From assembly GCA_002841885.1 (NCBI GenBank), contig PHBE01000019.1, positions 1 through 64,000 of the forward strand: DNA of 64,000 nt. The letters are read 5' to 3'. Under the pieces are notes generated by a model. The model had not been told where the DNA came from and made no database searches. It saw only the letters and a list, made by a program, of their open reading frames with translations. Of the stretch, positions 1 through 64,000 are shown piece by piece. Made by a program: the position numbers and the translations under genes. The DNA is from Deltaproteobacteria bacterium HGW-Deltaproteobacteria-18 (GTDB lineage Bacteria; Desulfobacterota; Desulfovibrionia; Desulfovibrionales; Desulfomicrobiaceae). How positions within the stretch are numbered: the first letter of the stretch is position 1; the number at the start of each line of letters is the position of its first letter.

Positions 1-592
1 GCGCAGGCAAATTCATCCTGGAGAAAATATCGTCCAATCTCCCGTCATCGTCCTTGGCCATGAAGCGGCGATATCCTCTCCGAGCCTCGTCCAGATGAGT
101 GGAAAATTCCTTCAGCACAGGCTCACGATAGAGCCACTGCCGAGCCTCGTCGTCGGAAAGATACCCACGGTGGCTGCTCCATTCGTATTCTTCGAGCTTC
201 TTGACCATGCCCGCCTTGAGAGGGTTGTGATGGATGTAGCGGACAAGGCCGAGCAGATATTCGTCCTCATCCACCAGGATGGCCTTGTATCGGCCGCGAA
301 AGAGCTGACCGTCATGGTCGTGTCGGCGGTTGAAGGTTTGCGTGTACACACCGCCGACATGTCGCATGATGCGATTGATGTTGGCTTCGGGAGTGCGCAG
401 GAGCAGATGGTAATGGTTGGGCATCAGGGCATATGCCGCGACCTGGGCGTTGAACATTTCGGAGACGGCTTCGAGCAGATCAATGAACGCTTGATAGTCC
501 CTGGAATCCACAAAAATCTGTTCATGCCTGCGGCCACGGTTCATGATGTGGTACCAAGCGCCGGGGTATTCGATTCTTAAGGGTCTTGCCAT
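1..592 (-). CDS. REP-associated tyrosine transposase (RAYT), partial
   Basis: IS200-like Y1 single-strand transposase of the RAYT branch, thought to mobilise or maintain REP sequences. The start at 592 reads MARPLRIEYPGAWYHIMNRG, the typical RAYT N-terminus. The HUH metal-site motif follows in PNHYHLLL (about residues 61-68), then the family signature YIHHNPLKAG (about residues 110-119). The reading frame is open to the left edge, so the C-terminus lies outside the window. It is a lone gene with REP-like repeats just upstream. Family assignment is firm; activity is unknown. Confidence 0.93.
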   Translation of the reverse strand, partial: MARPLRIEYPGAWYHIMNRGRRHEQIFVDSRDYQAFIDLLEAVSEMFNAQVAAYALMPNHYHLLLRTPEANINRIMRHVGGVYTQTFNRRHDHDGQLFRGRYKAILVDEDEYLLGLVRYIHHNPLKAGMVKKLEEYEWSSHRGYLSDDEARQWLYREPVLKEFSTHLDEARRGYRRFMAKDDDGRLDDIFSRMNLPA

Positions 593-620
593 GGGATTCG
601 CTTAAACTCATAGGCAGGTT

Positions 621-698
621 AAGTCAACGCGAGACTTGACCCCTATTTTGATCTAAGTCAACGCGAGACTTGCCCCCCGTTTGACCCCTATTTTGATC
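621..698. repeat. REP-like repeat pair next to RAYT
   Basis: Two copies begin AAGTCAACGCGAGACTTG (621 and 655) and end CCCCTATTTTGATC. Each contains the dyad AAGTC-n7-GACTT, so it can fold. A related fragment, GGGGTCAAGTCT, occurs at about 2058. Position beside the RAYT gene suggests these are its REP partners (inference). Confidence 0.7.
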
Positions 699-910
699 CC
701 CCATTCCTCTGGTTGGGCCGTGCTCAAGGGCGCCGAGACCATATCGCTGTCAAACTTGGGTGACCGCGCCATATCCGCTGCAGTCAACGCGGCGTCGAGG
801 CAGCGGACGTGGAACAAGAAATTGTCAAACATCGTCGCAGTCAGCCAGGCCGAATGCAAGGTTCAAGCAGGCTGAGGAGTTCGTGGACATGGGGTTCATC
901 CTCTGGGTTT

Positions 911-1123
911 TCATCGCTGTGAAGACCTAATGAACCCCAGGTCTCCCATTCTGTGCGCATAAGGCTCAATGCAGTGCTGGTGCTCATCGATGAACCCCGG
1001 CGCTACGGCCAAGCCTTTGGCATCAATGGTTTCGATGTCCGGAATCTTGTCAGCTGAAATAATGGCGATTCGACCATCTTTGATACCAGCGCTGGATACA
1101 GCATCAAGCTCGCTTTCCGGATC
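911..1123 (-). pseudogene. Amidohydrolase N-terminal fragment
   Basis: On the minus strand an open stretch of about 70 codons reads like the N-terminal part of a D-aminoacylase/dihydroorotase-type amidohydrolase: KDGRIAIIS, then the metal-binding strand motif VAPGFIDEHQH. It has an in-frame stop just upstream (1124-1126) and ends at 911, far short of the usual length of 400 or more residues. I read it as a remnant. No other gene was recognised in the rest of 699-1149. Confidence 0.7.
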
Positions 1124-1149
1124 CTAAGATGTACAGCTATTCTATTTAG

Positions 1150-1917
1150 CTAGAAACGATACACGCCCATAAGTCCGAGGTAAAATTGATTTTCATTACC
1201 TTCGTCCTCAACGATTGGGCTGTCGGCTGCATCATTCAAAAGATATTTGTAACCCAAATTGCCAACGACAGACCAGCACTCAGTGAATTTGTAGTCAGCG
1301 TTCACATACAGGCCGACATCTTTGAAGCCTCCGTCATCAACGCTGTAGTCCTGGAGCGTGCTTGAACCCCGATTACCTGCATCGATCCCGAAGTAGGTGT
1401 CCATATAGTTTTCGCTGGCATAAGTGCTTGAGACTCCAAACGTCATATTGAAGTAGTCGGAAAAGACATGTCTGTAATTACCGCCCAGGGTGACGAGAAA
1501 GCCGTCATGTTCGCCGGAAACGTCCGCAGCAAACTCAAGAGATGCACTCCAGGCCCCGAAGCGGCCTGTGAGAAAAAAACCACCCTCCACCGCAGCGTCA
1601 ACATCCTTCATGGAATCGACCTGGTCGTTATCCACGTCGCCTCGCTCCATTCGGTACTGAAGCAGCGGACCAAACTCGATTTTTTTGTTCAGGATGTTCC
1701 CTTTCAGTTGATTGCCTTTTAACATTACATACTTTCCATCGTCCCAGTTATAGCGGGCATAAAGCAGAGGGACGGCGGTATAATCTTCCGACCCCTCATA
1801 TTCTGGAACCATTCCCAGACCAAGTCCTATGGACGTGTTGAAATCCTGCGCAATCGCGGCCTGAGACAAAAGCAGGATGCTCACACAAGAGAAAAGCGCA
1901 AGTTTTAAGTTCCTCAT
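1150..1917 (-). CDS. MipA/OmpV family outer-membrane protein
   Basis: Predicted outer-membrane beta-barrel of 255 residues. A Sec signal peptide (residues 1-23, ending SQAAIA|QDF) is followed by the family N-terminus GLGLGMVPEYEGSEDY, alternating aromatic strands, and a C-terminal Phe in GLMGVYRF, as expected for BAM-dependent barrels. The ATG at 1917 is chosen because AAGGAGAAAGTA precedes it and the signal peptide begins there; the frame is open further upstream but codes nothing sensible. The MipA name comes from a murein-scaffold partner in E. coli, but most homologues have no proven role. Monocistronic. Confidence 0.88.
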   Translation of the reverse strand: MRNLKLALFSCVSILLLSQAAIAQDFNTSIGLGLGMVPEYEGSEDYTAVPLLYARYNWDDGKYVMLKGNQLKGNILNKKIEFGPLLQYRMERGDVDNDQVDSMKDVDAAVEGGFFLTGRFGAWSASLEFAADVSGEHDGFLVTLGGNYRHVFSDYFNMTFGVSSTYASENYMDTYFGIDAGNRGSSTLQDYSVDDGGFKDVGLYVNADYKFTECWSVVGNLGYKYLLNDAADSPIVEDEGNENQFYLGLMGVYRF

Positions 1918-2174
1918 TACTTTCTCCTTATCCGTGGTTAGGGTTAATGAGATGATAAATCTTGGGGCGACAAAGCGCAAAGAATCCAGAAATGCATCAT
2001 CTGTCGCCACCGCCTGCGATGCTATATATGCGATATACAATTTTGCAAAAAGCAAAGGGGTCAAGTCTGCCTTTGGCTTTTATCAAGTACACGCATGGCA
2101 AATTTATTGCTAGTTATTCTCTGTTGCGCATCATTACAAGCCTATTGACTCCCAGGAATTGAATCGATCGAAAA

Positions 2175-3251
2175 TTAGAACTCCAACATTCCAGTATCCC
2201 CAATAAAACTCACCGTCGAAACCTCTCTCTTCCCAGTCTGCAGAATTTCCGCCTTGTAGGCTCCTTTCCTGATTTCAACCTCTTCGCTCTGCCCCTTCCT
2301 GATCTCCATGCGGACCACCTCGGCGTTCTTGGTGTCGTAAAGCGTCACGTACGTGTCCGTTTTGGCCGAAAGCGTCAGTATCCCGTATTCCTCTGAGCGT
2401 GGGACTTTTTTTGGTTTTGGAAGTTCGTGGCGTTGAAAAACTACGGGAGCTGCGGGAGCCGGGGGAGTCGCAGGCACCGGTGAGGAAACAGTTATCGATG
2501 CAGGTGCGGCTGGTTTATGCGTGGGCGATTTTGGTGAGTTCAGGAGTACGGCTACAATCAGAAAAATCCCAATTATACCTGCCATCTTTAGCAGATCGAG
2601 TTGCCGTTCCCTGTCCGTCTCGTCCGCGCTGTTCCCGAATTTTCTGTTGAGGTTGAGAATATGCTGTCTGGATGTCTCTCGGGATCGTTCCAGCATGGTG
2701 CCGTTTATCTTGAGCAGGATGCGCTGCACCTCGCTTTCCGTCAGGAGGGGAGTGTTTTTGGCGTGGATATACCTTGGCAGACGACCGCTGCGGATGACGT
2801 TGTCCGGCATGTCCGTCTTGAACTCGGCGTCTCCGGTGAAAACGACCACGGAAAAGAGCTTGTCCTCTCCGATCTGGAGCAGGGATTCGAGTTCCTTGAT
2901 GTGTTTGTAGTTCTGTCTGAGCGGGTTCTGGAACGAATTTTTGCTCTTGCCGAAGGTCTGTGTCCATTTGGGATGGTTCGGGTTTCCGAAGATCCATCCA
3001 CTCATATTCTTTGTTTCGATGACGAAGACGCCGTATTCCGAAATGATGATGTGGTCGATCTGCGTGGTGCCGTCTGCCGTGGGGAGGGTGACGTCGTGGA
3101 ATTGGCGATAATCATCCTGGTCGAGTTGAGTCGAGACGGTTTGTCTGACTAGGAATTCTCCAAGCCAGCCCTTGAATGATCTTGAAGGCAGTACGCCTTT
3201 TAAGACCACGATAACGATGATCGCCAAAATAATCAGCAACGGGCTTATCAT
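2175..3251 (-). CDS. NERD-domain membrane protein
   Basis: About 358 residues. Order: N-terminal TM segment (residues 3-18), NERD (nuclease-related) domain at about residues 25-140 with QIDHIII and VFVIETKN resembling the restriction-endonuclease core D...ExK, a linker, a second TM (about residues 222-238), a Pro/Ala-rich spacer and a C-terminal beta domain. The ATG at 3251 is preferred over a TTG five codons upstream because AGG lies just before it. The C-terminal 70 residues look PEGA-like and resemble the end of the secreted protein at 12794-13483. Function unknown. Confidence 0.8.
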   Translation of the reverse strand: MISPLLIILAIIVIVVLKGVLPSRSFKGWLGEFLVRQTVSTQLDQDDYRQFHDVTLPTADGTTQIDHIIISEYGVFVIETKNMSGWIFGNPNHPKWTQTFGKSKNSFQNPLRQNYKHIKELESLLQIGEDKLFSVVVFTGDAEFKTDMPDNVIRSGRLPRYIHAKNTPLLTESEVQRILLKINGTMLERSRETSRQHILNLNRKFGNSADETDRERQLDLLKMAGIIGIFLIVAVLLNSPKSPTHKPAAPASITVSSPVPATPPAPAAPVVFQRHELPKPKKVPRSEEYGILTLSAKTDTYVTLYDTKNAEVVRMEIRKGQSEEVEIRKGAYKAEILQTGKREVSTVSFIGDTGMLEF

Positions 3252-3351
3252 GGGCCTGCCATCCAAGATCGGGTGGCCAAAGCGGAGCTTCGCAGGGAGA
3301 GGAATGCTGCGGGGATGGCGTATTTATTCATATAAAAGGGCTGTTGATGTA

Positions 3352-3376
3352 CAAATTCTTAAGCATAAAGAATTTG
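3352..3376. promoter_or_regulatory. Perfect inverted repeat CAAATTCTT/AAGAATTTG
   Basis: Nine-base perfect arms separated by 7 nt in the gene-free stretch upstream of the NERD gene (3252-3525). It could be an operator or a hairpin; there is no U-run. Nothing else is recognised between 3252 and 3525. Confidence 0.4.
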
Positions 3377-3536
3377 TGAATGGTGTTAATTAGCAGCACA
3401 ATTTGGAAGGATCAAGGGGGGATGCTGTATGACATCGAAGAAAAGTCAGTACGCACTTTTTTTGATGAGAGACAGGATGAAGCCGTTGACGCAAATGCGT
3501 CCGAGCTGTTTTCAATGACGAGGGGATGCGTGGCAC

Positions 3537-3572
3537 AAAAAAAAGGTCCCGGACTGAAGTCCGGAACCTATA
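3537..3572. terminator. Hairpin beside the first att copy
   Basis: A run of A, then GGTCCCGGACT/AGTCCGGAACC on the left side of the tRNA-Arg fragment. Read on the minus strand it is the tRNA terminator (stem then U-run). The preceding GATGCGTGGCACAAAAAAAAGGT is shared with the second copy at 4400. Confidence 0.6.
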
Positions 3573-3578
3573 CGTCCT

Positions 3579-3620
3579 TGGTGCCCTCACCATGACTCGA
3601 AAATGGGCTAACCGGGACTG
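3579..3620 (-). repeat. att copy 1 (degenerate tRNA-Arg 3' end)
   Basis: Matches the 3' part of the tRNA at 23329 with a few changes (CTCACC for CCCACC, GAAAATGG for GAACATGG, GGGACTGG for GGGATTAG). It is the oldest-looking copy. The right arm with GCCAGACACC and GGTGGCG seen after copies 2-4 is not recognisable here. Confidence 0.75.
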
Positions 3621-3740
3621 GGTAACCCAAAAGCGCTTGTTCGTGGTCCTTGCGTCGCCGAATTTGCATCGTTTCGCGAAGAGCCAAACAGCGCGCTTAC
3701 TCGCTAAGGGTGAGTCTTTTTACTTGCATGAATCGAGTAC

Positions 3741-4010
3741 TCAAGGCTTGGAGCGCTTCACCACGTCTGCTTCCAGCAGCATTCGTACATAGCGCGTATA
3801 CGGGATGCCCTTGGCCTTGGCCTTGGCTTTTACGGCCTCCAGCAGTCCCACGGGGATGCGCATGTTCAACGCCCCGTCCTTTGGCTCGATTTCAAATCGC
3901 ATTGGCTGGAATCCGGAAAGGTCATATTGCGACAGATCGGCTTCCTCGACAAACTCTTCGGCGTCCGCATCGCTACGAAGCGACGGCATCTGTTTAGATT
4001 TGTTGTTCAT
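3741..4010 (-). CDS. brnA: BrnA-like antitoxin (ribbon-helix-helix)
   Basis: Antitoxin of a type II BrnT/BrnA module; it would bind BrnT and autorepress the operon through a C-terminal ribbon-helix-helix domain. 89 residues starting MNNKSKQMPS. The acidic middle (ADAEEFVEEADLSQYDL) is followed by the RHH motif LNMRIPVGLLEAVKAKAKA and IPYTRYVRMLL. The start at 4010 overlaps the end of brnT by 17 nt, the usual toxin-first coupling. Together they are the sole cargo of the first att-bounded interval. Family assignment is good; function is inferred from family. Confidence 0.85.
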   Translation of the reverse strand: MNNKSKQMPSLRSDADAEEFVEEADLSQYDLSGFQPMRFEIEPKDGALNMRIPVGLLEAVKAKAKAKGIPYTRYVRMLLEADVVKRSKP

Positions 4011-4278
4011 AGTGATCGACCTCCTTTTTGTGCATATAGCGGGCGCTAATCGGTCGTAGCTTTGTCCAGCCATCAATTTTCTTCAGCATGAACACGAGGA
4101 AAACATAACGCCCCGCCTGGGTTTTCCCGATGGCCCTCATACGCGGCTCATCGGGGCAAGGGTCGGGCATGACGGAGGGTTCGCCTAATAACACCTCTTC
4201 GATTTCTTCACGGGATACGCCATGCTTACCGCATTTAGGCCAGTTGCCGCTATCCCAGTCGAATCCCGCAATTTGCAT
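3994..4278 (-). CDS. brnT: BrnT-like toxin (DUF497 ribonuclease)
   Basis: RelE-fold ribonuclease toxin of the BrnTA family. 94 residues from the ATG at 4278 (MQIAGFDWDSGNWPKCGKHG). The family pattern of WD, a Lys-rich turn, KHGVSREEIEEVLLG, then RMRAIGKTQAGRYVFLVFML and RPISARYMHKKE is complete. TATACT lies just upstream of the start on the minus strand. The frame is open further upstream, but BrnT proteins normally begin close to FDWD. It is followed with overlap by brnA. Likely stabilises the integrated element. Confidence 0.87.
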   Translation of the reverse strand: MQIAGFDWDSGNWPKCGKHGVSREEIEEVLLGEPSVMPDPCPDEPRMRAIGKTQAGRYVFLVFMLKKIDGWTKLRPISARYMHKKEVDHYEQQI

Positions 4279-4408
4279 TATTAAAGTATAGTCATTTGTG
4301 TAGACAAAGGCAACTCGGCCTCTGGAACTCTTCACCATATTCTGGCGTTTACTTCGCATCGCGGATGTTGCGCCTGGATGGATTCAAAAGATGGGGGAAA
4401 TGCGTGGC

Positions 4409-4444
4409 ACAAAAAAAAGGTTCCGAACTTAAGTTCGGAACCTA
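4409..4444. terminator. Hairpin beside att copy 2
   Basis: AAAAAAAAGGTTCCGAACTT/AAGTTCGGAACC, nearly perfect 11-bp arms, directly left of the tRNA fragment. Equivalent to the hairpins at 3537, 7797 and 23286; read leftwards it would end tRNA transcription. Confidence 0.7.
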
Positions 4445-4452
4445 TACGTCCT

Positions 4453-4497
4453 TGGTGCCCCCACCATGACTCGAACATGGGCTAACCGGGATTAGGA
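4453..4497 (-). repeat. att copy 2 (tRNA-Arg 3' end, 45 nt)
   Basis: Identical to positions 23329-23373 of the intact tRNA gene, from the CCA end to the anticodon loop, after which it diverges (AGGAAGCGCTAA instead of AGGAATCCCGTG). It is therefore an attachment core, not a functional tRNA. Confidence 0.9.
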
Positions 4498-4520
4498 AGC
4501 GCTAAGGATGATGGGAATCA

Positions 4521-4589
4521 GCCAGACACCGAACGAATATGTCGGATTATAGTCAGTTTTGTGCGCTTCGGGTGGCGTTTCGGGTGGCG
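4521..4589. other. Conserved att arm 2 with GGTGGCG pair
   Basis: GCCAGACACC (4521-4530), GTCGGATTAT, then GGTGGCG at 4571-4577 and 4583-4589, 12 bp apart. The same series follows copies 3 and 4, with the first heptamer 73-75 bp from the core in each. Interpreted as integrase or accessory-factor arm sites. The rest of 4590-4846 contains no recognised gene. Confidence 0.65.
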
Positions 4590-4846
4590 TATCACTATGT
4601 AGATTTTGAGATCGATTGACCAAACATTCGGTTTAACAGGCCGTTGAAGAACGGTGATCTGCTGTGTCCGCGCAAAGGCAGGGTGCGGTATGTCATGCAT
4701 AAGCGGTCTGGCTTTTTTCGTTTCCTCGCATTTAACCATTTTTTGGACGACCTACGAATTTCCGTTTTCAGCCAGTTAGCCGTAAGAAGGCGAGGTAGCA
4801 GGACGAACCATTACCGCAGTCCTCTGGCTGCGCTCGTTCATGTGGC

Positions 4847-4881
4847 GGCCTGCCCAGTAATCGCGCGGTACCGGGCAGGCC
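4847..4881. terminator. GGCCTGCCC/GGGCAGGCC hairpin
   Basis: Perfect 9-bp arms with a 17-nt loop immediately 3' of the flavoprotein gene on the minus strand. There is no strong U-run, so it may be a stabilising hairpin rather than a classical terminator. Confidence 0.5.
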
Positions 4882-4900
4882 TTGAAATTGGGGGCAGGAA

Positions 4901-5272
4901 TCAGATGGTCTGCTTTACCGACGTGATCGTCACTTCGAGAAGCCGGGTCTGGAAGGTGAATTTCGCTTTCATCATGTCGAAGTCTGGTCCGGATCTGATG
5001 AACTTGGCAGTGCCTTCAAGCAGAAAGCCCGTTCCCGGTCCCATCTTTCCCTGCACTTCCTTGCTCCCGAGAGTAAGTAGCACCTTGTCGTTGATCTGTA
5101 CTTTCTTCTCTGTCTTCCTCATTTTCCAGGCAGGAATCAGGATTTTTCCATCTTCGGTCAGGTGAAGGTAGGAATTCCATGTGTTCACGACATGCGACTC
5201 GTTTTCGGCGCAGGTGACAATGGACACTACCCCTTCTGAGCTGACAACATCCCTGAATATTTGATTAAACAT
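4901..5272 (-). CDS. Pyridoxamine 5'-phosphate oxidase-like flavoprotein
   Basis: 123 residues with the split-barrel pattern of small FMN-binding PNPOx-like proteins: MFNQIFRDVVSSEGVVSIVT, then a strand HLTEDGKILIPAWKM, a central NDKVLLTLGS and GPGTGFLLEGTAKF. Such proteins bind FMN or F420 and act in redox or stress reactions; the substrate cannot be told from sequence. It is transcribed divergently from the Rrf2 regulator at 5405 with a palindrome between them, so control by that regulator is likely (inference). Cargo of the second att interval. Confidence 0.75.
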   Translation of the reverse strand: MFNQIFRDVVSSEGVVSIVTCAENESHVVNTWNSYLHLTEDGKILIPAWKMRKTEKKVQINDKVLLTLGSKEVQGKMGPGTGFLLEGTAKFIRSGPDFDMMKAKFTFQTRLLEVTITSVKQTI

Positions 5273-5300
5273 TTTTTACTCCGTGGCTGAGGGTTATTGT

Positions 5301-5315
5301 GGACAACATGTGTCC
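5301..5315. promoter_or_regulatory. Candidate Rrf2 operator
   Basis: GGACAACATGTGTCC, an imperfect palindrome in the divergent promoter region between the flavoprotein gene and the Rrf2 gene. The left half, with preceding bases, reads ATTGTGGACA, the reverse complement of the TGTCCACAAT motifs upstream of the hydrogenase operon (38518, 38568). Confidence 0.5.
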
Positions 5316-5404
5316 GCGATAGCTATGATCAAGGGGCGTTTTCGTCAAGACAAAAACGGGGCGAGTTGGTTACAGGCAGGGGAACGAAAGCTTGGAGGTT
5401 AGCC

Positions 5405-5893
5405 GTGCAGTTTAGTATCGGGGTAGAGTACGCGTTTCATTCTCTTTTTTACATGGTGGAGATTCCCGGCCGCAAGCCGCTTGGAATTAGGCAAATCGCG
5501 GAACTGAACGCTATTCCGGAGAGTTATCTGTCAAAGGTCTTCGCGAAGCTCAGCAAGGCCGGGATCGTCAGGTCCATTCCTGGTGTGAAGGGCGGTTACG
5601 AACTGGCCAGAAATTCCGAGAACATTTCCTTCTGGGATGTAATTGAGGCTATCGAGGGGCCGTCATATTTCTTCCAGTGCGCGGAAATCAGGAAGAATAA
5701 CATCTTTGTGGATGACCCTTTGGCTTTCACGGACAAATGCCCTTGTCTGATCAAGGTCGTCATCCAGGAAGCAGAGGAACTGCTCCGGACCAGCCTGCGC
5801 GCTAAATCGCTACGCTGGCTGCACGACCAGGCGCATGCCAGTTTCCCTGAAAGCAGAAAGAACGCGATATTGGACTGGATCAAGGCGCTTTAA
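5405..5893 (+). CDS. Rrf2-family transcriptional regulator, Fe-S type
   Basis: 162 residues. Winged-helix N-terminus (GVEYAFHSLFYM, IRQIAELNAIPESYLSKVFAKL, VKGGYELAR) as in IscR/NsrR/RsrR. Three cysteines in the usual window (FFQCAEI, then DKCPCLIK at about residues 100-116) suggest a cluster that senses iron, NO or redox state. The GTG start at 5405 is preceded by GGAGG at 7-nt spacing; upstream in-frame codons lack support. Probably controls itself and the divergent flavoprotein through the palindrome at 5301. Confidence 0.88.
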   Translation: MQFSIGVEYAFHSLFYMVEIPGRKPLGIRQIAELNAIPESYLSKVFAKLSKAGIVRSIPGVKGGYELARNSENISFWDVIEAIEGPSYFFQCAEIRKNNIFVDDPLAFTDKCPCLIKVVIQEAEELLRTSLRAKSLRWLHDQAHASFPESRKNAILDWIKAL

Positions 5894-5962
5894 CCCATGG
5901 GCCGAGGGTTTGGACCTTGAGAATAGGAAGACATATATAAGCTGAACGTCTCGCGAGTGTGG

Positions 5963-6012
5963 ATGAATAAAAAAATCCGACTAGTTGATAACTAATTGGA
6001 TTTTTTTTATTC
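5963..6012. terminator. Bidirectional terminator next to att copy 3
   Basis: GAATAAAAAAATCCGACTAGTT-GATA-AACTAATTGGATTTTTTTTATTC: long near-perfect stem flanked by A and T runs, serving the Rrf2 gene on the plus strand and the tRNA-type transcript on the minus strand. Confidence 0.8.
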
Positions 6013-6015
6013 ATC

Positions 6016-6060
6016 TGGCGTCCTCACCATGACTCGAATATGGGCAAACCAGGATTAGGA
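6016..6060 (-). repeat. att copy 3 (tRNA-Arg 3' end)
   Basis: TGGCGTCCTCACCATGACTC... to GGATTAGGA, 45 nt, matching the intact tRNA with several substitutions. Followed by the same conserved arm as copies 2 and 4. Confidence 0.85.
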
Positions 6061-6083
6061 ACCGCTCAGAATACAGGGAATCG

Positions 6084-6151
6084 GCCAGACACCAATCGGA
6101 TTATGTGGGGTTTGATTGATAATGCCTAATAAGGTGGCATCTCGGGTGGCG
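6084..6151. other. Conserved att arm 3
   Basis: GCCAGACACC (6084-6093) and the pair GGTGGCA (6133) and GGTGGCG (6145), again 12 bp apart. Confidence 0.6.
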
Positions 6152-6171
6152 CTTTGGGTCATGCAAATTTG

Positions 6172-7566
6172 TCAGAGTTCTGTTGAAGCAGAGATGGCAC
6201 GGAACTGCTCAGAACACGCTACGAAAGCCTTGACGAGTTCTGGGTCAAAATGAGTGCCTGAATGATTGACGATCTCTTCAATAGCCTGCTCGTGTGTCCA
6301 AACGGATTTGTAAGGTCTTTCACTAGTCAGTGCGTCATAAACATCTGCGATGGCAGTAATCCTTGCTGATAGTGGAATATCCTGTTCTTTAAGCCCGTGA
6401 GGATACCCTGTCCCGTCCCATTTTTCGTGATGATAAAGGGCGATGTCGCGAGCTAACGCCAAGTAACTGTCCTTGCCAAATTCTTTCCTGAAAACTTCGT
6501 TTGCTTGCAACAACGCTTCGCCAGCGATGATGGTGTGTTGCTTAATGATGTTAAACTCATCTGGAGTTAGGGCTTCTGGCTTGAGGAGTATTTGTGTAGG
6601 AATGGCCGTCTTTCCTATGTCGTGAAGCAAAGAAGCGAGTGTGACATCGTGAATGTAGGAGTAAGAGTGTGATAAAATATAATCTTTGTATATACTTGAA
6701 GATTTAATAATTTGATCAATTATTGCACTTGTATATTGTTGAATTCTTTCTAGATGCTGTCCTGTTGCGGCGTCATAGTGCTCAGCAAGTGAAGCAAGGG
6801 CGTGTATTGAAACGATCTGTGTTGCTTTGATTTCGCGAGTTTTTTCTAATACGGCACTTTCAAGGGACAAATTGCTAGTTGTAAGCTTTGATTCAAATTC
6901 GGTTCGAAAAATATTTGATATGCTTGCTTTGAATAATAAGGATGCAAATATTGCTGATAGAATTGTCCACATTAATGACGTGCAGATACGAAGCGCAAAA
7001 TTATTGTTCATAATTGTGCGTTCTTGTTCTGAAATGTCATAATATATTTCGAATGCACCTTTAAACTTATCTTTGAGAACTGGTAGATAAACTTCTGCAA
7101 CGCTTGAGTTGATACGTTCTCCTTCCATGGTAAGATTTTCTTTGCGCACAACTTTTGAATAAATTCTACCTTTTGAAACTATTTTTTGAAAATATTCATG
7201 CTGATTAATTTGGCCTATTTCATCATTTGTCGATGAAAATAATATCTTACCTTGGGAGTCAAAAATCCTGATTTTCAATATATTAAAGTCTAAAAGTAAA
7301 TTGTTAATATCAGCTACAAACTTATCAGATATATCAATATCATCGTTAAATGTAAAAATATTCATTGATTTTCTGATATGGTTCGCAGTCCTCTTTGCTT
7401 CTGATTCGATGCTCATAAACTGAATTTCATTAAATTTTGGTATAATGAAAAACTCTTGGAAAAGAAGTAAAGATAATGAAATTAAAATAAATAAAAATGT
7501 AATTAATTTCAAAAACGAATTTCTGAAAATATTTAATATTACTTTCGATGTTAATATTTCGTTCAT
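6172..7566 (-). CDS. Membrane HD-GYP cyclic-di-GMP phosphodiesterase
   Basis: 464 residues. TM1 (about residues 14-36), an extracytoplasmic sensor region (about 37-190, single-Cache-like), TM2 (about 192-213), a coiled linker, then an HD-GYP domain (about 250-450). Catalytic motifs are intact: LLHDIGKTAIP, KQHTIIAGEALL, YHHEKWDGTGYPHGL and ADVYDALTSERPY. It should hydrolyse c-di-GMP and so favour motility over attachment (family knowledge). It is the only gene of the third att interval and is more AT-rich than the core genes. The stop at 6172 lies 21 bp from the conserved att arm. Confidence 0.93.
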   Translation of the reverse strand: MNEILTSKVILNIFRNSFLKLITFLFILISLSLLLFQEFFIIPKFNEIQFMSIESEAKRTANHIRKSMNIFTFNDDIDISDKFVADINNLLLDFNILKIRIFDSQGKILFSSTNDEIGQINQHEYFQKIVSKGRIYSKVVRKENLTMEGERINSSVAEVYLPVLKDKFKGAFEIYYDISEQERTIMNNNFALRICTSLMWTILSAIFASLLFKASISNIFRTEFESKLTTSNLSLESAVLEKTREIKATQIVSIHALASLAEHYDAATGQHLERIQQYTSAIIDQIIKSSSIYKDYILSHSYSYIHDVTLASLLHDIGKTAIPTQILLKPEALTPDEFNIIKQHTIIAGEALLQANEVFRKEFGKDSYLALARDIALYHHEKWDGTGYPHGLKEQDIPLSARITAIADVYDALTSERPYKSVWTHEQAIEEIVNHSGTHFDPELVKAFVACSEQFRAISASTEL

Positions 7567-7796
7567 ATATTCAAAATCCTGAATAAAGTTGTGAAATAAT
7601 CAATTAATAGTATTATACATGGAGTGCATTTTGCGCTTTAGGCTTGCATATAAGTATGATGATATAAGGGTGCCTGTCTGAACTCTTAGAATTATTATAC
7701 TCTTAGGGTGAAATTGGGCCTGTACGCCACCAGTTTTGTAATATTCTGATTTATAAGGAAAAAATTAAATTATCCGCGAATGTAGAAAAAAAGAAA
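7567..7796. other. AT-rich upstream region of HD-GYP gene
   Basis: Contains no recognisable gene. Its right end, AGAAAAAAAGAAAGGTTCCGG, matches the sequence spanning the 3' end of the intact integrase gene (23275), suggesting it once ended an integrase. Confidence 0.4.
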
Positions 7797-7827
7797 GGTT
7801 CCGGCTAGTCTGTAACTATCCGGAACC
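7797..7827. terminator. Hairpin beside att copy 4
   Basis: GGTTCCGGCTAGTC-TGTAA-CTATCCGGAACC. Closely similar to the hairpin at 23287 that follows the integrase gene and ends the tRNA transcript. Confidence 0.75.
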
Positions 7828-7836
7828 TTTGATTGT

Positions 7837-7881
7837 TGGTGCCCCCACCATGACTCGAACATGGGCTAACCGGGATTAGGA
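7837..7881 (-). repeat. att copy 4 (tRNA-Arg 3' end)
   Basis: TGGTGCCCCCACCATGACTC... to GGGATTAGGA, identical to 23329-23373 over 45 nt. It marks the left end of the interval holding the ImmA/IrrE operon, Septu-like genes and inovirus. Confidence 0.9.
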
Positions 7882-7904
7882 ACCGTTCAATATTCCGGGA
7901 ACCA

Positions 7905-7974
7905 GCCAGACACCGGCCGGATAATATCGGATTATGATCGGTTTTCGCTGAAAAAGGTGGCGTTTTGGGTGGTG
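7905..7974. other. Conserved att arm 4
   Basis: GCCAGACACC (7905-7914), TCGGATTATGATCGGTTTT, then GGTGGCG (7956) and GGTGGTG (7968), 12 bp apart. Confidence 0.65.
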
Positions 7975-8109
7975 TCAAGTACGGGTTCTGTGATTTTTGT
8001 CGATCATTTGGGGAAAATATTTCGAAGCTAGTAGTTGACAGTATGGGTCACCGCGGTATAAAAATTGACAAATCAGTTGATAATTTATGCGGAATTGATC
8101 GGAGGTTTG

Positions 8110-8775
8110 ATGTTAACAAGGACTTTGCCTTTCAAGAAGTTTTTAGACATGGAGTTTCCGCTTGGTTTTCAATCCCAGCTTCCTTTGGCTCTGGAGACGG
8201 CTTACTCGGAAGCATTTGAGGTCGGTCGCGTGAGTGGTTTGTCAGAGGGTGGAGTGACAAAGTTGTTGCCACCGCTTGAGAGTGAGCGCTTGTCGGATGC
8301 GCAAGGCCTTTTTGCACAAAACGCTGTTCACAATTTGGCATCTAGGTTTCCGTCGTTAAAAGCAAATTTTGGTTCCAATTCAAAAAGAAGACAGCATGTT
8401 CAAGTTAGATCAGAAAATACATTGCTAACTGTCCATAGAGTATATGCGCCTGAGTCAATGCCAAAAAATGCTGTCTATAGAAAAACAAATGCTGTGCAAA
8501 ATATTCGTTTTTTCTCATTCGTAAGTGATTTTTTTGATCAAGATGAAAATATGACGTATATGTATTTATTGCATGGTGCATCAATTCAAGATAAATCTCA
8601 ACTTGGATTCGTCACAATCGCTATTCCTGACCATGAGAATAAACGGTGTTTAGTTTCTAAAACCATTTTTATGCACTCAGATTATTCTGTAACATCTGAA
8701 GCTATAGAAATTGAATCTACAGCTATGATTACTTTAAAAATCGGTGCGAAAAAGAAGAAAATTACATCATTATGA
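8110..8775 (+). CDS. Hypothetical protein paired with XRE-ImmA/IrrE
   Basis: 221 residues, not recognised. The ATG at 8110 is chosen because GGAGG lies 4 nt upstream; earlier in-frame starts lack one. No signal peptide or membrane segment is seen. The middle is basic (NSKRRQHVQVRS), the second half looks beta-rich, and the tail is very basic (GAKKKKITSL). Its TGA overlaps the next ATG (ATGA), so the two proteins are translationally coupled and may form a toxin/antitoxin-like or defence pair (inference from arrangement only). It is AT-rich relative to core genes. Confidence 0.75.
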   Translation: MLTRTLPFKKFLDMEFPLGFQSQLPLALETAYSEAFEVGRVSGLSEGGVTKLLPPLESERLSDAQGLFAQNAVHNLASRFPSLKANFGSNSKRRQHVQVRSENTLLTVHRVYAPESMPKNAVYRKTNAVQNIRFFSFVSDFFDQDENMTYMYLLHGASIQDKSQLGFVTIAIPDHENKRCLVSKTIFMHSDYSVTSEAIEIESTAMITLKIGAKKKKITSL

Positions 8776-9941
8776 GCAATTCGGTTTTATTTAATCGTTT
8801 TCGTTTAATAGATGCAAGAACTGCCAGGGGGTTAACACAGACGCAGCTTGCAGAAATTTCTGGTATCAAGAAACAATCTATTTCATGTTACGAAAATGGA
8901 AGACAAGTTCCTCGGCCTGAGAATATATTGAACTTGGCAGAGAAACTTGGTGTAACGTTGTCTTTTTTGCAAAAAGAAAGTTTTTCGTACTCCAACAATA
9001 CAATTTATTTTAGATCCCAGCGGGGATTGTCCGCAAAAGAGTGGAAAAAAGCAGAAGTTAAGCTTCGGTGGTTTGAGGAAATTTTGTCATATTTTGAAGA
9101 GTATGTTGACTTAGTTTCTGTAAATATTCCGGATAAATTTGATGTTAGCGATAGGCTGGGCAGGGTAACTGCTGACGAAATTGAGGATATTGCGTCCTCT
9201 CTTAGAGAATATTGGGGTCTTGGACTTGGTCCAATATCGAATATTACTCGACTCATGGAGAATAATGGGGCGATAATTATTCGAGTTCCATTCGATGTAA
9301 AAGAAGAAGATGCTTTTTCGCAGTGGGTTAATGATTCAGCTACTCCTGTCGTAGTTATGGTTGCTGAGGATCCGAGTGCTTGTCGTGACAGATTTAGCTT
9401 GGCCCATGAGTTGGGACATCTAGTCTTGCATAGGGATGTTATTCGAACCCAGGATAATTTAAATCTTATAGAAGAGCAGGCTAATATGTTTGCGTCTGCA
9501 TTTCTTCTTCCAGCGGCTTCGTATCCTAGAGAATTTAGATTTCCGACATTGGAAATATATCAAATGCTCAAGGAGCGCTGGAAAGTTTCTATCAAGGCTC
9601 AAATATTTCGATCAAAGGCTTTAGGACTAATTACTGAAGAGACTGCGCGTAATTTTTATATGAATATGGCGAGGCGAAAATGGCTAAAAAAAGAGCCATT
9701 GGACGAATCTATATCTTTTGAAGAACCAAAAGTTATCAAAGATATCGTTGCATTGTTGGCCGAGCAGCTTGATATTGATGTGGAAGATATTGCTGGCGCA
9801 ACGGCGATCTCAGTGCAAGATGTTGTCCGTTTATGCAATTTGGAAGAATATAAGGTGAGTGAATGTGATATTACCCCAGTTTTGCGACAAAACAGGTCCA
9901 AGGTTCTGAAATTTTCGGGAAGTAAAATTGAATGTATTTAA
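8772..9941 (+). CDS. XRE-family regulator fused to ImmA/IrrE metallopeptidase
   Basis: 389 residues. An N-terminal helix-turn-helix (about residues 5-65; RLIDARTARGLTQTQLAEIS, IKKQSISCYENG) is followed by an ImmA/IrrE zinc peptidase domain with the HExxH motif in LAHELGHLVLH (about residues 215-225) and EEQANMFASAFLLP, whose Glu is the third-ligand region. Proteins of this design cleave or are controlled with a partner repressor or toxin, as with ImmA in ICEBs1. Coupled to the unknown gene at 8110. Followed by a dead integrase, so this pair probably arrived as its own element. Confidence 0.9.
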   Translation: MSNSVLFNRFRLIDARTARGLTQTQLAEISGIKKQSISCYENGRQVPRPENILNLAEKLGVTLSFLQKESFSYSNNTIYFRSQRGLSAKEWKKAEVKLRWFEEILSYFEEYVDLVSVNIPDKFDVSDRLGRVTADEIEDIASSLREYWGLGLGPISNITRLMENNGAIIIRVPFDVKEEDAFSQWVNDSATPVVVMVAEDPSACRDRFSLAHELGHLVLHRDVIRTQDNLNLIEEQANMFASAFLLPAASYPREFRFPTLEIYQMLKERWKVSIKAQIFRSKALGLITEETARNFYMNMARRKWLKKEPLDESISFEEPKVIKDIVALLAEQLDIDVEDIAGATAISVQDVVRLCNLEEYKVSECDITPVLRQNRSKVLKFSGSKIECI

Positions 9942-9965
9942 TGTTTAAAGTCTTCTAGACCACAT

Positions 9966-10205
9966 TGAGTTGCAAGCTAGCTCTGGTCCCGTTGGTATAC
10001 CGTTGGGTTCGTGTTTTCGCTTTATCCGAGTCTCTGCCAGCGTGCGGGAGTCCCGTAGCTCTGCTATCACTTCAGTCTGCATTTGGTTGTCGCGCAGGTG
10101 TGCAACGTCGGTCATCCCGTTGCTGAGATTCAAGAACTATTGCGCCACTGTTTCTGCGAACAACATGTGTCTATCTGCTGTCACTTGTGTTGTTTCAAGT
10201 CTGTA
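9966..10205 (+). pseudogene. Decayed tyrosine integrase C-terminus
   Basis: Translation in two frames aligns with the C-terminal third of the intact integrase at 22274-23305: ELQASSG against KLQAGLG, then after a frameshift LCQRAGVP*LCYHFSLHLV against LCRRAGVPQFGFHSIRHLV, then AEIQELLRH against AEIQTLLRH. A stop and lost catalytic residues show it is dead. It marks the right end of a former separate element carrying 8110-9941. Confidence 0.75.
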
Positions 10206-10222
10206 TGATAATAAAGTAGTTA

Positions 10223-11080
10223 TTAATTTAATTCGTTAATTAACGAAATGCACATTACTCTTTCCCAATGGTTTATGAATGGTGCTGAGTCGATAACAGG
10301 TTGTAGAATGACATTTTTTGCTGTTTCTATATCTAAAGAAAGTAAAGTTAAATCTTCGATTTGTCTTAAATAAATGCCAAGTCGTGATGCGGCTTCTAGT
10401 GAATACCGAAATCCTAAATCAAATGACACAAAATGAGTCATTGCTCTTCGCTTTTGAGATGGAGTCCACGCGTCTGGCGGATTAACGTAAAATTCCATTG
10501 CGTCACAGTCATCGGTGTCAATTATATGTCTAGCATGTAGCCATTGCTCGTGAAAAAAGCGGTCATCATCTAGATATGGATGCAATATGTGCTCTTCTTC
10601 GCAGGTTGCAAATGTATGTCCTTTGCCATCCATGTTGCAGTCCCTGCATGATGGAATCAGATTTAACGGAAAAATTGAGAACTGTGGGAAGTGCGCTTTG
10701 GGGAGGTAGTGGTCTAGGTTTTTTGGGCGTCCAATACCACCGCAAAAAGGGCATTTTTCTTTGGCTGATGCCATTATGATATCATAAATTGGTCGGGCTG
10801 GTTTGTCCTGATCTACGAAATAAGTTGAATATAATTTTAATAAGTCAGATCGAGACATGTTTCCTATTACAATCTGATTCTCATCGATGGTTTTCGGGGT
10901 AGGTTGTATGGTATAGAGTGATCCAGTTGGTGCAAGTCTCTCATAATTTTCAGCTTCAGATATTAAAATATCACTGCTGCTAATTACTTTGCCTCGAAAA
11001 TCTGGGTTTCCTGTTATTCCTGAGCAGCATCTATTAATTGTTTCGACATAATCGAATGTTGGATGATTAAGTTTCAACAT
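10223..11080 (-). CDS. ptuB: HNH endonuclease, Septu PtuB-like
   Basis: 285 residues with a clear HNH/McrA-type nuclease core in the middle: CPFCGG (about residues 112-117), LDHYLPK (the catalytic His in DHY), FSIFPLNLIPSCRDCN and GKGHTF. The two CxxC pairs would hold zinc. Its ATG overlaps the stop of the ATPase gene (TAATG), so the two are co-translated. The ATPase plus small HNH protein is the layout of the Septu anti-phage system, in which PtuA activates or positions PtuB to cut nucleic acid. Other ATPase-HNH defence pairs are possible. Confidence 0.8.
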   Translation of the reverse strand: MLKLNHPTFDYVETINRCCSGITGNPDFRGKVISSSDILISEAENYERLAPTGSLYTIQPTPKTIDENQIVIGNMSRSDLLKLYSTYFVDQDKPARPIYDIIMASAKEKCPFCGGIGRPKNLDHYLPKAHFPQFSIFPLNLIPSCRDCNMDGKGHTFATCEEEHILHPYLDDDRFFHEQWLHARHIIDTDDCDAMEFYVNPPDAWTPSQKRRAMTHFVSFDLGFRYSLEAASRLGIYLRQIEDLTLLSLDIETAKNVILQPVIDSAPFINHWERVMCISLINELN

Positions 11081-12597
11081 TAATCATCGCTCCTGTCGCG
11101 ATGCATGACAAGTGCTTTTAGTAGCGAGCGAGCTTCTAGTCCAAGTTGATTGTTGTAATAGCCAATAATCTCTTTATAAGATCCCCCATCTGCAACAGAT
11201 TTGACGAGTATATCGTGAAATCCTGATTTCGTTACTTCGAGTCCAAATACTTCTCTGGTCAATATTCCAACGTTTTCGCCGAATGTTTCAATGTCAGGTC
11301 TGTGTGTTTCTATCGCAGTTCCGACTCTGTTTATTTTCCATGAGCATGACTGTGGAATTTCTTGAAGTACAACAGGTGAGTGCGTTGCAATAATAGAAAC
11401 GCCGTTTCTGTCGTAAAGTAACTCAGAAAGTGCACGGAGAAAAGCCGATAATAGAGGCGGATGAAGATGGCTTTCTGGCTCATCGATGATAACTAAAGTT
11501 TTCTCTTCAACTGTTGCAACAAGTCGTGTAATGGTTAATAAGACGACTGCGTGACCAGAACTTAGGCTCCCTATGATTTCTACAGCTTTTCTTTTAAGAT
11601 CATCACCTGAATACTGAGCTATCTTTTTTAGCTGCATCATTTCAAAATTTTCGTCAGATTCGAGTGTGCTTATTGCCTTTATCCATCGACTTTGTTTGTA
11701 ATTATCGATTAAGCATGAACTTATTGCGTTGGCAAAGTCATCATACAAATCATTAATTTTTTTAAGAGAACATCCATTTTTTTTTAGGCCGATATTAAAA
11801 TAGCATGTTCCTAAAGATGGATTTGGTTGATCCTGTGGCGGTTGGAAAGAATCAAATGCACTGAATGAAACTGAAACTAGGCTACTGAAGTAGTCGTTTG
11901 ATATAGGTTGAGGACTGAATCCCCCTAGGTCGTAAAATTTTGCAACCGAATTGCCTTTGCTGGTAATGGATTCAACCATGTTGTTAAGAAGCGTGGTCTT
12001 ACCAGCGCCATTGCGGCCGATAATTGCATGGATGTTTGTACTCGGCATTGATTCAGCTTCAACTCTGAAACTCAAATCTATGCCAGCCACGCTGCTTGTT
12101 TCAGGTCTAACAAATTTGAATTCAAAATTTGTAAGTGGAGCGTGTCCGTTTAATACTCTATGATATTGTCCTTTAATAACGGATAGGCTTACAGATCTAA
12201 GTAAAGATGTATGGAAAACTGTTTCATGTTTATTGTGTTCAATTTTGCTTTGGTCGTGGACAATGTCTCTTAGTCCCGCAAGTACGCTATTTCTGATTGA
12301 TCTGGTTAATGTTGATATTTTTCTGTAATAATCTACATCTTGTCCAACTGAAAAAAATGAATCTGGTAGACTTTCAAACTCGGGATCTAGTATTGAATAA
12401 GACGATTTGTCTGTTGTTTGGCCAGCAAACCCAATTTTGATATTTCCAATTCCGTGCAAAATGCCTTCTTCGTCATGAATGCTTAAATAAAACATTGTTT
12501 TGAATGAAAAATCATCCCAGTAGTCAATCATAAGATATGCTGTATTGATCCCTGTTTCTGGTATTTTCGCATTACGTTGAAGGATTATAAATTTCAT
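11080..12597 (-). CDS. ptuA: AAA/ABC-type ATPase, Septu PtuA-like
   Basis: 505 residues. Walker A is GRNGAGKTTLLNNM (about residues 191-204), the ABC-type signature LSSGHAVVLLTI lies at about 351-362, and Walker B with catalytic Glu is TLVIIDEPESHLHPP (about 372-386), followed by IIATHSPVVLQE. This SMC/OLD-like AAA_15/AAA_21 ATPase without a Toprim domain is typical of Septu PtuA and related defence ATPases. First gene of the pair; a 21-bp perfect palindrome lies 36 bp upstream. It sits between the phage repressor side and the dead integrase, so it is accessory cargo. Confidence 0.82.
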   Translation of the reverse strand: MKFIILQRNAKIPETGINTAYLMIDYWDDFSFKTMFYLSIHDEEGILHGIGNIKIGFAGQTTDKSSYSILDPEFESLPDSFFSVGQDVDYYRKISTLTRSIRNSVLAGLRDIVHDQSKIEHNKHETVFHTSLLRSVSLSVIKGQYHRVLNGHAPLTNFEFKFVRPETSSVAGIDLSFRVEAESMPSTNIHAIIGRNGAGKTTLLNNMVESITSKGNSVAKFYDLGGFSPQPISNDYFSSLVSVSFSAFDSFQPPQDQPNPSLGTCYFNIGLKKNGCSLKKINDLYDDFANAISSCLIDNYKQSRWIKAISTLESDENFEMMQLKKIAQYSGDDLKRKAVEIIGSLSSGHAVVLLTITRLVATVEEKTLVIIDEPESHLHPPLLSAFLRALSELLYDRNGVSIIATHSPVVLQEIPQSCSWKINRVGTAIETHRPDIETFGENVGILTREVFGLEVTKSGFHDILVKSVADGGSYKEIIGYYNNQLGLEARSLLKALVMHRDRSDD

Positions 12598-12632
12598 TTT
12601 GTTTTTATCTCACATATAATTATTAGTTGATT

Positions 12633-12653
12633 CAGAATTACATTGTAATTCTG
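12633..12653. promoter_or_regulatory. 21-bp perfect palindrome upstream of ptuAB
   Basis: CAGAATTAC-ATT-GTAATTCTG just upstream of the ATPase start in an AT-rich leader. Likely an operator, or a hairpin for the gene to its right; no U-run follows. Confidence 0.5.
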
Positions 12654-12703
12654 AGTGTTTTGTTCTTTATAACCATTGGTCGAATTTGGCTAATTTTTGT
12701 GAT

Positions 12704-12778
12704 TTAAGAATCTACACAATAATGATTTGGGGCGTTCTCGTCGTGGTCCAAATAACGACATTTAGGGCAAATTTTCAT
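12704..12778 (-). CDS. Possible 24-aa zinc-ribbon-like microprotein
   Basis: Reads MKICPKCRYL, then DHDENAPNHYC, ending with a TAA stop. The CPKC knuckle and later HYC look like a truncated zinc ribbon. It lies between the secreted-protein gene and ptuA on the same strand. Too short to be certain; it may be a gene remnant. Confidence 0.3.
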   Translation of the reverse strand: MKICPKCRYLDHDENAPNHYCVDS

Positions 12779-12793
12779 AGCGTTCAGTTCTGT

Positions 12794-13483
12794 TCAATGT
12801 AGATGGATAGTTTCCTCTTCTTCATCAATTAAAAAATCTTGCTTTTTGTTTATCCCGTCGCCAATTATTTTTGCATTATATTCACCATACGGAAAATCAA
12901 TCACGACTAAATCGTGCGGGGATATACTTTTCATCATAACTAATTTATTAGTTTTCTTATTTCGTATTACTACTGAAATCGTATTGAACGAAGTAAATAG
13001 CACTCTGCTAATTTCACCCTCAGTATTACTTTTTTTGGGGTATGATTTTGGTGAGGATATTTCATTGAAATTGTTTGTTACCGCTATCTCGTTGTAAACT
13101 GATTTTTGTGTTGGTTCTCCCGGCATTGATTGGCTAGGTCCAGGCATGGAGTTTCCAGTCACATTGATTTTTAAGATATTCCACCATTTATATTTTTCAT
13201 AGGAGTAAAATTTAGTTTCAAACAGCTCGCCTTTTCCTGAATAATTTGAAACTTTAATATGCGCAGAATGTGATTTTCCCTCGTCGTTTATGACGTGAAC
13301 AATTGCTTCGAGAGGATTTCTTGGTTGTCCGCTACTGACTCGGCCGCTAATGGTGACTTCGTTTCCTTGCTGCCAAGCATGAACATTCGAAAATATGTGC
13401 CCCTGTGATTCCCAATTACCTTCAGCAAAAGCATTAGTTCCCAAAATCAGCAAGCAGCCTGCCAGGAATATCAATTTTTTCAT
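12794..13483 (-). CDS. Secreted hypothetical protein next to phage repressor
   Basis: 229 residues with a Sec signal peptide (MKKLIFLAGCLLILGTNAFA|EG). Residues 25-110 look like a beta-sandwich (GHIFSNVHAW, VTISGRVSSGQPRNPLEA); a low-complexity MPGPSQSMPGEPTQ linker precedes a C-terminal beta domain of about 70 residues. That end resembles the NERD protein's C-terminus in strand pattern. The start overlaps the repressor gene by 50 nt. Could be a lysogenic-conversion gene; function unknown. Confidence 0.7.
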   Translation of the reverse strand: MKKLIFLAGCLLILGTNAFAEGNWESQGHIFSNVHAWQQGNEVTISGRVSSGQPRNPLEAIVHVINDEGKSHSAHIKVSNYSGKGELFETKFYSYEKYKWWNILKINVTGNSMPGPSQSMPGEPTQKSVYNEIAVTNNFNEISSPKSYPKKSNTEGEISRVLFTSFNTISVVIRNKKTNKLVMMKSISPHDLVVIDFPYGEYNAKIIGDGINKKQDFLIDEEEETIHLH

Positions 13484-13814
13484 CTTTAAGGATCCTTTCC
13501 AAAAGAGCTTCTCTTCTTACTATTTTTAAAATTGTATTTTGAGATTCATCGGAAAGGGTATCTGCTAATTGTCCAATTTTCAATGAAGTCTGATTTTGTA
13601 TGACATGGGCGGTGCGACCTGTGAGTAACCACATCGGGTCAACGCCAAATTTTTCAATTAAAGCTATGATAGTTTTGGCCCTTGGCTCTGACTTATTGTT
13701 CTCTAATCCCGTCAATGAAGGTTGCGAAATCTCAAGATTTTTCGCAAAAGCTGTTGTTGATAAATTATGTTTTTCACGAACTGATTTTATCCGATCGCCA
13801 ATTGTCTCTTTCAT
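13434..13814 (-). CDS. Phage-type XRE repressor
   Basis: 126 residues. A Cro/CI-type helix-turn-helix occupies the N-terminal half (IGDRIKSVREKHNLSTTAFA, LEISQPSLTGLEN, IALIEKFGVDPMWLLTG); the C-terminal half is helical and has no peptidase motif, so it is not a LexA-like self-cleaving repressor. It is divergent from the inovirus early genes with an inverted repeat between (13862-13895). Most likely the lysogeny regulator of the inovirus. Confidence 0.85.
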   Translation of the reverse strand: MKETIGDRIKSVREKHNLSTTAFAKNLEISQPSLTGLENNKSEPRAKTIIALIEKFGVDPMWLLTGRTAHVIQNQTSLKIGQLADTLSDESQNTILKIVRREALLERILKDEKIDIPGRLLADFGN

Positions 13815-13861
13815 AGCTTTTCCTATTGACGAGATTAAAAAAATATGAGTAAGAAAGGTTA

Positions 13862-13895
13862 ACTTTTGAAGTTCATAGCATTTCCTTTCAAAAGT
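13862..13895. promoter_or_regulatory. Candidate phage repressor operator
   Basis: ACTTTTGAA (13862-13870) and TTCAAAAGT (13887-13895) form perfect 9-bp arms separated by 16 bp, placed between the divergent repressor and the phage early operon. Confidence 0.55.
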
Positions 13896-13949
13896 GAATT
13901 TTTTTTGCCTGCTTTAATAGGATTAACTATTCAATATATAGGTATATTT

Positions 13950-14114
13950 ATGAAGAGTATCGTCTTCAGATCGGCGACCCGAAAATTGTCTGACCTTTCC
14001 ACGGAACTCCTCCGTTCTGGCGAGTCGGATCTGATGCTTGAAGTCCAGCGCATGATTGTCCGGCTTTTTGAGATTCAGGACCAGCTTACCAAAAAGAACG
14101 AGGCGAAGCCATGA
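13950..14114 (+). CDS. Small inovirus early protein
   Basis: 54 residues from the ATG at 13950 (MKSIVFRSATRKLSDLSTEL), mostly helical and charged, ending QLTKKNEAKP. The frame is open upstream to 13866, but the shorter form fits the promoter region better. Its stop overlaps the next ATG (ATGA). Not recognised; by position an early regulatory or replication protein. Confidence 0.55.
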   Translation: MKSIVFRSATRKLSDLSTELLRSGESDLMLEVQRMIVRLFEIQDQLTKKNEAKP

Positions 14115-14410
14115 ATCAGCAGTCATTCCCGCCCACGGCAAAAGTTCACTTCACGTCCATCTATGGCATCCAGGAAGCCGAGCTTTACTCGGATCTTCTT
14201 CAAGGGTTCCTCGACAATCCCAAATCGTTGGCCGGTGAGGTCCATGTCGAGCAGCCCTATTACCTCGCCGATACGGAAATGTTCCACATCTATATCAAGT
14301 TTTTCCCGCTGAAAGAAGAATTCCAGAACGTTGAACTCTGCTTGGAGTTCATGCGGATGTGCTTGCAGCGTGAACATATCAAACTTTTGAAACAACATCT
14401 TGGCATGTAG
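14111..14410 (+). CDS. Hypothetical inovirus protein
   Basis: 99 residues, soluble, with alternating strands and helices (KVHFTSIYGIQEAELYSDLL; EMFHIYIKFFPLKEEF). Coupled by ATGA to the preceding small gene and followed 12 nt later by the ssDNA-binding candidate. Family not recognised; part of the early operon. Confidence 0.65.
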   Translation: MNQQSFPPTAKVHFTSIYGIQEAELYSDLLQGFLDNPKSLAGEVHVEQPYYLADTEMFHIYIKFFPLKEEFQNVELCLEFMRMCLQREHIKLLKQHLGM

Positions 14411-14422
14411 GAGGTACAACCC

Positions 14423-14707
14423 ATGCAAAACGGTCTCATTTTCTGCGGTGCATTACTTGGCAAAAGTCACATCAAGTGGGGCGCAAAGGCTGATCGTAAA
14501 GAAGGCGAAATGCTGAATCTGTATATTTGCCCCAAGGCCAACGCTGGCAGCCTGGACGTTAAGCCTGAAGAGGTCATGGTGGCCACGGCTGATATCCCGA
14601 TGGTCGAAACCAAGCTTCAGGCAATGAAGCAGTTCGACACGGTATTCCTTCAGGTTGAAAAACAGCGCGAACGGCTTGTTTTCAAATCCTTCGTGGATCT
14701 CAAGTAA
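14423..14707 (+). CDS. Candidate ssDNA-binding protein (pV-like)
   Basis: 94 residues, preceded by AGGAGG at good spacing. Mixed beta composition, no membrane segment, starting MQNGLIFCGALLGKSHIKWG. In inoviruses a small OB-fold ssDNA-binding protein coats the packaged strand and is encoded just before the coat genes; this gene has that position and size. I see no decisive motif, so the role is inferred from order. Confidence 0.6.
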   Translation: MQNGLIFCGALLGKSHIKWGAKADRKEGEMLNLYICPKANAGSLDVKPEEVMVATADIPMVETKLQAMKQFDTVFLQVEKQRERLVFKSFVDLK

Positions 14708-14952
14708 TGAAACGAATTTCCCTCTTCCTACTTTTGCCGATGGCCCCGGCAACGTGCCTGGCGTCCTTCGTCAAAGTCTGTCCGGATCTGGCGGGATGCG
14801 CTGAGTCTGAAATGGTCTGGCTGCAGATAGACCCGTTTGGCTCGCATCTGGATCCGGCTTTGATTGCTTTGGTTGTGGGAGGGGGCTTGCTCCTTTGGGG
14901 CACTGGCTGTGGCATCGGGATTTATCTGAATTCAATTCGGAAGTTCCGATAA
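14707..14952 (+). CDS. Minor coat-like membrane protein
   Basis: 81 residues with a signal peptide (MKRISLFLLLPMAPATCLA|SF), a short periplasmic part with two Cys (KVCPDLAGCAES), and one TM segment (about residues 49-74, PALIALVVGGGLLLWGTGCG) followed by a basic tail. TAATG coupling with the preceding gene. Resembles small tip proteins of filamentous phages. Confidence 0.65.
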   Translation: MKRISLFLLLPMAPATCLASFVKVCPDLAGCAESEMVWLQIDPFGSHLDPALIALVVGGGLLLWGTGCGIGIYLNSIRKFR

Positions 14953-14988
14953 TCCGTTTCTTTATCAAATACTCATGGAGTTCATATC

Positions 14989-15252
14989 ATGTTTGGTCGT
15001 ATCAAATCCGGTTTCAAGTCCTGCTGCACTTTCGTCAAGAAACACGTTGGAAAGGCCCTTACCGTTCTCGGTGCCGGTACCGCTACCGTTGTTCAGTCCG
15101 TCCCGGCCCGTGCGGATCTGCTGACTGATACCCAGACGGCGATTTCCGGCGCAGCTGCCGACGCCCTGACCGTGGGCGGTTACGTCGTGGCCGGTGTGGC
15201 CAGCCTGATCGTGATCGGGCTCATCATCGCCCTGGTTCACAAGGTCAAGTAG
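14989..15252 (+). CDS. Inovirus major coat protein (pVIII-like)
   Basis: 87 residues laid out as a typical pVIII precursor: a basic N-terminus (MFGRIKSGFKSCC), a hydrophobic signal (about residues 22-36) ending VPARA|D, then a short mature protein of about 48 residues with an acidic N-terminal helix (DLLTDTQTAISGAAADAL), a long TM helix (VGGYVVAGVASLIVIGLIIA) and a basic C-terminus (LVHKVK) for DNA contact. Followed by a tiny hydrophobic gene and a strong terminator, which would give high coat expression. Confidence 0.9.
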   Translation: MFGRIKSGFKSCCTFVKKHVGKALTVLGAGTATVVQSVPARADLLTDTQTAISGAAADALTVGGYVVAGVASLIVIGLIIALVHKVK

Positions 15253-15261
15253 GTTGTCACA

Positions 15262-15330
15262 GTGGAGATCATCCTTGGTTCATACTTGGTGATCTGCTTC
15301 CTGTTTGGTGTGAGAACAACGCTGTACTAA
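15262..15330 (+). CDS. Possible 22-aa hydrophobic phage protein
   Basis: GTG start at 15262, then EIILGSYLVICFLFGVRTTLY and a stop at 15328, ahead of the coat terminator. An all-hydrophobic peptide with a small basic end matches the size and type of inovirus tip proteins (pVII/pIX). Ribosome binding site is weak (TAGG). Not provable without proteomics. Confidence 0.4.
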   Translation: MEIILGSYLVICFLFGVRTTLY

Positions 15331-15352
15331 GGGGGCTTCGGCCCCCTTTTTA
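15331..15352 (+). terminator. Rho-independent terminator after coat genes
   Basis: GGGGGC-TTCG-GCCCCC followed by TTTTT; a stable tetraloop hairpin separating the highly expressed coat genes from the adsorption gene. Confidence 0.93.
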
Positions 15353-15371
15353 TTCAAAAAGGCGCATTCTT

Positions 15372-16808
15372 ATGTTGGACTCCAGGATTGTTACTCGAAT
15401 TTTATTTTTTCTATGCGTCATCGTGTGGGGTGTCGTTGGTTTTGAGATATTGGCTTTTGCATCCTCAAGGTTCGACGTGGTTTTGACACCAGATCAAGCA
15501 TATAATTCTGATGTATCTGTCGGAACTTATATACCTGGTTACAATAATGGCTATTATGTTGTTTACTCTATTGGAACAAAGGTTATTGGAACTTCTGCAA
15601 CATCAAATACTTCAACTAAACTTATTTGGTATTCTTCTGGAGGAACAGGAAATCCTGAAACTTCACAAAGTTTAGTTAGATTTAGAAAATTTACATATAG
15701 AGAAATCACCAGCGGCCCAAATACAGGAAAATTTTACACAGATTATCAAGATCACTTTGTAAATTATGTAACTACGCCTCCAGCCAATCTTCCTCAAGAC
15801 ACAGACGGTGACGGCGTAAAAGATGATATTGATCCATGCCCGGATTCCTATGATGAAAAATTTAAGCTGTGGCGTTTAAAAAATGTTTGCACTGGCTCAT
15901 ACTATGTTTTTCAGATTACTGGTGAATGTGGCGTTACTGAGACATATACAAATCCAATATATAATAGTCAAAAGTCAGCGATAGATGATGCATCGGCGAA
16001 TCCTGATTGCGCTCCCGTAAGCGCTATGGGTTCTGCGTCAATGTCCGCTCAAGATTTTGAGAACTGGTATGCACAGCATCATCCTAATGTAAATGTAGGC
16101 GGTTCATCTCCCGACGACGCTATCCCTGATCTATCAATTCCTGACCCTACAGGTGGTAATTCAACCGTCCATATTCCACCAAAGCCAGTTGATGCCTCAG
16201 ACCCAGATAGTCAAAAAGTAATTGACCAAATTGAGCGCATGAAAGTTGCGGTTGAACAGGCCGTCCAATTATCCGGCCAGAATGTTGTGGGGCAAGTTCA
16301 AGTTACAGGCGACCAAATCGTTGCTGGCCTCAAGGGTGTCACGAACGCGGTCAATGGCCTTTCAATGGGCGGCGTTTCTACGGCTGTGAATTCGGCTGCG
16401 GCCACGGCCCATTCCGATTCCCAGGCCATGCTTCAAAAATTGGAAGAGATTAAAAACAAGCCCGTCTCAAATGCCACGGCAAGCGCAACTCTTGAGCTCC
16501 CATCCGTGTCTGTCTCTGGATCTTTCACCATTCCTGAATCTGGTGTTTTGGAACCAGTGTCCGAGGACCGCGTTATTGCCGCGAAACAACGATTCATGAC
16601 TGCCTGGGATAATCTCAAGAACTCTTTCACCGGCATATTTGATGTGAGTCTTTCCGGTTCCGGATCTCTTCCCGTTTGGACGTGGCCGATGCTCGGCCAG
16701 AACGTTGTGATCGATTTCAACGAGTATTCAACTCAGCTGAATTGGATCGGGCTTGCGCTCTTGTTTATCGCTTCTGTGTACGCAATATTTATCGTTTTTG
16801 GAAATTAG
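15372..16808 (+). CDS. Inovirus adsorption protein (pIII-like)
   Basis: 478 residues. Signal or anchor segment (about residues 8-30), an AT-rich-coded receptor-binding region (to about residue 140), a calcium-binding thrombospondin type 3-like repeat (DTDGDGVKDDIDPCPDSYDE, about 143-162), a Cys-containing domain, low-complexity linkers, and a C-terminal TM segment (NWIGLALLFIASVYAIFIVF). This matches the layout of the pIII tip protein that binds the host receptor and closes the virion. The N-terminal part is visibly more AT-rich than the end of the gene, suggesting a swapped host-range domain. Confidence 0.8.
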   Translation: MLDSRIVTRILFFLCVIVWGVVGFEILAFASSRFDVVLTPDQAYNSDVSVGTYIPGYNNGYYVVYSIGTKVIGTSATSNTSTKLIWYSSGGTGNPETSQSLVRFRKFTYREITSGPNTGKFYTDYQDHFVNYVTTPPANLPQDTDGDGVKDDIDPCPDSYDEKFKLWRLKNVCTGSYYVFQITGECGVTETYTNPIYNSQKSAIDDASANPDCAPVSAMGSASMSAQDFENWYAQHHPNVNVGGSSPDDAIPDLSIPDPTGGNSTVHIPPKPVDASDPDSQKVIDQIERMKVAVEQAVQLSGQNVVGQVQVTGDQIVAGLKGVTNAVNGLSMGGVSTAVNSAAATAHSDSQAMLQKLEEIKNKPVSNATASATLELPSVSVSGSFTIPESGVLEPVSEDRVIAAKQRFMTAWDNLKNSFTGIFDVSLSGSGSLPVWTWPMLGQNVVIDFNEYSTQLNWIGLALLFIASVYAIFIVFGN

Positions 16809-16816
16809 AGGTCATT

Positions 16817-17167
16817 ATGGACTGGGTAGTTAATCTTTTTAATATGATCCTGTCAGGATTTCAGGAAGTCATAAATTTTTTCACTGAAGATATTTTTGCT
16901 TTGATCATTAAGCTTGGTGATTTTCTATACTCATTCCTTGAAATGCTTTTTTATGACTGCCTTTATTACTGCATCATAACGCTGCAATACTTGATCGATA
17001 TTTTTTTGCAGAATGTTGATTTGGCAGATTCTGTTAATACGCAATGGACATATTTATCCGCAGAACATCGAGCGGCTGCTGTGTTCTTTCGATTGCCACA
17101 AATCATGACAATTTTCGTTTCAGCTATGTCTGTTCGTCTTTTGCGTGCGTTAATCCCTTTCTTCTAG
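16817..17167 (+). CDS. Inovirus pVI-like membrane protein
   Basis: 116 residues from the ATG at 16817, beginning MDWVVNLFNMILSGFQEVIN. Three hydrophobic segments (about residues 25-50, 52-70 and 88-114) with few charges. Located between the adsorption protein and Zot, exactly where pVI lies in Ff and CTX-type phages, where it anchors pIII. Family motif not distinctive. Confidence 0.75.
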   Translation: MDWVVNLFNMILSGFQEVINFFTEDIFALIIKLGDFLYSFLEMLFYDCLYYCIITLQYLIDIFLQNVDLADSVNTQWTYLSAEHRAAAVFFRLPQIMTIFVSAMSVRLLRALIPFF

Positions 17168-17174
17168 GTGCATT

Positions 17175-18317
17175 ATGTCCGTAAAAATACATCACGGCCC
17201 CCCAGGATCTTATAAAACTTCCGGCGCAGTCATGGACGATTTCGTTGAAGCCGTCTTCTCTGGTCGCGTCGTGATCACCAATGTCCGGGGCCTGAACGAT
17301 GAATCCAGAGTCAGGGAAGTGCTTTCCAAGGAATTTCCTCGGCGCAAAATTCCGGATTCCTTTGAACTGGTCTGGATCGACACGGAGACAGAAGAGGGCA
17401 TTTACGCGATTCAGTCTTTTTGGTCCTGGGCGGATTGCGGCGCGTTCATCCTCATAGACGAAGCCCAAGCCTTTTGGCCTTCGGAAATGCGGCCAGGTGA
17501 TTGGGCTCCTTTTGCGCTTCGTGGCGGTGTTGATGCTGCACGCATCCAGGGCCGCCCGCGCGACTATCCCGACGCCTGGACCCGTCATCGTCATTTCAAT
17601 TGGGATATTGTTCTCACAACTCCGGATATCAAGCTGTTCCACGCCAAAATCCGTTCTGTCTCCGAAGCCGCCTATATCCACAAGAATCAAGCGCTGATTG
17701 GCATTCGTGGCCGCTACCTTGAGGGCATGCACCTGGCTTCCAATAACGGTTTTTCCTCGGACCTCTTTTCCGTCCGTCATCGCAAAATTCCATCATGGGT
17801 TTTCAAGCTCTATCAATCCACATCCACGGGGGTGGTCAGTGACACCAAAGCCGGTCAACCAATGTGGAAAGATCCGAAAATCATGGGTCTTACCATCTTT
17901 GTCCTTGTTATTGTGGCGTTTCTTGTCAGTCGCGGAAACCCTCTCAAGGTTTTTCGTCCCAAAGGCCCGAACGCTGATTCGGTTGATGCGCAAAACGCTT
18001 CGGCTGCGCTGGATCCGGCGTCCGCTGCTGTTCCTGGGCGTCCTGTTTCTGATCCGTTCAATGATCTGAGAGGCAAAACGATCTGGCTCCTTGGTTCCCA
18101 GTCCTACAAAACCGAGACTTGGACCATGGAAACCCTTCTTTTCGAGCTTCAAGGCCCTGACGAAACCACCGGGGCAATCATCACTTCCGATGCTCTGATC
18201 CATCTTGGCTATTCGATTACTCGGATCACGCGCAACCTGGTTTCCGTCGAGCGTGACGGCCAGGAATACTTTATCCGATCACGCGGGGTGCAAAGTGAGA
18301 AGAAAGATATTCTGTAG
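17175..18317 (+). CDS. Zot-domain assembly ATPase (pI)
   Basis: 380 residues. The Zot family P-loop ATPase drives extrusion of filamentous phage through the inner membrane. Walker A is GPPGSYKTSG (about residues 8-17); Walker B is AFILIDEAQAFWP (about 90-102). An arginine-bearing motif TRHRHFNWDIVLTTPD (about 136-151) follows, and a single TM segment (about 235-255, LTIFVLVIVAFLVS) leads to a periplasmic C-terminus that should contact the secretin. Overlaps the secretin gene by 23 nt. Confidence 0.93.
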   Translation: MSVKIHHGPPGSYKTSGAVMDDFVEAVFSGRVVITNVRGLNDESRVREVLSKEFPRRKIPDSFELVWIDTETEEGIYAIQSFWSWADCGAFILIDEAQAFWPSEMRPGDWAPFALRGGVDAARIQGRPRDYPDAWTRHRHFNWDIVLTTPDIKLFHAKIRSVSEAAYIHKNQALIGIRGRYLEGMHLASNNGFSSDLFSVRHRKIPSWVFKLYQSTSTGVVSDTKAGQPMWKDPKIMGLTIFVLVIVAFLVSRGNPLKVFRPKGPNADSVDAQNASAALDPASAAVPGRPVSDPFNDLRGKTIWLLGSQSYKTETWTMETLLFELQGPDETTGAIITSDALIHLGYSITRITRNLVSVERDGQEYFIRSRGVQSEKKDIL

Positions 18318-19842
18318 CCTTGTTCTCTTTGCCTGGGCCTCGTTTGCCTACGCCGGGAAGATCAATTTTTCGTTTTATGACGCTCCGATCCGAGACATTG
18401 CCGTCACCGTTTCAGAACTGACCAATACGGCAATCAGTGGATCCTTTGGTGATAAGCGCATGACCTTGGTGGCCGATGACATGGAAATCTCGGAGGTCTT
18501 GCCGATTTTCAGTTCAACGCTTTCCAGCATCGGCTTGACTCTGGTCAAAACCGATTGGGGCTATGTGGTCCGGACCGTCGAGCAAGGCGTGGATCCTGGT
18601 TCCGGCTGGTCCGTTCACACGCTGACGTTCTCCAAAGCCGAGGATCTGAAAAACGCGCTGACTGCCGCGCTCGGAACATCCGGCGCGGTGTCGGCAGTGG
18701 GAGACAATCAAATCCTGATCACCGGCCCGTCTGATCAGGTCCGCAAGTATTCATCCATGGTCCGGGCTCTTGATGTTGAACGCGCTCCGGACGTGGAACG
18801 CTTCCCCTTGAAGCATTTTCGCGTTTCCACGGCAATCGAACGGCTCAAATCTGAAAACAGCCAGGCCAAACTGATCCCGGATTATTGGGGCCACGCTGTC
18901 ATTGTCCAAGGCTCCATTCAAGACCGAATGCTCATCCAGGCGACTCTTGCCGCTATGGATCAACCATCGCCGGGGATCGATAGCCGGGTCATCCCGATTC
19001 ATACGCAGGATCCGGAGCAGATCCTTTCCATCATCACCGGCCTTTATGACGGCGTGTCCTCGTATATCGCCGGAAAATCCCTGCTTCTCTCCGGACCATC
19101 AGACCAGCTTGCAGCTGCCGAACGCATGATTGCCGAACTTGACGGATCTTCGGTCCAGGTCCGCGTGGAATGCGTGATTGCTTCGCTGACGGATCAGGAG
19201 TTCGAGGAACTTGGCATCCGGCTTTCCTCCGTCACGGGCAACGTCTCTGCCAATCTGAATTCCGCCGGCATCGCATCGCTAATTACTCCCGGCCCCGGCC
19301 TTCTGGTTGATATCGTCTCCGGTACGTTTTCCGGCTCTCTGGTTGCTGTCGAAACCAAGTCAAAAGGCGAAGTTCTTTCCTCGCCGGTGGTGTCTGCTCT
19401 TTCCGGACACCCGGCCCGTATCGTTGTCGGCCAGAACGTGCCTTTCATCGACAAGCAGACCAAGACCCAGTCCGGAGAATCCGAGTTCTCGGTTACGCGC
19501 CAAGACGTTGGCGTTTCCCTCTCCATAACGCCCAAGGTCGAGGGCGATTTCATATACCTGACGGTTGCTCAGGAAGTTTCCAACATCGACCCTTCCAAGA
19601 CCAACGCCGTGGATCTGGTGACGGAAAAGAAGCAGATCGAAAGCACGGTAAAACTGGCTGATGGCGAGTCGATCTTTCTTGGCGGGGTGAAGTCCTCGGA
19701 GAAGGGTAGCACGCGCGAGTATGTGCCTATTCTCGGCTGGATTCCGCTTGTTGGTGAGATCTTCACCTATCGCAAGAAAACGGAGACCAGTCGGAATTTG
19801 GTCATATCCTTGCGGCCAACGATAATCCGTCAGTCTATTTGA
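18295..19842 (+). CDS. Phage secretin (pIV-like, PulD/GspD family)
   Basis: 515 residues from a GTG at 18295, which gives a proper signal peptide (VRRKIFCSLVLFAWASFAYA|GK). N0/N1-type domains with NFSFYDAPIRDIAVTVSEL and two further N-repeats precede the secretin core: LSSPVVSALSGHPARIVVGQNVPF, SVTRQDVGVSLSITPKV and VPILGWIPLVGEIF. It forms the outer-membrane exit channel for the virion. Many inoviruses borrow a host secretin, so carrying its own suggests export autonomy. Confidence 0.92.
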   Translation: MRRKIFCSLVLFAWASFAYAGKINFSFYDAPIRDIAVTVSELTNTAISGSFGDKRMTLVADDMEISEVLPIFSSTLSSIGLTLVKTDWGYVVRTVEQGVDPGSGWSVHTLTFSKAEDLKNALTAALGTSGAVSAVGDNQILITGPSDQVRKYSSMVRALDVERAPDVERFPLKHFRVSTAIERLKSENSQAKLIPDYWGHAVIVQGSIQDRMLIQATLAAMDQPSPGIDSRVIPIHTQDPEQILSIITGLYDGVSSYIAGKSLLLSGPSDQLAAAERMIAELDGSSVQVRVECVIASLTDQEFEELGIRLSSVTGNVSANLNSAGIASLITPGPGLLVDIVSGTFSGSLVAVETKSKGEVLSSPVVSALSGHPARIVVGQNVPFIDKQTKTQSGESEFSVTRQDVGVSLSITPKVEGDFIYLTVAQEVSNIDPSKTNAVDLVTEKKQIESTVKLADGESIFLGGVKSSEKGSTREYVPILGWIPLVGEIFTYRKKTETSRNLVISLRPTIIRQSI

Positions 19843-19870
19843 TCTTTGACTTGAGGTTTTCTGATTCTGA

Positions 19871-19922
19871 GTTTTCACCCCCTCCCCCTTCACACCCCTT
19901 TGAGGGGCGGGGGGGTGAAAAC
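19871..19922. terminator. Long hairpin after secretin gene
   Basis: Perfect 12-bp arms GTTTTCACCCCC and GGGGGTGAAAAC with an inner CCCC/GGGG stem. Position 3' of the last structural gene fits a terminator; in the phage it may also be a packaging signal. Confidence 0.6.
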
Positions 19923-19969
19923 GCCTTTTAACATCGGTGTCGCGCCGAGCTTGGAACGGCAAAGCCAGT

Positions 19970-20101
19970 GCCACAGGGGTTTATTGTGGCGCGGGTTTGC
20001 AAGTGGAAAGTGAGCCACGGATCGAGGCTGCCGGGCGTGTTTGCGTTAGGGATGTGAACCCGAATGGGCTGAGACGATGAGGGGTTTATTCATTGGCTCA
20101 G
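19970..20101. other. Candidate inovirus replication origin
   Basis: Two hairpins each place AGGGGTTTATT in the loop: GCCACA/TGTGGC (19970-19990) and TGAG..ATGA/TCAT..CTCA (20071-20101). They lie in the 340-bp gene-free gap between secretin and the replication genes, where filamentous phages keep plus-strand origin and packaging signals. The repeated loop could be the Rep nick or binding site. Inference from structure and place. Confidence 0.5.
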
Positions 20102-20184
20102 TCTGGCCCGCGAGTCTTCGAGTGGTCGCCAGATTCCAGCCCGGCCCAGAGGGAAACGCCCAATATATTTGAGGAGAGGACCAT

Positions 20185-20457
20185 ATGGACCAGCTATATT
20201 TACAGATTTTGCATATCGTAATGCTTATCGGGCTCCTTTTCATGCTCATCGAGTACCGGAAAATCCGCACTTACGTCCGCCAATGTCAGCCAATTATTCA
20301 AGACCTTTATCAGGAATATCTGAAAAGCGACCCGTATTTTGTGGATCCCTTATCAGACGAATCAAGGACAGTCCCGAGCGCAAACCGGAGGAGCCGGACG
20401 GAGCCCCCGGAGGGAGGCGACGACGGAGCCGCGCGAGGGGATCACCCCCAAGTCTAA
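20185..20457 (+). CDS. Small membrane protein of inovirus
   Basis: 90 residues with one N-terminal TM (about residues 5-23, YLQILHIVMLIGLLFMLIEY) and a charged, Arg/Pro/Gly-rich tail. GAGGAG lies upstream. First gene after the presumed origin. Not recognised; the tail is encoded by purine-rich DNA that may also fold. Confidence 0.6.
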   Translation: MDQLYLQILHIVMLIGLLFMLIEYRKIRTYVRQCQPIIQDLYQEYLKSDPYFVDPLSDESRTVPSANRRSRTEPPEGGDDGAARGDHPQV

Positions 20458-20466
20458 CAGGGGGTG
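20443..20466. other. CACCCCC/GGGGGTG hairpin
   Basis: Perfect 7-bp arms, 10-nt loop, overlapping the stop of the small membrane protein; it may terminate or attenuate transcription before the zinc-ribbon gene. Confidence 0.4.
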
Positions 20467-20541
20467 AACAAATTACATGTCATAAGTTTCTATATATTTA
20501 ATTGTCCTTAATTATTAAGTTTTCTTATTTTTGAGGTTGCC

Positions 20542-20793
20542 ATGTCAGATTTAGTTCATGCCGTTGAAATTGAGTGTCCCAGTGAGATGTGGACCGAGTG
20601 TCCAAAGTGTCAGGAACAAGTGAATGTCATTGATGCACTAGGAGGCCCCGAAAAGGCGTTTCCCGAATTACTGCGCGGTTTCCCGTCACCGACTCCGCAC
20701 ACTTGCAAGATAGTCGCAAACTTCGAATTTTCCTGCTCATCTTGTGGCTATCCCATGCGCGGCGTCTCCTTCAATCTCGAACAAGGCTGGTGA
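20542..20793 (+). CDS. Zinc-ribbon protein upstream of Rep
   Basis: 83 residues with two CxxC pairs: CPKC (about residues 21-24) and CSSC (about 66-69), plus an earlier C-P. Likely one zinc ribbon. It ends 3 nt before the Rep gene, so it is probably co-expressed and involved in replication control. Family not recognised. Confidence 0.6.
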   Translation: MSDLVHAVEIECPSEMWTECPKCQEQVNVIDALGGPEKAFPELLRGFPSPTPHTCKIVANFEFSCSSCGYPMRGVSFNLEQGW

Positions 20794-20796
20794 ACC

Positions 20797-21897
20797 ATGC
20801 TCGTGTGCAACTCCATCGACACGATCTGCCTAACGATCAACCTTGACCGCCAAACGCAGATGTACCTTTTGAACTGGCAATTCCGGCACAACCTGATTCC
20901 CAAAGGCATTTACCCGACCGACGCCGGAATCCCTCGTTATAAGTGGGGCCTGGAGCATGACGGGATCCGGATCTATTATTCCGATTCGGAAGTCCTGAAG
21001 CCGAACTGTTTTATCCGCTTTTCCTCGGAGTACATCCAGCGCGTAGGCTATCAAAAAGCGTATGCGCGTTGCTGCGGCCTCCTGAAATCCTTCGGTGTCC
21101 ATCGGCCTGGGCGTGGCCTCAAACTCTCCCAGATCGACCTTGCCTTTGACTTCCAATCCGATCTTTCCCGGTATCTCGACAATCCGGCCTACCATGTGAA
21201 GACGCGGCTCCAGAACACGGTTTCCCGCAATGAAGCTGAAGGGCTTGTGTGGCGTCTGTGGGGCGTGGGTGGCTCCCGTGGCTATAAAGTCCGCGTCTAT
21301 GACAAGCGGCAAGAGGCAAGCGCCGTGGTGGGCAAAGAGTACTGGCACGAGGTGTGGACCAATCAGGGCTTTACGCTGGAAGAACCGATTTGGCGGATCG
21401 AATACGAAATGCACCGTGACTTCCTCAAGGAATGGAAGATCGAGCGGCTAAGTCAGTTCCTGAACGCGCAACAGTCGATCCAGAAGCGTCTTTTTGACCT
21501 CTGGTCGATCAAGATCCGCGATGACTCCAATGTTTCGCGGTGCTCCAATGTCCCGGAATATGAATACCTGATCGAGCATTTCAGCCAGGATTTCATTGAA
21601 CATGAAGTGGACCGCCGCCCGGAGGCTTACGAGCGAGCAGCGGACCAGCAGCTGATCCGCGCAGTCAACGCGCTGGTGGCATCGGTGACGAACAAGGCCG
21701 CCGCATTTTTCGCCAGGGGCCACAAAGTCCTCAACGCTGAGACCTTGGTTTCTCAACGTGTCGCGGGGTTCAATCGTCTGATCAAGGAAACCAGCCTTGG
21801 CAGCCCGGAGCAATTCCTTTTGGCGGCCACGGCTCTTTTGCAAAAGAAGGGCTACTATTACACGCCAGCCCACCAAATGTTGGAGGTTGCAGCATGA
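20797..21897 (+). CDS. Rolling-circle replication initiator (Rep_trans/pII-like)
   Basis: 366 residues. Pattern of phage and plasmid replication initiators: N-terminal strand SIDTICLTINL, IRFSSEYIQRVGY, the acidic metal site LSQIDLAFDF (about residues 108-117), a catalytic-type strand with Tyr in YKVRVYDKR (about 163-171), and PIWRIEYEMHRDFLKEW. It would nick the plus-strand origin and remain covalently bound through Tyr. Gene order (Rep between small early genes and Xis/Int) is usual for integrase-bearing inoviruses. Its TGA overlaps the next ATG. Confidence 0.87.
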   Translation: MLVCNSIDTICLTINLDRQTQMYLLNWQFRHNLIPKGIYPTDAGIPRYKWGLEHDGIRIYYSDSEVLKPNCFIRFSSEYIQRVGYQKAYARCCGLLKSFGVHRPGRGLKLSQIDLAFDFQSDLSRYLDNPAYHVKTRLQNTVSRNEAEGLVWRLWGVGGSRGYKVRVYDKRQEASAVVGKEYWHEVWTNQGFTLEEPIWRIEYEMHRDFLKEWKIERLSQFLNAQQSIQKRLFDLWSIKIRDDSNVSRCSNVPEYEYLIEHFSQDFIEHEVDRRPEAYERAADQQLIRAVNALVASVTNKAAAFFARGHKVLNAETLVSQRVAGFNRLIKETSLGSPEQFLLAATALLQKKGYYYTPAHQMLEVAA

Positions 21898-22115
21898 TAC
21901 ACGTCATCGAACGAAACGAGCAATTCGGGATCCAGATCCTTCGGACCGGCAACGTTCAAGAGGCGTCCACGTTCATCATCGAGGGCGGATTCCCGGAAGC
22001 CAACGACGCGGCCCAGGACATGGAAGCGGCATATTATGAGGATCTGACCGCGGACGTTTACGTGGTCATTGATACACGCGGAGAAGGGTATGATTACGAA
22101 GTCATGTCTGTCTGA
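21894..22115 (+). CDS. Small acidic inovirus protein
   Basis: 73 residues, acidic, coupled by ATGA to Rep (MIHVIERNEQFGIQILRTGN). No motif recognised. The 3' end overlaps the next gene's start by 26 nt. Confidence 0.55.
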   Translation: MIHVIERNEQFGIQILRTGNVQEASTFIIEGGFPEANDAAQDMEAAYYEDLTADVYVVIDTRGEGYDYEVMSV

Positions 22116-22464
22116 TCTTGGCGCCCGATTGGACCGCAAACAGGTCCAGGCCATGCTTGGCATTTCAGAGGATACGCTGTTAGCTGATCCCGTCCGGTTC
22201 GGCGGTGTCTGGCTTGGTCCCCGAAAGCTGGTGTTCTTTGAAAAACTCATATCCGAAGCGATAAGGGAACTATATGCCAACCAAAAAGATCAGAAAAAAC
22301 GGGACAATGTGGATAGGGCGGGTGAAACTCCCGAATGGGAAGCGAGTGGAGAAGGCGTTTCCGACGAAGCCGGAGGCGATGAAATGGGAGTCCATCCAGC
22401 GGTCCGCGCTTTCGCACGTGAAAACGGGCCTCACCTGTGGCCACTGGCTGAACCGAAGAATTGA
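22090..22464 (+). CDS. Excisionase-like protein overlapping integrase
   Basis: 124 residues from the ATG at 22090, preceded by GGAGAAGG. The first 60 residues look like a MerR/Xis winged helix (LDRKQVQAMLGISEDTLLAD, FGGVWLGPRKLVFFEKLI). The last 63 codons lie inside the integrase gene in another frame, so the C-terminus is constrained by it and may be dispensable. Position before the integrase supports a directionality-factor role (inference). Confidence 0.6.
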   Translation: MITKSCLSDLGARLDRKQVQAMLGISEDTLLADPVRFGGVWLGPRKLVFFEKLISEAIRELYANQKDQKKRDNVDRAGETPEWEASGEGVSDEAGGDEMGVHPAVRAFARENGPHLWPLAEPKN

Positions 22465-23305
22465 GGAATATCAAGCGCGTGGTCTTGTCTCACTCGATGA
22501 GAAGAAAAGGTGCTTTTCTCGTTTCTTCGTCGATGTTGATGAGCATTTACCGGCGGCCATGATGACGCCTGGTCATGCTCTTCGTCATCTTTCCAAGCTG
22601 GCCGTGGAGATATCCGGCGATCGTGCGAACAGGTCCAAGCGTCACTTGATTGAAGCCTGGTCCTGGGGCGTTCGATTCCTCGGGCTGCCGCCTTTGAATC
22701 CATTCGCTCATGTCCCTGATTATCCTACGTGCTCCAAGGAACTCATTGTGCCCAAGGAAGATGATTTCTGGTCAGTCGTTGACCAGGCGCAGGACCAGCA
22801 GGAAAAAACGGCAGTCCTCTTCTTGTATTATACGGCTTGCCGTCGTGGTGAATTGTTGCGGCTCAAGTGGTCGGACATAGATTTTGATCGTGAAGCCGTT
22901 CGGCTCTCATGCAGGAAAGGGCGTAATGCTTCTTGGTTTTCTTCCTGGGTCCGGATTCCAGATGAACTTATCCAAGAGTTGAAGCGCTGGAAGCTGCAAG
23001 CAGGTCTAGGTTTACAGGTTTTTCGTATTCCTTATGCATTCCACTTTATTCAAGTCCTTTGCCGACGTGCGGGAGTTCCGCAGTTCGGCTTTCATTCCAT
23101 CCGGCATCTTGTGGCCGTGCAGCTGTACCGCGCAGGGCACACGGTAGCCGAGATTCAAACCCTCCTTCGCCATCGATCCCCCCAGACAACGGAGATCTAT
23201 CTTCGTTCATTGGGTGTATTTCAGACTTCAGAGGCCGTTGTGGAGTCGCTAGGGGTGGCGCGTCGGGTGGCGCGAGAAAAAAGAAAGGTTCCGGGTAGTC
23301 TATAA
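22274..23305 (+). CDS. int: Tyrosine recombinase/integrase targeting tRNA-Arg
   Basis: 343 residues. N-terminal strand region (IRKNGTMWIGRVKLPNGKRV), a core-binding helical domain, and a catalytic domain with Arg I in TACRRGELLRLKWSD (about residue 190), HxxR in FHSIRHLV (about 273-276), and LLRHRSPQTTEIYLRSL, giving the second His and the nucleophile Tyr. It ends 23 bp from the tRNA-Arg gene that is its target. Its last codons include two GGTGGCG heptamers, so an att arm overlaps the coding sequence. It is the only intact integrase of the array. Confidence 0.95.
   Translation: MPTKKIRKNGTMWIGRVKLPNGKRVEKAFPTKPEAMKWESIQRSALSHVKTGLTCGHWLNRRIEEYQARGLVSLDEKKRCFSRFFVDVDEHLPAAMMTPGHALRHLSKLAVEISGDRANRSKRHLIEAWSWGVRFLGLPPLNPFAHVPDYPTCSKELIVPKEDDFWSVVDQAQDQQEKTAVLFLYYTACRRGELLRLKWSDIDFDREAVRLSCRKGRNASWFSSWVRIPDELIQELKRWKLQAGLGLQVFRIPYAFHFIQVLCRRAGVPQFGFHSIRHLVAVQLYRAGHTVAEIQTLLRHRSPQTTEIYLRSLGVFQTSEAVVESLGVARRVAREKRKVPGSL
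23256..23274. other. Right att arm: paired GGTGGCG
   Basis: GGTGGCG at 23256 and 23268, 12 bp apart, inside the integrase 3' end. Same motif and spacing as the arms at 4571, 6133 and 7956 on the other side of the core. Confidence 0.6.
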
Positions 23306-23320
23306 CTACGCGAAACCTTT
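23286..23320. terminator. Hairpin shared by integrase and tRNA-Arg
   Basis: AGGTTCCGGGTAGTC-TATAA-CTACGCGAAACCT with a T-run to the right and an A/T-rich run to the left; it would end both integrase mRNA and the leftward tRNA transcript. Confidence 0.75.
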
Positions 23321-23328
23321 TTCAGATC

Positions 23329-23406
23329 TGGTGCCCCCACCATGACTCGAACATGGGCTAACCGGGATTAGGAATCCCGTGCTCTATCCACCTGAGCTAT
23401 GGGGGC
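23329..23406 (-). tRNA. tRNA-Arg (CCU anticodon)
   Basis: Minus strand: acceptor GCCCCCA/TGGGGGC with encoded CCA; D arm GCTCAGGTGGATAGAGC; anticodon stem CGGGA/TCCCG with loop TTCCTAA, so the anticodon is CCT (decodes AGG); T arm CCATG-TTCGAGT-CATGG. Complete cloverleaf. The 3' 45 nt recur at 4453, 6016 and 7837 and, degenerate, at 3579, marking it as the attB site of the array. Confidence 0.97.
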
Positions 23407-23635
23407 GGTCCGTTGTGGAGCAAATTCATTAGGCGAGGCGGGGGGTAAAATCAAGCATATTTCCCCTTTGAAAAAAGTCTTCGCGGGGTGCTTCCGGCCG
23501 GGAGGGGACGCGTCTCTTTCCCGGGAGAGGGCAGGAACGCGTTGAACATCCGTGCGGCTTTGTGTATTCTTGGTAAGTTGCCTGATTTCTCATTTCGGGA
23601 AAGGTGCGCCAACGAATCAAAATGGGTGATAAGCG

Positions 23636-24997
23636 ATGGGTACATACGTTGCTGCTTCAGGGCCGGGTCAGGATGCCTATGGAGCCACGATCTTCGATTA
23701 CGCCCTGGCCGGGGGCAAGTTCGTGGCCTTGACCGATGATGCGGCTTTTGTGGAACTGATCAAGTCGGTCCTCTATCACAGCATGGGCTTGTCGCGAAAA
23801 TCATTCCATCATTTCACGCGCCTGGCCGATCTTTTCGAGCTTCTGCACGAGGACAAGGGGGGCAGATTCGTCATCTGCCTCGAACGTCGCGCGGCGGAGG
23901 CGGACATGTCTCAGGTCATGGAACGCATCATGCGGCTGTGCCCCGGCGCGGGCATCATCGTCCTGACCCAGGAAGTGGACCAGTACATCACGGCGCTTCT
24001 TGTCGAACAGGGCGCGCACAACATCATCACCAAACCCATTTCCGTGGCCTCGTTCAGCGAGAAACTGGCCTTCACCATCGCCCCCCAGGGCAAACTCAGC
24101 AAGCTCATCGAAAAGGGCAAGAAGCTGCTCGAAGCCGGTGGCTGGGGCGAGGCTCTGCTTGTGTCCGACGACATTCTGCAGCAGAAGTCCGACAGCGCGG
24201 TGGGGTTCATGATCAAGGGCGATGCCTATCTGGGTCTTGAAATGACCTCCCGGGCCGAAGAGATGTACCAGCGTGCCGTGAAGAGCGCTGAACTTTACCT
24301 GGCTCCGCTCAAGCGTCTGGCCGCGCTCTACGAGCAGGCGGGGGACGCCGGGAAGCAGCTTGAATGCCTGCGCCGGCTGAACGATATCAGCCCCCTCAAC
24401 ACGCAGCGCATCCTGCTCATCGGTGAGCTTGAGATCGCCCGCGGCAACACTGCCGTGGCCGAGGAGATGTTCCGCAACGTGATGCATCTGGCGCAGCGCG
24501 AAGCCAACGAATTTCTGTCCAACCTTTCGAGCAGGATCGCCGACATCTGCGCCAACCGCGATCCGGATATGGCCATCCACTATTCGAAAAAGGCCCTCGA
24601 TCTGCGCGGCGACAACATTACGGCGGCCGATATAGCCACCGTCACCATCCTTGGCATCTCCCTGCGCAAACAGGGCAAATGGCGGGAGGCCATCGCCGAG
24701 TACCTGCGTGTGCTGGCCGTTGTGCCTGGTAGCGCGACCCTGCTCTACAACATGGCCATGGCCTACAGCGAAGGCGGCGAAGCGCCCAAGGCGCTCAGAG
24801 CGTTGGAGAAGGCTTTAAAGCTTGATCCAATGTTGCCCTCTTCAGGCAAGAACGTGGCTTTCAACATCGGAACCATCTTTCAGAAGGCTGGCCGAAACGG
24901 GACGGAGTTTTTCAAGAAAGCCTATGAACAGGACCCCAACGACAAGGTGCTCTGGTCTGCTCTGAAGCGGTCCCAGGCTCTGCACGAAAATATCTGA
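23636..24997 (+). CDS. Receiver-like/TPR protein
   Basis: 453 residues. The N-terminal 130 residues resemble a CheY-type receiver fold ([49 protein letters not shown]), but the phospho-acceptor Asp position appears to be Glu/Leu, so it may be a pseudo-receiver. Residues 145-450 are TPR repeats ([41 protein letters not shown]). Probably a scaffold or signalling adaptor. A second TPR gene is at 39659. No gene recognised between the tRNA and its start. Confidence 0.8.
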
Positions 24998-25044
24998 CCG
25001 GCCCCGGCCGGGTTGTTTCTTTTTTTCATCCACAAGGAGTATTC

Positions 25045-26688
25045 ATGGCAGCCCATCCCCTTGCCGGCGCATCCGTGCCGGAATCCATGCGCATAAATGT
25101 GCCCCGGCTCATCTCCGACTACTACACCCTGACGCCTGATCCTTCGCAGGCGGATCAGCTTGTGGCCTTCGGCACGTCAGGACACCGGGGCTGCGCTTTC
25201 AAGGCGTCCTTCAACGAGCCTCACATCCTGGCCATCACCCAGGCCGTTTGCGAATATCGCGCATCAAAGGGCATAGACGGCCCCCTGTTCGTGGGCATGG
25301 ACCCCCACGCCCTTTCCGAGCCGGCCTTGCGCACGGTTCTGGAGGTGCTGGCCGCGGCCGGAGCGGACTGCCGGTTTCAGCAGGGCTTCGGATACACGCC
25401 GACGCCGGTCATCTCCCACGCCATATTGACCTACAACCGTGGCCGCGCCTCAGGACTGGCCGATGGCCTGATCATCACCCCTTCGCACAATCCGCCCGAG
25501 GACGGCGGCATCAAATACAATCCGCCCCACGGCGGTCCGGCCGGGACCGACGTTACCGGCTGGATCGAGAAGCGGGCCAACGCGCTGCTCGAAAACATCG
25601 GCTCGGTGCCGCGCATCCCCCTGGCCCGGGCCTTGAAGCAGGGTCAGTGCCGGGAGCATGACTTCATCCGTCCCTATGTCCTTGATCTGGAAAACGCCAT
25701 CGACATGCAGGCCATCAAGAATTCGGGCATCAGTATCGGCGTCGACCCTCTGGGCGGGGCCGGGCTGCCTTTCTGGGAGCCCATTGCCGAGCATTACGGG
25801 CTTGATATCAAGGTGGTCAGCACGGTCCTGGACCCGGCCTTCATGTTCATGAGCCTCGACAAGGACGTCAAGATCCGCATGGACTGCTCTTCGTCCCATG
25901 CCATGGCCAAGCTCATTGCCATGAAGGATTCGTTTTCTATCGCCTTCGCCAACGATCCTGACGCCGATCGCCATGGCATCGTCACCGCCGGGCATGGGCT
26001 CATGAACCCAAATCATTACATTTCCGTGGCCATCGACTATCTGCTCGCGCACCGGCCGAACTGGTCGCCCTCGGCGCAGGTGGGCAAGACCCTGGTCACC
26101 AGTTCCATGGTCGACCGCGTGGTGGCGGCGCATGGACGCGGGGTGCGGGAAGTGCCGGTGGGATTCAAGTGGTTTGTGGACGATCTTCTGGCCGGGACAT
26201 GCTGCTTCGGTGGCGAGGAGAGCGCCGGGGCATCCTTTCTGCGCCGCAGCGGCGAGGCCTGGACCACGGACAAGGACGGAATTCTTCTGAACCTGCTCGC
26301 CGCCGAGATTACCGCCGTCACCGGTAAGGACCCGGGGGACATCTACAGGGAGTTGGAATCGCGGCACGGCAGCCCCATCTACGAACGCCTGCAGGCACCG
26401 GCGGGCATGGCCCAGAAGAAGCTGCTCTCGTCGCTCTCGGCGGAGCAGGTGACCTCGTCCGAACTGGCAGGAGAGCCCATCCTGGCCAAGATCACCCATG
26501 CCCCGGGCAACGGCGCAGCCATCGGCGGCCTCAAGGTGGTCACGCAAAACGGCTGGTTCGCGGCACGCCCTTCGGGCACGGAGGACATGTACAAGATCTA
26601 TGTGGAGAGTTTTCTGGGCCGGGAGCACCTGGAGCGCATCAAGACCGAGGCCCAGGATATGGTCGACGGGGTGCTGGCGGGGGCGTGA
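25045..26688 (+). CDS. pgm: Phosphoglucomutase, alpha-D-glucose specific
   Basis: 547 residues, full length. Interconverts glucose-1-phosphate and glucose-6-phosphate in the cytoplasm, linking glycolysis to glycogen and envelope sugars. Motifs: FGTSGHRG (substrate loop), [11 protein letters not shown] with the phosphoserine (about residue 148), NDPDADRHG (Mg loop, about 304-312), [10 protein letters not shown] (sugar-binding loop) and [12 protein letters not shown] (phosphate site). GGAG lies before the ATG. Stands alone, followed by a large dyad repeat. Confidence 0.97.
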
Positions 26689-26810
26689 GGCCGCTGAAAA
26701 ATCCGTTCTGGACTGCGTTGCGTGTCGATTTTGAAGGCCTCATGTAGCCGGCTACACTTCGCCCTTCAAAATCGACACACGCCTTGCCAGAACGGTTTTT
26801 GAGCGGCCTC
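26688..26810. repeat. Long dyad repeat downstream of pgm
   Basis: GGCCGCTGAAAAATCCGTTCTGG... pairs with CCAGAACGGTTTTTGAGCGGCC, arms of about 50 bp with some mismatches, centred on TGTAGCCGGCTACA. A miniature inverted-repeat-like structure that may also act as the pgm terminator. The next segment (26820) begins with a related copy, CCTTCCGGACTGCGTTG. Confidence 0.7.
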
Positions 26811-26892
26811 GCCAGTAGACAAATCCCTTCCGGACTGCGTTGTGCGGGATGTGTCCTGAAGACCGAAGAGACTGGATCGCCGCGTCGAAGAC

Positions 26893-27020
26893 TCCTCGCG
26901 ATGACGTGTTTTTTCGGATCTCATCACGAGCATAATGCGGTACGTCATCGCGGGCGAAGCGCGGCACGTCATCGCGGGCGAAGCGCGGCACGTCATCGCG
27001 AGCGAAGCGCGGCGATCCAT
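26893..27020. repeat. 24-bp tandem REP-like repeats with inverted partner
   Basis: Three units CACGTCATCGCGGGCGAAGCGCGG (26941, 26965, 26989) plus an inverted piece ACTCCTCGCGATGACG at 26890. Head-to-tail with no unique spacers, so not CRISPR. The 480-bp gap between pgm and hypB holds only such repeats. Confidence 0.75.
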
Positions 27021-27170
27021 CCCCGGACTCACCAGTACGGATGAACGCAATTCCCCGCGCAGCGAGATGTCGTTCCCGCGCAGGCGCGAATCCATTCCCG
27101 ACCCTTTTTTCCAACAAGAAACGCCCGCCATCGTTTCCGAGAGCGGGCGTCGTGCCGTCATTGCTGAAAA

Positions 27171-27827
27171 TTACTTTTTCTTCTTGGCCCGTTCGCGGCG
27201 CAGCCAGTCGTACCAGGCATCCATGCCTTCGCCGGTGGTGGCTGAGAGGGCGAAGATCTCGATGTCCTTGTTGATGGAGCGGGCAAAGCCGCTGGCGCGT
27301 TTCACGTCGAAGTTGACGTAGGGCAGCAGGTCGATCTTGTTCAGGATCATGACCTTGGATTCGGCGAAGATGAACGGATATTTTTCAGGCTTGTCGTCGC
27401 CTTCGGTCACGCTCAGGATGGTGACCTTGTAGTCTTCGCCGACGCTGAATTCCGCAGGACAGACCAGGTTGCCCACGTTTTCGACGACGAGAATGTCGAC
27501 GCCGTCCACGCCGAGTTTCTCAGCGGCGTCGCGAACCATGGAGCTGTCGAGATGGCAGCCGCCGGCGGTGTTGATCTGTACGGCGCGGGCCCCTGTGGCG
27601 GCCACGCGGCGGGCGTCGTTCTCGGTCTGGCAGTCGCCTTCGATGACGGCCATGTTGAACTCGTCCTTCAGATCGGTCAGCGTCCTTTCCAGAAGGGACG
27701 TCTTGCCCGAACCCGGCGAACTCATCAGGTTGAGGGTCAGGATGCCGCGGGCGCTGAGCTGGGCGTTGAGTTCAGCCGCGACTACGTCATTGGCCTCGAG
27801 AATATTGCGTACCACATCGACTTTCAT
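27171..27827 (-). CDS. hypB: Hydrogenase nickel incorporation GTPase HypB
   Basis: 218 residues. SIMIBI GTPase that drives nickel delivery to the hydrogenase large subunit. P-loop SSPGSGKTSLLE (about residues 37-48), switch GDCQTENDA, zinc/nickel site GGCHLD (about 93-98) and CPAEFSVGEDYKVTILSVTEGDDKPEKYP, specificity motif LNKIDLLP. No N-terminal His-rich nickel store. The start at 27827 follows GGAGGAAAGC. Coupled to hypA (13 nt gap); about 8 kb from the hyn operon. Confidence 0.96.
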   Translation of the reverse strand: MKVDVVRNILEANDVVAAELNAQLSARGILTLNLMSSPGSGKTSLLERTLTDLKDEFNMAVIEGDCQTENDARRVAATGARAVQINTAGGCHLDSSMVRDAAEKLGVDGVDILVVENVGNLVCPAEFSVGEDYKVTILSVTEGDDKPEKYPFIFAESKVMILNKIDLLPYVNFDVKRASGFARSINKDIEIFALSATTGEGMDAWYDWLRRERAKKKK

Positions 27828-27840
27828 GCTTTCCTCCACG

Positions 27841-28194
27841 TTATTCGGCTTCGATGTTATCTATGTAGAGTTCACGGCCGGAGATGATCTCGTGTCCCAA
27901 TTCCGTCGTGCACTGCGGGCAGGGCATGATGACACGTTCTTCCAGGCTGGGGCTGAATTCGTGGCCGCACTGACGGCAGCGCACGACCATGGGTCTGACC
28001 TCGGTTTCCATCTTGGCACCCGCAAACGGAGTGCCCACGGTCAGGATTTCAAAGGAGGTCTCGAGGGCTTCGGGCACAATGGCCGAGATCTGGCCATAGA
28101 CGATCTTGAACGAGTGCAGTTTGGTGAGGCCGTGCTTGGCCATTTCTTCGCCGATGATCTTGATCAGGCTTTCGGCAATGGACAGTTCGTGCAT
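27841..28194 (-). CDS. hypA: Hydrogenase maturation nickel metallochaperone HypA
   Basis: 117 residues with the absolutely conserved N-terminus MHELSIAESL (His2 binds Ni) and the zinc domain CRQCG and CPQC (about residues 74-93). Works with HypB to insert nickel into [NiFe] hydrogenase. GGGAG precedes the ATG. First gene of the hypAB operon. Confidence 0.97.
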   Translation of the reverse strand: MHELSIAESLIKIIGEEMAKHGLTKLHSFKIVYGQISAIVPEALETSFEILTVGTPFAGAKMETEVRPMVVRCRQCGHEFSPSLEERVIMPCPQCTTELGHEIISGRELYIDNIEAE

Positions 28195-28210
28195 GTTGAC
28201 TCCCTAACAG

Positions 28211-28345
28211 GTTGCGAAAAATGGTGGCCTGCTTTGTTGCTGCGGACAATTCAGATCCCGGGTGCATGCAAGAATGTCTTTGCGGGCACGCTTGCGCTTC
28301 GTCTCCGGGTTTTCTTTGTCCAAGCAGGTCGCCATTTTTGAACAG
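28211..28345. repeat. Dyad repeat upstream of hypA
   Basis: AAAAATGGTGGCCTGCTT pairs with AAGCAGGTCGCCATTTTT about 85 nt away. It lies in the 190-bp hypA leader and could be a small inverted-repeat element or a leader structure. No gene recognised here. Confidence 0.5.
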
Positions 28346-28383
28346 CATGGAAATTTGAAGTTTTTCAACAGTCAGCCAAGAGC

Positions 28384-28713
28384 TTATGAACGGCGCTCCG
28401 ATGCGTAAGCCGTGTCCAGGGCATTGTCCAGAGCAATGCGGGACCTGGTCAGGACTCCGCCGGAAAGAGTGCAGCGGTACATCTCCCAGTCCTGGTGGTT
28501 GATGATATCGATGACGCCGCGCACGTCCGGGCCAAGAAGGGGCAGCAGGCCTTCAAGATCGCTGTCCACATCGAGGAAGACGCCTTCATGCACGAAATCA
28601 AGGACGTGTCCGCTGATCTCGCATTCGTATGCGGTCAAATGTTCCAGGCATGATTTCAATTGTTTGTCATCCAATCCGGCCAGATGGCCGTAAACGCGAA
28701 AGTCGTGGGGCAT
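28384..28713 (-). CDS. Hypothetical protein downstream of LysM gene
   Basis: 109 residues, soluble and acidic. The start at 28713 (MPHDFRVYGHLAGLDDKQLK) follows AAGGACTGCCC. No known motif (CEISGHVLDFVHEGVFLDVD). It begins 18 nt after the LysM gene's stop, so the two are probably one operon. Not recognised. Confidence 0.65.
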   Translation of the reverse strand: MPHDFRVYGHLAGLDDKQLKSCLEHLTAYECEISGHVLDFVHEGVFLDVDSDLEGLLPLLGPDVRGVIDIINHQDWEMYRCTLSGGVLTRSRIALDNALDTAYASERRS

Positions 28714-28730
28714 GGGCAGTCCTTGGGAGT

Positions 28731-30425
28731 TCAATCGGGGAGAACAAAGCAGGTGTAACCTTCGTGGGAGAGGACGGACACAAGGAATGGATCGGAAAAA
28801 CGCCGATCCAATATGGCGATCTTGCTTTTCCCTCCCAGTACCGACCACGCCGGGACCTGAACCGCGATGCGGTTTTGCGTGCCTTCGTGCCAGGATGCCT
28901 GGATCATGCCCTGGCGCAGCAAGTCCTTGTCGCGCAGCAGTTGCAGCAGGGAGGCGAGCGTGTCGGGCATGTTTTTCCCGAAGGTTTCTTCGGGATTGCT
29001 CGGGTTCATGGCCCGGATAATCTCCAGATGCGTGGCCACGGGAACATATATGGATTCGCGTGGCCGGGACGGCAGACGCGAAAGCTCGTTGAACTGGTCC
29101 AGTTCGATGAGCTTTACCTGGGCCGCATCGAGCACCTCGTGCAGACCCTGGGGCAGAAGCGGGGAGTCTTTGGTCTGCCTGGACCAGATCATGTGTATGT
29201 TTTTTTGTCCGCCGCGCTCCATGATGGCTATTTGCGGTGAAAGCAGGGTCACGCCGACGCCGTTGCGGGAAAGCACCAGTTCCTTGCCCGCGCCCCAGAG
29301 CCGAAAATGCTTCGGAAAGGAGGAGGCCAGTTTTTCAAGCACTTCCTGCAAGTTCCAGCGCGGCGAGATGGTGCAGATCTTCATGCCCAATTTGTTGGCG
29401 TTTTCGATCCATCTGGCGTTTTTCGGCACGGGGCAGAAGAGGATCCTGCCTCCCCAGGGCGCATCCAGCAGAGGGGTTTCAGACAGTTTGACGATCAGCC
29501 ATTCCGATCCGGGCAGGGGGAACATGCTTTCGTCTCCGGGCACGAACTTGAAACGCATCTGTTCCAGCATCGCTCTGACGAAAGGCAGGCCGGTTTTGGG
29601 CTCGCGTTCTGTTTTTGTGGTGGCGTTTGTCGAGTCGGACTGACCGGTGCCGTTCGTGCTGCCCACGGATGGCGGCAGGATTTTTGGTGGCAATGCCTCT
29701 GGGGCTGGCGGCGGCTGCGGCACATCGGGAACCGGCGGCATTGTCCGGGCCTGGAGTTGCGCGGGGCCGCTCCGGGCGGCCTGGGCCTGGCTTGGGGCGA
29801 TGGTTTGAGTCACAACGGTTTGTGCGGGCTTTGCGGTCAGCGCCGCAGGTGGATCGGGGAGCGGGGCGGGAACCGGGGGCTTTTCGTCCTGGGCAGCGAC
29901 CGGAAGGATGATCTTCTGTCCGACGCGCAGGGTGTTGCTGTTCGGGACCTCGGGGTTGAGTTCAAGGAAAAGGTCGAGATACTGGCTGTAGATCAAACTG
30001 TTTGGCACCCCCTGCTCCTTGAGAATTTGGATCAGCGTATCCCCCTGGCGCACGACGTAGGGCGCTTTTTCATATGATTCCGGAGGGACCGGTGCCTGGG
30101 GCCGTTTGATCCCGGCGTCAGTGGCGGAGGGGGCTTCCGGAATCTGGATGACCTGTCCCGGCAATAGCCGGTTGATGTCCGGGATATGCGGGTTCAGAGT
30201 CTGGATATCCGGCAGGATGCGTTGTATCTGTGAGGCGGAATAGCCTTTCGATTCCAGGATTTTGTAAAGCCATTCACCCTGTCTGACGATATGTTCGTCG
30301 CCGGACTTGCGGTCGACGCGGATATTTTTTTCGAAAAAAAGTCGCAGCGGTTTTTCTGAAAATCCCGGCTTGGTTATGCTTGTCAGGAAGCATAGAGCAA
30401 GAATAAGAAGAACCGCACGTCTCAT
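28731..30425 (-). CDS. LysM-domain envelope protein
   Basis: About 564 residues. Signal peptide (MRRAVLLILALCFLTSITKPGFS), two LysM peptidoglycan-binding domains (HIVRQGEWLYKIL...LLPGQVIQIP at about residues 45-95, and YVVRQGDTLIQILKEQG...LRVGQKIILP at about 125-175), a Pro/Ala-rich spacer to about 280, and a C-terminal 280-residue globular domain not recognised. The ATG at 30425 is chosen over a TTG three codons upstream. Probably periplasmic and wall-associated. Confidence 0.8.
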   Translation of the reverse strand: MRRAVLLILALCFLTSITKPGFSEKPLRLFFEKNIRVDRKSGDEHIVRQGEWLYKILESKGYSASQIQRILPDIQTLNPHIPDINRLLPGQVIQIPEAPSATDAGIKRPQAPVPPESYEKAPYVVRQGDTLIQILKEQGVPNSLIYSQYLDLFLELNPEVPNSNTLRVGQKIILPVAAQDEKPPVPAPLPDPPAALTAKPAQTVVTQTIAPSQAQAARSGPAQLQARTMPPVPDVPQPPPAPEALPPKILPPSVGSTNGTGQSDSTNATTKTEREPKTGLPFVRAMLEQMRFKFVPGDESMFPLPGSEWLIVKLSETPLLDAPWGGRILFCPVPKNARWIENANKLGMKICTISPRWNLQEVLEKLASSFPKHFRLWGAGKELVLSRNGVGVTLLSPQIAIMERGGQKNIHMIWSRQTKDSPLLPQGLHEVLDAAQVKLIELDQFNELSRLPSRPRESIYVPVATHLEIIRAMNPSNPEETFGKNMPDTLASLLQLLRDKDLLRQGMIQASWHEGTQNRIAVQVPAWSVLGGKSKIAILDRRFSDPFLVSVLSHEGYTCFVLPD

Positions 30426-30557
30426 GTTTTTCAAGCGTACCCGTTTTTTTTCTGCCTGTTATTTCCGGTAATGGAACCAAGGATATAGCAAAAAGGATGG
30501 AGGCTGTCACTGCACTTTGCGTAAAGGGATTCACCCGATCGACTGAAGGAGTATGTC

Positions 30558-31211
30558 ATGTATGTAGGCCTTGCCATGGACAAACATGTCCCCACCATCA
30601 CCACCGATACGCTGATTATCAAAGCGGATCGCATGATGGAGGAAAATAGACTATGGATTTTGCTTGTTGTCGAGGACGGAAAGCTCAAGGGATATGTAGC
30701 CAAGGAAGATATCCGGGCTGCATTGCCATCCGGTGCGACAACATTCAGCAAGCATGAATTGAATTATCTCTTGTCCAGAATGACGGTAAAGGAGTTGGTG
30801 CGCAGTTCAATGCCGACCGTGACTCCTGAAACTGAAATCGAAGTCGCGGCCAAGATCATGCACGACAAGGATCTGGCCGGTCTGGCCGTGGTCGACAAGA
30901 AAAACCGCCTCAAGGGATACATCAGCCGGGGTTCCATGCTGGCTGTACTGGTGGAGGAAATGGGACTGGAGCTTGGCGGCTTTCGTATCGTCATCGAGGC
31001 CGAGGATCGCAAGGGCCTCATGTCCGAGATCAGCAGGCTCTTTTTCGATCTGGGTGTGAACATACTGTCCACGTCCACCTTTTTTCGCGGCACGCAGCGT
31101 TTGCTGGTTTTCCGTGTGCGCGCCGACGACACCGATGCGCTGCAGCGGGTGCTGACGGATAAGGGTTACAAGATCGCCGGACCTGAACGGTTTGAGCAGG
31201 AGTGGGCGTAA
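30558..31211 (+). CDS. CBS-pair and ACT domain protein
   Basis: 217 residues. Two CBS repeats (VGLAMDKHVPTITTDTLI; VKELVRSSMPTVTPETEIE), which usually bind adenosine nucleotides, are followed by a C-terminal ACT domain (about residues 141-205; FRIVIEAEDRKGLMSEISRLFFDLGVNIL), which usually binds amino acids. AcuB-like sensor proteins have this order. GGAG lies upstream of the ATG. Partner enzyme unknown. Confidence 0.88.
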   Translation: MYVGLAMDKHVPTITTDTLIIKADRMMEENRLWILLVVEDGKLKGYVAKEDIRAALPSGATTFSKHELNYLLSRMTVKELVRSSMPTVTPETEIEVAAKIMHDKDLAGLAVVDKKNRLKGYISRGSMLAVLVEEMGLELGGFRIVIEAEDRKGLMSEISRLFFDLGVNILSTSTFFRGTQRLLVFRVRADDTDALQRVLTDKGYKIAGPERFEQEWA

Positions 31212-31224
31212 TCGGTTTTCTGCA

Positions 31225-31258
31225 GGACGCTTTCACCTAGGCGGAAGCGTCCTTTTTT
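31225..31258. terminator. Terminator between convergent genes
   Basis: GGACGCTTTC-n8-GGAAGCGTCC then TTTTTT; ends the CBS-ACT gene and abuts the stop of the MBL gene. Confidence 0.9.
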
Positions 31259-32091
31259 CAGACATAGGTGACTTCAAGCCCCACGCCGACTTCTCGCAAC
31301 GGCCTCACCGCCGCCAGCGCGATCTTCGAGTTCAGATCCGTGCAATGGCACGGGCTCAAATTTTCGGGTCCGATCCTGCGCAGGTATTCCACCGTTCCTT
31401 CCAGACGCTCCCGTGACGGGGAGAGCAGGTGCAGCCCTCCGATAATGTCCGCGATGCGGGATTCTCCGGTCAGATCCATGGCCCGGTCCACGATGTTGCA
31501 GATGCCCGCGTGGGAGCAGCCCGTGATGATGACCAGCCCCTCGCTTCCCTTGTAGACTAGGGCCGAATCATCCAGAATGCGGTCCGGCGTCTCTTCGCCC
31601 TGCTTGAAACCGATGCCTTCGGTCTGCTCGAATCCGATCCGGCGCGGTATCTCTCCCAGAAAAAGAAGGCGTCCGATTATCTCCTGCGGGGCCTTGCCGA
31701 GTCGCATTTCAAAATGTCTGGCCAGCTTCAAGGGCTCCAGAAGCGGCCCGATCTCCGGGCACTGGTCCAGGCCGATGCTGGTGAAGGCTTCGGGATGGGC
31801 GATCAGCACCGGACGTTTGCACGGCCGGCCCTCAATCCGCAGCTCGCAGAGGCGTCGGGTCAGGGCCTCAAGCCCCCAGGTATGGTCCATGTGTCCGTGC
31901 GAAAGCAGCACGAAATCCAGATCATCCAGGGAGAGGCCCATTTTCTGGGCGTTTTTCAGGAACAGGTCCGAATAGCCGCAATCGAAAAGAATTTTGCGGC
32001 CATCCGCCTCGATCAGCAGGGAAAGGCCCGGCTCGCCCTGATAATAACGGTCGATCAGGGTGTTGTTGTCAACCAGAACGGTGAGTTTCAT
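31258..32091 (-). CDS. Metallo-beta-lactamase fold hydrolase
   Basis: 277 residues. MBL superfamily with metal motif SHGHMDHTWG (about residues 63-72), GCSHAGICN (about 192-200) and a late His in GGLHLL (about 219-224). Closest by pattern to the archaeal/bacterial group annotated as dihydropteridine (7,8-dihydropterin-6-methyl...) synthase-like. Begins MKLTVLVDNNTLID, cytoplasmic. True substrate unknown. Confidence 0.82.
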   Translation of the reverse strand: MKLTVLVDNNTLIDRYYQGEPGLSLLIEADGRKILFDCGYSDLFLKNAQKMGLSLDDLDFVLLSHGHMDHTWGLEALTRRLCELRIEGRPCKRPVLIAHPEAFTSIGLDQCPEIGPLLEPLKLARHFEMRLGKAPQEIIGRLLFLGEIPRRIGFEQTEGIGFKQGEETPDRILDDSALVYKGSEGLVIITGCSHAGICNIVDRAMDLTGESRIADIIGGLHLLSPSRERLEGTVEYLRRIGPENLSPCHCTDLNSKIALAAVRPLREVGVGLEVTYV

Positions 32092-32127
32092 GGCGAATTT
32101 CTGCCTTGAACCGAGCTTGATCCGGGT

Positions 32128-32442
32128 TCATTTCATATACGAGCAACAGTAGTCTGTGACGGTGCGTACCTTGAGGGAGAATTTGGCGTTGGCCGGGACT
32201 TCAAAGGCCGTGCCGCCGGTGAAAGTCTGCCAGTCGCTCGCACCCGGCAGCAGGACGTCCAACTCACCTGACTGGATTTCCATCAGTTCCTTTTCGGCCG
32301 TGCCGAATTCGTATTCTCCGGGCAGCATTATCCCGAGCGTTTTCTTCGTTCCGTCGGGAAAAACAAGGGTGCGGCTGGTGACGTTGCCGTCAGAGTAGAT
32401 GTTCGCCTTCTTCAATACGGTGACATTGGAAAATTCGGACAT
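32128..32442 (-). CDS. ppnP: Pyrimidine/purine nucleoside phosphorylase PpnP
   Basis: 104 residues, one cupin (DUF1255). Motifs [44 protein letters not shown] and [13 protein letters not shown] are typical. Phosphorolyses a broad range of nucleosides to base plus ribose-1-phosphate. The start at 32442 ([11 protein letters not shown]) matches family length; upstream in-frame codons are not supported. Confidence 0.93.
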
Positions 32443-32568
32443 GGCTGGTCTCGCTGGGTTTACGTTATGGTGGAAAATGCTTCGAGGCGGCCGTATATCT
32501 ACCGACCGAAGAGAATGCACTAGTTCAGGCGGGCCCGTCTTGTCATCCCGCGCGTTCCCTTCGGGCGC

Positions 32569-32594
32569 AAAAAAAGGCCCAGCAGGGCCCTTTT
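32569..32594. terminator. Bidirectional terminator
   Basis: AAAAAAAGGCCC-AGCA-GGGCCCTTTT at the 3' end of the M23 peptidase gene, abutting its stop codon. Confidence 0.85.
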
Positions 32595-33901
32595 CACTCC
32601 AGCTTGGAAGTGATGTTGTGGTCAATCCATTGCGGATCCCACCATTCGATGGGCTGCACCTCGATGCCGGAAATCAGCATGCCGAAGTGCAGATGGTCTC
32701 CGCCAGCCATGCCTGTGGCTCCGGTCTTGCCGATGATCTGTTCGCGCTGGACCGTCTCCCCTTTCTGCACGTGGATTTCGCTCAGGTGCGAATACAGGGA
32801 TTGCAATCCGAATCCGTGGTCGATGACGACCACGTTGCCGTAGATGCCCATGAATTCAGCCAGGATGATGCGTCCGGTGTTTCCGGCCGGAACCGGAGAG
32901 GCCGCAAGTGACGCCAGATCCACGCCGAGATGAGTCTGGTTGTCCACTGCCTTGCTCTGGTACTTGTAGGTGCGGTTGTCGGCAAAGGCCGCCATGGGTG
33001 CGCTGTTGGGCAGGCGGACGAAAGTGCCGTCCCAAAGCTTCTGGGGCACGGTGTCCTTGCCGAGTTGAATCAGGGAGCCCACGTTCTTTGCCCGAAGCTC
33101 GGAGTTGACCTTGAGGAAAATATCCAGGGGCGTGGCCGCGTCGGGATAGAGTTCCGCGAACTGACCCATTTTGGACTGCAGGAAATTGTCGGAGATGTTG
33201 ATGTCGTCGTGCCTGAATTTCTTTATGAGAGGGCGAAAGTTGAATCCTATGGTGGATTCGTTGCCCGCCAGATCCCCAGCTACCAGGATCGGGGTGACGG
33301 CCTTGGGATCGACATTGTAGGGCAGGGCGAAGAAGCACAGATACTTTCCGGGCTTATAGGGGTAGCCGGGGAAAAAGTGATCCCCGAGCTTCACGCCGCT
33401 TTGGGCCAGTTCCTCGTTGGTGCTGTAGACCACAAGGCCGGTTCCGCCATGGTTGACGTTATGCTGGCCGGAAAGAACGGAGATGACGGGAGGCTTGGAG
33501 TCGATGTCCATCTGGCGCACGATCTGGGCCCGGTTGCCACGTCCCAGACGGTGCCAGGAGGTGTCCTTGACCGTGATCGTCAGGGTCAGGGCCTCGTTCT
33601 TGATGCCGGCTTTGGGGAGAGCGAACTCTTCGCGCAGCTCCTTGGTGCCGACGGGCAGCGTCTTGTTGATGATTTCGATGCTGTTGCTGCCCTGGGTGGC
33701 GACGACATGCAGACTGCGCAATGCGGAGTCCTTGTCCGCTGCCGTGATGGTGAACACAGTCCTGTTGCTGGCCGTGGCTTGCTCGGGGGTCAGGGAAAGA
33801 GTCGGGGGATTCCACTCTGCCTTGACGTAATAGAGGGCTCCGAGGGCTCCAAGAAGAAGCAGGATGACAAGAAAGAAGGCTGAAGAGATGCGGTTTTTCA
33901 T
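32594..33901 (-). CDS. M23-family metallopeptidase, membrane anchored
   Basis: 435 residues. N-terminal TM anchor (about residues 9-26), Ig-like beta domains, then a LytM/M23 domain at the C-terminus: THLGVDLAS (first zinc ligands), [38 protein letters not shown] with HxH. All zinc ligands (HxxxD, HLH) are present, so it should cleave peptidoglycan cross-links in the periplasm or activate amidases. Monocistronic. Confidence 0.92.
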
Positions 33902-34055
33902 ACCAAATGCTCGTTGTTTGAGGTCTTTTGTGTGGGGATGGCGGGCTTAGGGCCGTGTAGTTCCAGATATCGGGCGCGACTTTGGACGCGAAAAATCGCC
34001 GTAAGCATGTGACATGCTACGGACGCAGTTAGATTTTGGCAAGTTGAGAGGGCTG

Positions 34056-34880
34056 TTAAACGTTGATCAGCTGATTTCCCATTTGTTTCAGCATGTTATT
34101 GCGCACTAAACTTTGTCGCCAGACTTGGGGGATAAGATCCCGGCCGTACCATGCGCCAGCCAGCTGGCCGTACGCGGCCAGGGCGCGCGGGCCATGATGG
34201 AGGCATTTCAGGCTGCCCTCGGCAAAGGAATTGCTGTCGGCAAACGCGTTCATGGCCGCCAGCAGGGATGCTGAAGCCGCTGATTCGGATGGAATGGTTT
34301 TTTTTGAGCACAAGGCGGCTATTTCGGGGCTGAGGTCCGGGGGGAGCTCCGGTTGCAGAACCCTCGATTTTTCCGTGGTGCGCAGGGCTTCGAAGATCAT
34401 GAGGGCCAGAAGCCGGCAGGCGTCCAGGCTCTGGGGGGAGGAGTGCGTGGTGGCGGTCGATTTGGCGCATGCGTCGAGCATGGTGTCTTTGGAATCCGTG
34501 AAAAACATGACCACCGGGGCCACTCGGGTCAGACAGGCATCGCCCTGGGTTCGGCTTTCGTCCAGCGGGTTCCAGGTGCGCTCGAAGCGCAGGATGGCCT
34601 GTTTGACGGTTTCGTCTATGAAGTCGCAGGTTTCGGTTGCACTCAGATAGCCGTAGCGGAACCAGCTCGTGTAGCGGACCATCTGGTCACGTTGGTCGAT
34701 TCCACCGATTTCGATCAGGCTCTCGGCCAGGCTGAGAGCCATGGACGTCCCGTCGCCCCAAAGGCCTGGAATCAGAGGCGCATTTTCAGATACGCTGGAG
34801 GGGTTAGATTTTGCCAGCGCCTCGCAGACCGCAAGGCCGACGAGACTTCCAAGGACTTTGTCCGCATCAGGCCTTGGCAC
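34056..34880 (-). CDS. ADP-ribosylglycohydrolase (DraG)-like protein in hyn operon
   Basis: 274 residues. The GTG at 34880 is chosen because AGGAGG lies 9 nt upstream; it overlaps the end of hypC by 14 nt. DraG-fold landmarks are present: VLGSLVGLAVCEAL, LWGDGTSMALSLAESL, YTSWFRYGYLS, GDACLTRVAPV, TTHSSPQSLDACR and AAYGQLAGAWYG. The usual TDDT magnesium motif is GDGT here, so catalysis may be changed or lost. DraG enzymes remove ADP-ribose from proteins; a role in hydrogenase maturation or control is an inference from gene order. Confidence 0.78.
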   Translation of the reverse strand: MPRPDADKVLGSLVGLAVCEALAKSNPSSVSENAPLIPGLWGDGTSMALSLAESLIEIGGIDQRDQMVRYTSWFRYGYLSATETCDFIDETVKQAILRFERTWNPLDESRTQGDACLTRVAPVVMFFTDSKDTMLDACAKSTATTHSSPQSLDACRLLALMIFEALRTTEKSRVLQPELPPDLSPEIAALCSKKTIPSESAASASLLAAMNAFADSNSFAEGSLKCLHHGPRALAAYGQLAGAWYGRDLIPQVWRQSLVRNNMLKQMGNQLINV

Positions 34881-35145
34881 GATCAAGCTCCTCCTGCTCA
34901 TATTTGCGCTGCACCTCGTCGTAGGCGTCGGCCAGTTCGCGCAGGATGGCCAGGGATTGCTGGGCTTCCAGCAGGTCGAGCTTGCGGATGGCGAAGCCAG
35001 CGTGGATGATGACGTAATCGCCAAGGGACGGCTCTCCGTCAAGGAGCATGAGAGATGCGGTGACAAAGGTTTCGCCTTCGCCGACCCGGCACTGTGCGAC
35101 GCCGTTTTCAATGGATTCAATTTTGGCAGGTATGGCCAGACACAT
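34867..35145 (-). CDS. hypC: Hydrogenase maturation chaperone HypC/HupF
   Basis: 92 residues with the conserved N-terminus MCLAIPAKI (Cys2 carries the Fe(CN)2CO unit and binds the large-subunit precursor) and GDYVIIHAGFAIRKLDLLEA. It follows the protease gene by 9 nt within the hyn operon, so it may be a HynA-dedicated chaperone. Confidence 0.95.
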   Translation of the reverse strand: MCLAIPAKIESIENGVAQCRVGEGETFVTASLMLLDGEPSLGDYVIIHAGFAIRKLDLLEAQQSLAILRELADAYDEVQRKYEQEELDRAKA

Positions 35146-35154
35146 GGTGCCTCC

Positions 35155-35652
35155 TTAGTTCGGGGTGCAGGTTCCGCCGGCGGATTCGATTTCCTGGATC
35201 ACGGAATCGATCATGACGGGCATGGACGAGACAGCCGTGGGCGAAAGTTCCAGGGCCATAGAGTCGTAGTCGAAGGGCTCCATGCCGATGACCACGGCTT
35301 CGGGACGGTTCCCGACAATTTCGCACATGCCAAGGGTGTCGACAAGGTCGGTCTGGTGCATGGAATCGCGAAAGGCCAGGCTTTTGCGCAGATCTTCGCC
35401 CATGAGCCGGTATACGGAGCCGGGCTTGTCGTCACAGAGTACCGCGTCGCAGACGATCAGATAGTCCGATTCGATGATCGGGCCCATCAGCCTGGTGCCG
35501 AGGGTTCCGCCATCCATGAGGGTGACGTTGTCCGAAAATTTGTATTTTTCCTGCATCTGCTCAATGCAGCGCACACCGATACCTTCATCAGTGAAAAGAA
35601 TATTGCCCACGCCAAGAACGAGAATGCGTTTTTCTGTCATGAACGTATCCAT
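35155..35652 (-). CDS. hynC: Hydrogenase maturation endopeptidase (HyaD/HynC)
   Basis: 165 residues (start at 35652, or an internal Met at 35640 just before EKRILVLGVGN). Cleaves the C-terminal tail of the large subunit after nickel insertion. The nickel-sensing acidic residues lie in GNILFTDEGIGV (Glu about residue 23) and DAVLCDD (about 71), and a His in DSMHQTD (about 100). The substrate HynA upstream ends ACGVH followed by a 15-residue tail, as required. Operon gene 3. Confidence 0.92.
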   Translation of the reverse strand: MDTFMTEKRILVLGVGNILFTDEGIGVRCIEQMQEKYKFSDNVTLMDGGTLGTRLMGPIIESDYLIVCDAVLCDDKPGSVYRLMGEDLRKSLAFRDSMHQTDLVDTLGMCEIVGNRPEAVVIGMEPFDYDSMALELSPTAVSSMPVMIDSVIQEIESAGGTCTPN

Positions 35653-35705
35653 GTTTTAGGAATTAAAAAGAAATGCTACGCAAATTTGTGGGTTGATTCA
35701 AGACA

Positions 35706-35735
35706 GGAAAGGGCCCCGATTTCGGGGCCCTTGTT
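35706..35735 (-). terminator. Hairpin after hynA
   Basis: AAGGGCCCCG-AAAT-CGGGGCCC on the minus strand, between hynA and hynC. A short T-tract follows, so it may attenuate the maturation genes relative to the structural ones. Confidence 0.75.
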
Positions 35736-35738
35736 CTT

Positions 35739-37448
35739 TTACAGAATCTTGAACTTGCGGACCTGGTTGGTCCTGGAGTCGATGACATGCACGCCGCAGG
35801 CGATGCAGGGGTCAAAGGAGTGCACGGTGCGAAGGATTTCCACCGGACGTTCGGCATCGGCGATGGGCGTGCCGATGAGCGCCTCTTCGACTGCGGACAT
35901 CTTGCCGCCGGAGCAGCGCGGTCCGAAGTTCCAGGTTGAGGGTACGACGAGCTGGAAGTTCTCGATCTTGCCGCCCTTGATCTTGATCCAGTGACTGAGC
36001 GCGCCGCGGGGAGCGTTGACGTAGCCCACGCCTTCGGCTTCGTCGGGCATGGTCCAGTCCTGGTAGATCTTGTTGTTGCCGCTCTTCACGTTCTCGGCCA
36101 GTTCGTTGACCCAGTCCATGAGTTTGTCGGCGATGACCTTGGTCTCGATGCCGCGGGCGGCCGTACGCCCAAGGGTGGAGAAGAGTGCCGGGGCGCCGAC
36201 GCCAAGATAGCCCAGTACGTAGTCAACGAGCTTCTTAACTTCCGGGTGTCCCTTGCCGTAGGCGATCAGAACCGTGGCCAGAGGTCCGGTTTCAACGGAT
36301 TCGCCGTTGTAGCGGGGCGCCTTCATCCAGGAGTAGCGGTCGCGGTCCTCGTAGCTGGTGTACTGCGGTTCGGTCACGCCCGAGTAGGGGTGATGGGCCT
36401 TGTCGCCCTGGTACCAGCTGTGACGGACGTGTTCCTCGATCAGCTTGGGATCGAAATTGCCGACTCCGGCGATGTTGCGGTTCATGATCACGCCCTGGGG
36501 AATCCAGCGGCTGTTCATGTCGTTCTCGACGGAGGGGAATTCGCCGAAGCTCAGGAAGTTGGTGGTGCCGCCGATGCCGGCCCAATCCTTGTAGTAGGAT
36601 GCCACGGCCAGCAGGTCCGGGATGTAGCATTCGTCGATGAACTGCTTGGTCTCCTGGAACAGGCCCACGAATTCGGCGATGCGTTCGTCGGTCAGACTTT
36701 CGTAACAGGTCACGCCGCCGACCACGGTGAACTGGGTGTGCGGGTTCTTGGCTCCGAAAACGGCCATGGCGCGGGCGGCCTTGACCTGCAGGTGCAGGGC
36801 TTCAAGGTAGTGCGCGGTGGCGATGAGGTTGACTTCCGCTGGGAGATAGTAGGCCTTGTGTCCGCCCAGGAAGTAGGCGTTGGTGAAAATGCCGAGCTGG
36901 CCGGAATCGACCAGGCCCTTGACCTTGTCCTGCACGGCTTTCAAGTCTTCGGCCTTGGTCACGCGGGTCGAGATGGAGTTGGCGATGGATGCGGCCTTTT
37001 TGGGGTCGGCGGTCAGCGCGCCGGTGACATCCACCCAGTCCAGGGCGTGCAGATGATAGAAATGCACGATGTGGTCATGCAGGAACTGGGCTGCCAGCAC
37101 CAGGTTGCGGATGAGGCGTGCGTTGTCGGGCAGGTTCGCATCCACGCCGACGGCATTGTCCACGCAACGGGTGGAAGCCAGGGCGTGGGTGTAGGTGCAG
37201 ACACCGCAGGAGCGCTGGGTGAAATGCTGCGCGTCGCGGGGATCGCGGCCCTTCAGGATCAGTTCCAGTCCGCGGAAAAGCTGGGAGCTTGACCAGACAT
37301 TGGTGACCTTGCCCTGGTCCACTTCGACTTCGATCTTGAGGTGACCTTCGATGCGGGTCACCGGGTCCACGATGATGGGTCCCTTGAAGGTTGTATCCAT
37401 TGGGGTGGCTATAACACCCGGAGCTTGGTTGGGTTTGCAACCGGACAT
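35739..37448 (-). CDS. hynA: Periplasmic [NiFe] hydrogenase large subunit
   Basis: 569 residues, group 1 uptake type. N-terminal GPIIVDPVTRIEGHLKIEVE, the first nickel-ligand motif RSCGVCTYTHA (about residues 79-89), LGRTAARGIET, and the C-terminal ligand motif SFDPCIACGVH (about 544-554) followed by the cleavable tail. The codon at the position where NiFeSe enzymes carry selenocysteine is TGC, so this is the Cys form. GAGGAG precedes the ATG. Translocates with the Tat-bearing small subunit. Some Desulfovibrio literature swaps the hynA/hynB names. Confidence 0.97.
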   Translation of the reverse strand: MSGCKPNQAPGVIATPMDTTFKGPIIVDPVTRIEGHLKIEVEVDQGKVTNVWSSSQLFRGLELILKGRDPRDAQHFTQRSCGVCTYTHALASTRCVDNAVGVDANLPDNARLIRNLVLAAQFLHDHIVHFYHLHALDWVDVTGALTADPKKAASIANSISTRVTKAEDLKAVQDKVKGLVDSGQLGIFTNAYFLGGHKAYYLPAEVNLIATAHYLEALHLQVKAARAMAVFGAKNPHTQFTVVGGVTCYESLTDERIAEFVGLFQETKQFIDECYIPDLLAVASYYKDWAGIGGTTNFLSFGEFPSVENDMNSRWIPQGVIMNRNIAGVGNFDPKLIEEHVRHSWYQGDKAHHPYSGVTEPQYTSYEDRDRYSWMKAPRYNGESVETGPLATVLIAYGKGHPEVKKLVDYVLGYLGVGAPALFSTLGRTAARGIETKVIADKLMDWVNELAENVKSGNNKIYQDWTMPDEAEGVGYVNAPRGALSHWIKIKGGKIENFQLVVPSTWNFGPRCSGGKMSAVEEALIGTPIADAERPVEILRTVHSFDPCIACGVHVIDSRTNQVRKFKIL

Positions 37449-37499
37449 ATGTACTCTCCTCTGATTTCAGTAAATGTTGAGCCTTGAGCAACAGCCTTC

Positions 37500-38459
37500 T
37501 TATGCTTCTTCGTAGAAGGGGGAAGCGGCGTCCCAGAAATCGGGTTCACTACAGCCGATACAGGGATGACCGGCCTGAACCGGCCAGTTCGTCTGATTGA
37601 ACTTGACCTTGGGGCAGTTGTTGTAGGTCATGGGGCCTTTGCAGCCGAGCTGGTACAGACACCAGCCCTTGCGGGCCTCTTCCGAATCAAAGGAGGGCGC
37701 GAACTCGCCGGCCTCGTAATGGGGCAGACGTTCGCACTGTTCGTGTACGGTTTCACCGAAGAACATGATCGGACGGTTGATGTCGTCCATTTCGGGGATG
37801 GCCAGGCTATGGGTCAGGAGATGAACGATGGTCCCGACCAGGTTGTAGGGGTTGGGAGGACAGCCGGGGATGTTCACTGCATTGACGCCCAGATGCTTGA
37901 GTGCGTCGTTGATGCCCTTGGCCTCGGTCGGGTTGGGGCTCGCAGCCTGTACGCCGCCGTAGGTGGCGCAGGTGCCGTAGGAAATCACGGCGATTGCCTT
38001 GGGCAGGATTTCGGAGTTGATTTCAAGCATGGTGCGACCGCCGACCATGCCGTAAATGCCGTTGTCCTTGGTCGGGATGGCGCCTTCAACAACGCAGAGG
38101 AAGCCGTTTGGAGAGTTCACTGCCGCGTGCAGTGCTTCTTCCGCCTTGTGACCGGCAGCTGCCATGATGGTTTCATGGTAGTCAAGGCTGATAGTGTCCA
38201 GAATCAGGTCGTCGATAAAGGGACGAACAGCGCGGAGAATGGATTCAGAGCAGCCTGTGCATTCCGCGTTATGCAGCCAGACCACGGAAGGACGCTTGGG
38301 AGAAGTCAGCGCCAGGGCGATTTTGTTGGCGAATGACGCCTCCATACCCATGACCGCTGCGATTGTGGTACAGAACTTCATGAAATCTCGGCGTGAGACC
38401 CCACTTTTTTCCAACCGCTCTTCGGCCCCGGGTTTGCCTAAACCTACAGAAACCTTCAT
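37500..38459 (-). CDS. hynB: Periplasmic [NiFe] hydrogenase small subunit, Tat signal
   Basis: 319 residues. Twin-arginine signal SRRDFMKFC (about residues 22-30) then a hydrophobic stretch; mature part [18 protein letters not shown] (proximal cluster), [23 protein letters not shown], and C-terminal cluster ligands in [18 protein letters not shown] and [13 protein letters not shown]. Carries three Fe-S clusters passing electrons to cytochrome c3. First gene of hynBAC-hypC-draG-like. No membrane anchor, so soluble periplasmic. Confidence 0.97.
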
Positions 38460-38517
38460 AACACACCTCCATCAGTGTATGAATAAAAGACAGGCAACAA
38501 TTGTTGTTGACCTGTCA

Positions 38518-38577
38518 TGTCCACAATCGGTTTGGATGTTCGTCAGATTCGTGTTGTCGACTCGTGGTGTCCACAAT
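38518..38577. promoter_or_regulatory. Two TGTCCACAAT motifs upstream of hydrogenase operon
   Basis: TGTCCACAAT at 38518-38527 and 38568-38577, exactly 50 bp apart, each preceded by GTTG(A/T)C. They lie 60-120 bp before hynB. The reverse complement ATTGTGGACA occurs at the Rrf2 promoter (5297-5306). Likely a shared regulator site (inference). The rest of the 540-bp gap to 38998 is AT-rich with nothing else recognised. Confidence 0.5.
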
Positions 38578-38998
38578 CAGCAAGGATACTCTTGAATATT
38601 TCCTTTTCTTTCTCGTTACATGGCTATGTATTGGAGGTCAATACATAGTATGAAAATAATGATGTAGTATCGCAATTTTAGATATAAAAAGGGTTACGCA
38701 TCACGGGGGCTGATTTGAATGCACGCGTGTTATTTTTTAAGTATCGGTGTTACTGACTGGGCGGTCACATTGCCTCTGCTGGCCTGAGTATTTCTTCAGG
38801 CCTGTTCTGATTCGGATGCGTCGAGGCCGTGCCTGATTGGCGGCTTTTATCCGTTATGACGGGTTTGCCCGGGTTCTTTGGATTTCCGGGGAAGGGCTTT
38901 CCCATTCTTGAACTTAGGCAAAAGGCTGCGTAGTGATGTCATTGTCTCGCCACGATGGGCCCCGGATGTTCGTCAATCCCTTTGCAAGGAGTTGTAAT

Positions 38999-39658
38999 AT
39001 GGACAAGCAGATAATTCTCGACGCCTTCATGTTTCGTCACGCCTGCAAGGAATTCGACCCGAAGATCAAGATCTCCGATGAGGATTTTTTGTTCGTTCTT
39101 GAAACCGCACGTTTGTCCCCAAGTTCCTTCGGATTCGAACCCTGGCAGTTTCTGGTTGTCCAGGACATGAATTTTCGCAGGAAACTCCTGCCGCACACCT
39201 GGGGAGGCAAGGGGCAGATCCCAACGGCGAGTCATTTTCTGGTCTGCCTGGCCATGAAGACACCCCTGCTCAAGTTCGACAGTGTCGGCATCGCGGATTT
39301 CATGCGCCAGATCCAGGAATTGCCCGAGGATCGCATCACCGCCCGCACGGAATATTACGCCACTTTCCAGCAGTCGGATTTTCGCCTTCTGGACAGCGAC
39401 CGGGCCATGTTCGACTGGGCCTGCAAGCAGTGCTACATCGCCCAGGCCAACATGATGACGGCGGCGGCGCTCATCGGCATCGATTCCTGTCCCATCGAAG
39501 GCTATGCGCAGGACAAGGTGGACGAGGTGCTGGCGGAGGATTTCGGCGTGGATCTGGACGAGTACGGAGTGGCTTACATGCTTGCGTTCGGCTACCGGGC
39601 CAAACCGCCGAAGCGCAAGACGCGCAGACCTCTTGAACAGATGGTGCGCTGGTTCTAG
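38999..39658 (+). CDS. Nitroreductase family flavoprotein
   Basis: 219 residues. FMN-dependent NAD(P)H oxidoreductase fold: FMFRHACKEFDPKIKISDEDF, ETARLSPSSFGFEPWQFLVV (FMN phosphate site), AQANMMTAAALIGIDSCPIEGY and AFGYRAKPPKRKTRRPLEQMV. The ATG at 38999 follows AAGGAG. Substrate in the cell unknown. Followed directly by a TPR gene (TAG-ATG with no gap). Confidence 0.93.
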   Translation: MDKQIILDAFMFRHACKEFDPKIKISDEDFLFVLETARLSPSSFGFEPWQFLVVQDMNFRRKLLPHTWGGKGQIPTASHFLVCLAMKTPLLKFDSVGIADFMRQIQELPEDRITARTEYYATFQQSDFRLLDSDRAMFDWACKQCYIAQANMMTAAALIGIDSCPIEGYAQDKVDEVLAEDFGVDLDEYGVAYMLAFGYRAKPPKRKTRRPLEQMVRWF

Positions 39659-40468
39659 ATGTCCAGAAACACGCCGGAAGAAGAGAATATCGTGGCTGAA
39701 GACTACTCCATTGCCGAAGTTTCCAAATACTGCATGGCTACGGACCTGGGACTCGAGTGCGTCTGCTCGAAGCGGTCCTCGGTCACCATTGGTACGGGTA
39801 CCACCTCCAAAAAGGAGGACAGTACACTCTACTACTATGCCAAGCAGATCGATGACGAGCTTTTGGCCCTGCAGTCCCTAAATGCCCACTGGGCGCCTTC
39901 GGGTCCGGCTCTGGAAGTGACCATGGAGGAGCTCATTACCCAGTATCAGCCTGAAGTGGACATGTTCCTGAAGCAGGTCAAACCCGTCATCCAGAAAATT
40001 GCCAAGGCCGTGGCCAAGGGCGACCGCCACCGGAAAAACGGAGAGCCCTATTCGGCGGCCATGGAGTACAACAACGCCTTGGGGCTGGATGAACAAAACG
40101 TCCGCGCCATGTTCGGCCTGGGGCTTACCTATCTGCAATACAATCAGCATGACAAGGCTGCGACGGTTTTCGAACAGCTCATCGCCCTGGACGGGTTTGC
40201 CTCGGCGGAGTTCAAGCATCTCTTCAATCAGTTCGGGATCGAACTGCGCAAGCAGGACATGCTGGACCATGCCTGCCGTTATTATTCCCGGGCCATAGAA
40301 GTTTGCGCCACGGACGAAAACCTCTATTTCAACCTGGCCCGGGCCTTTGTTCAGGGGAGCAGGCTCGGCGAGGCGGAAAATGCCCTGGAGAAGTGTCTGA
40401 GCATCAATCCCGGGCATGAGGAAGGCCAGAAGTTCAAGAAGTATCTGGGTGCGCTGTCCCTGAGCTGA
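39659..40468 (+). CDS. TPR protein coupled to nitroreductase
   Basis: 269 residues. The N-terminal 90 residues are unlike TPR and contain a CxC (LECVCSK). Three or more TPR units follow (about residues 118-255; PYSAAMEYNNALGLDEQNVR, LYFNLARAFVQGSRLGEAEN). Soluble. The start codon follows the preceding stop directly, so it is co-translated with the nitroreductase. Function unknown. Nothing firm is seen between 40469 and 40750. Confidence 0.8.
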   Translation: MSRNTPEEENIVAEDYSIAEVSKYCMATDLGLECVCSKRSSVTIGTGTTSKKEDSTLYYYAKQIDDELLALQSLNAHWAPSGPALEVTMEELITQYQPEVDMFLKQVKPVIQKIAKAVAKGDRHRKNGEPYSAAMEYNNALGLDEQNVRAMFGLGLTYLQYNQHDKAATVFEQLIALDGFASAEFKHLFNQFGIELRKQDMLDHACRYYSRAIEVCATDENLYFNLARAFVQGSRLGEAENALEKCLSINPGHEEGQKFKKYLGALSLS

Positions 40469-40750
40469 TCAGTGCCCCGTGCGCAGTTCGTGAATGCCCG
40501 CGCCCGGCAGCGGCGTGAGCATGATCGGTCCCGAGCCGGTCACATCCACCCAGCCGAAATGCCTCAAGCCATGCCCCATGATCGTGATTCCCGCCGACCC
40601 GTCAGAATATTATCGTAAAATTCAGAGCGAATAGGCTTTTCCCCGGCTGCAGGAGAGTTTGCGGTTCAGGCTCCCCGCCGTTGCGGCGTGGATGGAGATC
40701 CCGAGCAAACCATTTTGGGGCTCAGGCGGAGCGTGGTCATGGCCTGCGGG

Positions 40751-41182
40751 TCATTTCGGAGTCGGGTCATGCAGAGACATGTGCATGTGAGGGATGCCCG
40801 CCTCTTCGAACTCCTCCCCGCAGGCGGTGAAGCCGTGCCTGCGGTAGAAGCCCATGGCCCTGGTCTGGGCGTGAAGCTCGAAGCTGGTAAAGCCGTCCTT
40901 GCGGCACTGCTCCAGCATGAATTGCAGGAGTTTTGCGCCCATTCCCCGGCCGCGCCAGGCGCGGCGTACGGCCAGACGCTGCAGGAAGGCCCGGTCGCCC
41001 TGGTAGCGGATGCGGCCGCAAGCCACGGGCTCGTCGTCGATTTCGCCGAGAATGTGCAGGGCCGAAGCGTCATGCTTGTCCATTTCGTCGGCATACGCGA
41101 TGCCCTGCTCCTCCATGAACACGATGGCACGGATCATCATCACCCGAAGCAGGTCTTCGGGCAGACTCACGCGTTTGAACAT
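40751..41182 (-). CDS. GNAT family N-acetyltransferase
   Basis: 143 residues. Acetyl-CoA binding motif A in LQRLAVRRAWRGRGMGAKLL (about residues 67-86, R-x-x-G-x-G/A), motif B in HAQTRAMGFYRRHGFTACGEEF. ElaA/YjcF-like subgroup by pattern (VFMEEQGIAYADEMDKHD). Acceptor unknown. Confidence 0.92.
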   Translation of the reverse strand: MFKRVSLPEDLLRVMMIRAIVFMEEQGIAYADEMDKHDASALHILGEIDDEPVACGRIRYQGDRAFLQRLAVRRAWRGRGMGAKLLQFMLEQCRKDGFTSFELHAQTRAMGFYRRHGFTACGEEFEEAGIPHMHMSLHDPTPK

Positions 41183-41196
41183 GTGGTGCTTCCTGT

Positions 41197-41220
41197 GCGC
41201 CGGGCCCTCAGGCCCGGCGC
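41197..41220. terminator. 10-bp perfect hairpin
   Basis: GCGCCGGGCC-CTCA-GGCCCGGCGC just 3' of the large membrane protein gene and just 5' of the GNAT start on the same strand. Confidence 0.75.
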
Positions 41221-41230
41221 GGGTTTATTG

Positions 41231-43495
41231 CTATTTGGCAGGTCCGGCCGGCGCGGCTTCGGACTTCTGGGGAGCCGGTGCCGTCGTCTCCGCCGGAGCC
41301 GGGGCATCCTTGGTGGTGTTGGCCTGTTCGCTCAAAAAAAGCGGACGCGCATTGGCAAAGATCTGCTGGATATAGCCCTTGTCCCAGGCCATCCCAAGGG
41401 CCACGAAAAGGGCCAGCAACACGGCCCATTTTTTCCAGGGCGTCTTTTTGTCCGCAAAGGGGTCTACGGTGGAACGCTTGGCGCCCATGGGCAGTTCGGC
41501 GAGGGTGGTCAGGGTGGTCCCGAAGGGGATGTTGATGCGGGCCTTGGTGTTCACGGCCCAGCCGCCTGCATCGAGAATGGGAGCCAGATTGCGCTGGCGG
41601 AGTTTCAGGTAGGCGATGATCATGGACGGGCCCGAAATCATGAGCACGAGGCCGCCGACAACCAGTGGCATCTGCCACACGGGCATGGTCAGAAATCCGC
41701 TCATGACCGAGGCCAAGGCCGTTCCAAGAGCGCCAAGGGCGAGGCCGATGGCCGCGAAGATGCCGGCGAACTTGCCCACGTCGAAGGGCGTTGGCGGCTT
41801 GGCTGGGTCCGCACCCGGGGCCATGCCCGACAGCTTCGATCCGGCGGCCGTGTCCACGGCGCTGTCCTTGGCCGCCGCGAATTTCGCGATCTGCTCCCCG
41901 ATCATGCGCCCGATGCGTTTGTAGGGCGAAAGAAAGGCCTGGCGCACGCTGATGGGATGCTCGACAATCTTGACGATGGTCGCGTCCCAGTCATTTCCGT
42001 TGCGGTCATAGAAGATGCCGTTACGACCGACCATGAGGTTGTCGGAGTCGCCTCCGGTGAAGGCCGCCGCGATATGCATCTGTTCCGTGCTGCCCCGCCG
42101 CGTGCAGCGGCAGTAGGTCAGATAGGTCTGGCTCAAGGCGGCCAGGGTGGCGTGCGTGTCGGGACTTGCCACGCGCACGCAGAGTTCGCAGGCCCGGCCG
42201 TCCAGATACAGTGTACCCGCCTGGAAAATGGCCTTGCGGTCCTGGGCGTAGAAATCCCGAAAGGCCACGAAATTGTTGAGCAGAACCAGAAGATCGCGGG
42301 TGAAGTGCACAAGCCTTGTGACTCCTTCGAAACTCTCCACCTGTTCGGCCAGGCTCAAATCCTCAAAGATGATCTTTTCCAGCTCCCTGCGGCTGTCGCC
42401 AGCCAGCAGTTCCTGCAGACGGGCGGTTCCAAGGCTTTCCACCTCGGCTCCGGCCTTGGCGGCCAGCCAGTCTTCGTGGGCCTTGAGAGTGTATTTTACC
42501 TGTTCCCACCGGGACTGCTCCAAGCTTTCCACATCCCCGAAAAGAGGGATGACCACCAGAGTCTTGAATGTCGCCAGGGCTTGCGTCCAGGCGGGATTGA
42601 CGCCCGCCTCAAGGGGCAGGGGGCGATTTGCCTCGATTCGCGCCACGGGGAAGTGCGCAAGGTCCGCATCCAGGCGCAGCTCATGGGGCGAGATGGCTTC
42701 GTAGGCGGCCAGGGCGGGGCTGAGCGCTTCTTCGGCTCTGGGATCGTATGCGGCCAGGTTGCAGCGGGTGAAGTAGTCGTCCAGCTTGGCCTGCAGGGCA
42801 TTAACGGCGTCTCGCGCCGCCGTGGTGTTTTCTCCGAAGGGCAGGATTGTCTGGGCATTCTCCAGCGCTAGGCTCTGCCACTGAACGTGGAGGGCGGCAG
42901 CCTGGTAGAACGCCTCGACCTGCTCCGCGCCGATGCCCGGCGAGCCGCCGCGATCCTGTACGCTGCCCACACAGGCCATGATTTCCTCAATGAGCGCCTG
43001 TGTGGCTTGGTCGTGGGCCGATATGGGGGTTATCACCCCGTCTCCATTGAAAGGTGATTCGTGCAGCAGTGCCTCCGTGCCGGCCACCTGCTCGATGGTG
43101 ATGGCTTCGGCCCCTTCCTGGCCCAGAAAATTCTGGATCTGTCTGGCCGAGGCAAGAAGCCGCTGGCCTTCGGGGATGGAGGAATCTATGGCCGCGAGCG
43201 GCAAGGAGGAGCTTCCGGCCATGAGGGGACGAAGATCGCGCAGCACCATGCACACCCATTTCACGGCGGCCAGGATTTCAGGGACTCTGACCCGGCCGTC
43301 GCCATCGGTGTCGAGCATGGACAGGGTGCGCGGATCGAATTCGAGTCCGTCCACCGGGCAGCTCAAGGCTGCCCAAAGTTTCTGATCGAGTTCTCCAAGA
43401 TGAAGAAGATCTTCGGAAGTATCGAGGCGAACCTGATCAAAACCGCCGAGGCGGAAAAAACGCCAGCGGTGCGAGGGTGACGGGCCTGTCTCCAT
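41231..43495 (-). CDS. Large conserved hypothetical membrane protein with EF-hand
   Basis: 754 residues. An EF-hand-like loop DTDGDGRVRVPEI (about residues 62-74) near the N-terminus and a looser one at FNGDGVITPI (about 149-158), a long helical cytoplasmic-type region, then three hydrophobic segments (about 590-612, 618-640 and 695-712) and a Pro/Ala-rich tail. AAGGAG precedes the ATG. I recognise no enzymatic domain. Similar proteins occur in Desulfovibrio-type genomes, but no role is known to me. Confidence 0.75.
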   Translation of the reverse strand: METGPSPSHRWRFFRLGGFDQVRLDTSEDLLHLGELDQKLWAALSCPVDGLEFDPRTLSMLDTDGDGRVRVPEILAAVKWVCMVLRDLRPLMAGSSSLPLAAIDSSIPEGQRLLASARQIQNFLGQEGAEAITIEQVAGTEALLHESPFNGDGVITPISAHDQATQALIEEIMACVGSVQDRGGSPGIGAEQVEAFYQAAALHVQWQSLALENAQTILPFGENTTAARDAVNALQAKLDDYFTRCNLAAYDPRAEEALSPALAAYEAISPHELRLDADLAHFPVARIEANRPLPLEAGVNPAWTQALATFKTLVVIPLFGDVESLEQSRWEQVKYTLKAHEDWLAAKAGAEVESLGTARLQELLAGDSRRELEKIIFEDLSLAEQVESFEGVTRLVHFTRDLLVLLNNFVAFRDFYAQDRKAIFQAGTLYLDGRACELCVRVASPDTHATLAALSQTYLTYCRCTRRGSTEQMHIAAAFTGGDSDNLMVGRNGIFYDRNGNDWDATIVKIVEHPISVRQAFLSPYKRIGRMIGEQIAKFAAAKDSAVDTAAGSKLSGMAPGADPAKPPTPFDVGKFAGIFAAIGLALGALGTALASVMSGFLTMPVWQMPLVVGGLVLMISGPSMIIAYLKLRQRNLAPILDAGGWAVNTKARINIPFGTTLTTLAELPMGAKRSTVDPFADKKTPWKKWAVLLALFVALGMAWDKGYIQQIFANARPLFLSEQANTTKDAPAPAETTAPAPQKSEAAPAGPAK

Positions 43496-43659
43496 GCGGT
43501 GCTCCTTGGTGAGGAAGATTGGGGGGGGCGATGGTGCGGCTATTTCTTACGCTCAACACGGAACCGATATCAAGGGCGAAAGCCCGTCATACATGAATCG
43601 TATGCCGCCGTCCGGATGCTTTGGCCCGTGTCCGAGAGCCCCTTTTCCCCGGTGTCGAG

Positions 43660-44310
43660 CTATCCGTGAAGAACGCGCATGAGCGCGGCGATCTTGCTCC
43701 GGATGTCCTCGGCGGCAGTGATTTCGGTGACCAGGGCCATGCAGCGGGCTCCGTGGGCGGCCACGTCCCCGAGGTTGTGCTCCTTGATTCCGCCGATGGC
43801 GACAAAAGGCAGATCGACACCCCTCACGACAAAATCCAGATATTCAAAGCCCACGGGCGCGCAGACATCCTCCTTGGTTTGCGTCTCGAATATCGGCCCG
43901 ACTCCGATGTAATCCGCGCCCTGGGCCACTGCCGCACGGGCCTGCTCCGGGGAATGGGTCGAGAGGCCGATGGCCATGTCTTCACCGACGAGGCTGCGCA
44001 CCGCCTCGACCGGCAGGTCTTCCTGCCCCACGTGCACCCCGTCGGCCCCCACCAGCAGAGCCAGGTCGATGTCGTCATTGACGATGAAGGCCGCGCCCGC
44101 CTCGCGGGTCATGGCTCGCAACTGGAGGCACTCCTCGAATTTGAGGCCCATTTTTTTCGCCTTCTCGCGGTATTGTATGATGCGTATCCCGGCGTCCAGC
44201 ATGGCCCGGACCACGTCCGCATTGGTGCGGCCGAGGGAGAATTTTTCTGCGGTCAGCCCGTACAGGCCGCCTTCACGCATCAGTCGGGTGACACGATCGC
44301 GTCCGTTCAT
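43660..44310 (-). CDS. thiE: Thiamine phosphate synthase ThiE
   Basis: 216 residues. Joins HMP-PP and THZ-P to give thiamine phosphate. TIM-barrel motifs: IIQYREK (about residues 45-51), FIVNDDIDLALLVGADGVHVGQEDLP (diphosphate and Mg site), IGLSTHS, YIGVGPIFETQTKED and PFVAIGGI. Overlaps the end of thiF (ATGA). Last gene of the thi operon. Confidence 0.95.
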   Translation of the reverse strand: MNGRDRVTRLMREGGLYGLTAEKFSLGRTNADVVRAMLDAGIRIIQYREKAKKMGLKFEECLQLRAMTREAGAAFIVNDDIDLALLVGADGVHVGQEDLPVEAVRSLVGEDMAIGLSTHSPEQARAAVAQGADYIGVGPIFETQTKEDVCAPVGFEYLDFVVRGVDLPFVAIGGIKEHNLGDVAAHGARCMALVTEITAAEDIRSKIAALMRVLHG

Positions 44311-44930
44311 GTCCGCTCCTTATATAGGGTGTGAAAATGGTTCAGAATCACGTCGGCCTGCATGGCCGCCGCCATGCCGACGCTGGGGGACATGGGCGGA
44401 TTCGGGATGTCGCAGGGCGTTACGTGGTCTCCGACAATGACGAGGCCCGGCCGCAAGGTTCTGACAGTCATGCTCCCGGCGCGGCCGTAGCCCCCGAGCC
44501 CGGATGCGCCGACCACGATTCTGCCTGTGAGCGCCATGGTCTCAACGATGAGCTTCTTGGTGCGCGGGTCATCCACTGCTTCGACCACGGCGTCGCAGGA
44601 ATCGAAAAGGCCGTTCATATTTTGGGCGTTCACATGCAGGTGATGGGCCGTGATCCTGGCCGCCGGGTTTATGGCCAGCAGGTTGTCGCGCAGGGCCGCG
44701 ACCTTGGGGCAGCCGACCTGGACCAGCGTGAAATGCTGGCGATTGAGGTTGGATGCCTCCACCACGTCCGCATCGGCCAGGACAATGTCCGTGAATCCGC
44801 TGCGGACGAGATGGACTGCGCAGTTGGAGCCGAGTCCTCCCGCGCCGATGATTCCGATCCGCACGGAACGCAGGAAAGAGAGAAATCCTCCGTCCAGATA
44901 ACGTGCCAGGCCGTGTTCAAAGGTGTTCAT
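44307..44930 (-). CDS. thiF: Sulfur carrier protein ThiS adenylyltransferase ThiF
   Basis: 207 residues. E1-like enzyme that adenylates the ThiS C-terminus. GIIGAGGLGSNCAVHL (ATP loop, about residues 25-40), DADVVEASNLNRQHF (Arg and Asn site), DAVVEAVDDPRTKK. It lacks the Cys-rich zinc knuckle of larger ThiF/MoeB proteins, as in the short ThiF group. Start overlaps thiH stop. Confidence 0.93.
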   Translation of the reverse strand: MNTFEHGLARYLDGGFLSFLRSVRIGIIGAGGLGSNCAVHLVRSGFTDIVLADADVVEASNLNRQHFTLVQVGCPKVAALRDNLLAINPAARITAHHLHVNAQNMNGLFDSCDAVVEAVDDPRTKKLIVETMALTGRIVVGASGLGGYGRAGSMTVRTLRPGLVIVGDHVTPCDIPNPPMSPSVGMAAAMQADVILNHFHTLYKERT

Positions 44931-46039
44931 GCGCTGGCCCCGATGGGTTCCCAGTCCTTGAATACGGCCTGATAGCCGCGGGATCGCAGCATAGCCTCGA
45001 TCTCGGCCACGCTGCGCGGGTCGGAGATCTCGAACTGTCCGGTTTTGGCGGGTTTTGCGTGTCCGCCCACGGCAGTGCTGACTCCTGCCGACATGCGCGT
45101 CACGCCCAGCGGCAGGATGTTGTCGCGAAAGCCCGGGGCCTCGCGGGTGGAGATGGTGATGGACAGGCGCGGCAGGAAGATGCGCAGCGCGGTCATGGCT
45201 TGCACCAGTTCCCGGTCGGAGACGATGCACGCCGGCTGAAATGCTCCGGCATGGGGGCGCATGCGCGGCAGTGACACGGCAATGTCCACGCCGGGATAGC
45301 GTTTTTGCAGCCAGGCCGCGTGCAGGCCGGTGGCGTAGATTTCCTGCCGCCAGTCGGTCAGGCCCAGCAGCGCGCCGATGTTGACCACGCGCATGCCCGC
45401 CTCGGCTCCGCGCTGGGGGGTGTTCAGGCGAAACGCGTAGTCCCGCTTGGGACCGGCCGGATGCAGCTCCGCGTAAAGGATCGGGTCGTAGGTCTCCTGA
45501 AACACCGTCAAGCCGTCCACGCCCGCCCGCGTCAGCCGTGCGTAGTCCGCTGTTTCCATGGGATATACCTCCACGGAGATGGAGGGAAACAGGGGGCGCA
45601 GTACCTCCACGCAGGCTTCAAGGTAGTCCACGCCCGCCTTGCGCGGGGCCTCTCCGGTCAAAAGGAGCAGGTGCCCAAGGCCCGTGGCGGCGATGGCTTC
45701 GCCTTCGGCCCGGACCTCTTCCAGGCTGAGCTGGGTGCGCGGGATGCTGTTCGGGGCCGCGAATCCGCAATAGCGGCAGTGATTGGCGCAGTGGTTGGAG
45801 ACATAGAGGGGCGTGAACAGGCTCACCGTGCGGCCGAAATGGCGCAGGGTCAGTTCGTGGGCGCGGGCGGCCATGGTCTCCAGATGCTCGTTCGCGGCCG
45901 GGGAGAGCAGGGTTAGAAACGCGGATGCGTCGATGCGATCCAAAGAGGCGGCACGGAGCACGTCATTTTCGGTTGCGGCCTTGAGATGCTGTTGCAGGGG
46001 CGTCTGGCTCAGACGCAAGGCTTCGGGCAGAAAGCTCAT
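44927..46039 (-). CDS. thiH: 2-iminoacetate synthase ThiH
   Basis: 370 residues. Radical SAM tyrosine lyase giving dehydroglycine for the thiazole ring. Cluster motif [10 protein letters not shown] (CxxxCxxC, about residues 84-93), [15 protein letters not shown] and a C-terminal region [21 protein letters not shown]. Oxygen-sensitive, fitting the anaerobic host. Start overlaps thiG stop. Confidence 0.96.
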
Positions 46040-46827
46040 GACGCGCCATCCGTCCGGTCCAGGAATCCGGTCAGGGGCGAGGAAGCCTGGGCCAGGGTGG
46101 CGACTGCTCCGGGCCCAGCCAGCCAGGCTTCGCGTCCGGCCGCCACCGCCCGTCCAAAGGCCCGGCCCATGAGCACCGGGTCCGCGGCCGTGGCGATGGC
46201 CGTGTTGACCAGGCAGGCCGCCGCCCCCATCTCCATGGCTTGGCAAGCCTGGCTTGGAGTGCCGATCCCCGCGTCGACAATGATGGGCAGTTCCATCTCC
46301 TCGATGAGGATGCGGATCATCTCTTCGGTTTTAAGGCCCCGGTTGGTGCCGATGGGCGCGCCCAGCGGCATGATCGCCGCCGCTCCGGCGTCGACCAGGG
46401 AACGGGCTACATAGAGGTCGGGATTCATGTACGGCAGGACCACGAACCCGTCTCTGGCCAGGACTTCCGTGGCTTTGGCGGTCTCATAGCCGTCGGGCAG
46501 GAGGTAGCGGTTGTCAGAGATGACCTCGATCTTGATCCAGTCTCCGCAACCCATGGCCCTGGCCAGCCGGGCAATGCGCACGGCCTCGTCGGCGTTGCGC
46601 GCCCCGGAGGTGTTGGGCAGCAGGGTCATGCGGGAGGGGATGTGTTTCATGACATTGTCGGCCTTGCCGTCCAGATCCACCCGGCGCAGGGCCACTGTGA
46701 TTACTTCGGAGCCGGAGGCCTCGCAGACCGGCGCGATGAGTGCGTCGTTGCCGTACTTGCCGGTGCCGGTGAACAGGCGGCTGCCGAGGCGCTTGCCGCC
46801 GATTTCGAGAAAGTCGGTATGTTCCAT
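46036..46827 (-). CDS. thiG: Thiazole synthase ThiG
   Basis: 263 residues. TIM barrel that condenses DXP, dehydroglycine and ThiS-thiocarboxylate. [12 protein letters not shown] (about residues 16-27), the Schiff-base Lys in DWIKIEV (about 99-105), [27 protein letters not shown] and ACLVNTAIA are all canonical. The start at 46827 fits family length. Confidence 0.97.
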
Positions 46828-46885
46828 GGTGGTTCTCGCTGTTTGCTGTGTGAAAAGGTGCTTCGACGTCATTGCCCGGGCAGGA

Positions 46886-47086
46886 TCACCCGCCGCCGAC
46901 AAAGCTCAGCAGTTCGAGCCGGTCGCCGTCGCCAAGGGCAGTGGATGCGAATTTATCGCCGGGCACGATGCTCTGGTTCAGTTCAGCCACGACCACGGCT
47001 GGATCGAGGTTCATGGACAGGATCAGGTCCTGCAGGCTCTGGCCGGATTTCATGTCCAGGGTGCGTCCGTTGACGGTGATGTGCAT
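46886..47086 (-). CDS. thiS: Sulfur carrier protein ThiS
   Basis: 66 residues, ubiquitin fold, ending SFVGGG with the Gly-Gly tail that is thiocarboxylated. GGAGG precedes the ATG. First gene of thiSGHFE, directly after the TPP riboswitch. Confidence 0.96.
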
Positions 47087-47125
47087 GGGTGCCTCCGCGT
47101 TGTTGTTGCAAGCCGGGCGGAGCGC

Positions 47126-47160
47126 AAAAAGAAAACCGCGCCGGGGAGGGCGCGGTTCGA
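47126..47160 (-). terminator. Riboswitch expression-platform terminator
   Basis: AACCGCGCC-CTCCCC-GGCGCGGTT then TTCTTTTT on the minus strand, between the TPP aptamer and thiS; would stop transcription when TPP is bound. Confidence 0.85.
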
Positions 47161-47182
47161 TGAATGGATGTTTTTCCGGAAC

Positions 47183-47266
47183 CAGCTTTCCTACGGCAGC
47201 ATGATCTGCGTCAGGTCGTAAGGGTCGGGAACGTGTCCCCTCTCAGCCCATCGGGCTCCCCCAGCT
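47183..47266 (-). promoter_or_regulatory. TPP riboswitch (thi box)
   Basis: Minus strand shows the conserved THI elements in order: GGGGGAGCCCG, GGGCTGAGAGGG, ACCCTTACGACCTGA, then GATCATGCTGCCGTAGGAA. An intrinsic terminator follows 23 nt later, so it controls thiSGHFE by transcription termination. Confidence 0.95.
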
Positions 47267-47299
47267 TGTGCGGCATAGCCTTATGTGGATCGGGTGGGG

Positions 47300-47405
47300 T
47301 TGTAAAGGTGAATGCGTAGGGGCAGGCCCCCGTGCCTGCCCGTTTTCGGGCCACGAAACGCAGGGCGGCCACGGGGGGGGCGGCCACGGGGGGCCGCCCC
47401 TACGT
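47300..47405. repeat. GC-rich inverted/direct repeats
   Basis: GTAGGGGCAGGCCCCCGTGCCTGCCC and GGCGGCCACGGGGGG repeated, ending GGCCGCCCCTACG, which pairs with CGTAGGGGC at 47309. A REP-like structure between the HDAC-like gene's end and the thi leader; may terminate the HDAC-like gene. Confidence 0.6.
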
Positions 47406-47418
47406 ATTCGGAATTCGG

Positions 47419-48726
47419 TTATTTGGCGTATTCGTATCTCTTGGTCACGCGGTCCGAGAGCTGGGCGTGGGCGAATCCGGCCTGGCGGGACTTGGAGAAT
47501 CGCTCCTCGGCTTCCTGGCTGCACATGTCGCAGCCCTGAACCGGGACGTGCAGGCCCAGGGACTTTGGGGTCCTTGCGGTTTCGCTCTCGACGATGAGGA
47601 GCCCCGGGCAGTGCGGACAGTCCTTGAGCCGTTCGACCTGGGTCTCGGTGATGTCGTCGGTGTCATAGTAGATGGAGCGGCGGCGGGTGAAATATCCGTT
47701 CTCGCGCACGGCTTCCGAGGGTCTGGGGTTGAAGTAGACTTCCGGCAGCTGGTCACACAGCGCTTCGAGATAGTCGATGGTGGATTTTTGTTCGCGAATC
47801 TTTTCCCGGTCCAGATCCGGTTCCTGCACGGCGGAGAAATCCACTCCGGCCAGGGCCAGGCTGATGCCCAGGTTGACGTAGGGCAGCGCGCCCTTGATGG
47901 CGTATCCGCCTTCGAGCACCGCAATGTCGGGTTTGAGCATCTGGGTGAGCTTGGCGTAGCCTTGGGCCGTGAAGTTCATGTTGGTGATGGGGTCGGAGAA
48001 GTGGTTGTCCTGCCCGGCGGAGTTGATGATCAGGTCGGGCTTGAAGTGGTCGAGGATGGGCATGACAATCCTCTCCACGGTCATGAGATAGCCTTCGTCC
48101 GAGGTGCGCGGGGGCATGGGCACGTTGATGGTCCGACCCAGTGCCTTGGGACCGCCGGACTCAGAAGGGAAGCCCGTGCCGGGATAGATGGTGCGGCCGT
48201 CCTGATGCAGCGAGATGAAGAGCACGTCCGGGTCATGCCAGTAGATGTCCTGGGTGCCGTCGCCGTGGTGGCAGTCCGTGTCAATGATGGCCACGCGCAG
48301 GTTGCCGTAGTTTTCGCGGATCCACTCGATCATGACCGCTTCGATGTTGATGTTGCAGAAGCCGCGGCTGCCGTGGACCGTGCGCATGGCGTGGTGCCCG
48401 GGAGGGCGGACCACCGCGAAGGCGCGCTGACGCTCCTTTTGCATGACCAGCTGGGCGGCGCGGATCACGCCTCCGGCGGAGATGAAATGCGAATCGGTGC
48501 AGACGGACTGCACGCTGGGAAAGCAGAAATGGGCGCGCATGATGTCTTTTTCTTCGGCCACGAGGGGACGGTATTCGCGGATTCCTTCAATGTCGAAGAT
48601 GCCTTCTTCCCGGAACTGGTCCTGGGTGTAGAGCAGTCGCTCCTCCCGTTCGGGATGGGTCGGAGAGATGGCCCAGTCGAAGGCCGGGAAGAATATGATG
48701 CCGAGGCTTGATTTTGCGGTGAGCAT
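47419..48726 (-). CDS. Histone deacetylase-family amidohydrolase
   Basis: 435 residues. Class I-type deacetylase fold of the AcuC/acetylpolyamine amidohydrolase group: VVRPPGHHAM (about residues 106-115), DTDCHHGDGTQ (zinc Asp and His, about 148-158) and AGQDNH (second Asp, about 243-248). The extra C-terminal 130 residues carry CPHC and CDMC, which may form a zinc knuckle. Substrate unknown. GGAGG precedes the ATG. Directly after, and same strand as, the hydantoinase-like gene, so probably co-transcribed. Confidence 0.9.
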   Translation of the reverse strand: MLTAKSSLGIIFFPAFDWAISPTHPEREERLLYTQDQFREEGIFDIEGIREYRPLVAEEKDIMRAHFCFPSVQSVCTDSHFISAGGVIRAAQLVMQKERQRAFAVVRPPGHHAMRTVHGSRGFCNINIEAVMIEWIRENYGNLRVAIIDTDCHHGDGTQDIYWHDPDVLFISLHQDGRTIYPGTGFPSESGGPKALGRTINVPMPPRTSDEGYLMTVERIVMPILDHFKPDLIINSAGQDNHFSDPITNMNFTAQGYAKLTQMLKPDIAVLEGGYAIKGALPYVNLGISLALAGVDFSAVQEPDLDREKIREQKSTIDYLEALCDQLPEVYFNPRPSEAVRENGYFTRRRSIYYDTDDITETQVERLKDCPHCPGLLIVESETARTPKSLGLHVPVQGCDMCSQEAEERFSKSRQAGFAHAQLSDRVTKRYEYAK

Positions 48727-48737
48727 GGTCCCTCCGT

Positions 48738-50399
48738 TCAGGATGCCAGGGTGGTGATGACGCCGGGTCGCATCTGACAGCGGACACGGATGTTGCGGCC
48801 GATGGTGTAATGCCCCTCGACCATGTTGAAAGCATCGGCCTGGATGACCTGGATGTCGCCTTCCTCGGCGGGGATGCCCTGACGGTCCAGTTCAGCCCGC
48901 AGCATGGTGGTGGCGTCGTGTACGGCTTCTTCCAGCGTGTAGGTGCGCTTGACGGCCTTGTGGATGCCAAGGCCCGGCACGGTAAAGCTGCCGCGCGAGG
49001 TGTCCACGGTCAGGACCAGGGACTGGGTCGGGCGGGTCAGGCATGCGCCGATGGCGTTGGCGACTTCGGCGTGCTGAGGGGCCACGACGGGCAGGCCGAA
49101 GGTTTCTTCCAGGAGCGGGACCATGGCTACGGCCGGGCCGCCGATGACCAGGATGCTCTTGGGGCGAACGACCCTGTCTTCCAGAAGTTCCTGGATGGTG
49201 TAGACCGGGCGGGCATTGATGGCCGCCAGGAAAGCGGAAACCTTTTTCTTGAGGATGTCCATGGCCAGGCCGACAGCCTGTTCGGCGCATTCGCGTGCGG
49301 ACAGGCCCTGGGTCATGGCCACTTCCTTGATGCCTTTGGCCGAGCGCTCCCGGTCGCCGAAAGAGGCGTGGCCGAGAACGTTCATGGCGTCCATGAGTGC
49401 CGGGGCGGGCCCGCCGGCAGCCATGCAGGGCCCGTGGCGGTCCGGTCCGACCCGCAACTGCCCGTCGCGGGAACTGATGAAAGAGTCTCCGCCGATGCCG
49501 ATGGATTCGACTTTTAGCGCCCGCACCAGGGTGGGGTGCTCGCCGATGGAGATGCCGTCGCGCTCCAGAAGCGGGACGCCGTCGAGGAGTACGGCAATGT
49601 CCGTGGTCGTGCCGCCGATGTCGAGGATGAGCGCGTCCTCCTGCACCGGGGAGGTGCTCAGGATGCCCATGACCGAGGCGGCTGGTCCCGAGAAGATGGA
49701 CTGCACCGGAATCTCCCGCGCCAGCTTGAGCGGCATGGTTCCGCCGTCGGCCTTGACGATGTTGATGTCGGCCTGGATGCTGAGGTCCCTCAGGCTTTGT
49801 TCCAGGGCGTCGGCAAAGGCGTTGAAGGTGCGCCAGACGGCCGAGTTGTAATAGACGGTGCTGATGCGCCGTCCGAAATTGAGGGATTCGGACACACGGT
49901 GTCCCTGGGTCACGAAATCGGCTTGAGGGGCGAGGGCCTCGGCAATGGCCGTTTCCTGCTCGGGATTGCGCGTACAGAACTTGCCCACCACCCCGTAGAC
50001 GCGGATGTTTTCTTCGCGGCAGCGCGCGGCCAAGGGCTTGATCTGTTCCACCCGGGCCTTGGCGGAGATGGCCCCGCGATGGTCGACGCATCCGGACAGG
50101 ATATGGTACTGGGAGCCCAGCGCGTACGCTCCCGCGTCGATTCCCGGTCCGGGAATGACGAACATGCCCACTTTTTCAGTGTGGCCGGTGACGATGGAGT
50201 TGGTGGACAGAGTAGTGCTCAGGTTGATGGTGCGGATTTCCGCGCCCTTGCAATCCTTCAGGATGGCGCACAACGCCTCGGTGATGGTCGCGAGCAGGTT
50301 GTCGTGATCCGTTGGGACCTTGGCCATGGCTTCCACCCGGCCGTCCCGGATGCAGACGCCGTCCGTGTGGGTTCCTCCGACATCGATTCCGATAAGCAT
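48738..50399 (-). CDS. Hydantoinase/oxoprolinase (HyuA)-family protein
   Basis: 553 residues. ASKHA-type ATP-dependent amide-ring hydrolase: MLIGIDVGGTHTDGV (phosphate loop), STTLSTNSIV, DILDIGGTTTDIAVL-type motif at about residues 277-292, IGIGGDSFI and SILVIGGPA. In true N-methylhydantoinases an HyuB partner is adjacent; here there is none, so the substrate is uncertain. The ATG at 50399 starts exactly at the phosphate loop, as usual. Forms a pair with the HDAC-like gene. Confidence 0.87.
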   Translation of the reverse strand: MLIGIDVGGTHTDGVCIRDGRVEAMAKVPTDHDNLLATITEALCAILKDCKGAEIRTINLSTTLSTNSIVTGHTEKVGMFVIPGPGIDAGAYALGSQYHILSGCVDHRGAISAKARVEQIKPLAARCREENIRVYGVVGKFCTRNPEQETAIAEALAPQADFVTQGHRVSESLNFGRRISTVYYNSAVWRTFNAFADALEQSLRDLSIQADINIVKADGGTMPLKLAREIPVQSIFSGPAASVMGILSTSPVQEDALILDIGGTTTDIAVLLDGVPLLERDGISIGEHPTLVRALKVESIGIGGDSFISSRDGQLRVGPDRHGPCMAAGGPAPALMDAMNVLGHASFGDRERSAKGIKEVAMTQGLSARECAEQAVGLAMDILKKKVSAFLAAINARPVYTIQELLEDRVVRPKSILVIGGPAVAMVPLLEETFGLPVVAPQHAEVANAIGACLTRPTQSLVLTVDTSRGSFTVPGLGIHKAVKRTYTLEEAVHDATTMLRAELDRQGIPAEEGDIQVIQADAFNMVEGHYTIGRNIRVRCQMRPGVITTLAS

Positions 50400-50649
50400 A
50401 AGTCCGATCCTTGGGCTGACTGTTGGCCGCGACGGGTGTAGCGGCTCCCGGTCGCCTCGTTGATTCCTCAATGATCTTGAGGAGGAGGACGAGGCTTCGG
50501 GCTTGTGTTTTTTTCAGGTCTGTCGCACCCCGGAGCGGGAACAAGGCGGCAGCGGGGTTCAGGCAGGAAACACAAGTTGCTTTTTCAAGTTGCATATTTA
50601 CCGGACTGAAGACGAAGCGCAAGCAGAATTCAGTAAACGGAGGGAAATC

Positions 50650-51444
50650 ATGGATAAACAGCTGGTGGACGGTTTTTTGTCCTGCGTGCGGCAGGCAGGC
50701 GGGGTGGTGCGCGAGCAGTGGAATGACGCCAAGGAGATTACCTTCAAAGGTCGCATAGACCTGGTCACGCAGACCGATTTGGCAGTTGAAAAGCTGTTGC
50801 TCGAAGGGTTGCCGACGTTGCTTCCAGGCTCCACGGTACTGGCCGAGGAATCGCACGTATCCCTTGATCCCGGCGCGCTGACCTGGATCGTCGACCCTGT
50901 GGACGGCACCACCAACTACGCCCACGGTCTGCCCATTGTCGCCGTATCCGTGGCCCTGTGGAAGGACGGGCGAGTCGAGATGGGCGCGGTCTACGTGCCG
51001 ATGCTTGAGGAACTTTTCTGGGCCGTGCGCGGTCAGGGCGCTTTTCTGAACGGGACCCGCATAAGCGTCAGCAAGGAGGCGAGCATGCAGAATTCCCTCA
51101 TCGCCACGGGATTCCCCTATTCTTTTTATAACGAGGTGGACCAAATCTGCCAGCGGTTGCAGCGGGTGCTGCTGGCGTCCCAGGGCATCCGGCGCCTGGG
51201 CTCGGCGGCAGTGGATCTGGCCTATACGGCCTGCGGACGTTTCGAGGGATACTACGAGACCGGCCTCAAGCCCTGGGACACCGCGGCCGGTTGGCTGCTG
51301 GTGGAGGAAGCCGGGGGAAAGGTAAGCGGCCTTGACGGCGCGTTTGAACTTGGCGGCCACATGATCGTGGCCACCAACGGCTTCATTCACGGGGAACTGC
51401 TGTCCCTGCTCCGTATGGAGGACGCAGCTGAGAGCTCCCTGTGA
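50650..51444 (+). CDS. Inositol monophosphatase family protein
   Basis: 264 residues. Li-sensitive phosphatase fold: LVTQTDLAVEKLL, AEES (about residues 67-70), WIVDPVDGTTNYAHG (metal-binding DxxDGT, about 79-93) and GLKPWDTAAGWLLVEEAGG (about 206-224). SuhB-like; dephosphorylates inositol phosphate or a related sugar phosphate. GGAGG lies before the ATG. Confidence 0.94.
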   Translation: MDKQLVDGFLSCVRQAGGVVREQWNDAKEITFKGRIDLVTQTDLAVEKLLLEGLPTLLPGSTVLAEESHVSLDPGALTWIVDPVDGTTNYAHGLPIVAVSVALWKDGRVEMGAVYVPMLEELFWAVRGQGAFLNGTRISVSKEASMQNSLIATGFPYSFYNEVDQICQRLQRVLLASQGIRRLGSAAVDLAYTACGRFEGYYETGLKPWDTAAGWLLVEEAGGKVSGLDGAFELGGHMIVATNGFIHGELLSLLRMEDAAESSL

Positions 51445-51651
51445 TCAGACGCCGAGTTTCAGGGAAGAGGAAAGAGGGATGAGGCCCCCCTTGGAATTGT
51501 AGAGCGATTCGCTTTGTGCATCCTGGCCGAACGTATCGTTTTCCTGGGCCTGGTTCTTTTGCTGTCTCTTTTTCTGCTGTCCCATGTCCCAGGAAAGCTG
51601 ACCTTCTCTCCATCTTCCCTGAGCCTGGGGTTTGTCCACGCGTAAACTCAT
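51445..51651 (-). CDS. Small hydrophilic hypothetical protein
   Basis: 68 residues from the ATG at 51651, with GAGGAG upstream. Very rich in Gln, Lys and Arg (GQQKKRQQKNQAQEN), with no membrane segment. Convergent with the inositol phosphatase gene (stop codons abut). Not recognised. Confidence 0.6.
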   Translation of the reverse strand: MSLRVDKPQAQGRWREGQLSWDMGQQKKRQQKNQAQENDTFGQDAQSESLYNSKGGLIPLSSSLKLGV

Positions 51652-51771
51652 CTTCGCCTCCTCGGCCGTCCATGGCCACGGGTATTGCGTCAAAAGGGGC
51701 GTCCATGCCCTGTTTGAGGTATCGGACGATTGGCGAAAAACTTGAATTTGAGAGCGCAAGAGAAATGCAAA

Positions 51772-51799
51772 AGGCCCCGGATGCACGCATCCGGGGCCT
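51772..51799 (-). terminator. Terminator of the 96-aa repeat protein gene
   Basis: AGGCCCCGGAT-n6-ATCCGGGGCCT with a T-run on the minus strand side (TTTTGC). Confidence 0.85.
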
Positions 51800-51840
51800 G
51801 ATTGCGGGGTTTGCCCGCAATGAGCGCCATGCTCCTTTTT

Positions 51841-52131
51841 TCATACCAGATCGTCGAGGAGGGTGCCCCGTCCCGTGTAGGTGGGCATGAGCACATCCTT
51901 TTGAAACGAGTATGAGTTCTCGGTTCTGTTCTGATGACGGTGCGTGTTCACGTTCATGGTATCGAGCGTTTTGGTGACTACGGCCGCCCCGAATGTCTCC
52001 TTGTCAAAGGGCTGAGCATTCGAGGCGCCAGCGCCGTTCATGTAGTCGAGGGTTTTCCCGACAACGGCGGCTCCGAAGGTCTGCTTTGCATAGCCCTGGG
52101 AGCTGCTCCCAAGGGTTCCTCCAATGTCCAT
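51841..52131 (-). CDS. Small protein with internal duplication
   Basis: 96 residues from the ATG at 52131 after GGGAGGAG. Contains two near-identical units: KQTFGAAVVGKTLDYMN (about residues 16-32) and KETFGAAVVTKTLDTMN (about 44-60), followed by an Asn/His-rich part. It starts MDIGGTLGSSSQ, reminiscent of small YjfB-type putative motility proteins, but that link is weak. Monocistronic with its own terminator. Confidence 0.65.
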   Translation of the reverse strand: MDIGGTLGSSSQGYAKQTFGAAVVGKTLDYMNGAGASNAQPFDKETFGAAVVTKTLDTMNVNTHRHQNRTENSYSFQKDVLMPTYTGRGTLLDDLV

Positions 52132-52271
52132 AACTCCTCCCTTTAGTGTCAGAACATGACGCCTGATCAAACCTATCGGATGGAATACATGAAAACTTGA
52201 GTCCGGGAAAGGGGCGGCAGACGGCGCGGTGTTATTGAGCTTTGGCTCAAAGCTGACCGATATTGACAATT

Positions 52272-53117
52272 TCAGGCGTCGAACCAGCGCAGTCCGGGCA
52301 TGCCGGGCAGCAGTCCCTGCTTCGTGCAGTGTTCGCCAAAGAGGGCCAGGGAGGCTTTTTCACGGGGTCCAAGATCATAGCTCATGGCCCGCCAGTAGCG
52401 CAGCAGGTCCGGACTGGTCAGCCAGGCCGGGAGTTCGGGCAGGCGGGAGAGGGCTTCGAAATGGCTGTCCAGATCGGCGGTGATGGACCCGATGTGCTGC
52501 TGCAGGACGGTCAGAAGCTTACGGGTGTGAGCGGGCAGGCTGCGGCGCACGATCCAGACCGCGAAAACAAAAGGCAGCCCGGTCCAGGTCGACCACTCGG
52601 TGGCCAGATCGACAACGTGATACCCTGCGGGCGGTTCGGCGAAGTGGCGCAGAGCGAGGTTGCCGATCTCCAGGAAGGGGCGTCCGGTGGACAGACCGTG
52701 TCCGGGTTCGACGGTCATCCAGTGCGGCTCGGGCAGCTTCCATTTCTGGGCCCACAGGACCTTCAGGAGGGCGGTGGAGGTTGCCGATGCTCCGGTCAGG
52801 CAGACCGGGCCCGGATTGCCGGCAAGCCAGGCGGGCAGTTCGTCCAGTGGAGCGGGGGAGAGAAAGAGGACGCTCTGCACTTCCTTGCGGGCGCAGATGG
52901 AGGCTCCGGGTAGGAGAAAGTATTTTTCGGCGTGGAGAAGGTATTCAAATGAAGAGGACGGCGAGATGTCCAGTTCGTCATCGGCCAGAGCCCGGTTCAG
53001 ACTGCTGGGGTGATCGGGCACATAGTGAAAATCCGGGCCTTCGGGGCAGGTTTTGGCCAGGAGGTGGAAAATATGCCAGATGTTGAGATAGTCGATTCTG
53101 CCGATCTGAAGTGTCAT
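52272..53117 (-). CDS. mqnA: Chorismate dehydratase MqnA (futalosine menaquinone pathway)
   Basis: 281 residues. First step of the futalosine route: chorismate to 3-enolpyruvylbenzoate. Periplasmic-binding-protein-like fold with IGRIDYLNIWHIF, DELDISPSSSFEYLLHAEKY, PVCLTGASATSTALLKVLW and GLPFVFAVWIVRRS. The start at 53117 (MTLQIGRIDYLN) matches family length. It follows adk across a terminator. Confidence 0.93.
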   Translation of the reverse strand: MTLQIGRIDYLNIWHIFHLLAKTCPEGPDFHYVPDHPSSLNRALADDELDISPSSSFEYLLHAEKYFLLPGASICARKEVQSVLFLSPAPLDELPAWLAGNPGPVCLTGASATSTALLKVLWAQKWKLPEPHWMTVEPGHGLSTGRPFLEIGNLALRHFAEPPAGYHVVDLATEWSTWTGLPFVFAVWIVRRSLPAHTRKLLTVLQQHIGSITADLDSHFEALSRLPELPAWLTSPDLLRYWRAMSYDLGPREKASLALFGEHCTKQGLLPGMPGLRWFDA

Positions 53118-53125
53118 GATAAATA

Positions 53126-53152
53126 AAAAAGGCGGGGCTTCCCCCGCCTTCC
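53126..53152 (-). terminator. Terminator after adk
   Basis: AAGGCGGGGG-AAG-CCCCGCCTTTTTT on the minus strand. Confidence 0.92.
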
Positions 53153-53175
53153 TCTTCTTGAGATGAACGCCTGGC

Positions 53176-53844
53176 TTACAGCTGAGCCATGAGGGTGGCG
53201 CGGATGTCGTCGATGGAGCCTTCGCCGTCAAGTTCGATGTACTTGAAGCCGAATTCCTTGGCCAGGTTCTTGTAATAATAGGAAGCCGCCAAGGTGCCAG
53301 TGGTGGTATCGTAGTAGATGTTGTGGCGCTTGTCGATGGCGTCTTCGTCCTGGTCGTCGGCGCGGGCAGAGAGTTCGCCGCCGCAGACGCGACACTTGTC
53401 CCCGTCGGGCTTGATGGCGTCGATGAAGATATTGTTGGGATGGTTGTTGTCGTTCTTGCAGAGGCGGCGACCCATGATGCGGTTCTTGGCCACTTCGCGG
53501 GGCAGGAGGATTTCAATGACGAAGTCCAGCTTTACGCCGTCGGCCTGCAGGGCTTCCCACAGTTTCTGGGCCTGCACGATGGAGCGGGGAAAGCCGTCCA
53601 GCAGCCAGCCGTTGGGGCTCGCGTTCTTGAGTACGTCGAGGACCATGGGGATGGTGATGTCGTCGGGAACGAGCTCGCCACGATCGATGAATGCCTTGGC
53701 CTTCAGGCCAAGTTCAGTACCGCCGCCGATGTGCTTGCGGAAAATTGCACCGGACTCGATGTGGTCCAGATCGTATTTCTTCTTCGCCAGGGAGCCCTGG
53801 GTTCCCTTGCCACTGCCATTGGGTCCGAAAATCAGAATATTCAA
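53176..53844 (-). CDS. adk: Adenylate kinase
   Basis: 222 residues. ATP + AMP to 2 ADP. P-loop FGPNGSGKGTQ (about residues 6-16), AMP site ESGAIFRKHI, LLDGFPRS (about 81-88). The lid carries Cys residues (MGRRLCKNDN, CRVCGGEL), suggesting a zinc-bound LID. The start is TTG at 53844 with AGGAGG 8 nt upstream. Confidence 0.96.
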   Translation of the reverse strand: MNILIFGPNGSGKGTQGSLAKKKYDLDHIESGAIFRKHIGGGTELGLKAKAFIDRGELVPDDITIPMVLDVLKNASPNGWLLDGFPRSIVQAQKLWEALQADGVKLDFVIEILLPREVAKNRIMGRRLCKNDNNHPNNIFIDAIKPDGDKCRVCGGELSARADDQDEDAIDKRHNIYYDTTTGTLAASYYYKNLAKEFGFKYIELDGEGSIDDIRATLMAQL

Positions 53845-53982
53845 GGCGTAAACCTCCTGTAAAAAATTTCACAAAGTACTATAGCCAGCCCTTGAGGCTG
53901 TCAATCAAAGATCGGAAGCGTGCTTGTCAGGACTCATCGGCGTGCGTAGAGTTGTCGTAAATCAGCTGTGAACGGGGGACGC

Positions 53983-54789
53983 ATGGGACTTCTGGATGAA
54001 TGGGGCGACGCGTTGGTGGAAGAAGGGCTGCGTGAGGCGGCCGACACATTTTTCGGGGCTCGCACGGCCCTTGAGGATGAGATCGCTTTTTTCGAGTCTC
54101 AGGTCGCAAGGCTCAAGGGGCAGGTTGCAGATATCCGGTCCTGGTTCGCAGGTCTCAACTGCCTGCTCGGGTCCGAGACGGACATCAGGCTTTTTTTTGA
54201 TTCGCTTCACGTCACCCTCGATGACCCGGCCCTCTACGTGCACAAGGTTTGCAGCCTGCAATTCCGCAGACCGCGCAGCTTCACCCGCAAGGGCCTCTTC
54301 GCCAAGACCGTGTGGGAGATCTACGAACCTTTGGCGCGCATGATCGAGTCCTACATGCACGGGACCCCCTACTCCGACCCGATGCATCCCGGCCGGGTGA
54401 TGGTCACCGCCAATCATGACCGTCTGCGCAAGTTCTGCGACGAGATCAACACCCGCATCAAGTCCGTCAACGAGTCCAACCGTCCCTCCGAATCCCTGGC
54501 CTTTGCCAAACGCATGGATCAGACCCAGGTGTTCAAGGAGTCCCTGACCGGCGGCGGTGGACAGACCTGGACCCTGGACCGGGACCTGGCCTACGCGCCC
54601 CTGGCCTTCGAGGATTACGATTTGCCCGCCTTCCCGGATCTGCCGCTTGACGCCAAGGCGCGTGCGGCGCTCGAAGAATGCTGTGCGAAGATCTTCAGCC
54701 GCCAGCGTGAGCATGTGGATGCCATCCTGGACGAGGTCTTCGACCCCGAGGACAAGACGATCTGCGTGCTGGAACGCAGCGGGCACTAG
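53983..54789 (+). CDS. Hypothetical protein
   Basis: 268 residues, soluble, acidic, with a coiled-coil-like N-terminus (ALEDEIAFFESQVARLKGQV, about residues 34-53). No catalytic motif seen; a few Cys. The ATG at 53983 is chosen because GGGGGAC lies just upstream. Not recognised. Transcribed away from adk. Confidence 0.7.
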   Translation: MGLLDEWGDALVEEGLREAADTFFGARTALEDEIAFFESQVARLKGQVADIRSWFAGLNCLLGSETDIRLFFDSLHVTLDDPALYVHKVCSLQFRRPRSFTRKGLFAKTVWEIYEPLARMIESYMHGTPYSDPMHPGRVMVTANHDRLRKFCDEINTRIKSVNESNRPSESLAFAKRMDQTQVFKESLTGGGGQTWTLDRDLAYAPLAFEDYDLPAFPDLPLDAKARAALEECCAKIFSRQREHVDAILDEVFDPEDKTICVLERSGH

Positions 54790-55165
54790 GCGGTCCTGGA
54801 CGGATGGGCCAATGCGGGTCTTGCCGCTAGGTTTGGATGCTGTCCCAGCCTCTTCGCTGATTCGGTTTTTTGCGATTTCGGCATCTTCATTCATGCCTTC
54901 AGTATCCACGGTTCGGCCAGTTCCGCCTTCCTGCGACAGGTCTTCATCACTGAAAATTCATCCGCACATCGCCGCGATACCAAGGATACGGTCTCGGCAA
55001 ATGGGCTTCCTTCAGCTTTGGAAGCCATGCAGGCGCTGGAGGCTGCCCGGCAGAGCAGCTCTTCATGCCAGACGAATCTGGTTCAGGATTGTCATTTTGC
55101 TTAAAGCCTGACAGGTTGAAAATGAAATTTTTGAGCAGGCAGACCTCGAAATCAAGGAGCCGACT
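54790..55165. other. Gene-free stretch
   Basis: No convincing gene. A 45-codon minus-strand frame (54891-55028) exists but lacks support. AAGGAG of the next gene lies at its right end. Confidence 0.4.
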
Positions 55166-55447
55166 ATGAATGTGAAAGCGAGCGAACTCTTGGCGAAGAT
55201 CAGGGATATGTATCCGGAGATCGAGAAGAACAACATTCAAATATCGTGTTATTACGAAGAAAAAACCGAAGCCTGGGTGGTCGACTTCGAGTACGAAGAT
55301 CACTCACTGGAAACCCATCTGGACAGGAAGGACGTCGAGGACTGCCTGGCCGGGGAGAAATGCGTGCATATGGGCGTGCAAGTCGGGCGATTCGTGGAGA
55401 CCTATTGCCTCAAGGATGACATCTGCCCGACAGGCACCAAGAAATGA
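55166..55447 (+). CDS. Small hypothetical protein
   Basis: 93 residues, preceded by AAGGAG. Acidic with three Cys near the C-terminus (DCLAGEKCVHMG, YCLKDDICPTG). Begins MNVKASELLAKIRDMYPEIE. Not recognised; looks like a real small gene of the core genome. Confidence 0.7.
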   Translation: MNVKASELLAKIRDMYPEIEKNNIQISCYYEEKTEAWVVDFEYEDHSLETHLDRKDVEDCLAGEKCVHMGVQVGRFVETYCLKDDICPTGTKK

Positions 55448-55622
55448 TTCTGTGCCGGGTTCCCTGAGAACAAGGTTTTTTAGCCCTTGGCTGGAGTGAA
55501 ACCTCCTTCGTTCTCGATCCGGCCGCGCATTGACGTGTGAGATTCATCGCGCGCTGAAAATATTGCGGACTTCATGGCCCGGGCGACCGCCAAACACATT
55601 TTCAGCGGTTCAGCCATCAAAG

Positions 55623-55658
55623 AAAAAGGGATTTCAGGTTACACGCTGAAGTCCCTTT
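55623..55658. terminator. Terminator between convergent genes
   Basis: AAAGGGATTTCAG-n8-CTGAAGTCCCTTTT, bidirectional. A second dyad, GCGCTGAAAAT/ATTTTCAGCG, spans 55552-55607. Confidence 0.8.
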
Positions 55659-55745
55659 TGTTTTCTCCCGGCATTTCCAGGTGGGGCGAAGACACGTTCG
55701 TTCAGAAGAAGACGTGTTCTTCCTGTCGTTCATGAAGCAAGTGCT

Positions 55746-57359
55746 TCAAAAGGCCGATTTGACGGGAGGCTGGGGCTGATGGATTGGCCCAGGGCAAAAT
55801 GGGTCGCGATCCTTGGCGATGTCCAGGCCAAGTCCGGAAACTACCGCCGGACAGCCGCCGCATGTCGCTATGATTGAGCATTCCCGGCAGGCTTCGCTTC
55901 GGCTTCGGTACGAGACGGCTGCTTGCCCGTCGTAAATTTCGCCAAGGGTGGCGGTTGAAATGTTTCCGATAATCGAAGGGAATTTTCGACAGGCATGCAC
56001 TTCTCCGTCCGGGAGCAGAGCCATGAAATTGAAGGCCGCTCCACAGCCGAATCCGGTACAGCCCCCGAAGAGTGGTCCTCCCCTGGCGGCAAGATGAGCA
56101 TTGAGCATGTTGTCCTTGAAAGACAGGACCTTGAGCTGAGAGGCCGCTTCGCAATACCGTTCCGCAAAGTCCTGAAATTCAGCGGGATCGGGCAGGGCAA
56201 GAGCGGCACCTCTGCCCACGGGGGAGAGCCGGTTGAAGGCCAGGCCCCAGACTTTCCCTTCCAATATTTCGGCCAGGGGCAGCACCTGGTTCATGTTGTC
56301 ACGCGTCAGGGTGAGCATGACCTGCCCTTGGACCTCTACAGCCTGCAATACCTCAAGAAAGTTCATAACCCGCTGGAAATGTCCATGGCCGCGGATGGAG
56401 TCGTTGTGTGCGGGCAATCCTTCGAGGCTGACCTGAAAATATTCCGGCCGGGCGATATCGATGATCGCCTCCATCATTTCCCTGGTAGTTGGATTCCCGA
56501 GGATGGCCAGGGAGAAACCTTTCCGGGCTGCCCGTTCGTAGACTTTCAGAAATCCGGGGTAGAGCAGGGGGTTTCCTCCGGAAAAACTTATCTGGCCGAG
56601 AACATGCCGATCGCGACAAAAAGAATCGAAATCATCGATCACATCCAAGGCCGAGTCCAGGGCCATATTCGATCGGGCGCTACGATCGTAGCAATGACGG
56701 CAAAACAGATCGCAGTCCTGGGTGATGTGCCACTGCAGGGTGAAGACTTCAGCGCTGAGATGTTGTTCTGAAATGGACAGGTTGGCGGAAAAATCCTGGC
56801 GCTTGCGTCGCAAGAGTGATGAGGGAGAAAGGAGAATTCCTTTTTCCACGGCTTTTCTGAGAAGAGAATCAACAAATCCGGGCGCTAATTTGGATTCTGC
56901 TTCTGCGCTCGAGGGATCCACTCCGTCCGCGATAATTTTGATTGCGGCGAGATCTTCAGGCTTTGCTACGGCAATATCAATTTTCTGAGTGCCTTTATTT
57001 TTCCAAACCAGGACCATCTCCTGGCCTAAAACTGGACATGTGTTTGTATTACGGCCGTGAATCACGTCAACACATCCAGAAGTATTCAGTACACATAACT
57101 CAAGGCTTGGATTTACGATAATGCCAGTCCCGGGTTCAGGCTGAAGAACCGCCTTTGACTCAACATGCTTCCTTGCAATTTCTAAAGTACAGATATCCGG
57201 CAGAAAAATTGGTGCCAAGCCTTCTCTGGACAGCTGCTCGACAGTCGAGAGGAGTTTTTCTGCGCTACTGTTTAGGGAATCTCCAAGACTTGAGAGAGTC
57301 TGTGCATCTAGAAACGATGCTGTTGTTGGATATAGTGAATGCAGTGCCGCTTGATTCAT
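55746..57359 (-). CDS. sbtM: Radical SAM/SPASM peptide maturase (selenobiotic SbtM-like)
   Basis: 537 residues. An N-terminal 190-residue region (substrate recognition; EICxL-type strand LPDICTLEIARKH, NTNTCPVLGQEMVLVW), the radical SAM core with CDLFCRHC (CxxxCxxC, about residues 216-223) and FSGGNPLLYP, then a C-terminal SPASM region with many Cys: GGCTGFGCGAAF, VHACRKFP, EACRECSIIATCGGC and DPFC, enough for two auxiliary clusters. AGGA lies before the ATG. It directly follows, on the same strand, the two-Sec precursor gene at 57480. The likely job is oxidative cross-linking of the precursor, possibly at selenocysteine (inference). Confidence 0.88.
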   Translation of the reverse strand: MNQAALHSLYPTTASFLDAQTLSSLGDSLNSSAEKLLSTVEQLSREGLAPIFLPDICTLEIARKHVESKAVLQPEPGTGIIVNPSLELCVLNTSGCVDVIHGRNTNTCPVLGQEMVLVWKNKGTQKIDIAVAKPEDLAAIKIIADGVDPSSAEAESKLAPGFVDSLLRKAVEKGILLSPSSLLRRKRQDFSANLSISEQHLSAEVFTLQWHITQDCDLFCRHCYDRSARSNMALDSALDVIDDFDSFCRDRHVLGQISFSGGNPLLYPGFLKVYERAARKGFSLAILGNPTTREMMEAIIDIARPEYFQVSLEGLPAHNDSIRGHGHFQRVMNFLEVLQAVEVQGQVMLTLTRDNMNQVLPLAEILEGKVWGLAFNRLSPVGRGAALALPDPAEFQDFAERYCEAASQLKVLSFKDNMLNAHLAARGGPLFGGCTGFGCGAAFNFMALLPDGEVHACRKFPSIIGNISTATLGEIYDGQAAVSYRSRSEACRECSIIATCGGCPAVVSGLGLDIAKDRDPFCPGPIHQPQPPVKSAF

Positions 57360-57434
57360 GGTCTTTTCCTGCGAAAGTGGCCGAAGATTATCTAGGCTAA
57401 AAGGATTGTCCGGCGTTCATCAACAAGCGACACA

Positions 57435-57456
57435 GGGGGAGCTACGCAACTCCCCC
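57435..57456 (-). promoter_or_regulatory. Hairpin between precursor and maturase genes
   Basis: Perfect 7-bp arms GGGGGAG/CTCCCCC with an 8-nt loop and no U-run. Probably tunes the ratio of precursor to maturase by attenuation or mRNA processing. Confidence 0.6.
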
Positions 57457-57479
57457 CATATTTCCTGAGCGAAACGGTG

Positions 57480-57731
57480 TTACTGTTTTTTGGGTGTCTC
57501 GGTGCTCCCGGCACCGGCTTTTGCTCCACCACCTCAACCGCTTCCACCAGGAACAGTTTTTGTGGAATTACCGTCAGATTCATTTCCATCGCTGCCACCT
57601 GCAGCGGACTTTGAACTCCCACCTCAGCCGCTTCCGGAAGCCTTGGTGCTGACCACGCCTACGGAGGCACTGGCCAAGAGCGCCGCAAGGCAGCAGCCCG
57701 CAAGAACTTTTTTCAAATTGTCTGTGTCCAT
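57480..57731 (-). CDS. sbtA: Selenocysteine-containing RiPP precursor (selenobiotic SbtA-like)
   Basis: 83-residue peptide if both in-frame TGA codons (57624-57626 and 57534-57536) are read as selenocysteine. AAAGGAG lies just before the ATG. The leader is hydrophobic (about residues 7-27, KKVLAGCCLAALLASASVG). Both Sec fall in the same context, GSG-U-GG (residues 36 and 66), in Gly/Ser-rich, low-hydrophobic core segments ending KKQ. The normal stop is TAA. Each TGA is followed by 17 nt, then a 6-bp stem, 5-nt loop, 6-bp stem. It lies just upstream of a radical SAM/SPASM maturase. Cys codons in the leader are TGC, so TGA is not a general reassignment. Confidence 0.85.
57500..57536 (-). promoter_or_regulatory. 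SECIS-like element 2
   Basis: UGA (57536-57534), 17-nt spacer, stem CGGUGC/GCACCG with loop CGGGA (57516-57500). Geometry identical to element 1. Confidence 0.75.
57590..57626 (-). promoter_or_regulatory. SECIS-like element 1
   Basis: UGA (57626-57624), 17-nt spacer, stem CGCUGC/GCAGCG with loop AGGUG (57606-57590). The GGU in the apical loop and the UGCAGGU sequence recall the E. coli fdhF SECIS recognised by SelB. Confidence 0.82.
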
Positions 57732-57743
57732 TTTCGCTCCTTT

Positions 57744-57759
57744 GTGAACAATTGTTCAC
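57744..57759. promoter_or_regulatory. 16-bp perfect palindrome in sbtA leader
   Basis: GTGAACAATTGTTCAC directly upstream of the ribosome binding site of the precursor gene. Probable operator, or a 5' UTR hairpin. Confidence 0.55.
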
Positions 57760-58612
57760 GGTTGTATTGGAAACACCGATGCTATCTGGGGTGATATATA
57801 GATAGTAGCTATCTGAATTACGCCAGAAACGTCAACACTTGGCACAAAATGAAGCGGAAAAATCGAAATTTTTATATGCTGTATTATCTTTTATTATAAT
57901 TATTGGTAGCTTATCAGTAATTTCTGTTTAAATTAAAACAGGAAATTTTTTCAGTATTAATTTAGAAAATTGACAATGCATCATTAAATATTGATAATTA
58001 TTCGTAATAATAGCGTATTTTTTTGTACAGGTTGGGTATGTGGTAGGTTGTATCAATGAATTGAATTCGTTTTTTATATTTTTTTATTTTGATTTAGCTA
58101 TTCGAGAAGTATTAGGGAAGAGACGTACGTGATGACTGAAGTTTTTATGAGCTAATCAAAAAATAATACAAAAATCTACATTTATTAGATTTCGTAAATA
58201 TCTATAAATTCAGTTAATTTTAGTAATATAATTACGTTTATATTTATATAATAATGAACAGCACAATTTTAAATATCAGCAAGCTAACTTAACAATTATA
58301 AATGTAATAGAGAAGTTAATATAATTTTTGATATGAATATAATTATTTTTTTTATGTATAAAATTTAAAGTTATAATTTGCGTATAGTTTAATAATTCAT
58401 AGATATGATTCATGATGTCGATTAAATGCTTTAAAAATTTTGATTTACTTCATTAGTGTCAGACAGGCTCGTGGGATACGATTTGCGCCCATAGGTTTCC
58501 ATCATTAATAGGGTAAAATACAGTGCAAGAGTGTGGATATAAAAAATTTGTGAAACAACCTAGTGCTGATGAATCCGGCAGTGCGCATGGAGGGCAAGCC
58601 GAAGACAGCCCC
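57760..58612. other. Very AT-rich gene-free region
   Basis: About 850 bp with long A/T runs, in sharp contrast to the flanking GC-rich genes. No frame longer than a few dozen codons looks coding on either strand. It presumably contains the sbtA promoter at its left end. The composition suggests foreign DNA or a silenced (H-NS-like bound) region. Confidence 0.6.
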
Positions 58613-60076
58613 TTATTTTTCGAAAGCTGAGATGATCCAGCCCGCGTGAGTGCTTCGTGACGAGGTCAGTCCAGCTGCGCGAAACTCTTTCTCGAGCAGG
58701 GATTCGTCCTTCTCGCGGGCTACCAATCGGTATCTGCCCGAAGCCGTCTGCAGGAATCGTCGCAACGATTCTTTTCGGTCCGCGCCGTCGCTGCCAATCC
58801 ATTTCACCATCCCTCCGGCATAGAACTGCAGTCCATACGCCTTGTCTTTGACCAGTGCGACAATTTCTCCATCTCCAGCTGTTTCGACCTGCGTGTACAG
58901 TTGTCGCATGTTCTGGTGCATGGGCAGAACGCCCAGGGCCGCGCGTGCTGCGACAAAGAGCGCGATCGTGCCGACAAAGGTCACTGCTACGGTACGAAGC
59001 CCTATGCGCGAACGTTGCTGGGCCAGGCCGTGGGCCATGAACAACGTCAGCGGGATGGAGAGAGGCAGGATGTAGAGCGGCAGCCTGCTTTTAGCCAGAC
59101 AAAATACGACAAGGGGTGCTACCACCCAAAGCCCCAGAAAGATCCGCTGTGCTTGCGGCAGTGCTTGCCAGACCTTTTTGGGGTTTCGGAGCATCCAGCC
59201 CCATTGGATTTGTCCCAGAAGCAGGAGTGGCGCGTAAATCACCAGCGGTTTCCACCATTGCGGGTTGCGGTGAAACGTGTCGGAGGTCAGTCTGCCGATG
59301 ATTTCCTGATCCAGATAGTAGGAAAACAGATCCGGGTGCTTTGCGATGATGAATGCGAAGTAGCCCAGGACCGGCATGAGGAAAAGGGCCAGTCCGAGGG
59401 GGAGGAAAAGTCTCCCGTCTCGGAACATCCAGATGTGCCAGGGAATGATGGCAAGTAAGGGCAACAAGCCAGGAGGCCCCTTGGTCAGGAATGCCAGGCC
59501 GAAGGCTGCCCACATCATGGCCAGCAGTTTCCTGGACTGTCGGGGCGAGTGTGCCCAGATGACGTAGCATGCCACGGCCAAGGTTTCAAAGAAAGCCAGC
59601 AGGATGTCCGTGCTGAGAATCGTTCCGCCGAGCACTGGAAGGACGGACGTTGCATAGATGGCCAGTGTCGCCCAACCTGAAATTTCACCCCACAGGATCC
59701 ATGCCATCCAGGCCGTCACCAGGCCGGTACAGATGAAGGCCGCTGCATTTCCGAGACGAACGGAAGATTCGCCAGGTCCGGCCATGGCCATCCCTGCGGC
59801 CATGGCCCAATAGACCATGGGTGGTTTGGTCCAGTGGGGGTCGGAGTCCAGGGTGGGTTCAAGGTAGTTGCCACTGGAGAGCATTTCGAGAGCGCATTCA
59901 GCGTAGCGCCCTTCGGTCGTTTCAAGCAGGCCTCGCTGCATGTTCCCTGCGAAGGAAACGAGGATGAGTCCCGCCAGAGCGCCCAGCCATAGCATGCGCC
60001 GATGTCTTTGCCAGCCGTCATCCAAGCTTAGTAACGCCAATGCATTCCATGATTTTTTCAGCATATTTGAATTCAT
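58613..60076 (-). CDS. ArnT/PMT-like membrane glycosyltransferase
   Basis: 487 residues. GT-C fold lipid-linked sugar transferase: after TM1, the periplasmic loop holds the catalytic-type ETTEGRYAECALEML (acidic pair, about residues 52-66) and DPHWTKPPMVYW, as in ArnT and dolichyl-phosphate-mannose protein mannosyltransferases. About ten further TM segments and a C-terminal soluble domain follow. It would move a sugar from an undecaprenyl or polyprenyl carrier to lipid A, glycan or protein. It is flanked on both sides by AT-rich DNA. Confidence 0.87.
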   Translation of the reverse strand: MNSNMLKKSWNALALLSLDDGWQRHRRMLWLGALAGLILVSFAGNMQRGLLETTEGRYAECALEMLSSGNYLEPTLDSDPHWTKPPMVYWAMAAGMAMAGPGESSVRLGNAAAFICTGLVTAWMAWILWGEISGWATLAIYATSVLPVLGGTILSTDILLAFFETLAVACYVIWAHSPRQSRKLLAMMWAAFGLAFLTKGPPGLLPLLAIIPWHIWMFRDGRLFLPLGLALFLMPVLGYFAFIIAKHPDLFSYYLDQEIIGRLTSDTFHRNPQWWKPLVIYAPLLLLGQIQWGWMLRNPKKVWQALPQAQRIFLGLWVVAPLVVFCLAKSRLPLYILPLSIPLTLFMAHGLAQQRSRIGLRTVAVTFVGTIALFVAARAALGVLPMHQNMRQLYTQVETAGDGEIVALVKDKAYGLQFYAGGMVKWIGSDGADRKESLRRFLQTASGRYRLVAREKDESLLEKEFRAAGLTSSRSTHAGWIISAFEK

Positions 60077-60357
60077 CTCCCGATATTTCGGGTTGCCGTA
60101 AAATAATAGAAAAAAATTGCCTAAAATAATTCAATTTTTTATTTAGTGTATTATAAATTGTTTATTAATTTTTTTTATATCCAATTACAACTACATAAAA
60201 AACAATGTGTGGAGTCAGAGCCGGTTCGTTTTTCATTTGGTTCGGAATTGCGACTATTAGAGGAGATTAATGTATAGGAAAGGCAAGAGGATATTCATCT
60301 TTGTCTATTCTTCTGGTCATATGTATTTTGCGGAGTGTCACGAGCCGCGCCTGCCGC
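60077..60357. other. AT-rich spacer
   Basis: No gene seen; the left 200 bp are AT-rich like 57760-58560, probably the promoter of the glycosyltransferase. The right part is ordinary 3' flank of the ABC permease. Confidence 0.4.
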
Positions 60358-61140
60358 CTACCGCATCAGTCGCTTGCGGTAATACCTGTACATCCCCAGT
60401 TCCAGTACGACGAACAGCGCGATGGGTACCGCCAGGAAGGCCAGGGTGATCAGTGCCCCGAGGCCCCGATTGGAGGAGGTTATGAGCGGGAAGAGAAAGC
60501 CTGTGAAGGATGCGACGCTTCCGCCTCCGATCAGGAAGACCAGGAAATATTCGGAAAACGCCACCAGAAAGACCACGCTTCCGCCCGCCGCCATGGCAGG
60601 CAGGAGCAGCGGCATCTCCACCTCCAGAAAGACGCGCCATTTCGATGCTCCCAGATTGCGGGCGCAGATCCCGTATTCGCGGCCCATCAGGGTGAAGCCT
60701 GTGGTCAGGGCGCGCAGCATGTACGGGTAGCTGATTATTGAAAGGACCAGGATCACGCCGGGCGTGGTGTCGGCCAGGCCGATCTTGATGAAGATGAAAT
60801 GTAGCCCCATGGAAAAGGTCATGGCCGGAACCAGGGCGGGGAGCAGGAGCAGGCCTTCGAGCAGATTCTTGCCCGGAAAGGTTCGAAAGGCCAGCACCTG
60901 CGCGGGCAGGATGGTCATGACCAGCGTCATGGCCACTGTCGCCAGCGAATAGGCCAGCGAACTGGCCAGGGCGGTCAGAAAAGGCTGTGGGCGGGCCGCA
61001 AGGAAGCGCAGTCCGTCAAGGGACATCTGTGGCCAGAGTTCCGGAAAACGCCAGCCCGGAGCCCCGGCCTGCAAAACGAGCACGACGACCGGCAGCAGGA
61101 ACATCAGAGCCAGGACGATCATGGTCGGGGCGTGTCTCAC
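60358..61140 (-). CDS. ABC transporter permease 2 (binding-protein-dependent)
   Basis: 260 residues from a GTG at 61140, which overlaps the stop of permease 1 (GTGA) and has GGAGG 8 nt upstream; the frame is open further upstream but there overlaps permease 1. Six TM segments and the EAA-type loop GREYGICARNLGASKWRVFLEVEMPLLLPA (ATPase contact). Pairs with permease 1 of the YnjC/ThiP-like type. Confidence 0.9.
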   Translation of the reverse strand: MRHAPTMIVLALMFLLPVVVLVLQAGAPGWRFPELWPQMSLDGLRFLAARPQPFLTALASSLAYSLATVAMTLVMTILPAQVLAFRTFPGKNLLEGLLLLPALVPAMTFSMGLHFIFIKIGLADTTPGVILVLSIISYPYMLRALTTGFTLMGREYGICARNLGASKWRVFLEVEMPLLLPAMAAGGSVVFLVAFSEYFLVFLIGGGSVASFTGFLFPLITSSNRGLGALITLAFLAVPIALFVVLELGMYRYYRKRLMR

Positions 61141-62000
61141 AGTTTGCGCCTCCAGCCGTCGACGTAGGCCGCGAAGCGGTTGTAGAGCATGGCGAAGAGG
61201 GCGGCGAAGAGGAACATGAGCGTAAGGATGGCCATGGCCAGGGGGCGCTGGTTCAGGTCGCGCTGGAAAAAAATGTCGTAGACCCGGATGGAGAGCATGC
61301 CGGGATGCGATTCCCCGAGCACAAAGGGGATGTCGAAGGATCCGAAGGCGTACAGAAAGAGGATGATGAAGGCGCTGTGCATGGCCGGCAGGAGCCGGGG
61401 CAGGGTCACGGTCCGGAAGGTGCGCCATGGCCCGGCTCCGAGCATTCGCGCTGTCTGGATCAGGCGGATGTCGAAGCCGAAGAGCACGGCGCCGACCAGA
61501 AGCAGGGCAAAGGGCACGCCCTTGAGCAGAAAAGCCATGATCATGCCCAGCCCGCTTCCGGTGTGCAGGATGTTCGGGAATTCTTCCGGCGAGGAGATAA
61601 GCCCCGTCTGAAAGAGGACCGATGACACAAGACCCGTCCTGCCGAGGAACAGAAGGATCAGAAACGCCACCGCCACATGAGGCAGGATGAGCCCGATTTT
61701 TGAAATGACTCCCACCCTGCGCAGTCCGGAAGGCATGCGCCACAGGGCGAGAGCCAGGACGGTTCCGCCCAGGACCGAGCCCGCAGCGGAGACGAGAGCC
61801 ACAAACAGGGACAGGCCCAGTGATTGCCCTATGGCCAGGTCCTGGAGCAGGACCCGGTAGTGATCAAGGGTTGCCCCCCCTGCGCCCAGCGGGAGGAAGA
61901 GGCCCAGACTCTGGGCCAGGGTCAGGGCCATGCCTGCGCAGAAGAGTGCGCAGTACGGAATCAGCAGGGGCGCAAGGCCCCAAAGGATCCGGCGCTGCAT
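61137..62000 (-). CDS. ABC transporter permease 1
   Basis: 287 residues from the ATG at 62000 (MQRRILWGLAPLLIPYC). Six TM segments with EAA loop DIRLIQTARMLGAGPWRTFRTVTLPRLLPA. Begins just after the binding-protein gene. In E. coli YnjBCD one fused YnjC does the work of both permeases; here they are separate. Confidence 0.9.
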   Translation of the reverse strand: MQRRILWGLAPLLIPYCALFCAGMALTLAQSLGLFLPLGAGGATLDHYRVLLQDLAIGQSLGLSLFVALVSAAGSVLGGTVLALALWRMPSGLRRVGVISKIGLILPHVAVAFLILLFLGRTGLVSSVLFQTGLISSPEEFPNILHTGSGLGMIMAFLLKGVPFALLLVGAVLFGFDIRLIQTARMLGAGPWRTFRTVTLPRLLPAMHSAFIILFLYAFGSFDIPFVLGESHPGMLSIRVYDIFFQRDLNQRPLAMAILTLMFLFAALFAMLYNRFAAYVDGWRRKL

Positions 62001-62001
62001 T

Positions 62002-63216
62002 CTAGTGCCCGAGAATGAATTTGTCCCAGTCCCTTTCGAGAAGCTCCAGATACTCCGGGCTGATCTCCGGTACGGCGGCTGCGGAGAGAACGTCCGTCCC
62101 GAGGGTGGCCGCTCCCAGATCGACCGCTTCAAAGGCCTTGCGCTGCATCTCTTCGAGCTTTGCCACCTCGAGCGCCGGCAGGTCGCCCCAGTTTTCGGGC
62201 TTGAACTTGGAGAGCTGGGCTTCGGGGCTCATCAGGAAGTTGGCCAGGACCATGGCGCCCGCCTTGTTCGGGGCATTGAAGGGGACGGCCGTGAAGTGGG
62301 TGTTGAAGATGGCCCCTTCGGCAAGGACAAAGGTCCGCACCGTATCGGGGTAGGTCTTTTCCAGGATTTTCATCTGCGCGTGTGCCGGGTGGTAGGACAT
62401 GCCCATGTCGATCTCGCCTCGTGCGAACAGGGTGTCCAGAGCCGCGGCGTCCTTGGGATAGGTCCGTCCCTCTTGCCACAGGTGGGGCTTGAGTTCGTCA
62501 AGCCAGGCAAAGGTCTTGGGGGCGTTCTTGGCGTAGAGGTCGGCATTGAAGCCATTCATGTATTGCTCGTGGCCGCCCGTGGTTGCGTAGAAGATCTGGC
62601 GCAGGAAGGCCGAGCCCGTGAAGTCCGGAGGCTGCGGATAGGTGAAGCGCCCCGGGTTGGCCCTGATCCAGTCCGCAAGCTCGGCCAGGGCGGCCGGGGG
62701 CGTCGGTGTCCGGTCCGTGTCGTACTCGAAGACGAACTGGGCCCGGCCGTAGGGTGCTTCAAAGCCGTTTACGGGGTAGCCGAAATCATGGGCCGATTTT
62801 TGCGGGTCGTACCAGGCCGTGAAATTCGGTAATTTGTCCGTGAAAGGGCCGAACAGCACTCCGGCCTGCATGGAGTTCTTGAAGTTTTCGCCGTTGATCC
62901 ACAATAGGTCCATGGTCCCGGTGGCCTTGCCCGCTGCCTTCTCGGTCAGGAGTTTGTTGACGAAGACCGGCGCGTCCATGGGCACCCGAACCACGGCGAT
63001 ATCGTACAGCCGTTTCATCTCGGAGGCCACGAAAGTGTCGACCCACTGATTGATCTGGGCGCTGCCTCCCCACATGTGCCAGCGGACCTCGGTGCCGCGC
63101 GCGGCCTTTTCCAGGCTCGCGAAGTCCTGCTGCAGCACGGAGGTTTGTTCCGGGCTCTCGGAACAGCCGGTGAGCAAAACCGCGAACAGTATGATGAACA
63201 GTAATTTTATGCGCAT
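62002..63216 (-). CDS. ABC transporter substrate-binding lipoprotein, YnjB-like
   Basis: 404 residues. Lipobox LLTGC (Cys about residue 18). Extracellular-solute binding fold: VRWHMWGGSAQINQWVDTFV, MDLLWINGENFKNS, GYPVNGFEAPYGRAQFVFEYD and MVLANFLMSPEAQ. The WGG/NGENF pattern matches the YnjB group, whose ligand is uncertain (thiamine or an anion have been suggested). Overlaps the ATPase gene end by 10 nt. Confidence 0.88.
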   Translation of the reverse strand: MRIKLLFIILFAVLLTGCSESPEQTSVLQQDFASLEKAARGTEVRWHMWGGSAQINQWVDTFVASEMKRLYDIAVVRVPMDAPVFVNKLLTEKAAGKATGTMDLLWINGENFKNSMQAGVLFGPFTDKLPNFTAWYDPQKSAHDFGYPVNGFEAPYGRAQFVFEYDTDRTPTPPAALAELADWIRANPGRFTYPQPPDFTGSAFLRQIFYATTGGHEQYMNGFNADLYAKNAPKTFAWLDELKPHLWQEGRTYPKDAAALDTLFARGEIDMGMSYHPAHAQMKILEKTYPDTVRTFVLAEGAIFNTHFTAVPFNAPNKAGAMVLANFLMSPEAQLSKFKPENWGDLPALEVAKLEEMQRKAFEAVDLGAATLGTDVLSAAAVPEISPEYLELLERDWDKFILGH

Positions 63217-64000
63217 GAATCCTCCGGAAGAGAGCCGCTGAATATGGGCGGATACTGGTTTGAAACACGGATGTGCATCCTGTCCCCTGGTTGCCCCAAG
63301 GGTTCCAGGGCATAGACCACGAGGTCCTGATCCAGGACGCGCAGCGTGTAGCAGAGATAGTGCCCCGCGAAATGCGTGGTCGTTATGACGGCAGGTCCAT
63401 CCGGGTCCGGTTCGAGGCGCAGGGCCTCGGGTCGCAGCCAGCAGACGTCAAGGCCAAGGAGGCGGGCCAGCGGAGCGGTGATGGTGTTGACCGGCCCCAG
63501 AAAACGCGCCGTTTCCATATCCACGGGTCGCCGGTAGACGTCCAGTGGCGGAGCGTATTGGCGCAGGCGTCCCCCGAGCATGACCCCGATGCGGTCGGAC
63601 ATGGCCAGTGCTTCCTGCAGGTCGTGCGTCACGCAGATCGTGGTGATGCCGAAGCTGCGCTGGGTGGAGCGGATGAAGAGGGCAGTCTCCATTTTCAGGT
63701 TGCGGTCGAGGTTGGCGAAGGGCTCGTCCAGCAGCAGGAGCGAAGGTTCGAGGACCGTGGCACGGGCAATGGCCACGCGCTGCTTCTGTCCTCCCGAGAG
63801 TTGGGACGGATAGGCATCCCGCCTGTCTTCAAGATGGAAATAGCCGAGCATGGGCATGACCTTGTCCCGGATGGCGGTCCTGGACATCTTTTGGGCCTTG
63901 AGGCCAAAGGCGATGTTCTGGAAGACCGTCATGTTCGGGAAGAGGACGTAGTCCTGAAAGACGAGGATGGCCGAGGGCTTCTTCCCGTCGCCGTCGAAAT
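63207..64000 (-). CDS. ABC transporter ATP-binding protein, partial
   Basis: The N-terminus lies beyond the window. Visible: Q-loop FQDYVLFPNMTV, signature LSGGQKQRVAIARA, Walker B LLLLDEPFANLD, H-loop CVTHDLQEAL, then a C-terminal TOBE-like regulatory domain. First gene of the importer operon, followed by binding protein and two permeases. YnjD/PotA-like. Confidence 0.92.
   Translation of the reverse strand, partial: FDGDGKKPSAILVFQDYVLFPNMTVFQNIAFGLKAQKMSRTAIRDKVMPMLGYFHLEDRRDAYPSQLSGGQKQRVAIARATVLEPSLLLLDEPFANLDRNLKMETALFIRSTQRSFGITTICVTHDLQEALAMSDRIGVMLGGRLRQYAPPLDVYRRPVDMETARFLGPVNTITAPLARLLGLDVCWLRPEALRLEPDPDGPAVITTTHFAGHYLCYTLRVLDQDLVVYALEPLGQPGDRMHIRVSNQYPPIFSGSLPEDSCA

Follow-up and report, generated by a model that had tools for sequence, protein, structure and literature searches.

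The selenobiotic family of RiPPs, in which the precursor SbtA is paired with the maturase SbtM, is said to have been first proposed by Haft and Basu in 2011, and the SbtM that has been characterised reportedly came from Geobacter lovleyi. For selenocysteine (Sec)-bearing RiPPs the enzyme has been described, whereas a role was not found in the literature searched. Lewis et al. (2021, Biochemistry 60:3347), as cited in other papers, reported that an SbtM makes a thiooxazole from Cys and also acts on Sec peptides. The accessible descriptions of the reaction further state that the enzyme removed four hydrogens from both Cys and Sec peptides, that a thiooxazole was formed on the Cys substrate, and that the product has a band at ~305 nm common to 5-thiooxazole peptides. 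A second group of described peptides, the captophorins (bufferins and oxazolins), carry secretion signals, are lipidated in some cases and bind copper, as far as the accessible text of the sources goes (among them PMC12668002); many bufferin clusters also contain doxX, which the accessible literature links to oxidative or sulphur stress.

The locus described here lies in a window of 64,000 nucleotides (the whole stretch of DNA that was analysed) of Deltaproteobacteria bacterium HGW-Deltaproteobacteria-18, contig PHBE01000019.1, and by curated models it is a member of the SbtA/SbtM ('selenobiotic') thio(seleno)oxazole RiPPs. An NCBIfam search places both products over the family cut-offs, in agreement with the match to SbtA/SbtM suggested in a preliminary description made from the DNA letters: the sbtA product scores 43.4 bits against TIGR04081 (SbtA, cut-off 30.5) and the sbtM product 755.6 bits against TIGR04082 (SbtM, cut-off 350). 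TIGR04081 is matched at E 0.1 or better by all 34 SbtA sequences scanned, i.e., 32 of the 75 collected precursors together with L113 and L114. As judged by the same models, the family is already known and the locus adds one more member to it. The preliminary description had called the modification unknown, a statement that is outdated in view of the thiooxazole that an SbtM reportedly forms from Cys (Lewis et al. 2021, as cited in other papers).

Both genes are on the minus strand (Table 1), a detail that the preliminary description did not give. The gene model of the preliminary description is borne out by the frame at 57731-57480, which has 83 codons with two in-frame TGA codons in GSG-U-GG context, ends with TAA (57482-57480), has the ribosome binding site AAAGGAG just upstream of its ATG, and precedes the radical SAM/SPASM maturase gene sbtM by a gap of 120 bases. 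With the standard code the frame stops after 35 residues, at codon 36; with TGA read as Sec, the peptide is MDTDNLKKVLAGCCLAALLASASVGVVSTKASGSGUGGSSKSAAGGSDGNESDGNSTKTVPGGSGUGGGAKAGAGSTETPKKQ. A search of the genome gave this single match at E 1, with no second SbtA precursor elsewhere. In all four near relatives examined, a G/C-rich hairpin, partly of other letters, occupies the same place between sbtA and sbtM as that predicted in the window, and could possibly set the ratio of precursor to enzyme.

Table 1 Features of the sbtA–sbtM locus, in positions of the window
Feature	Position	Strand	Basis
sbtM, radical SAM/SPASM maturase, 537 aa	55746..57359	minus	TIGR04082 and ORF
Predicted hairpin between sbtA and sbtM	57428..57461	minus	RNA fold
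sbtA, precursor peptide gene, 83 codons and TAA, two in-frame TGA	57480..57731	minus	frame translation and TIGR04081
SECIS-like hairpin for Sec66, CGGTGC-CGGGA-GCACCG, encodes GAGST, 23 nt from TGA to loop	57500..57516	minus	hairpin search
TGA, predicted Sec66, in GGSG-U-GG	57534..57536	minus	frame translation; TGC (Cys) in same-genus genome G015
SECIS-like hairpin for Sec36, CGCTGC-AGGTG-GCAGCG, 23 nt from TGA to loop	57590..57606	minus	hairpin search
TGA, predicted Sec36, in SGSG-U-GG	57624..57626	minus	frame translation
Conserved leader (residues 1-26) with KK ahead of a hydrophobic stretch, a proposed signal peptide	57654..57731	minus	alignment; signal function as proposed here
Ribosome binding site AAAGGAG and, just upstream, palindrome GTGAACAATTGTTCAC (57744-57759)	57732..57759	minus	sequence

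The presence of selA, selB, selC and selD had been named beforehand as a check on Sec decoding; in the host genome (3.99 Mb, 99.97% complete) all four, including the tRNA-Sec gene selC, score over cut-off, and the selD match itself contains one in-frame TGA. Comparison with homologues, proposed likewise, finds the frame kept and Sec and Cys codons interchanged. In G015, from the same genus, TGC replaces the second TGA and the rest of the frame is intact, while the first TGA is aligned with a TGA in G001, G015 and L005 (L006 has a first TGA of its own, which the aligner gapped). Over the 29 codons between the TGAs, the window and G015 differ at 11 bases, 10 of them in third positions, corresponding to 10 synonymous codons and 1 non-synonymous codon. 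The comparison with G001 is less clear, with 3, 1 and 6 changes at codon positions 1, 2 and 3, and 4 synonymous codons against 5 that are not. Changes in the 17 codons after the second TGA are few and mostly non-synonymous (0 synonymous and 2 not for G015; 1 and 3 for G001).

A wider sample was formed by the best 80 of 137 confirmed SbtM loci, drawn from genome contigs, with precursor ends trimmed by a script rule; L004, L005, L006 and L067 are apparently the same contigs as L113, L115, L116 and L124, with the same peptides, and are thus not independent of them. A precursor was recognised in 71 of the 80 loci, and 67 of these 71 have an in-frame TGA, a count that includes the ambiguous L013 and leaves out L039 and L043, which have no TGA, as well as L042 and L069, in which a TGA after the core was taken as the stop. 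No precursor was found in the other nine, three of which (L025, L047 and L064) begin where the contig ends and six of which (L028, L036, L041, L061, L062 and L080) are not at contig ends. In Trichlorobacter thiogenes (L078) two precursors stand in tandem, one all-Cys and the other all-Sec, and the precursor of L071 combines a single Sec with nine Cys located past residue 26. The swap of Sec and Cys at the core site in G015, L078 and L071 indicates that the two residues are interchangeable, as expected of a modified chalcogen. Together with the decoding machinery and the hairpins described below, this interchange strongly supports the prediction that both sbtA UGAs are read as Sec. The co-occurrence of sbtM and selB was dropped as evidence for Sec; selB is found in 24 of 25 SbtM genomes (the exception, G170, is 76% complete), but also in 221 of the 247 phylum genomes overall.

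Most Sec codons in the SbtA family are predicted to have a SECIS-like hairpin of their own, situated in the coding sequence where the Sec is internal. Among 173 TGAs taken as Sec, a set that takes in some probable stops (two TGAs of L042 and the final ones of L021, L046 and L054), the mean best-hairpin score is 17.1, compared with 7.3 in dinucleotide shuffles, and a score of 13 or more is reached by 93%, compared with 14% in the shuffles. The loop is of the G type at 166 of the 173 TGAs (42.8 expected) and is placed 17-24 nt past the TGA at 155, and the stem has 5-8 pairs at 163. In L034, L082 and L083, one hairpin apparently serves two TGAs that are separated by nine bases. The covariation test was anchored on the loop alone, to avoid a choice of sites by their stems; exactly one loop match was present in 89 of 118 internal sites, 82 of them unique. 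At the 82 unique sites, pairing at stem positions 3-7 exceeds that of all 500 reshuffles (pair 3, 70/82 against a reshuffled mean of 39.1; pair 6, 80/82 against 47.7), positions 1-2 outside the stem pair as by chance (25 vs 25.0; 11 vs 7.9), and pair 8, which is nearly invariant, does not beat the reshuffles. Reshuffling leaves kinship in place, and the null result for outer pairs 1-2 provides an internal control.

The sequence of stem and loop encodes GAGS, GAGG, SAVS and similar residues, and a GAGS-like motif, its pattern written after viewing Sec-type sequences, follows 107 of 116 internal Sec residues, compared with 2 of 57 C-terminal Sec and 0 of 41 core Cys in 11 Cys-type precursors (the 41 leave out L043 and the Cys of the mixed precursors L033, L058, L067 and G015; 'internal' is defined differently for these 116 sites and for the 118 of the covariation test). 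For Sec residues close to the C terminus, the hairpin spans the stop codon or falls past it, and the peptide pattern is missing. Its presence after internal Sec, and its absence at C-terminal Sec and at Cys sites, suggest that the repeat is mostly an imprint of the hairpins. The Gly/Ser-rich repeats noted in the preliminary description are hence present, but they appear to be largely the coding footprint of Sec-insertion hairpins and not the RiPP core for which they had been taken; the part of the core in common with Cys members is S-G/S-U/C-G/S. One recent exception was found in the new Cys of G015, outside the set of 41, which keeps GAGST.

In the maturase, C216, C220 and C223 (CxxxCxxC) and the cysteines of the SPASM region are invariant among 54 aligned sequences. 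The AlphaFold2 model of SbtM has a mean pLDDT of 91.8, and residues ~87-173 are predicted to form three strands followed by three helices; judged by this order of secondary structure elements, the segment could be a recognition (RRE) domain. A Pfam scan of SbtM residues 1-200 gave no match. The window SbtM is 45% identical to that of Trichlorobacter thiogenes (L078), a reference distinct from the characterised SbtM.

The SbtA/SbtM cassette is accessory: SbtM is over cut-off in 5 of 16 same-genus genomes, 16 of 61 relatives and 25 of 247 genomes across the phylum. The gene at 58613-60076, used to look for an empty site in relatives, has a match in 5 of the 16 same-genus genomes, one of them the window's own, and no empty site was derived from it. 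No MNIO enzyme (PF05114) was found in the host genome at E 1e-20. Across the phylum MNIO occurs in 6 of 247 genomes and in 0 of the 25 with SbtM; its absence from SbtM genomes was dropped as evidence, since 0/25 is expected from 6/247.

Around 81 loci, 780 neighbour ORFs were compared. The largest cluster beside SbtM, response-regulator-like as judged by its sequence, spans 20 loci and the next one 7. Among 136 immediate neighbours (76 loci, window excluded; the 25 most frequent of 174 families), the commonest Pfam families are each found in at most 4. A conserved gene neighbourhood for SbtA/SbtM was rejected, as no neighbour gene is conserved. In one locus, L039 of Omnitrophota, which is of the Cys type, the gene order is OEP-CusB-CusA-sbtA-sbtM-DoxX; phmmer with its DoxX found no second DoxX among the 780 neighbour ORFs. 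RND pumps are present in 5 of the 81 loci, perhaps no excess, and the three neighbours scanned in the window gave no metal-related family.

The hydrophobic leader of the preliminary description is present, with the amendment that it may be a secretion signal. Its consensus is near LKKxLAGxGxAGLxAG. A lipobox ending in Cys follows the hydrophobic stretch in 34 of 74 SbtA precursors (the 75 collected minus the truncated L037); the window SbtA has no lipobox after the stretch, its LAGC (residues 10-13) preceding it. A lipobox-like triplet precedes 35 of the 39 Cys at residues 19-36, compared with 256 of 1293 other residues there, counts which come from related sequences and hence carry no true probability; 25 of the 35 are at residue 29. 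On an SbtM tree with 67 labelled rows the lipobox class switches at least 9 times, and the near neighbours L022 and L070 differ in class; this quickly made tree leaves 29 of 74 inner branches open and covers 77 of 81 SbtM (L005, L034, L035 and L063 are missing from the ORF cluster). The counts vary with the pattern used, a second one giving 35 rows (L017 doubtful) in place of 34/74, and a third, which missed L008 and L009, giving 10 switches in place of 9. These class switches and the lipobox in 34 of 74 precursors lend support to a signal peptide of either kind.

For members of the other class, 35 of 40 non-lipobox precursors have an AxA-like triplet among the 14 residues that precede the core, with 36.5 expected from shuffled residues. 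Such sites are thus no commoner than in shuffles and were dropped as evidence for a type I signal peptide, and this control lowers the odds of a reading that joins export and metal binding. In the window, a possible, though statistically unsupported, signal peptidase I site follows residue 32 (S-T-K-A before SGSGU). The net charge of the first ten SbtA residues is low, ranging from -1 to +4, with 0 in the window. The leader is more conserved than usual signal peptides, as a pure recognition leader would be. With no conserved linked gene beside the pair, a general export route is the simplest reading, and the SbtA leader may be a general secretion signal of type I or II. Among the papers listed by a literature search that covered few subscription journals, none connected this SbtA with metals, with signal peptides or with a hairpin for each Sec.

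The reading that we favor, with a probability of roughly 0.57, is that the cassette makes a Sec peptide, converts it to a (seleno)oxazole, and sends it through general secretion to bind a soft metal. Sec would be inserted at both sbtA UGAs, each with its own SECIS-like hairpin. Cytoplasmic SbtM would then recognise the conserved leader and remove four hydrogens from every Sec or Cys, leaving a seleno- or thiooxazole, a step modeled on the reported chemistry of a related SbtM. The leader would next serve as a signal peptide, which signal peptidase I would cleave ahead of the core in the window member, and signal peptidase II, once lipid is attached, in others; export is suggested by the lipobox in about half of the family and by the lack of any exporter or protease gene conserved beside the pair. 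In the least certain step, the mature peptide would bind a soft metal, e.g., Cu(I), in the cell envelope, as suggested by analogy with captophorins/bufferins and by the position of the L039 pair between an efflux set and DoxX. On this analogy, the SbtA peptide is likely an oxygen-independent, selenium-based counterpart of the copper-binding bacterial peptides.

Several other explanations have to be weighed against this one. It is conceivable that the TGAs are true stops and that sbtA encodes a 35-residue peptide or is a decayed gene, since codon 36 is a stop in the standard code; however, the change of TGA to TGC in the intact frame of G015, the third-position bias against the same genome, the hairpins and the Sec machinery leave this reading practically no room, and it was rejected. 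It is unlikely, but deserves real weight, that the leader is an ordinary RiPP recognition leader, at least in members such as that of the window which have no lipobox, and that the peptide remains cytoplasmic or leaves by an unlinked transporter. The high conservation and low positive charge of the leader fit such a role, as do AxA-like sites at chance level in the 40 non-lipobox members, whereas the 34 of 74 precursors that join a lipobox to the same leader, and the repeated class switches on the SbtM tree, speak against it.

The cassette might also be as proposed with a product that is a secreted antimicrobial ('selenobacteriocin') or signal and not a metal ligand, which we consider distinctly improbable. 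The accessible part of a 2026 review lists TIGR04081 as 'Selenobacteriocin', and a small modified peptide with a patchy distribution (5/16 in the genus, 25/247 in the phylum) would suit that name. However, no immunity, export or protease gene is conserved among the immediate neighbours (no family in more than 4/136), the lipobox members would stay membrane-anchored, which is odd for a diffusible toxin, and the core keeps its X-U/C-G sites while the spacers between them are free to change. There is, finally, a rather small chance that the peptide, once exported, stores selenium, scavenges peroxide or acts in redox chemistry, and that its modification does no more than protect or tune the selenols. 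A flexible peptide with several selenols, and the oxidative or sulphur stress to which doxX of bufferin clusters is linked in the accessible literature, agree with this role, but redox work needs a free selenol, which the formation of an oxazole should alter, and no redox partner family is conserved alongside.

If export and metal binding by the SbtA peptide hold, unrelated O2-dependent and O2-independent chemistries would converge on the same envelope metallophore, and selenium would replace sulphur in a ligand, not in an enzyme active site. The hairpin imprint would explain a peptide repeat by RNA structure, which matters when the mature core is guessed from conserved residues, and it offers an easy means of recovering precursors that gene-calling programs truncate at their first TGA. 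Two observations from sequence analysis, the apparent hairpin imprint and the half of the SbtA family with a predicted lipobox, were not found in the literature searched.

Compared with SbtA/SbtM of Geobacter lovleyi, the present pair belongs to the same two gene families, over curated cut-offs, in a different lineage; the G. lovleyi system likewise has a Sec/Cys core and a UGA with a downstream insertion element, according to the accessible part of its description. SPASM-type enzymes in the PDB, i.e., SkfB (6efn), CteB (5wgg) and PqqE (6c8v), align with SbtM by profile in the radical SAM core and SPASM region, but the similarity is distant (best E 2.9e-15). The products of SkfB, CteB and PqqE differ from that of SbtM. 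The lipidated RiPPs DybA and NedA, as far as their accessible descriptions go, share with the SbtA family a lipobox after a hydrophobic leader and a modified core, but are MNIO-modified and contain Cys only, and the window SbtA has no such lipobox. Captophorins, bufferins and oxazolins resemble SbtA in the reported thiooxazole and in Gly-flanked Cys motifs, and the accessible text describes captophorin precursors with signal peptides of both kinds, to be compared with the lipobox in 34 of 74 SbtA and its absence from the window member. We tentatively offer, at somewhat less than even odds, the view that SbtA peptides are seleno-captophorins, in which anaerobes would reach the thiooxazole metal ligand of the O2-dependent MNIO through radical SAM chemistry, with sulphur exchanged for selenium, and with a repeated Gly-Ala-Gly-Ser written by a SECIS element for each codon into a metal-binding peptide that is exported or lipidated. 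Captophorins use an iron MNIO enzyme with a partner protein, whereas SbtA is paired with a radical SAM enzyme and carries Sec beside Cys.

The sixteen bases at window 57744-57759, a short way upstream of where ribosomes would bind the sbtA message, form a perfect palindrome, GTGAACAATTGTTCAC, which is a possible operator; its counterparts in two related genomes (G001 and G015) are imperfect. Further upstream of sbtA, positions 57801-58400 are AT-rich, with a GC content of 0.16-0.27 in 200-base blocks and GC-richer surroundings. Elsewhere in the window's own genome, selD (G000:C23:27995-28912) contains one in-frame TGA, and SelD itself is therefore probably a selenoprotein.

In three other SbtM loci, TGA pairs nine bases apart (SSUSSU-like) are followed by a single hairpin, which suggests that one SECIS serves both Sec codons. 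One SbtM is preceded by two adjoining precursors, one all-Cys and the other all-Sec (L078:427-1189); L082 also has two, and the second precursor in L035 lacks Sec. A TGA replaces the lipobox Cys of relatives at L068:5551-5553, possibly encoding Sec at the lipidation site, or else reflecting a sequencing error.

Coordinates of paired TGAs with their hairpin (approximate) and of a riboswitch
Feature	Location	Coordinates	Strand	Score (bits)
Paired TGAs and hairpin	L034	1076-1117
Paired TGAs and hairpin	L082	5394-5435
Paired TGAs and hairpin	L083	5761-5805
TPP riboswitch	window	47171-47272	minus	67.6

Among the 136 immediate neighbours of SbtM loci, SelA and the ArsP_1 permease each occur twice. 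At L039:3-9200, genes for OEP, CusB-type and CusA-type proteins, a Cys-type sbtA with GKGSCG repeats, sbtM, DoxX and an NDH-2-like protein follow one another in operon-like order, a metal-efflux context for a predicted peptide of the thiooxazole type, the product reported for a related SbtM.
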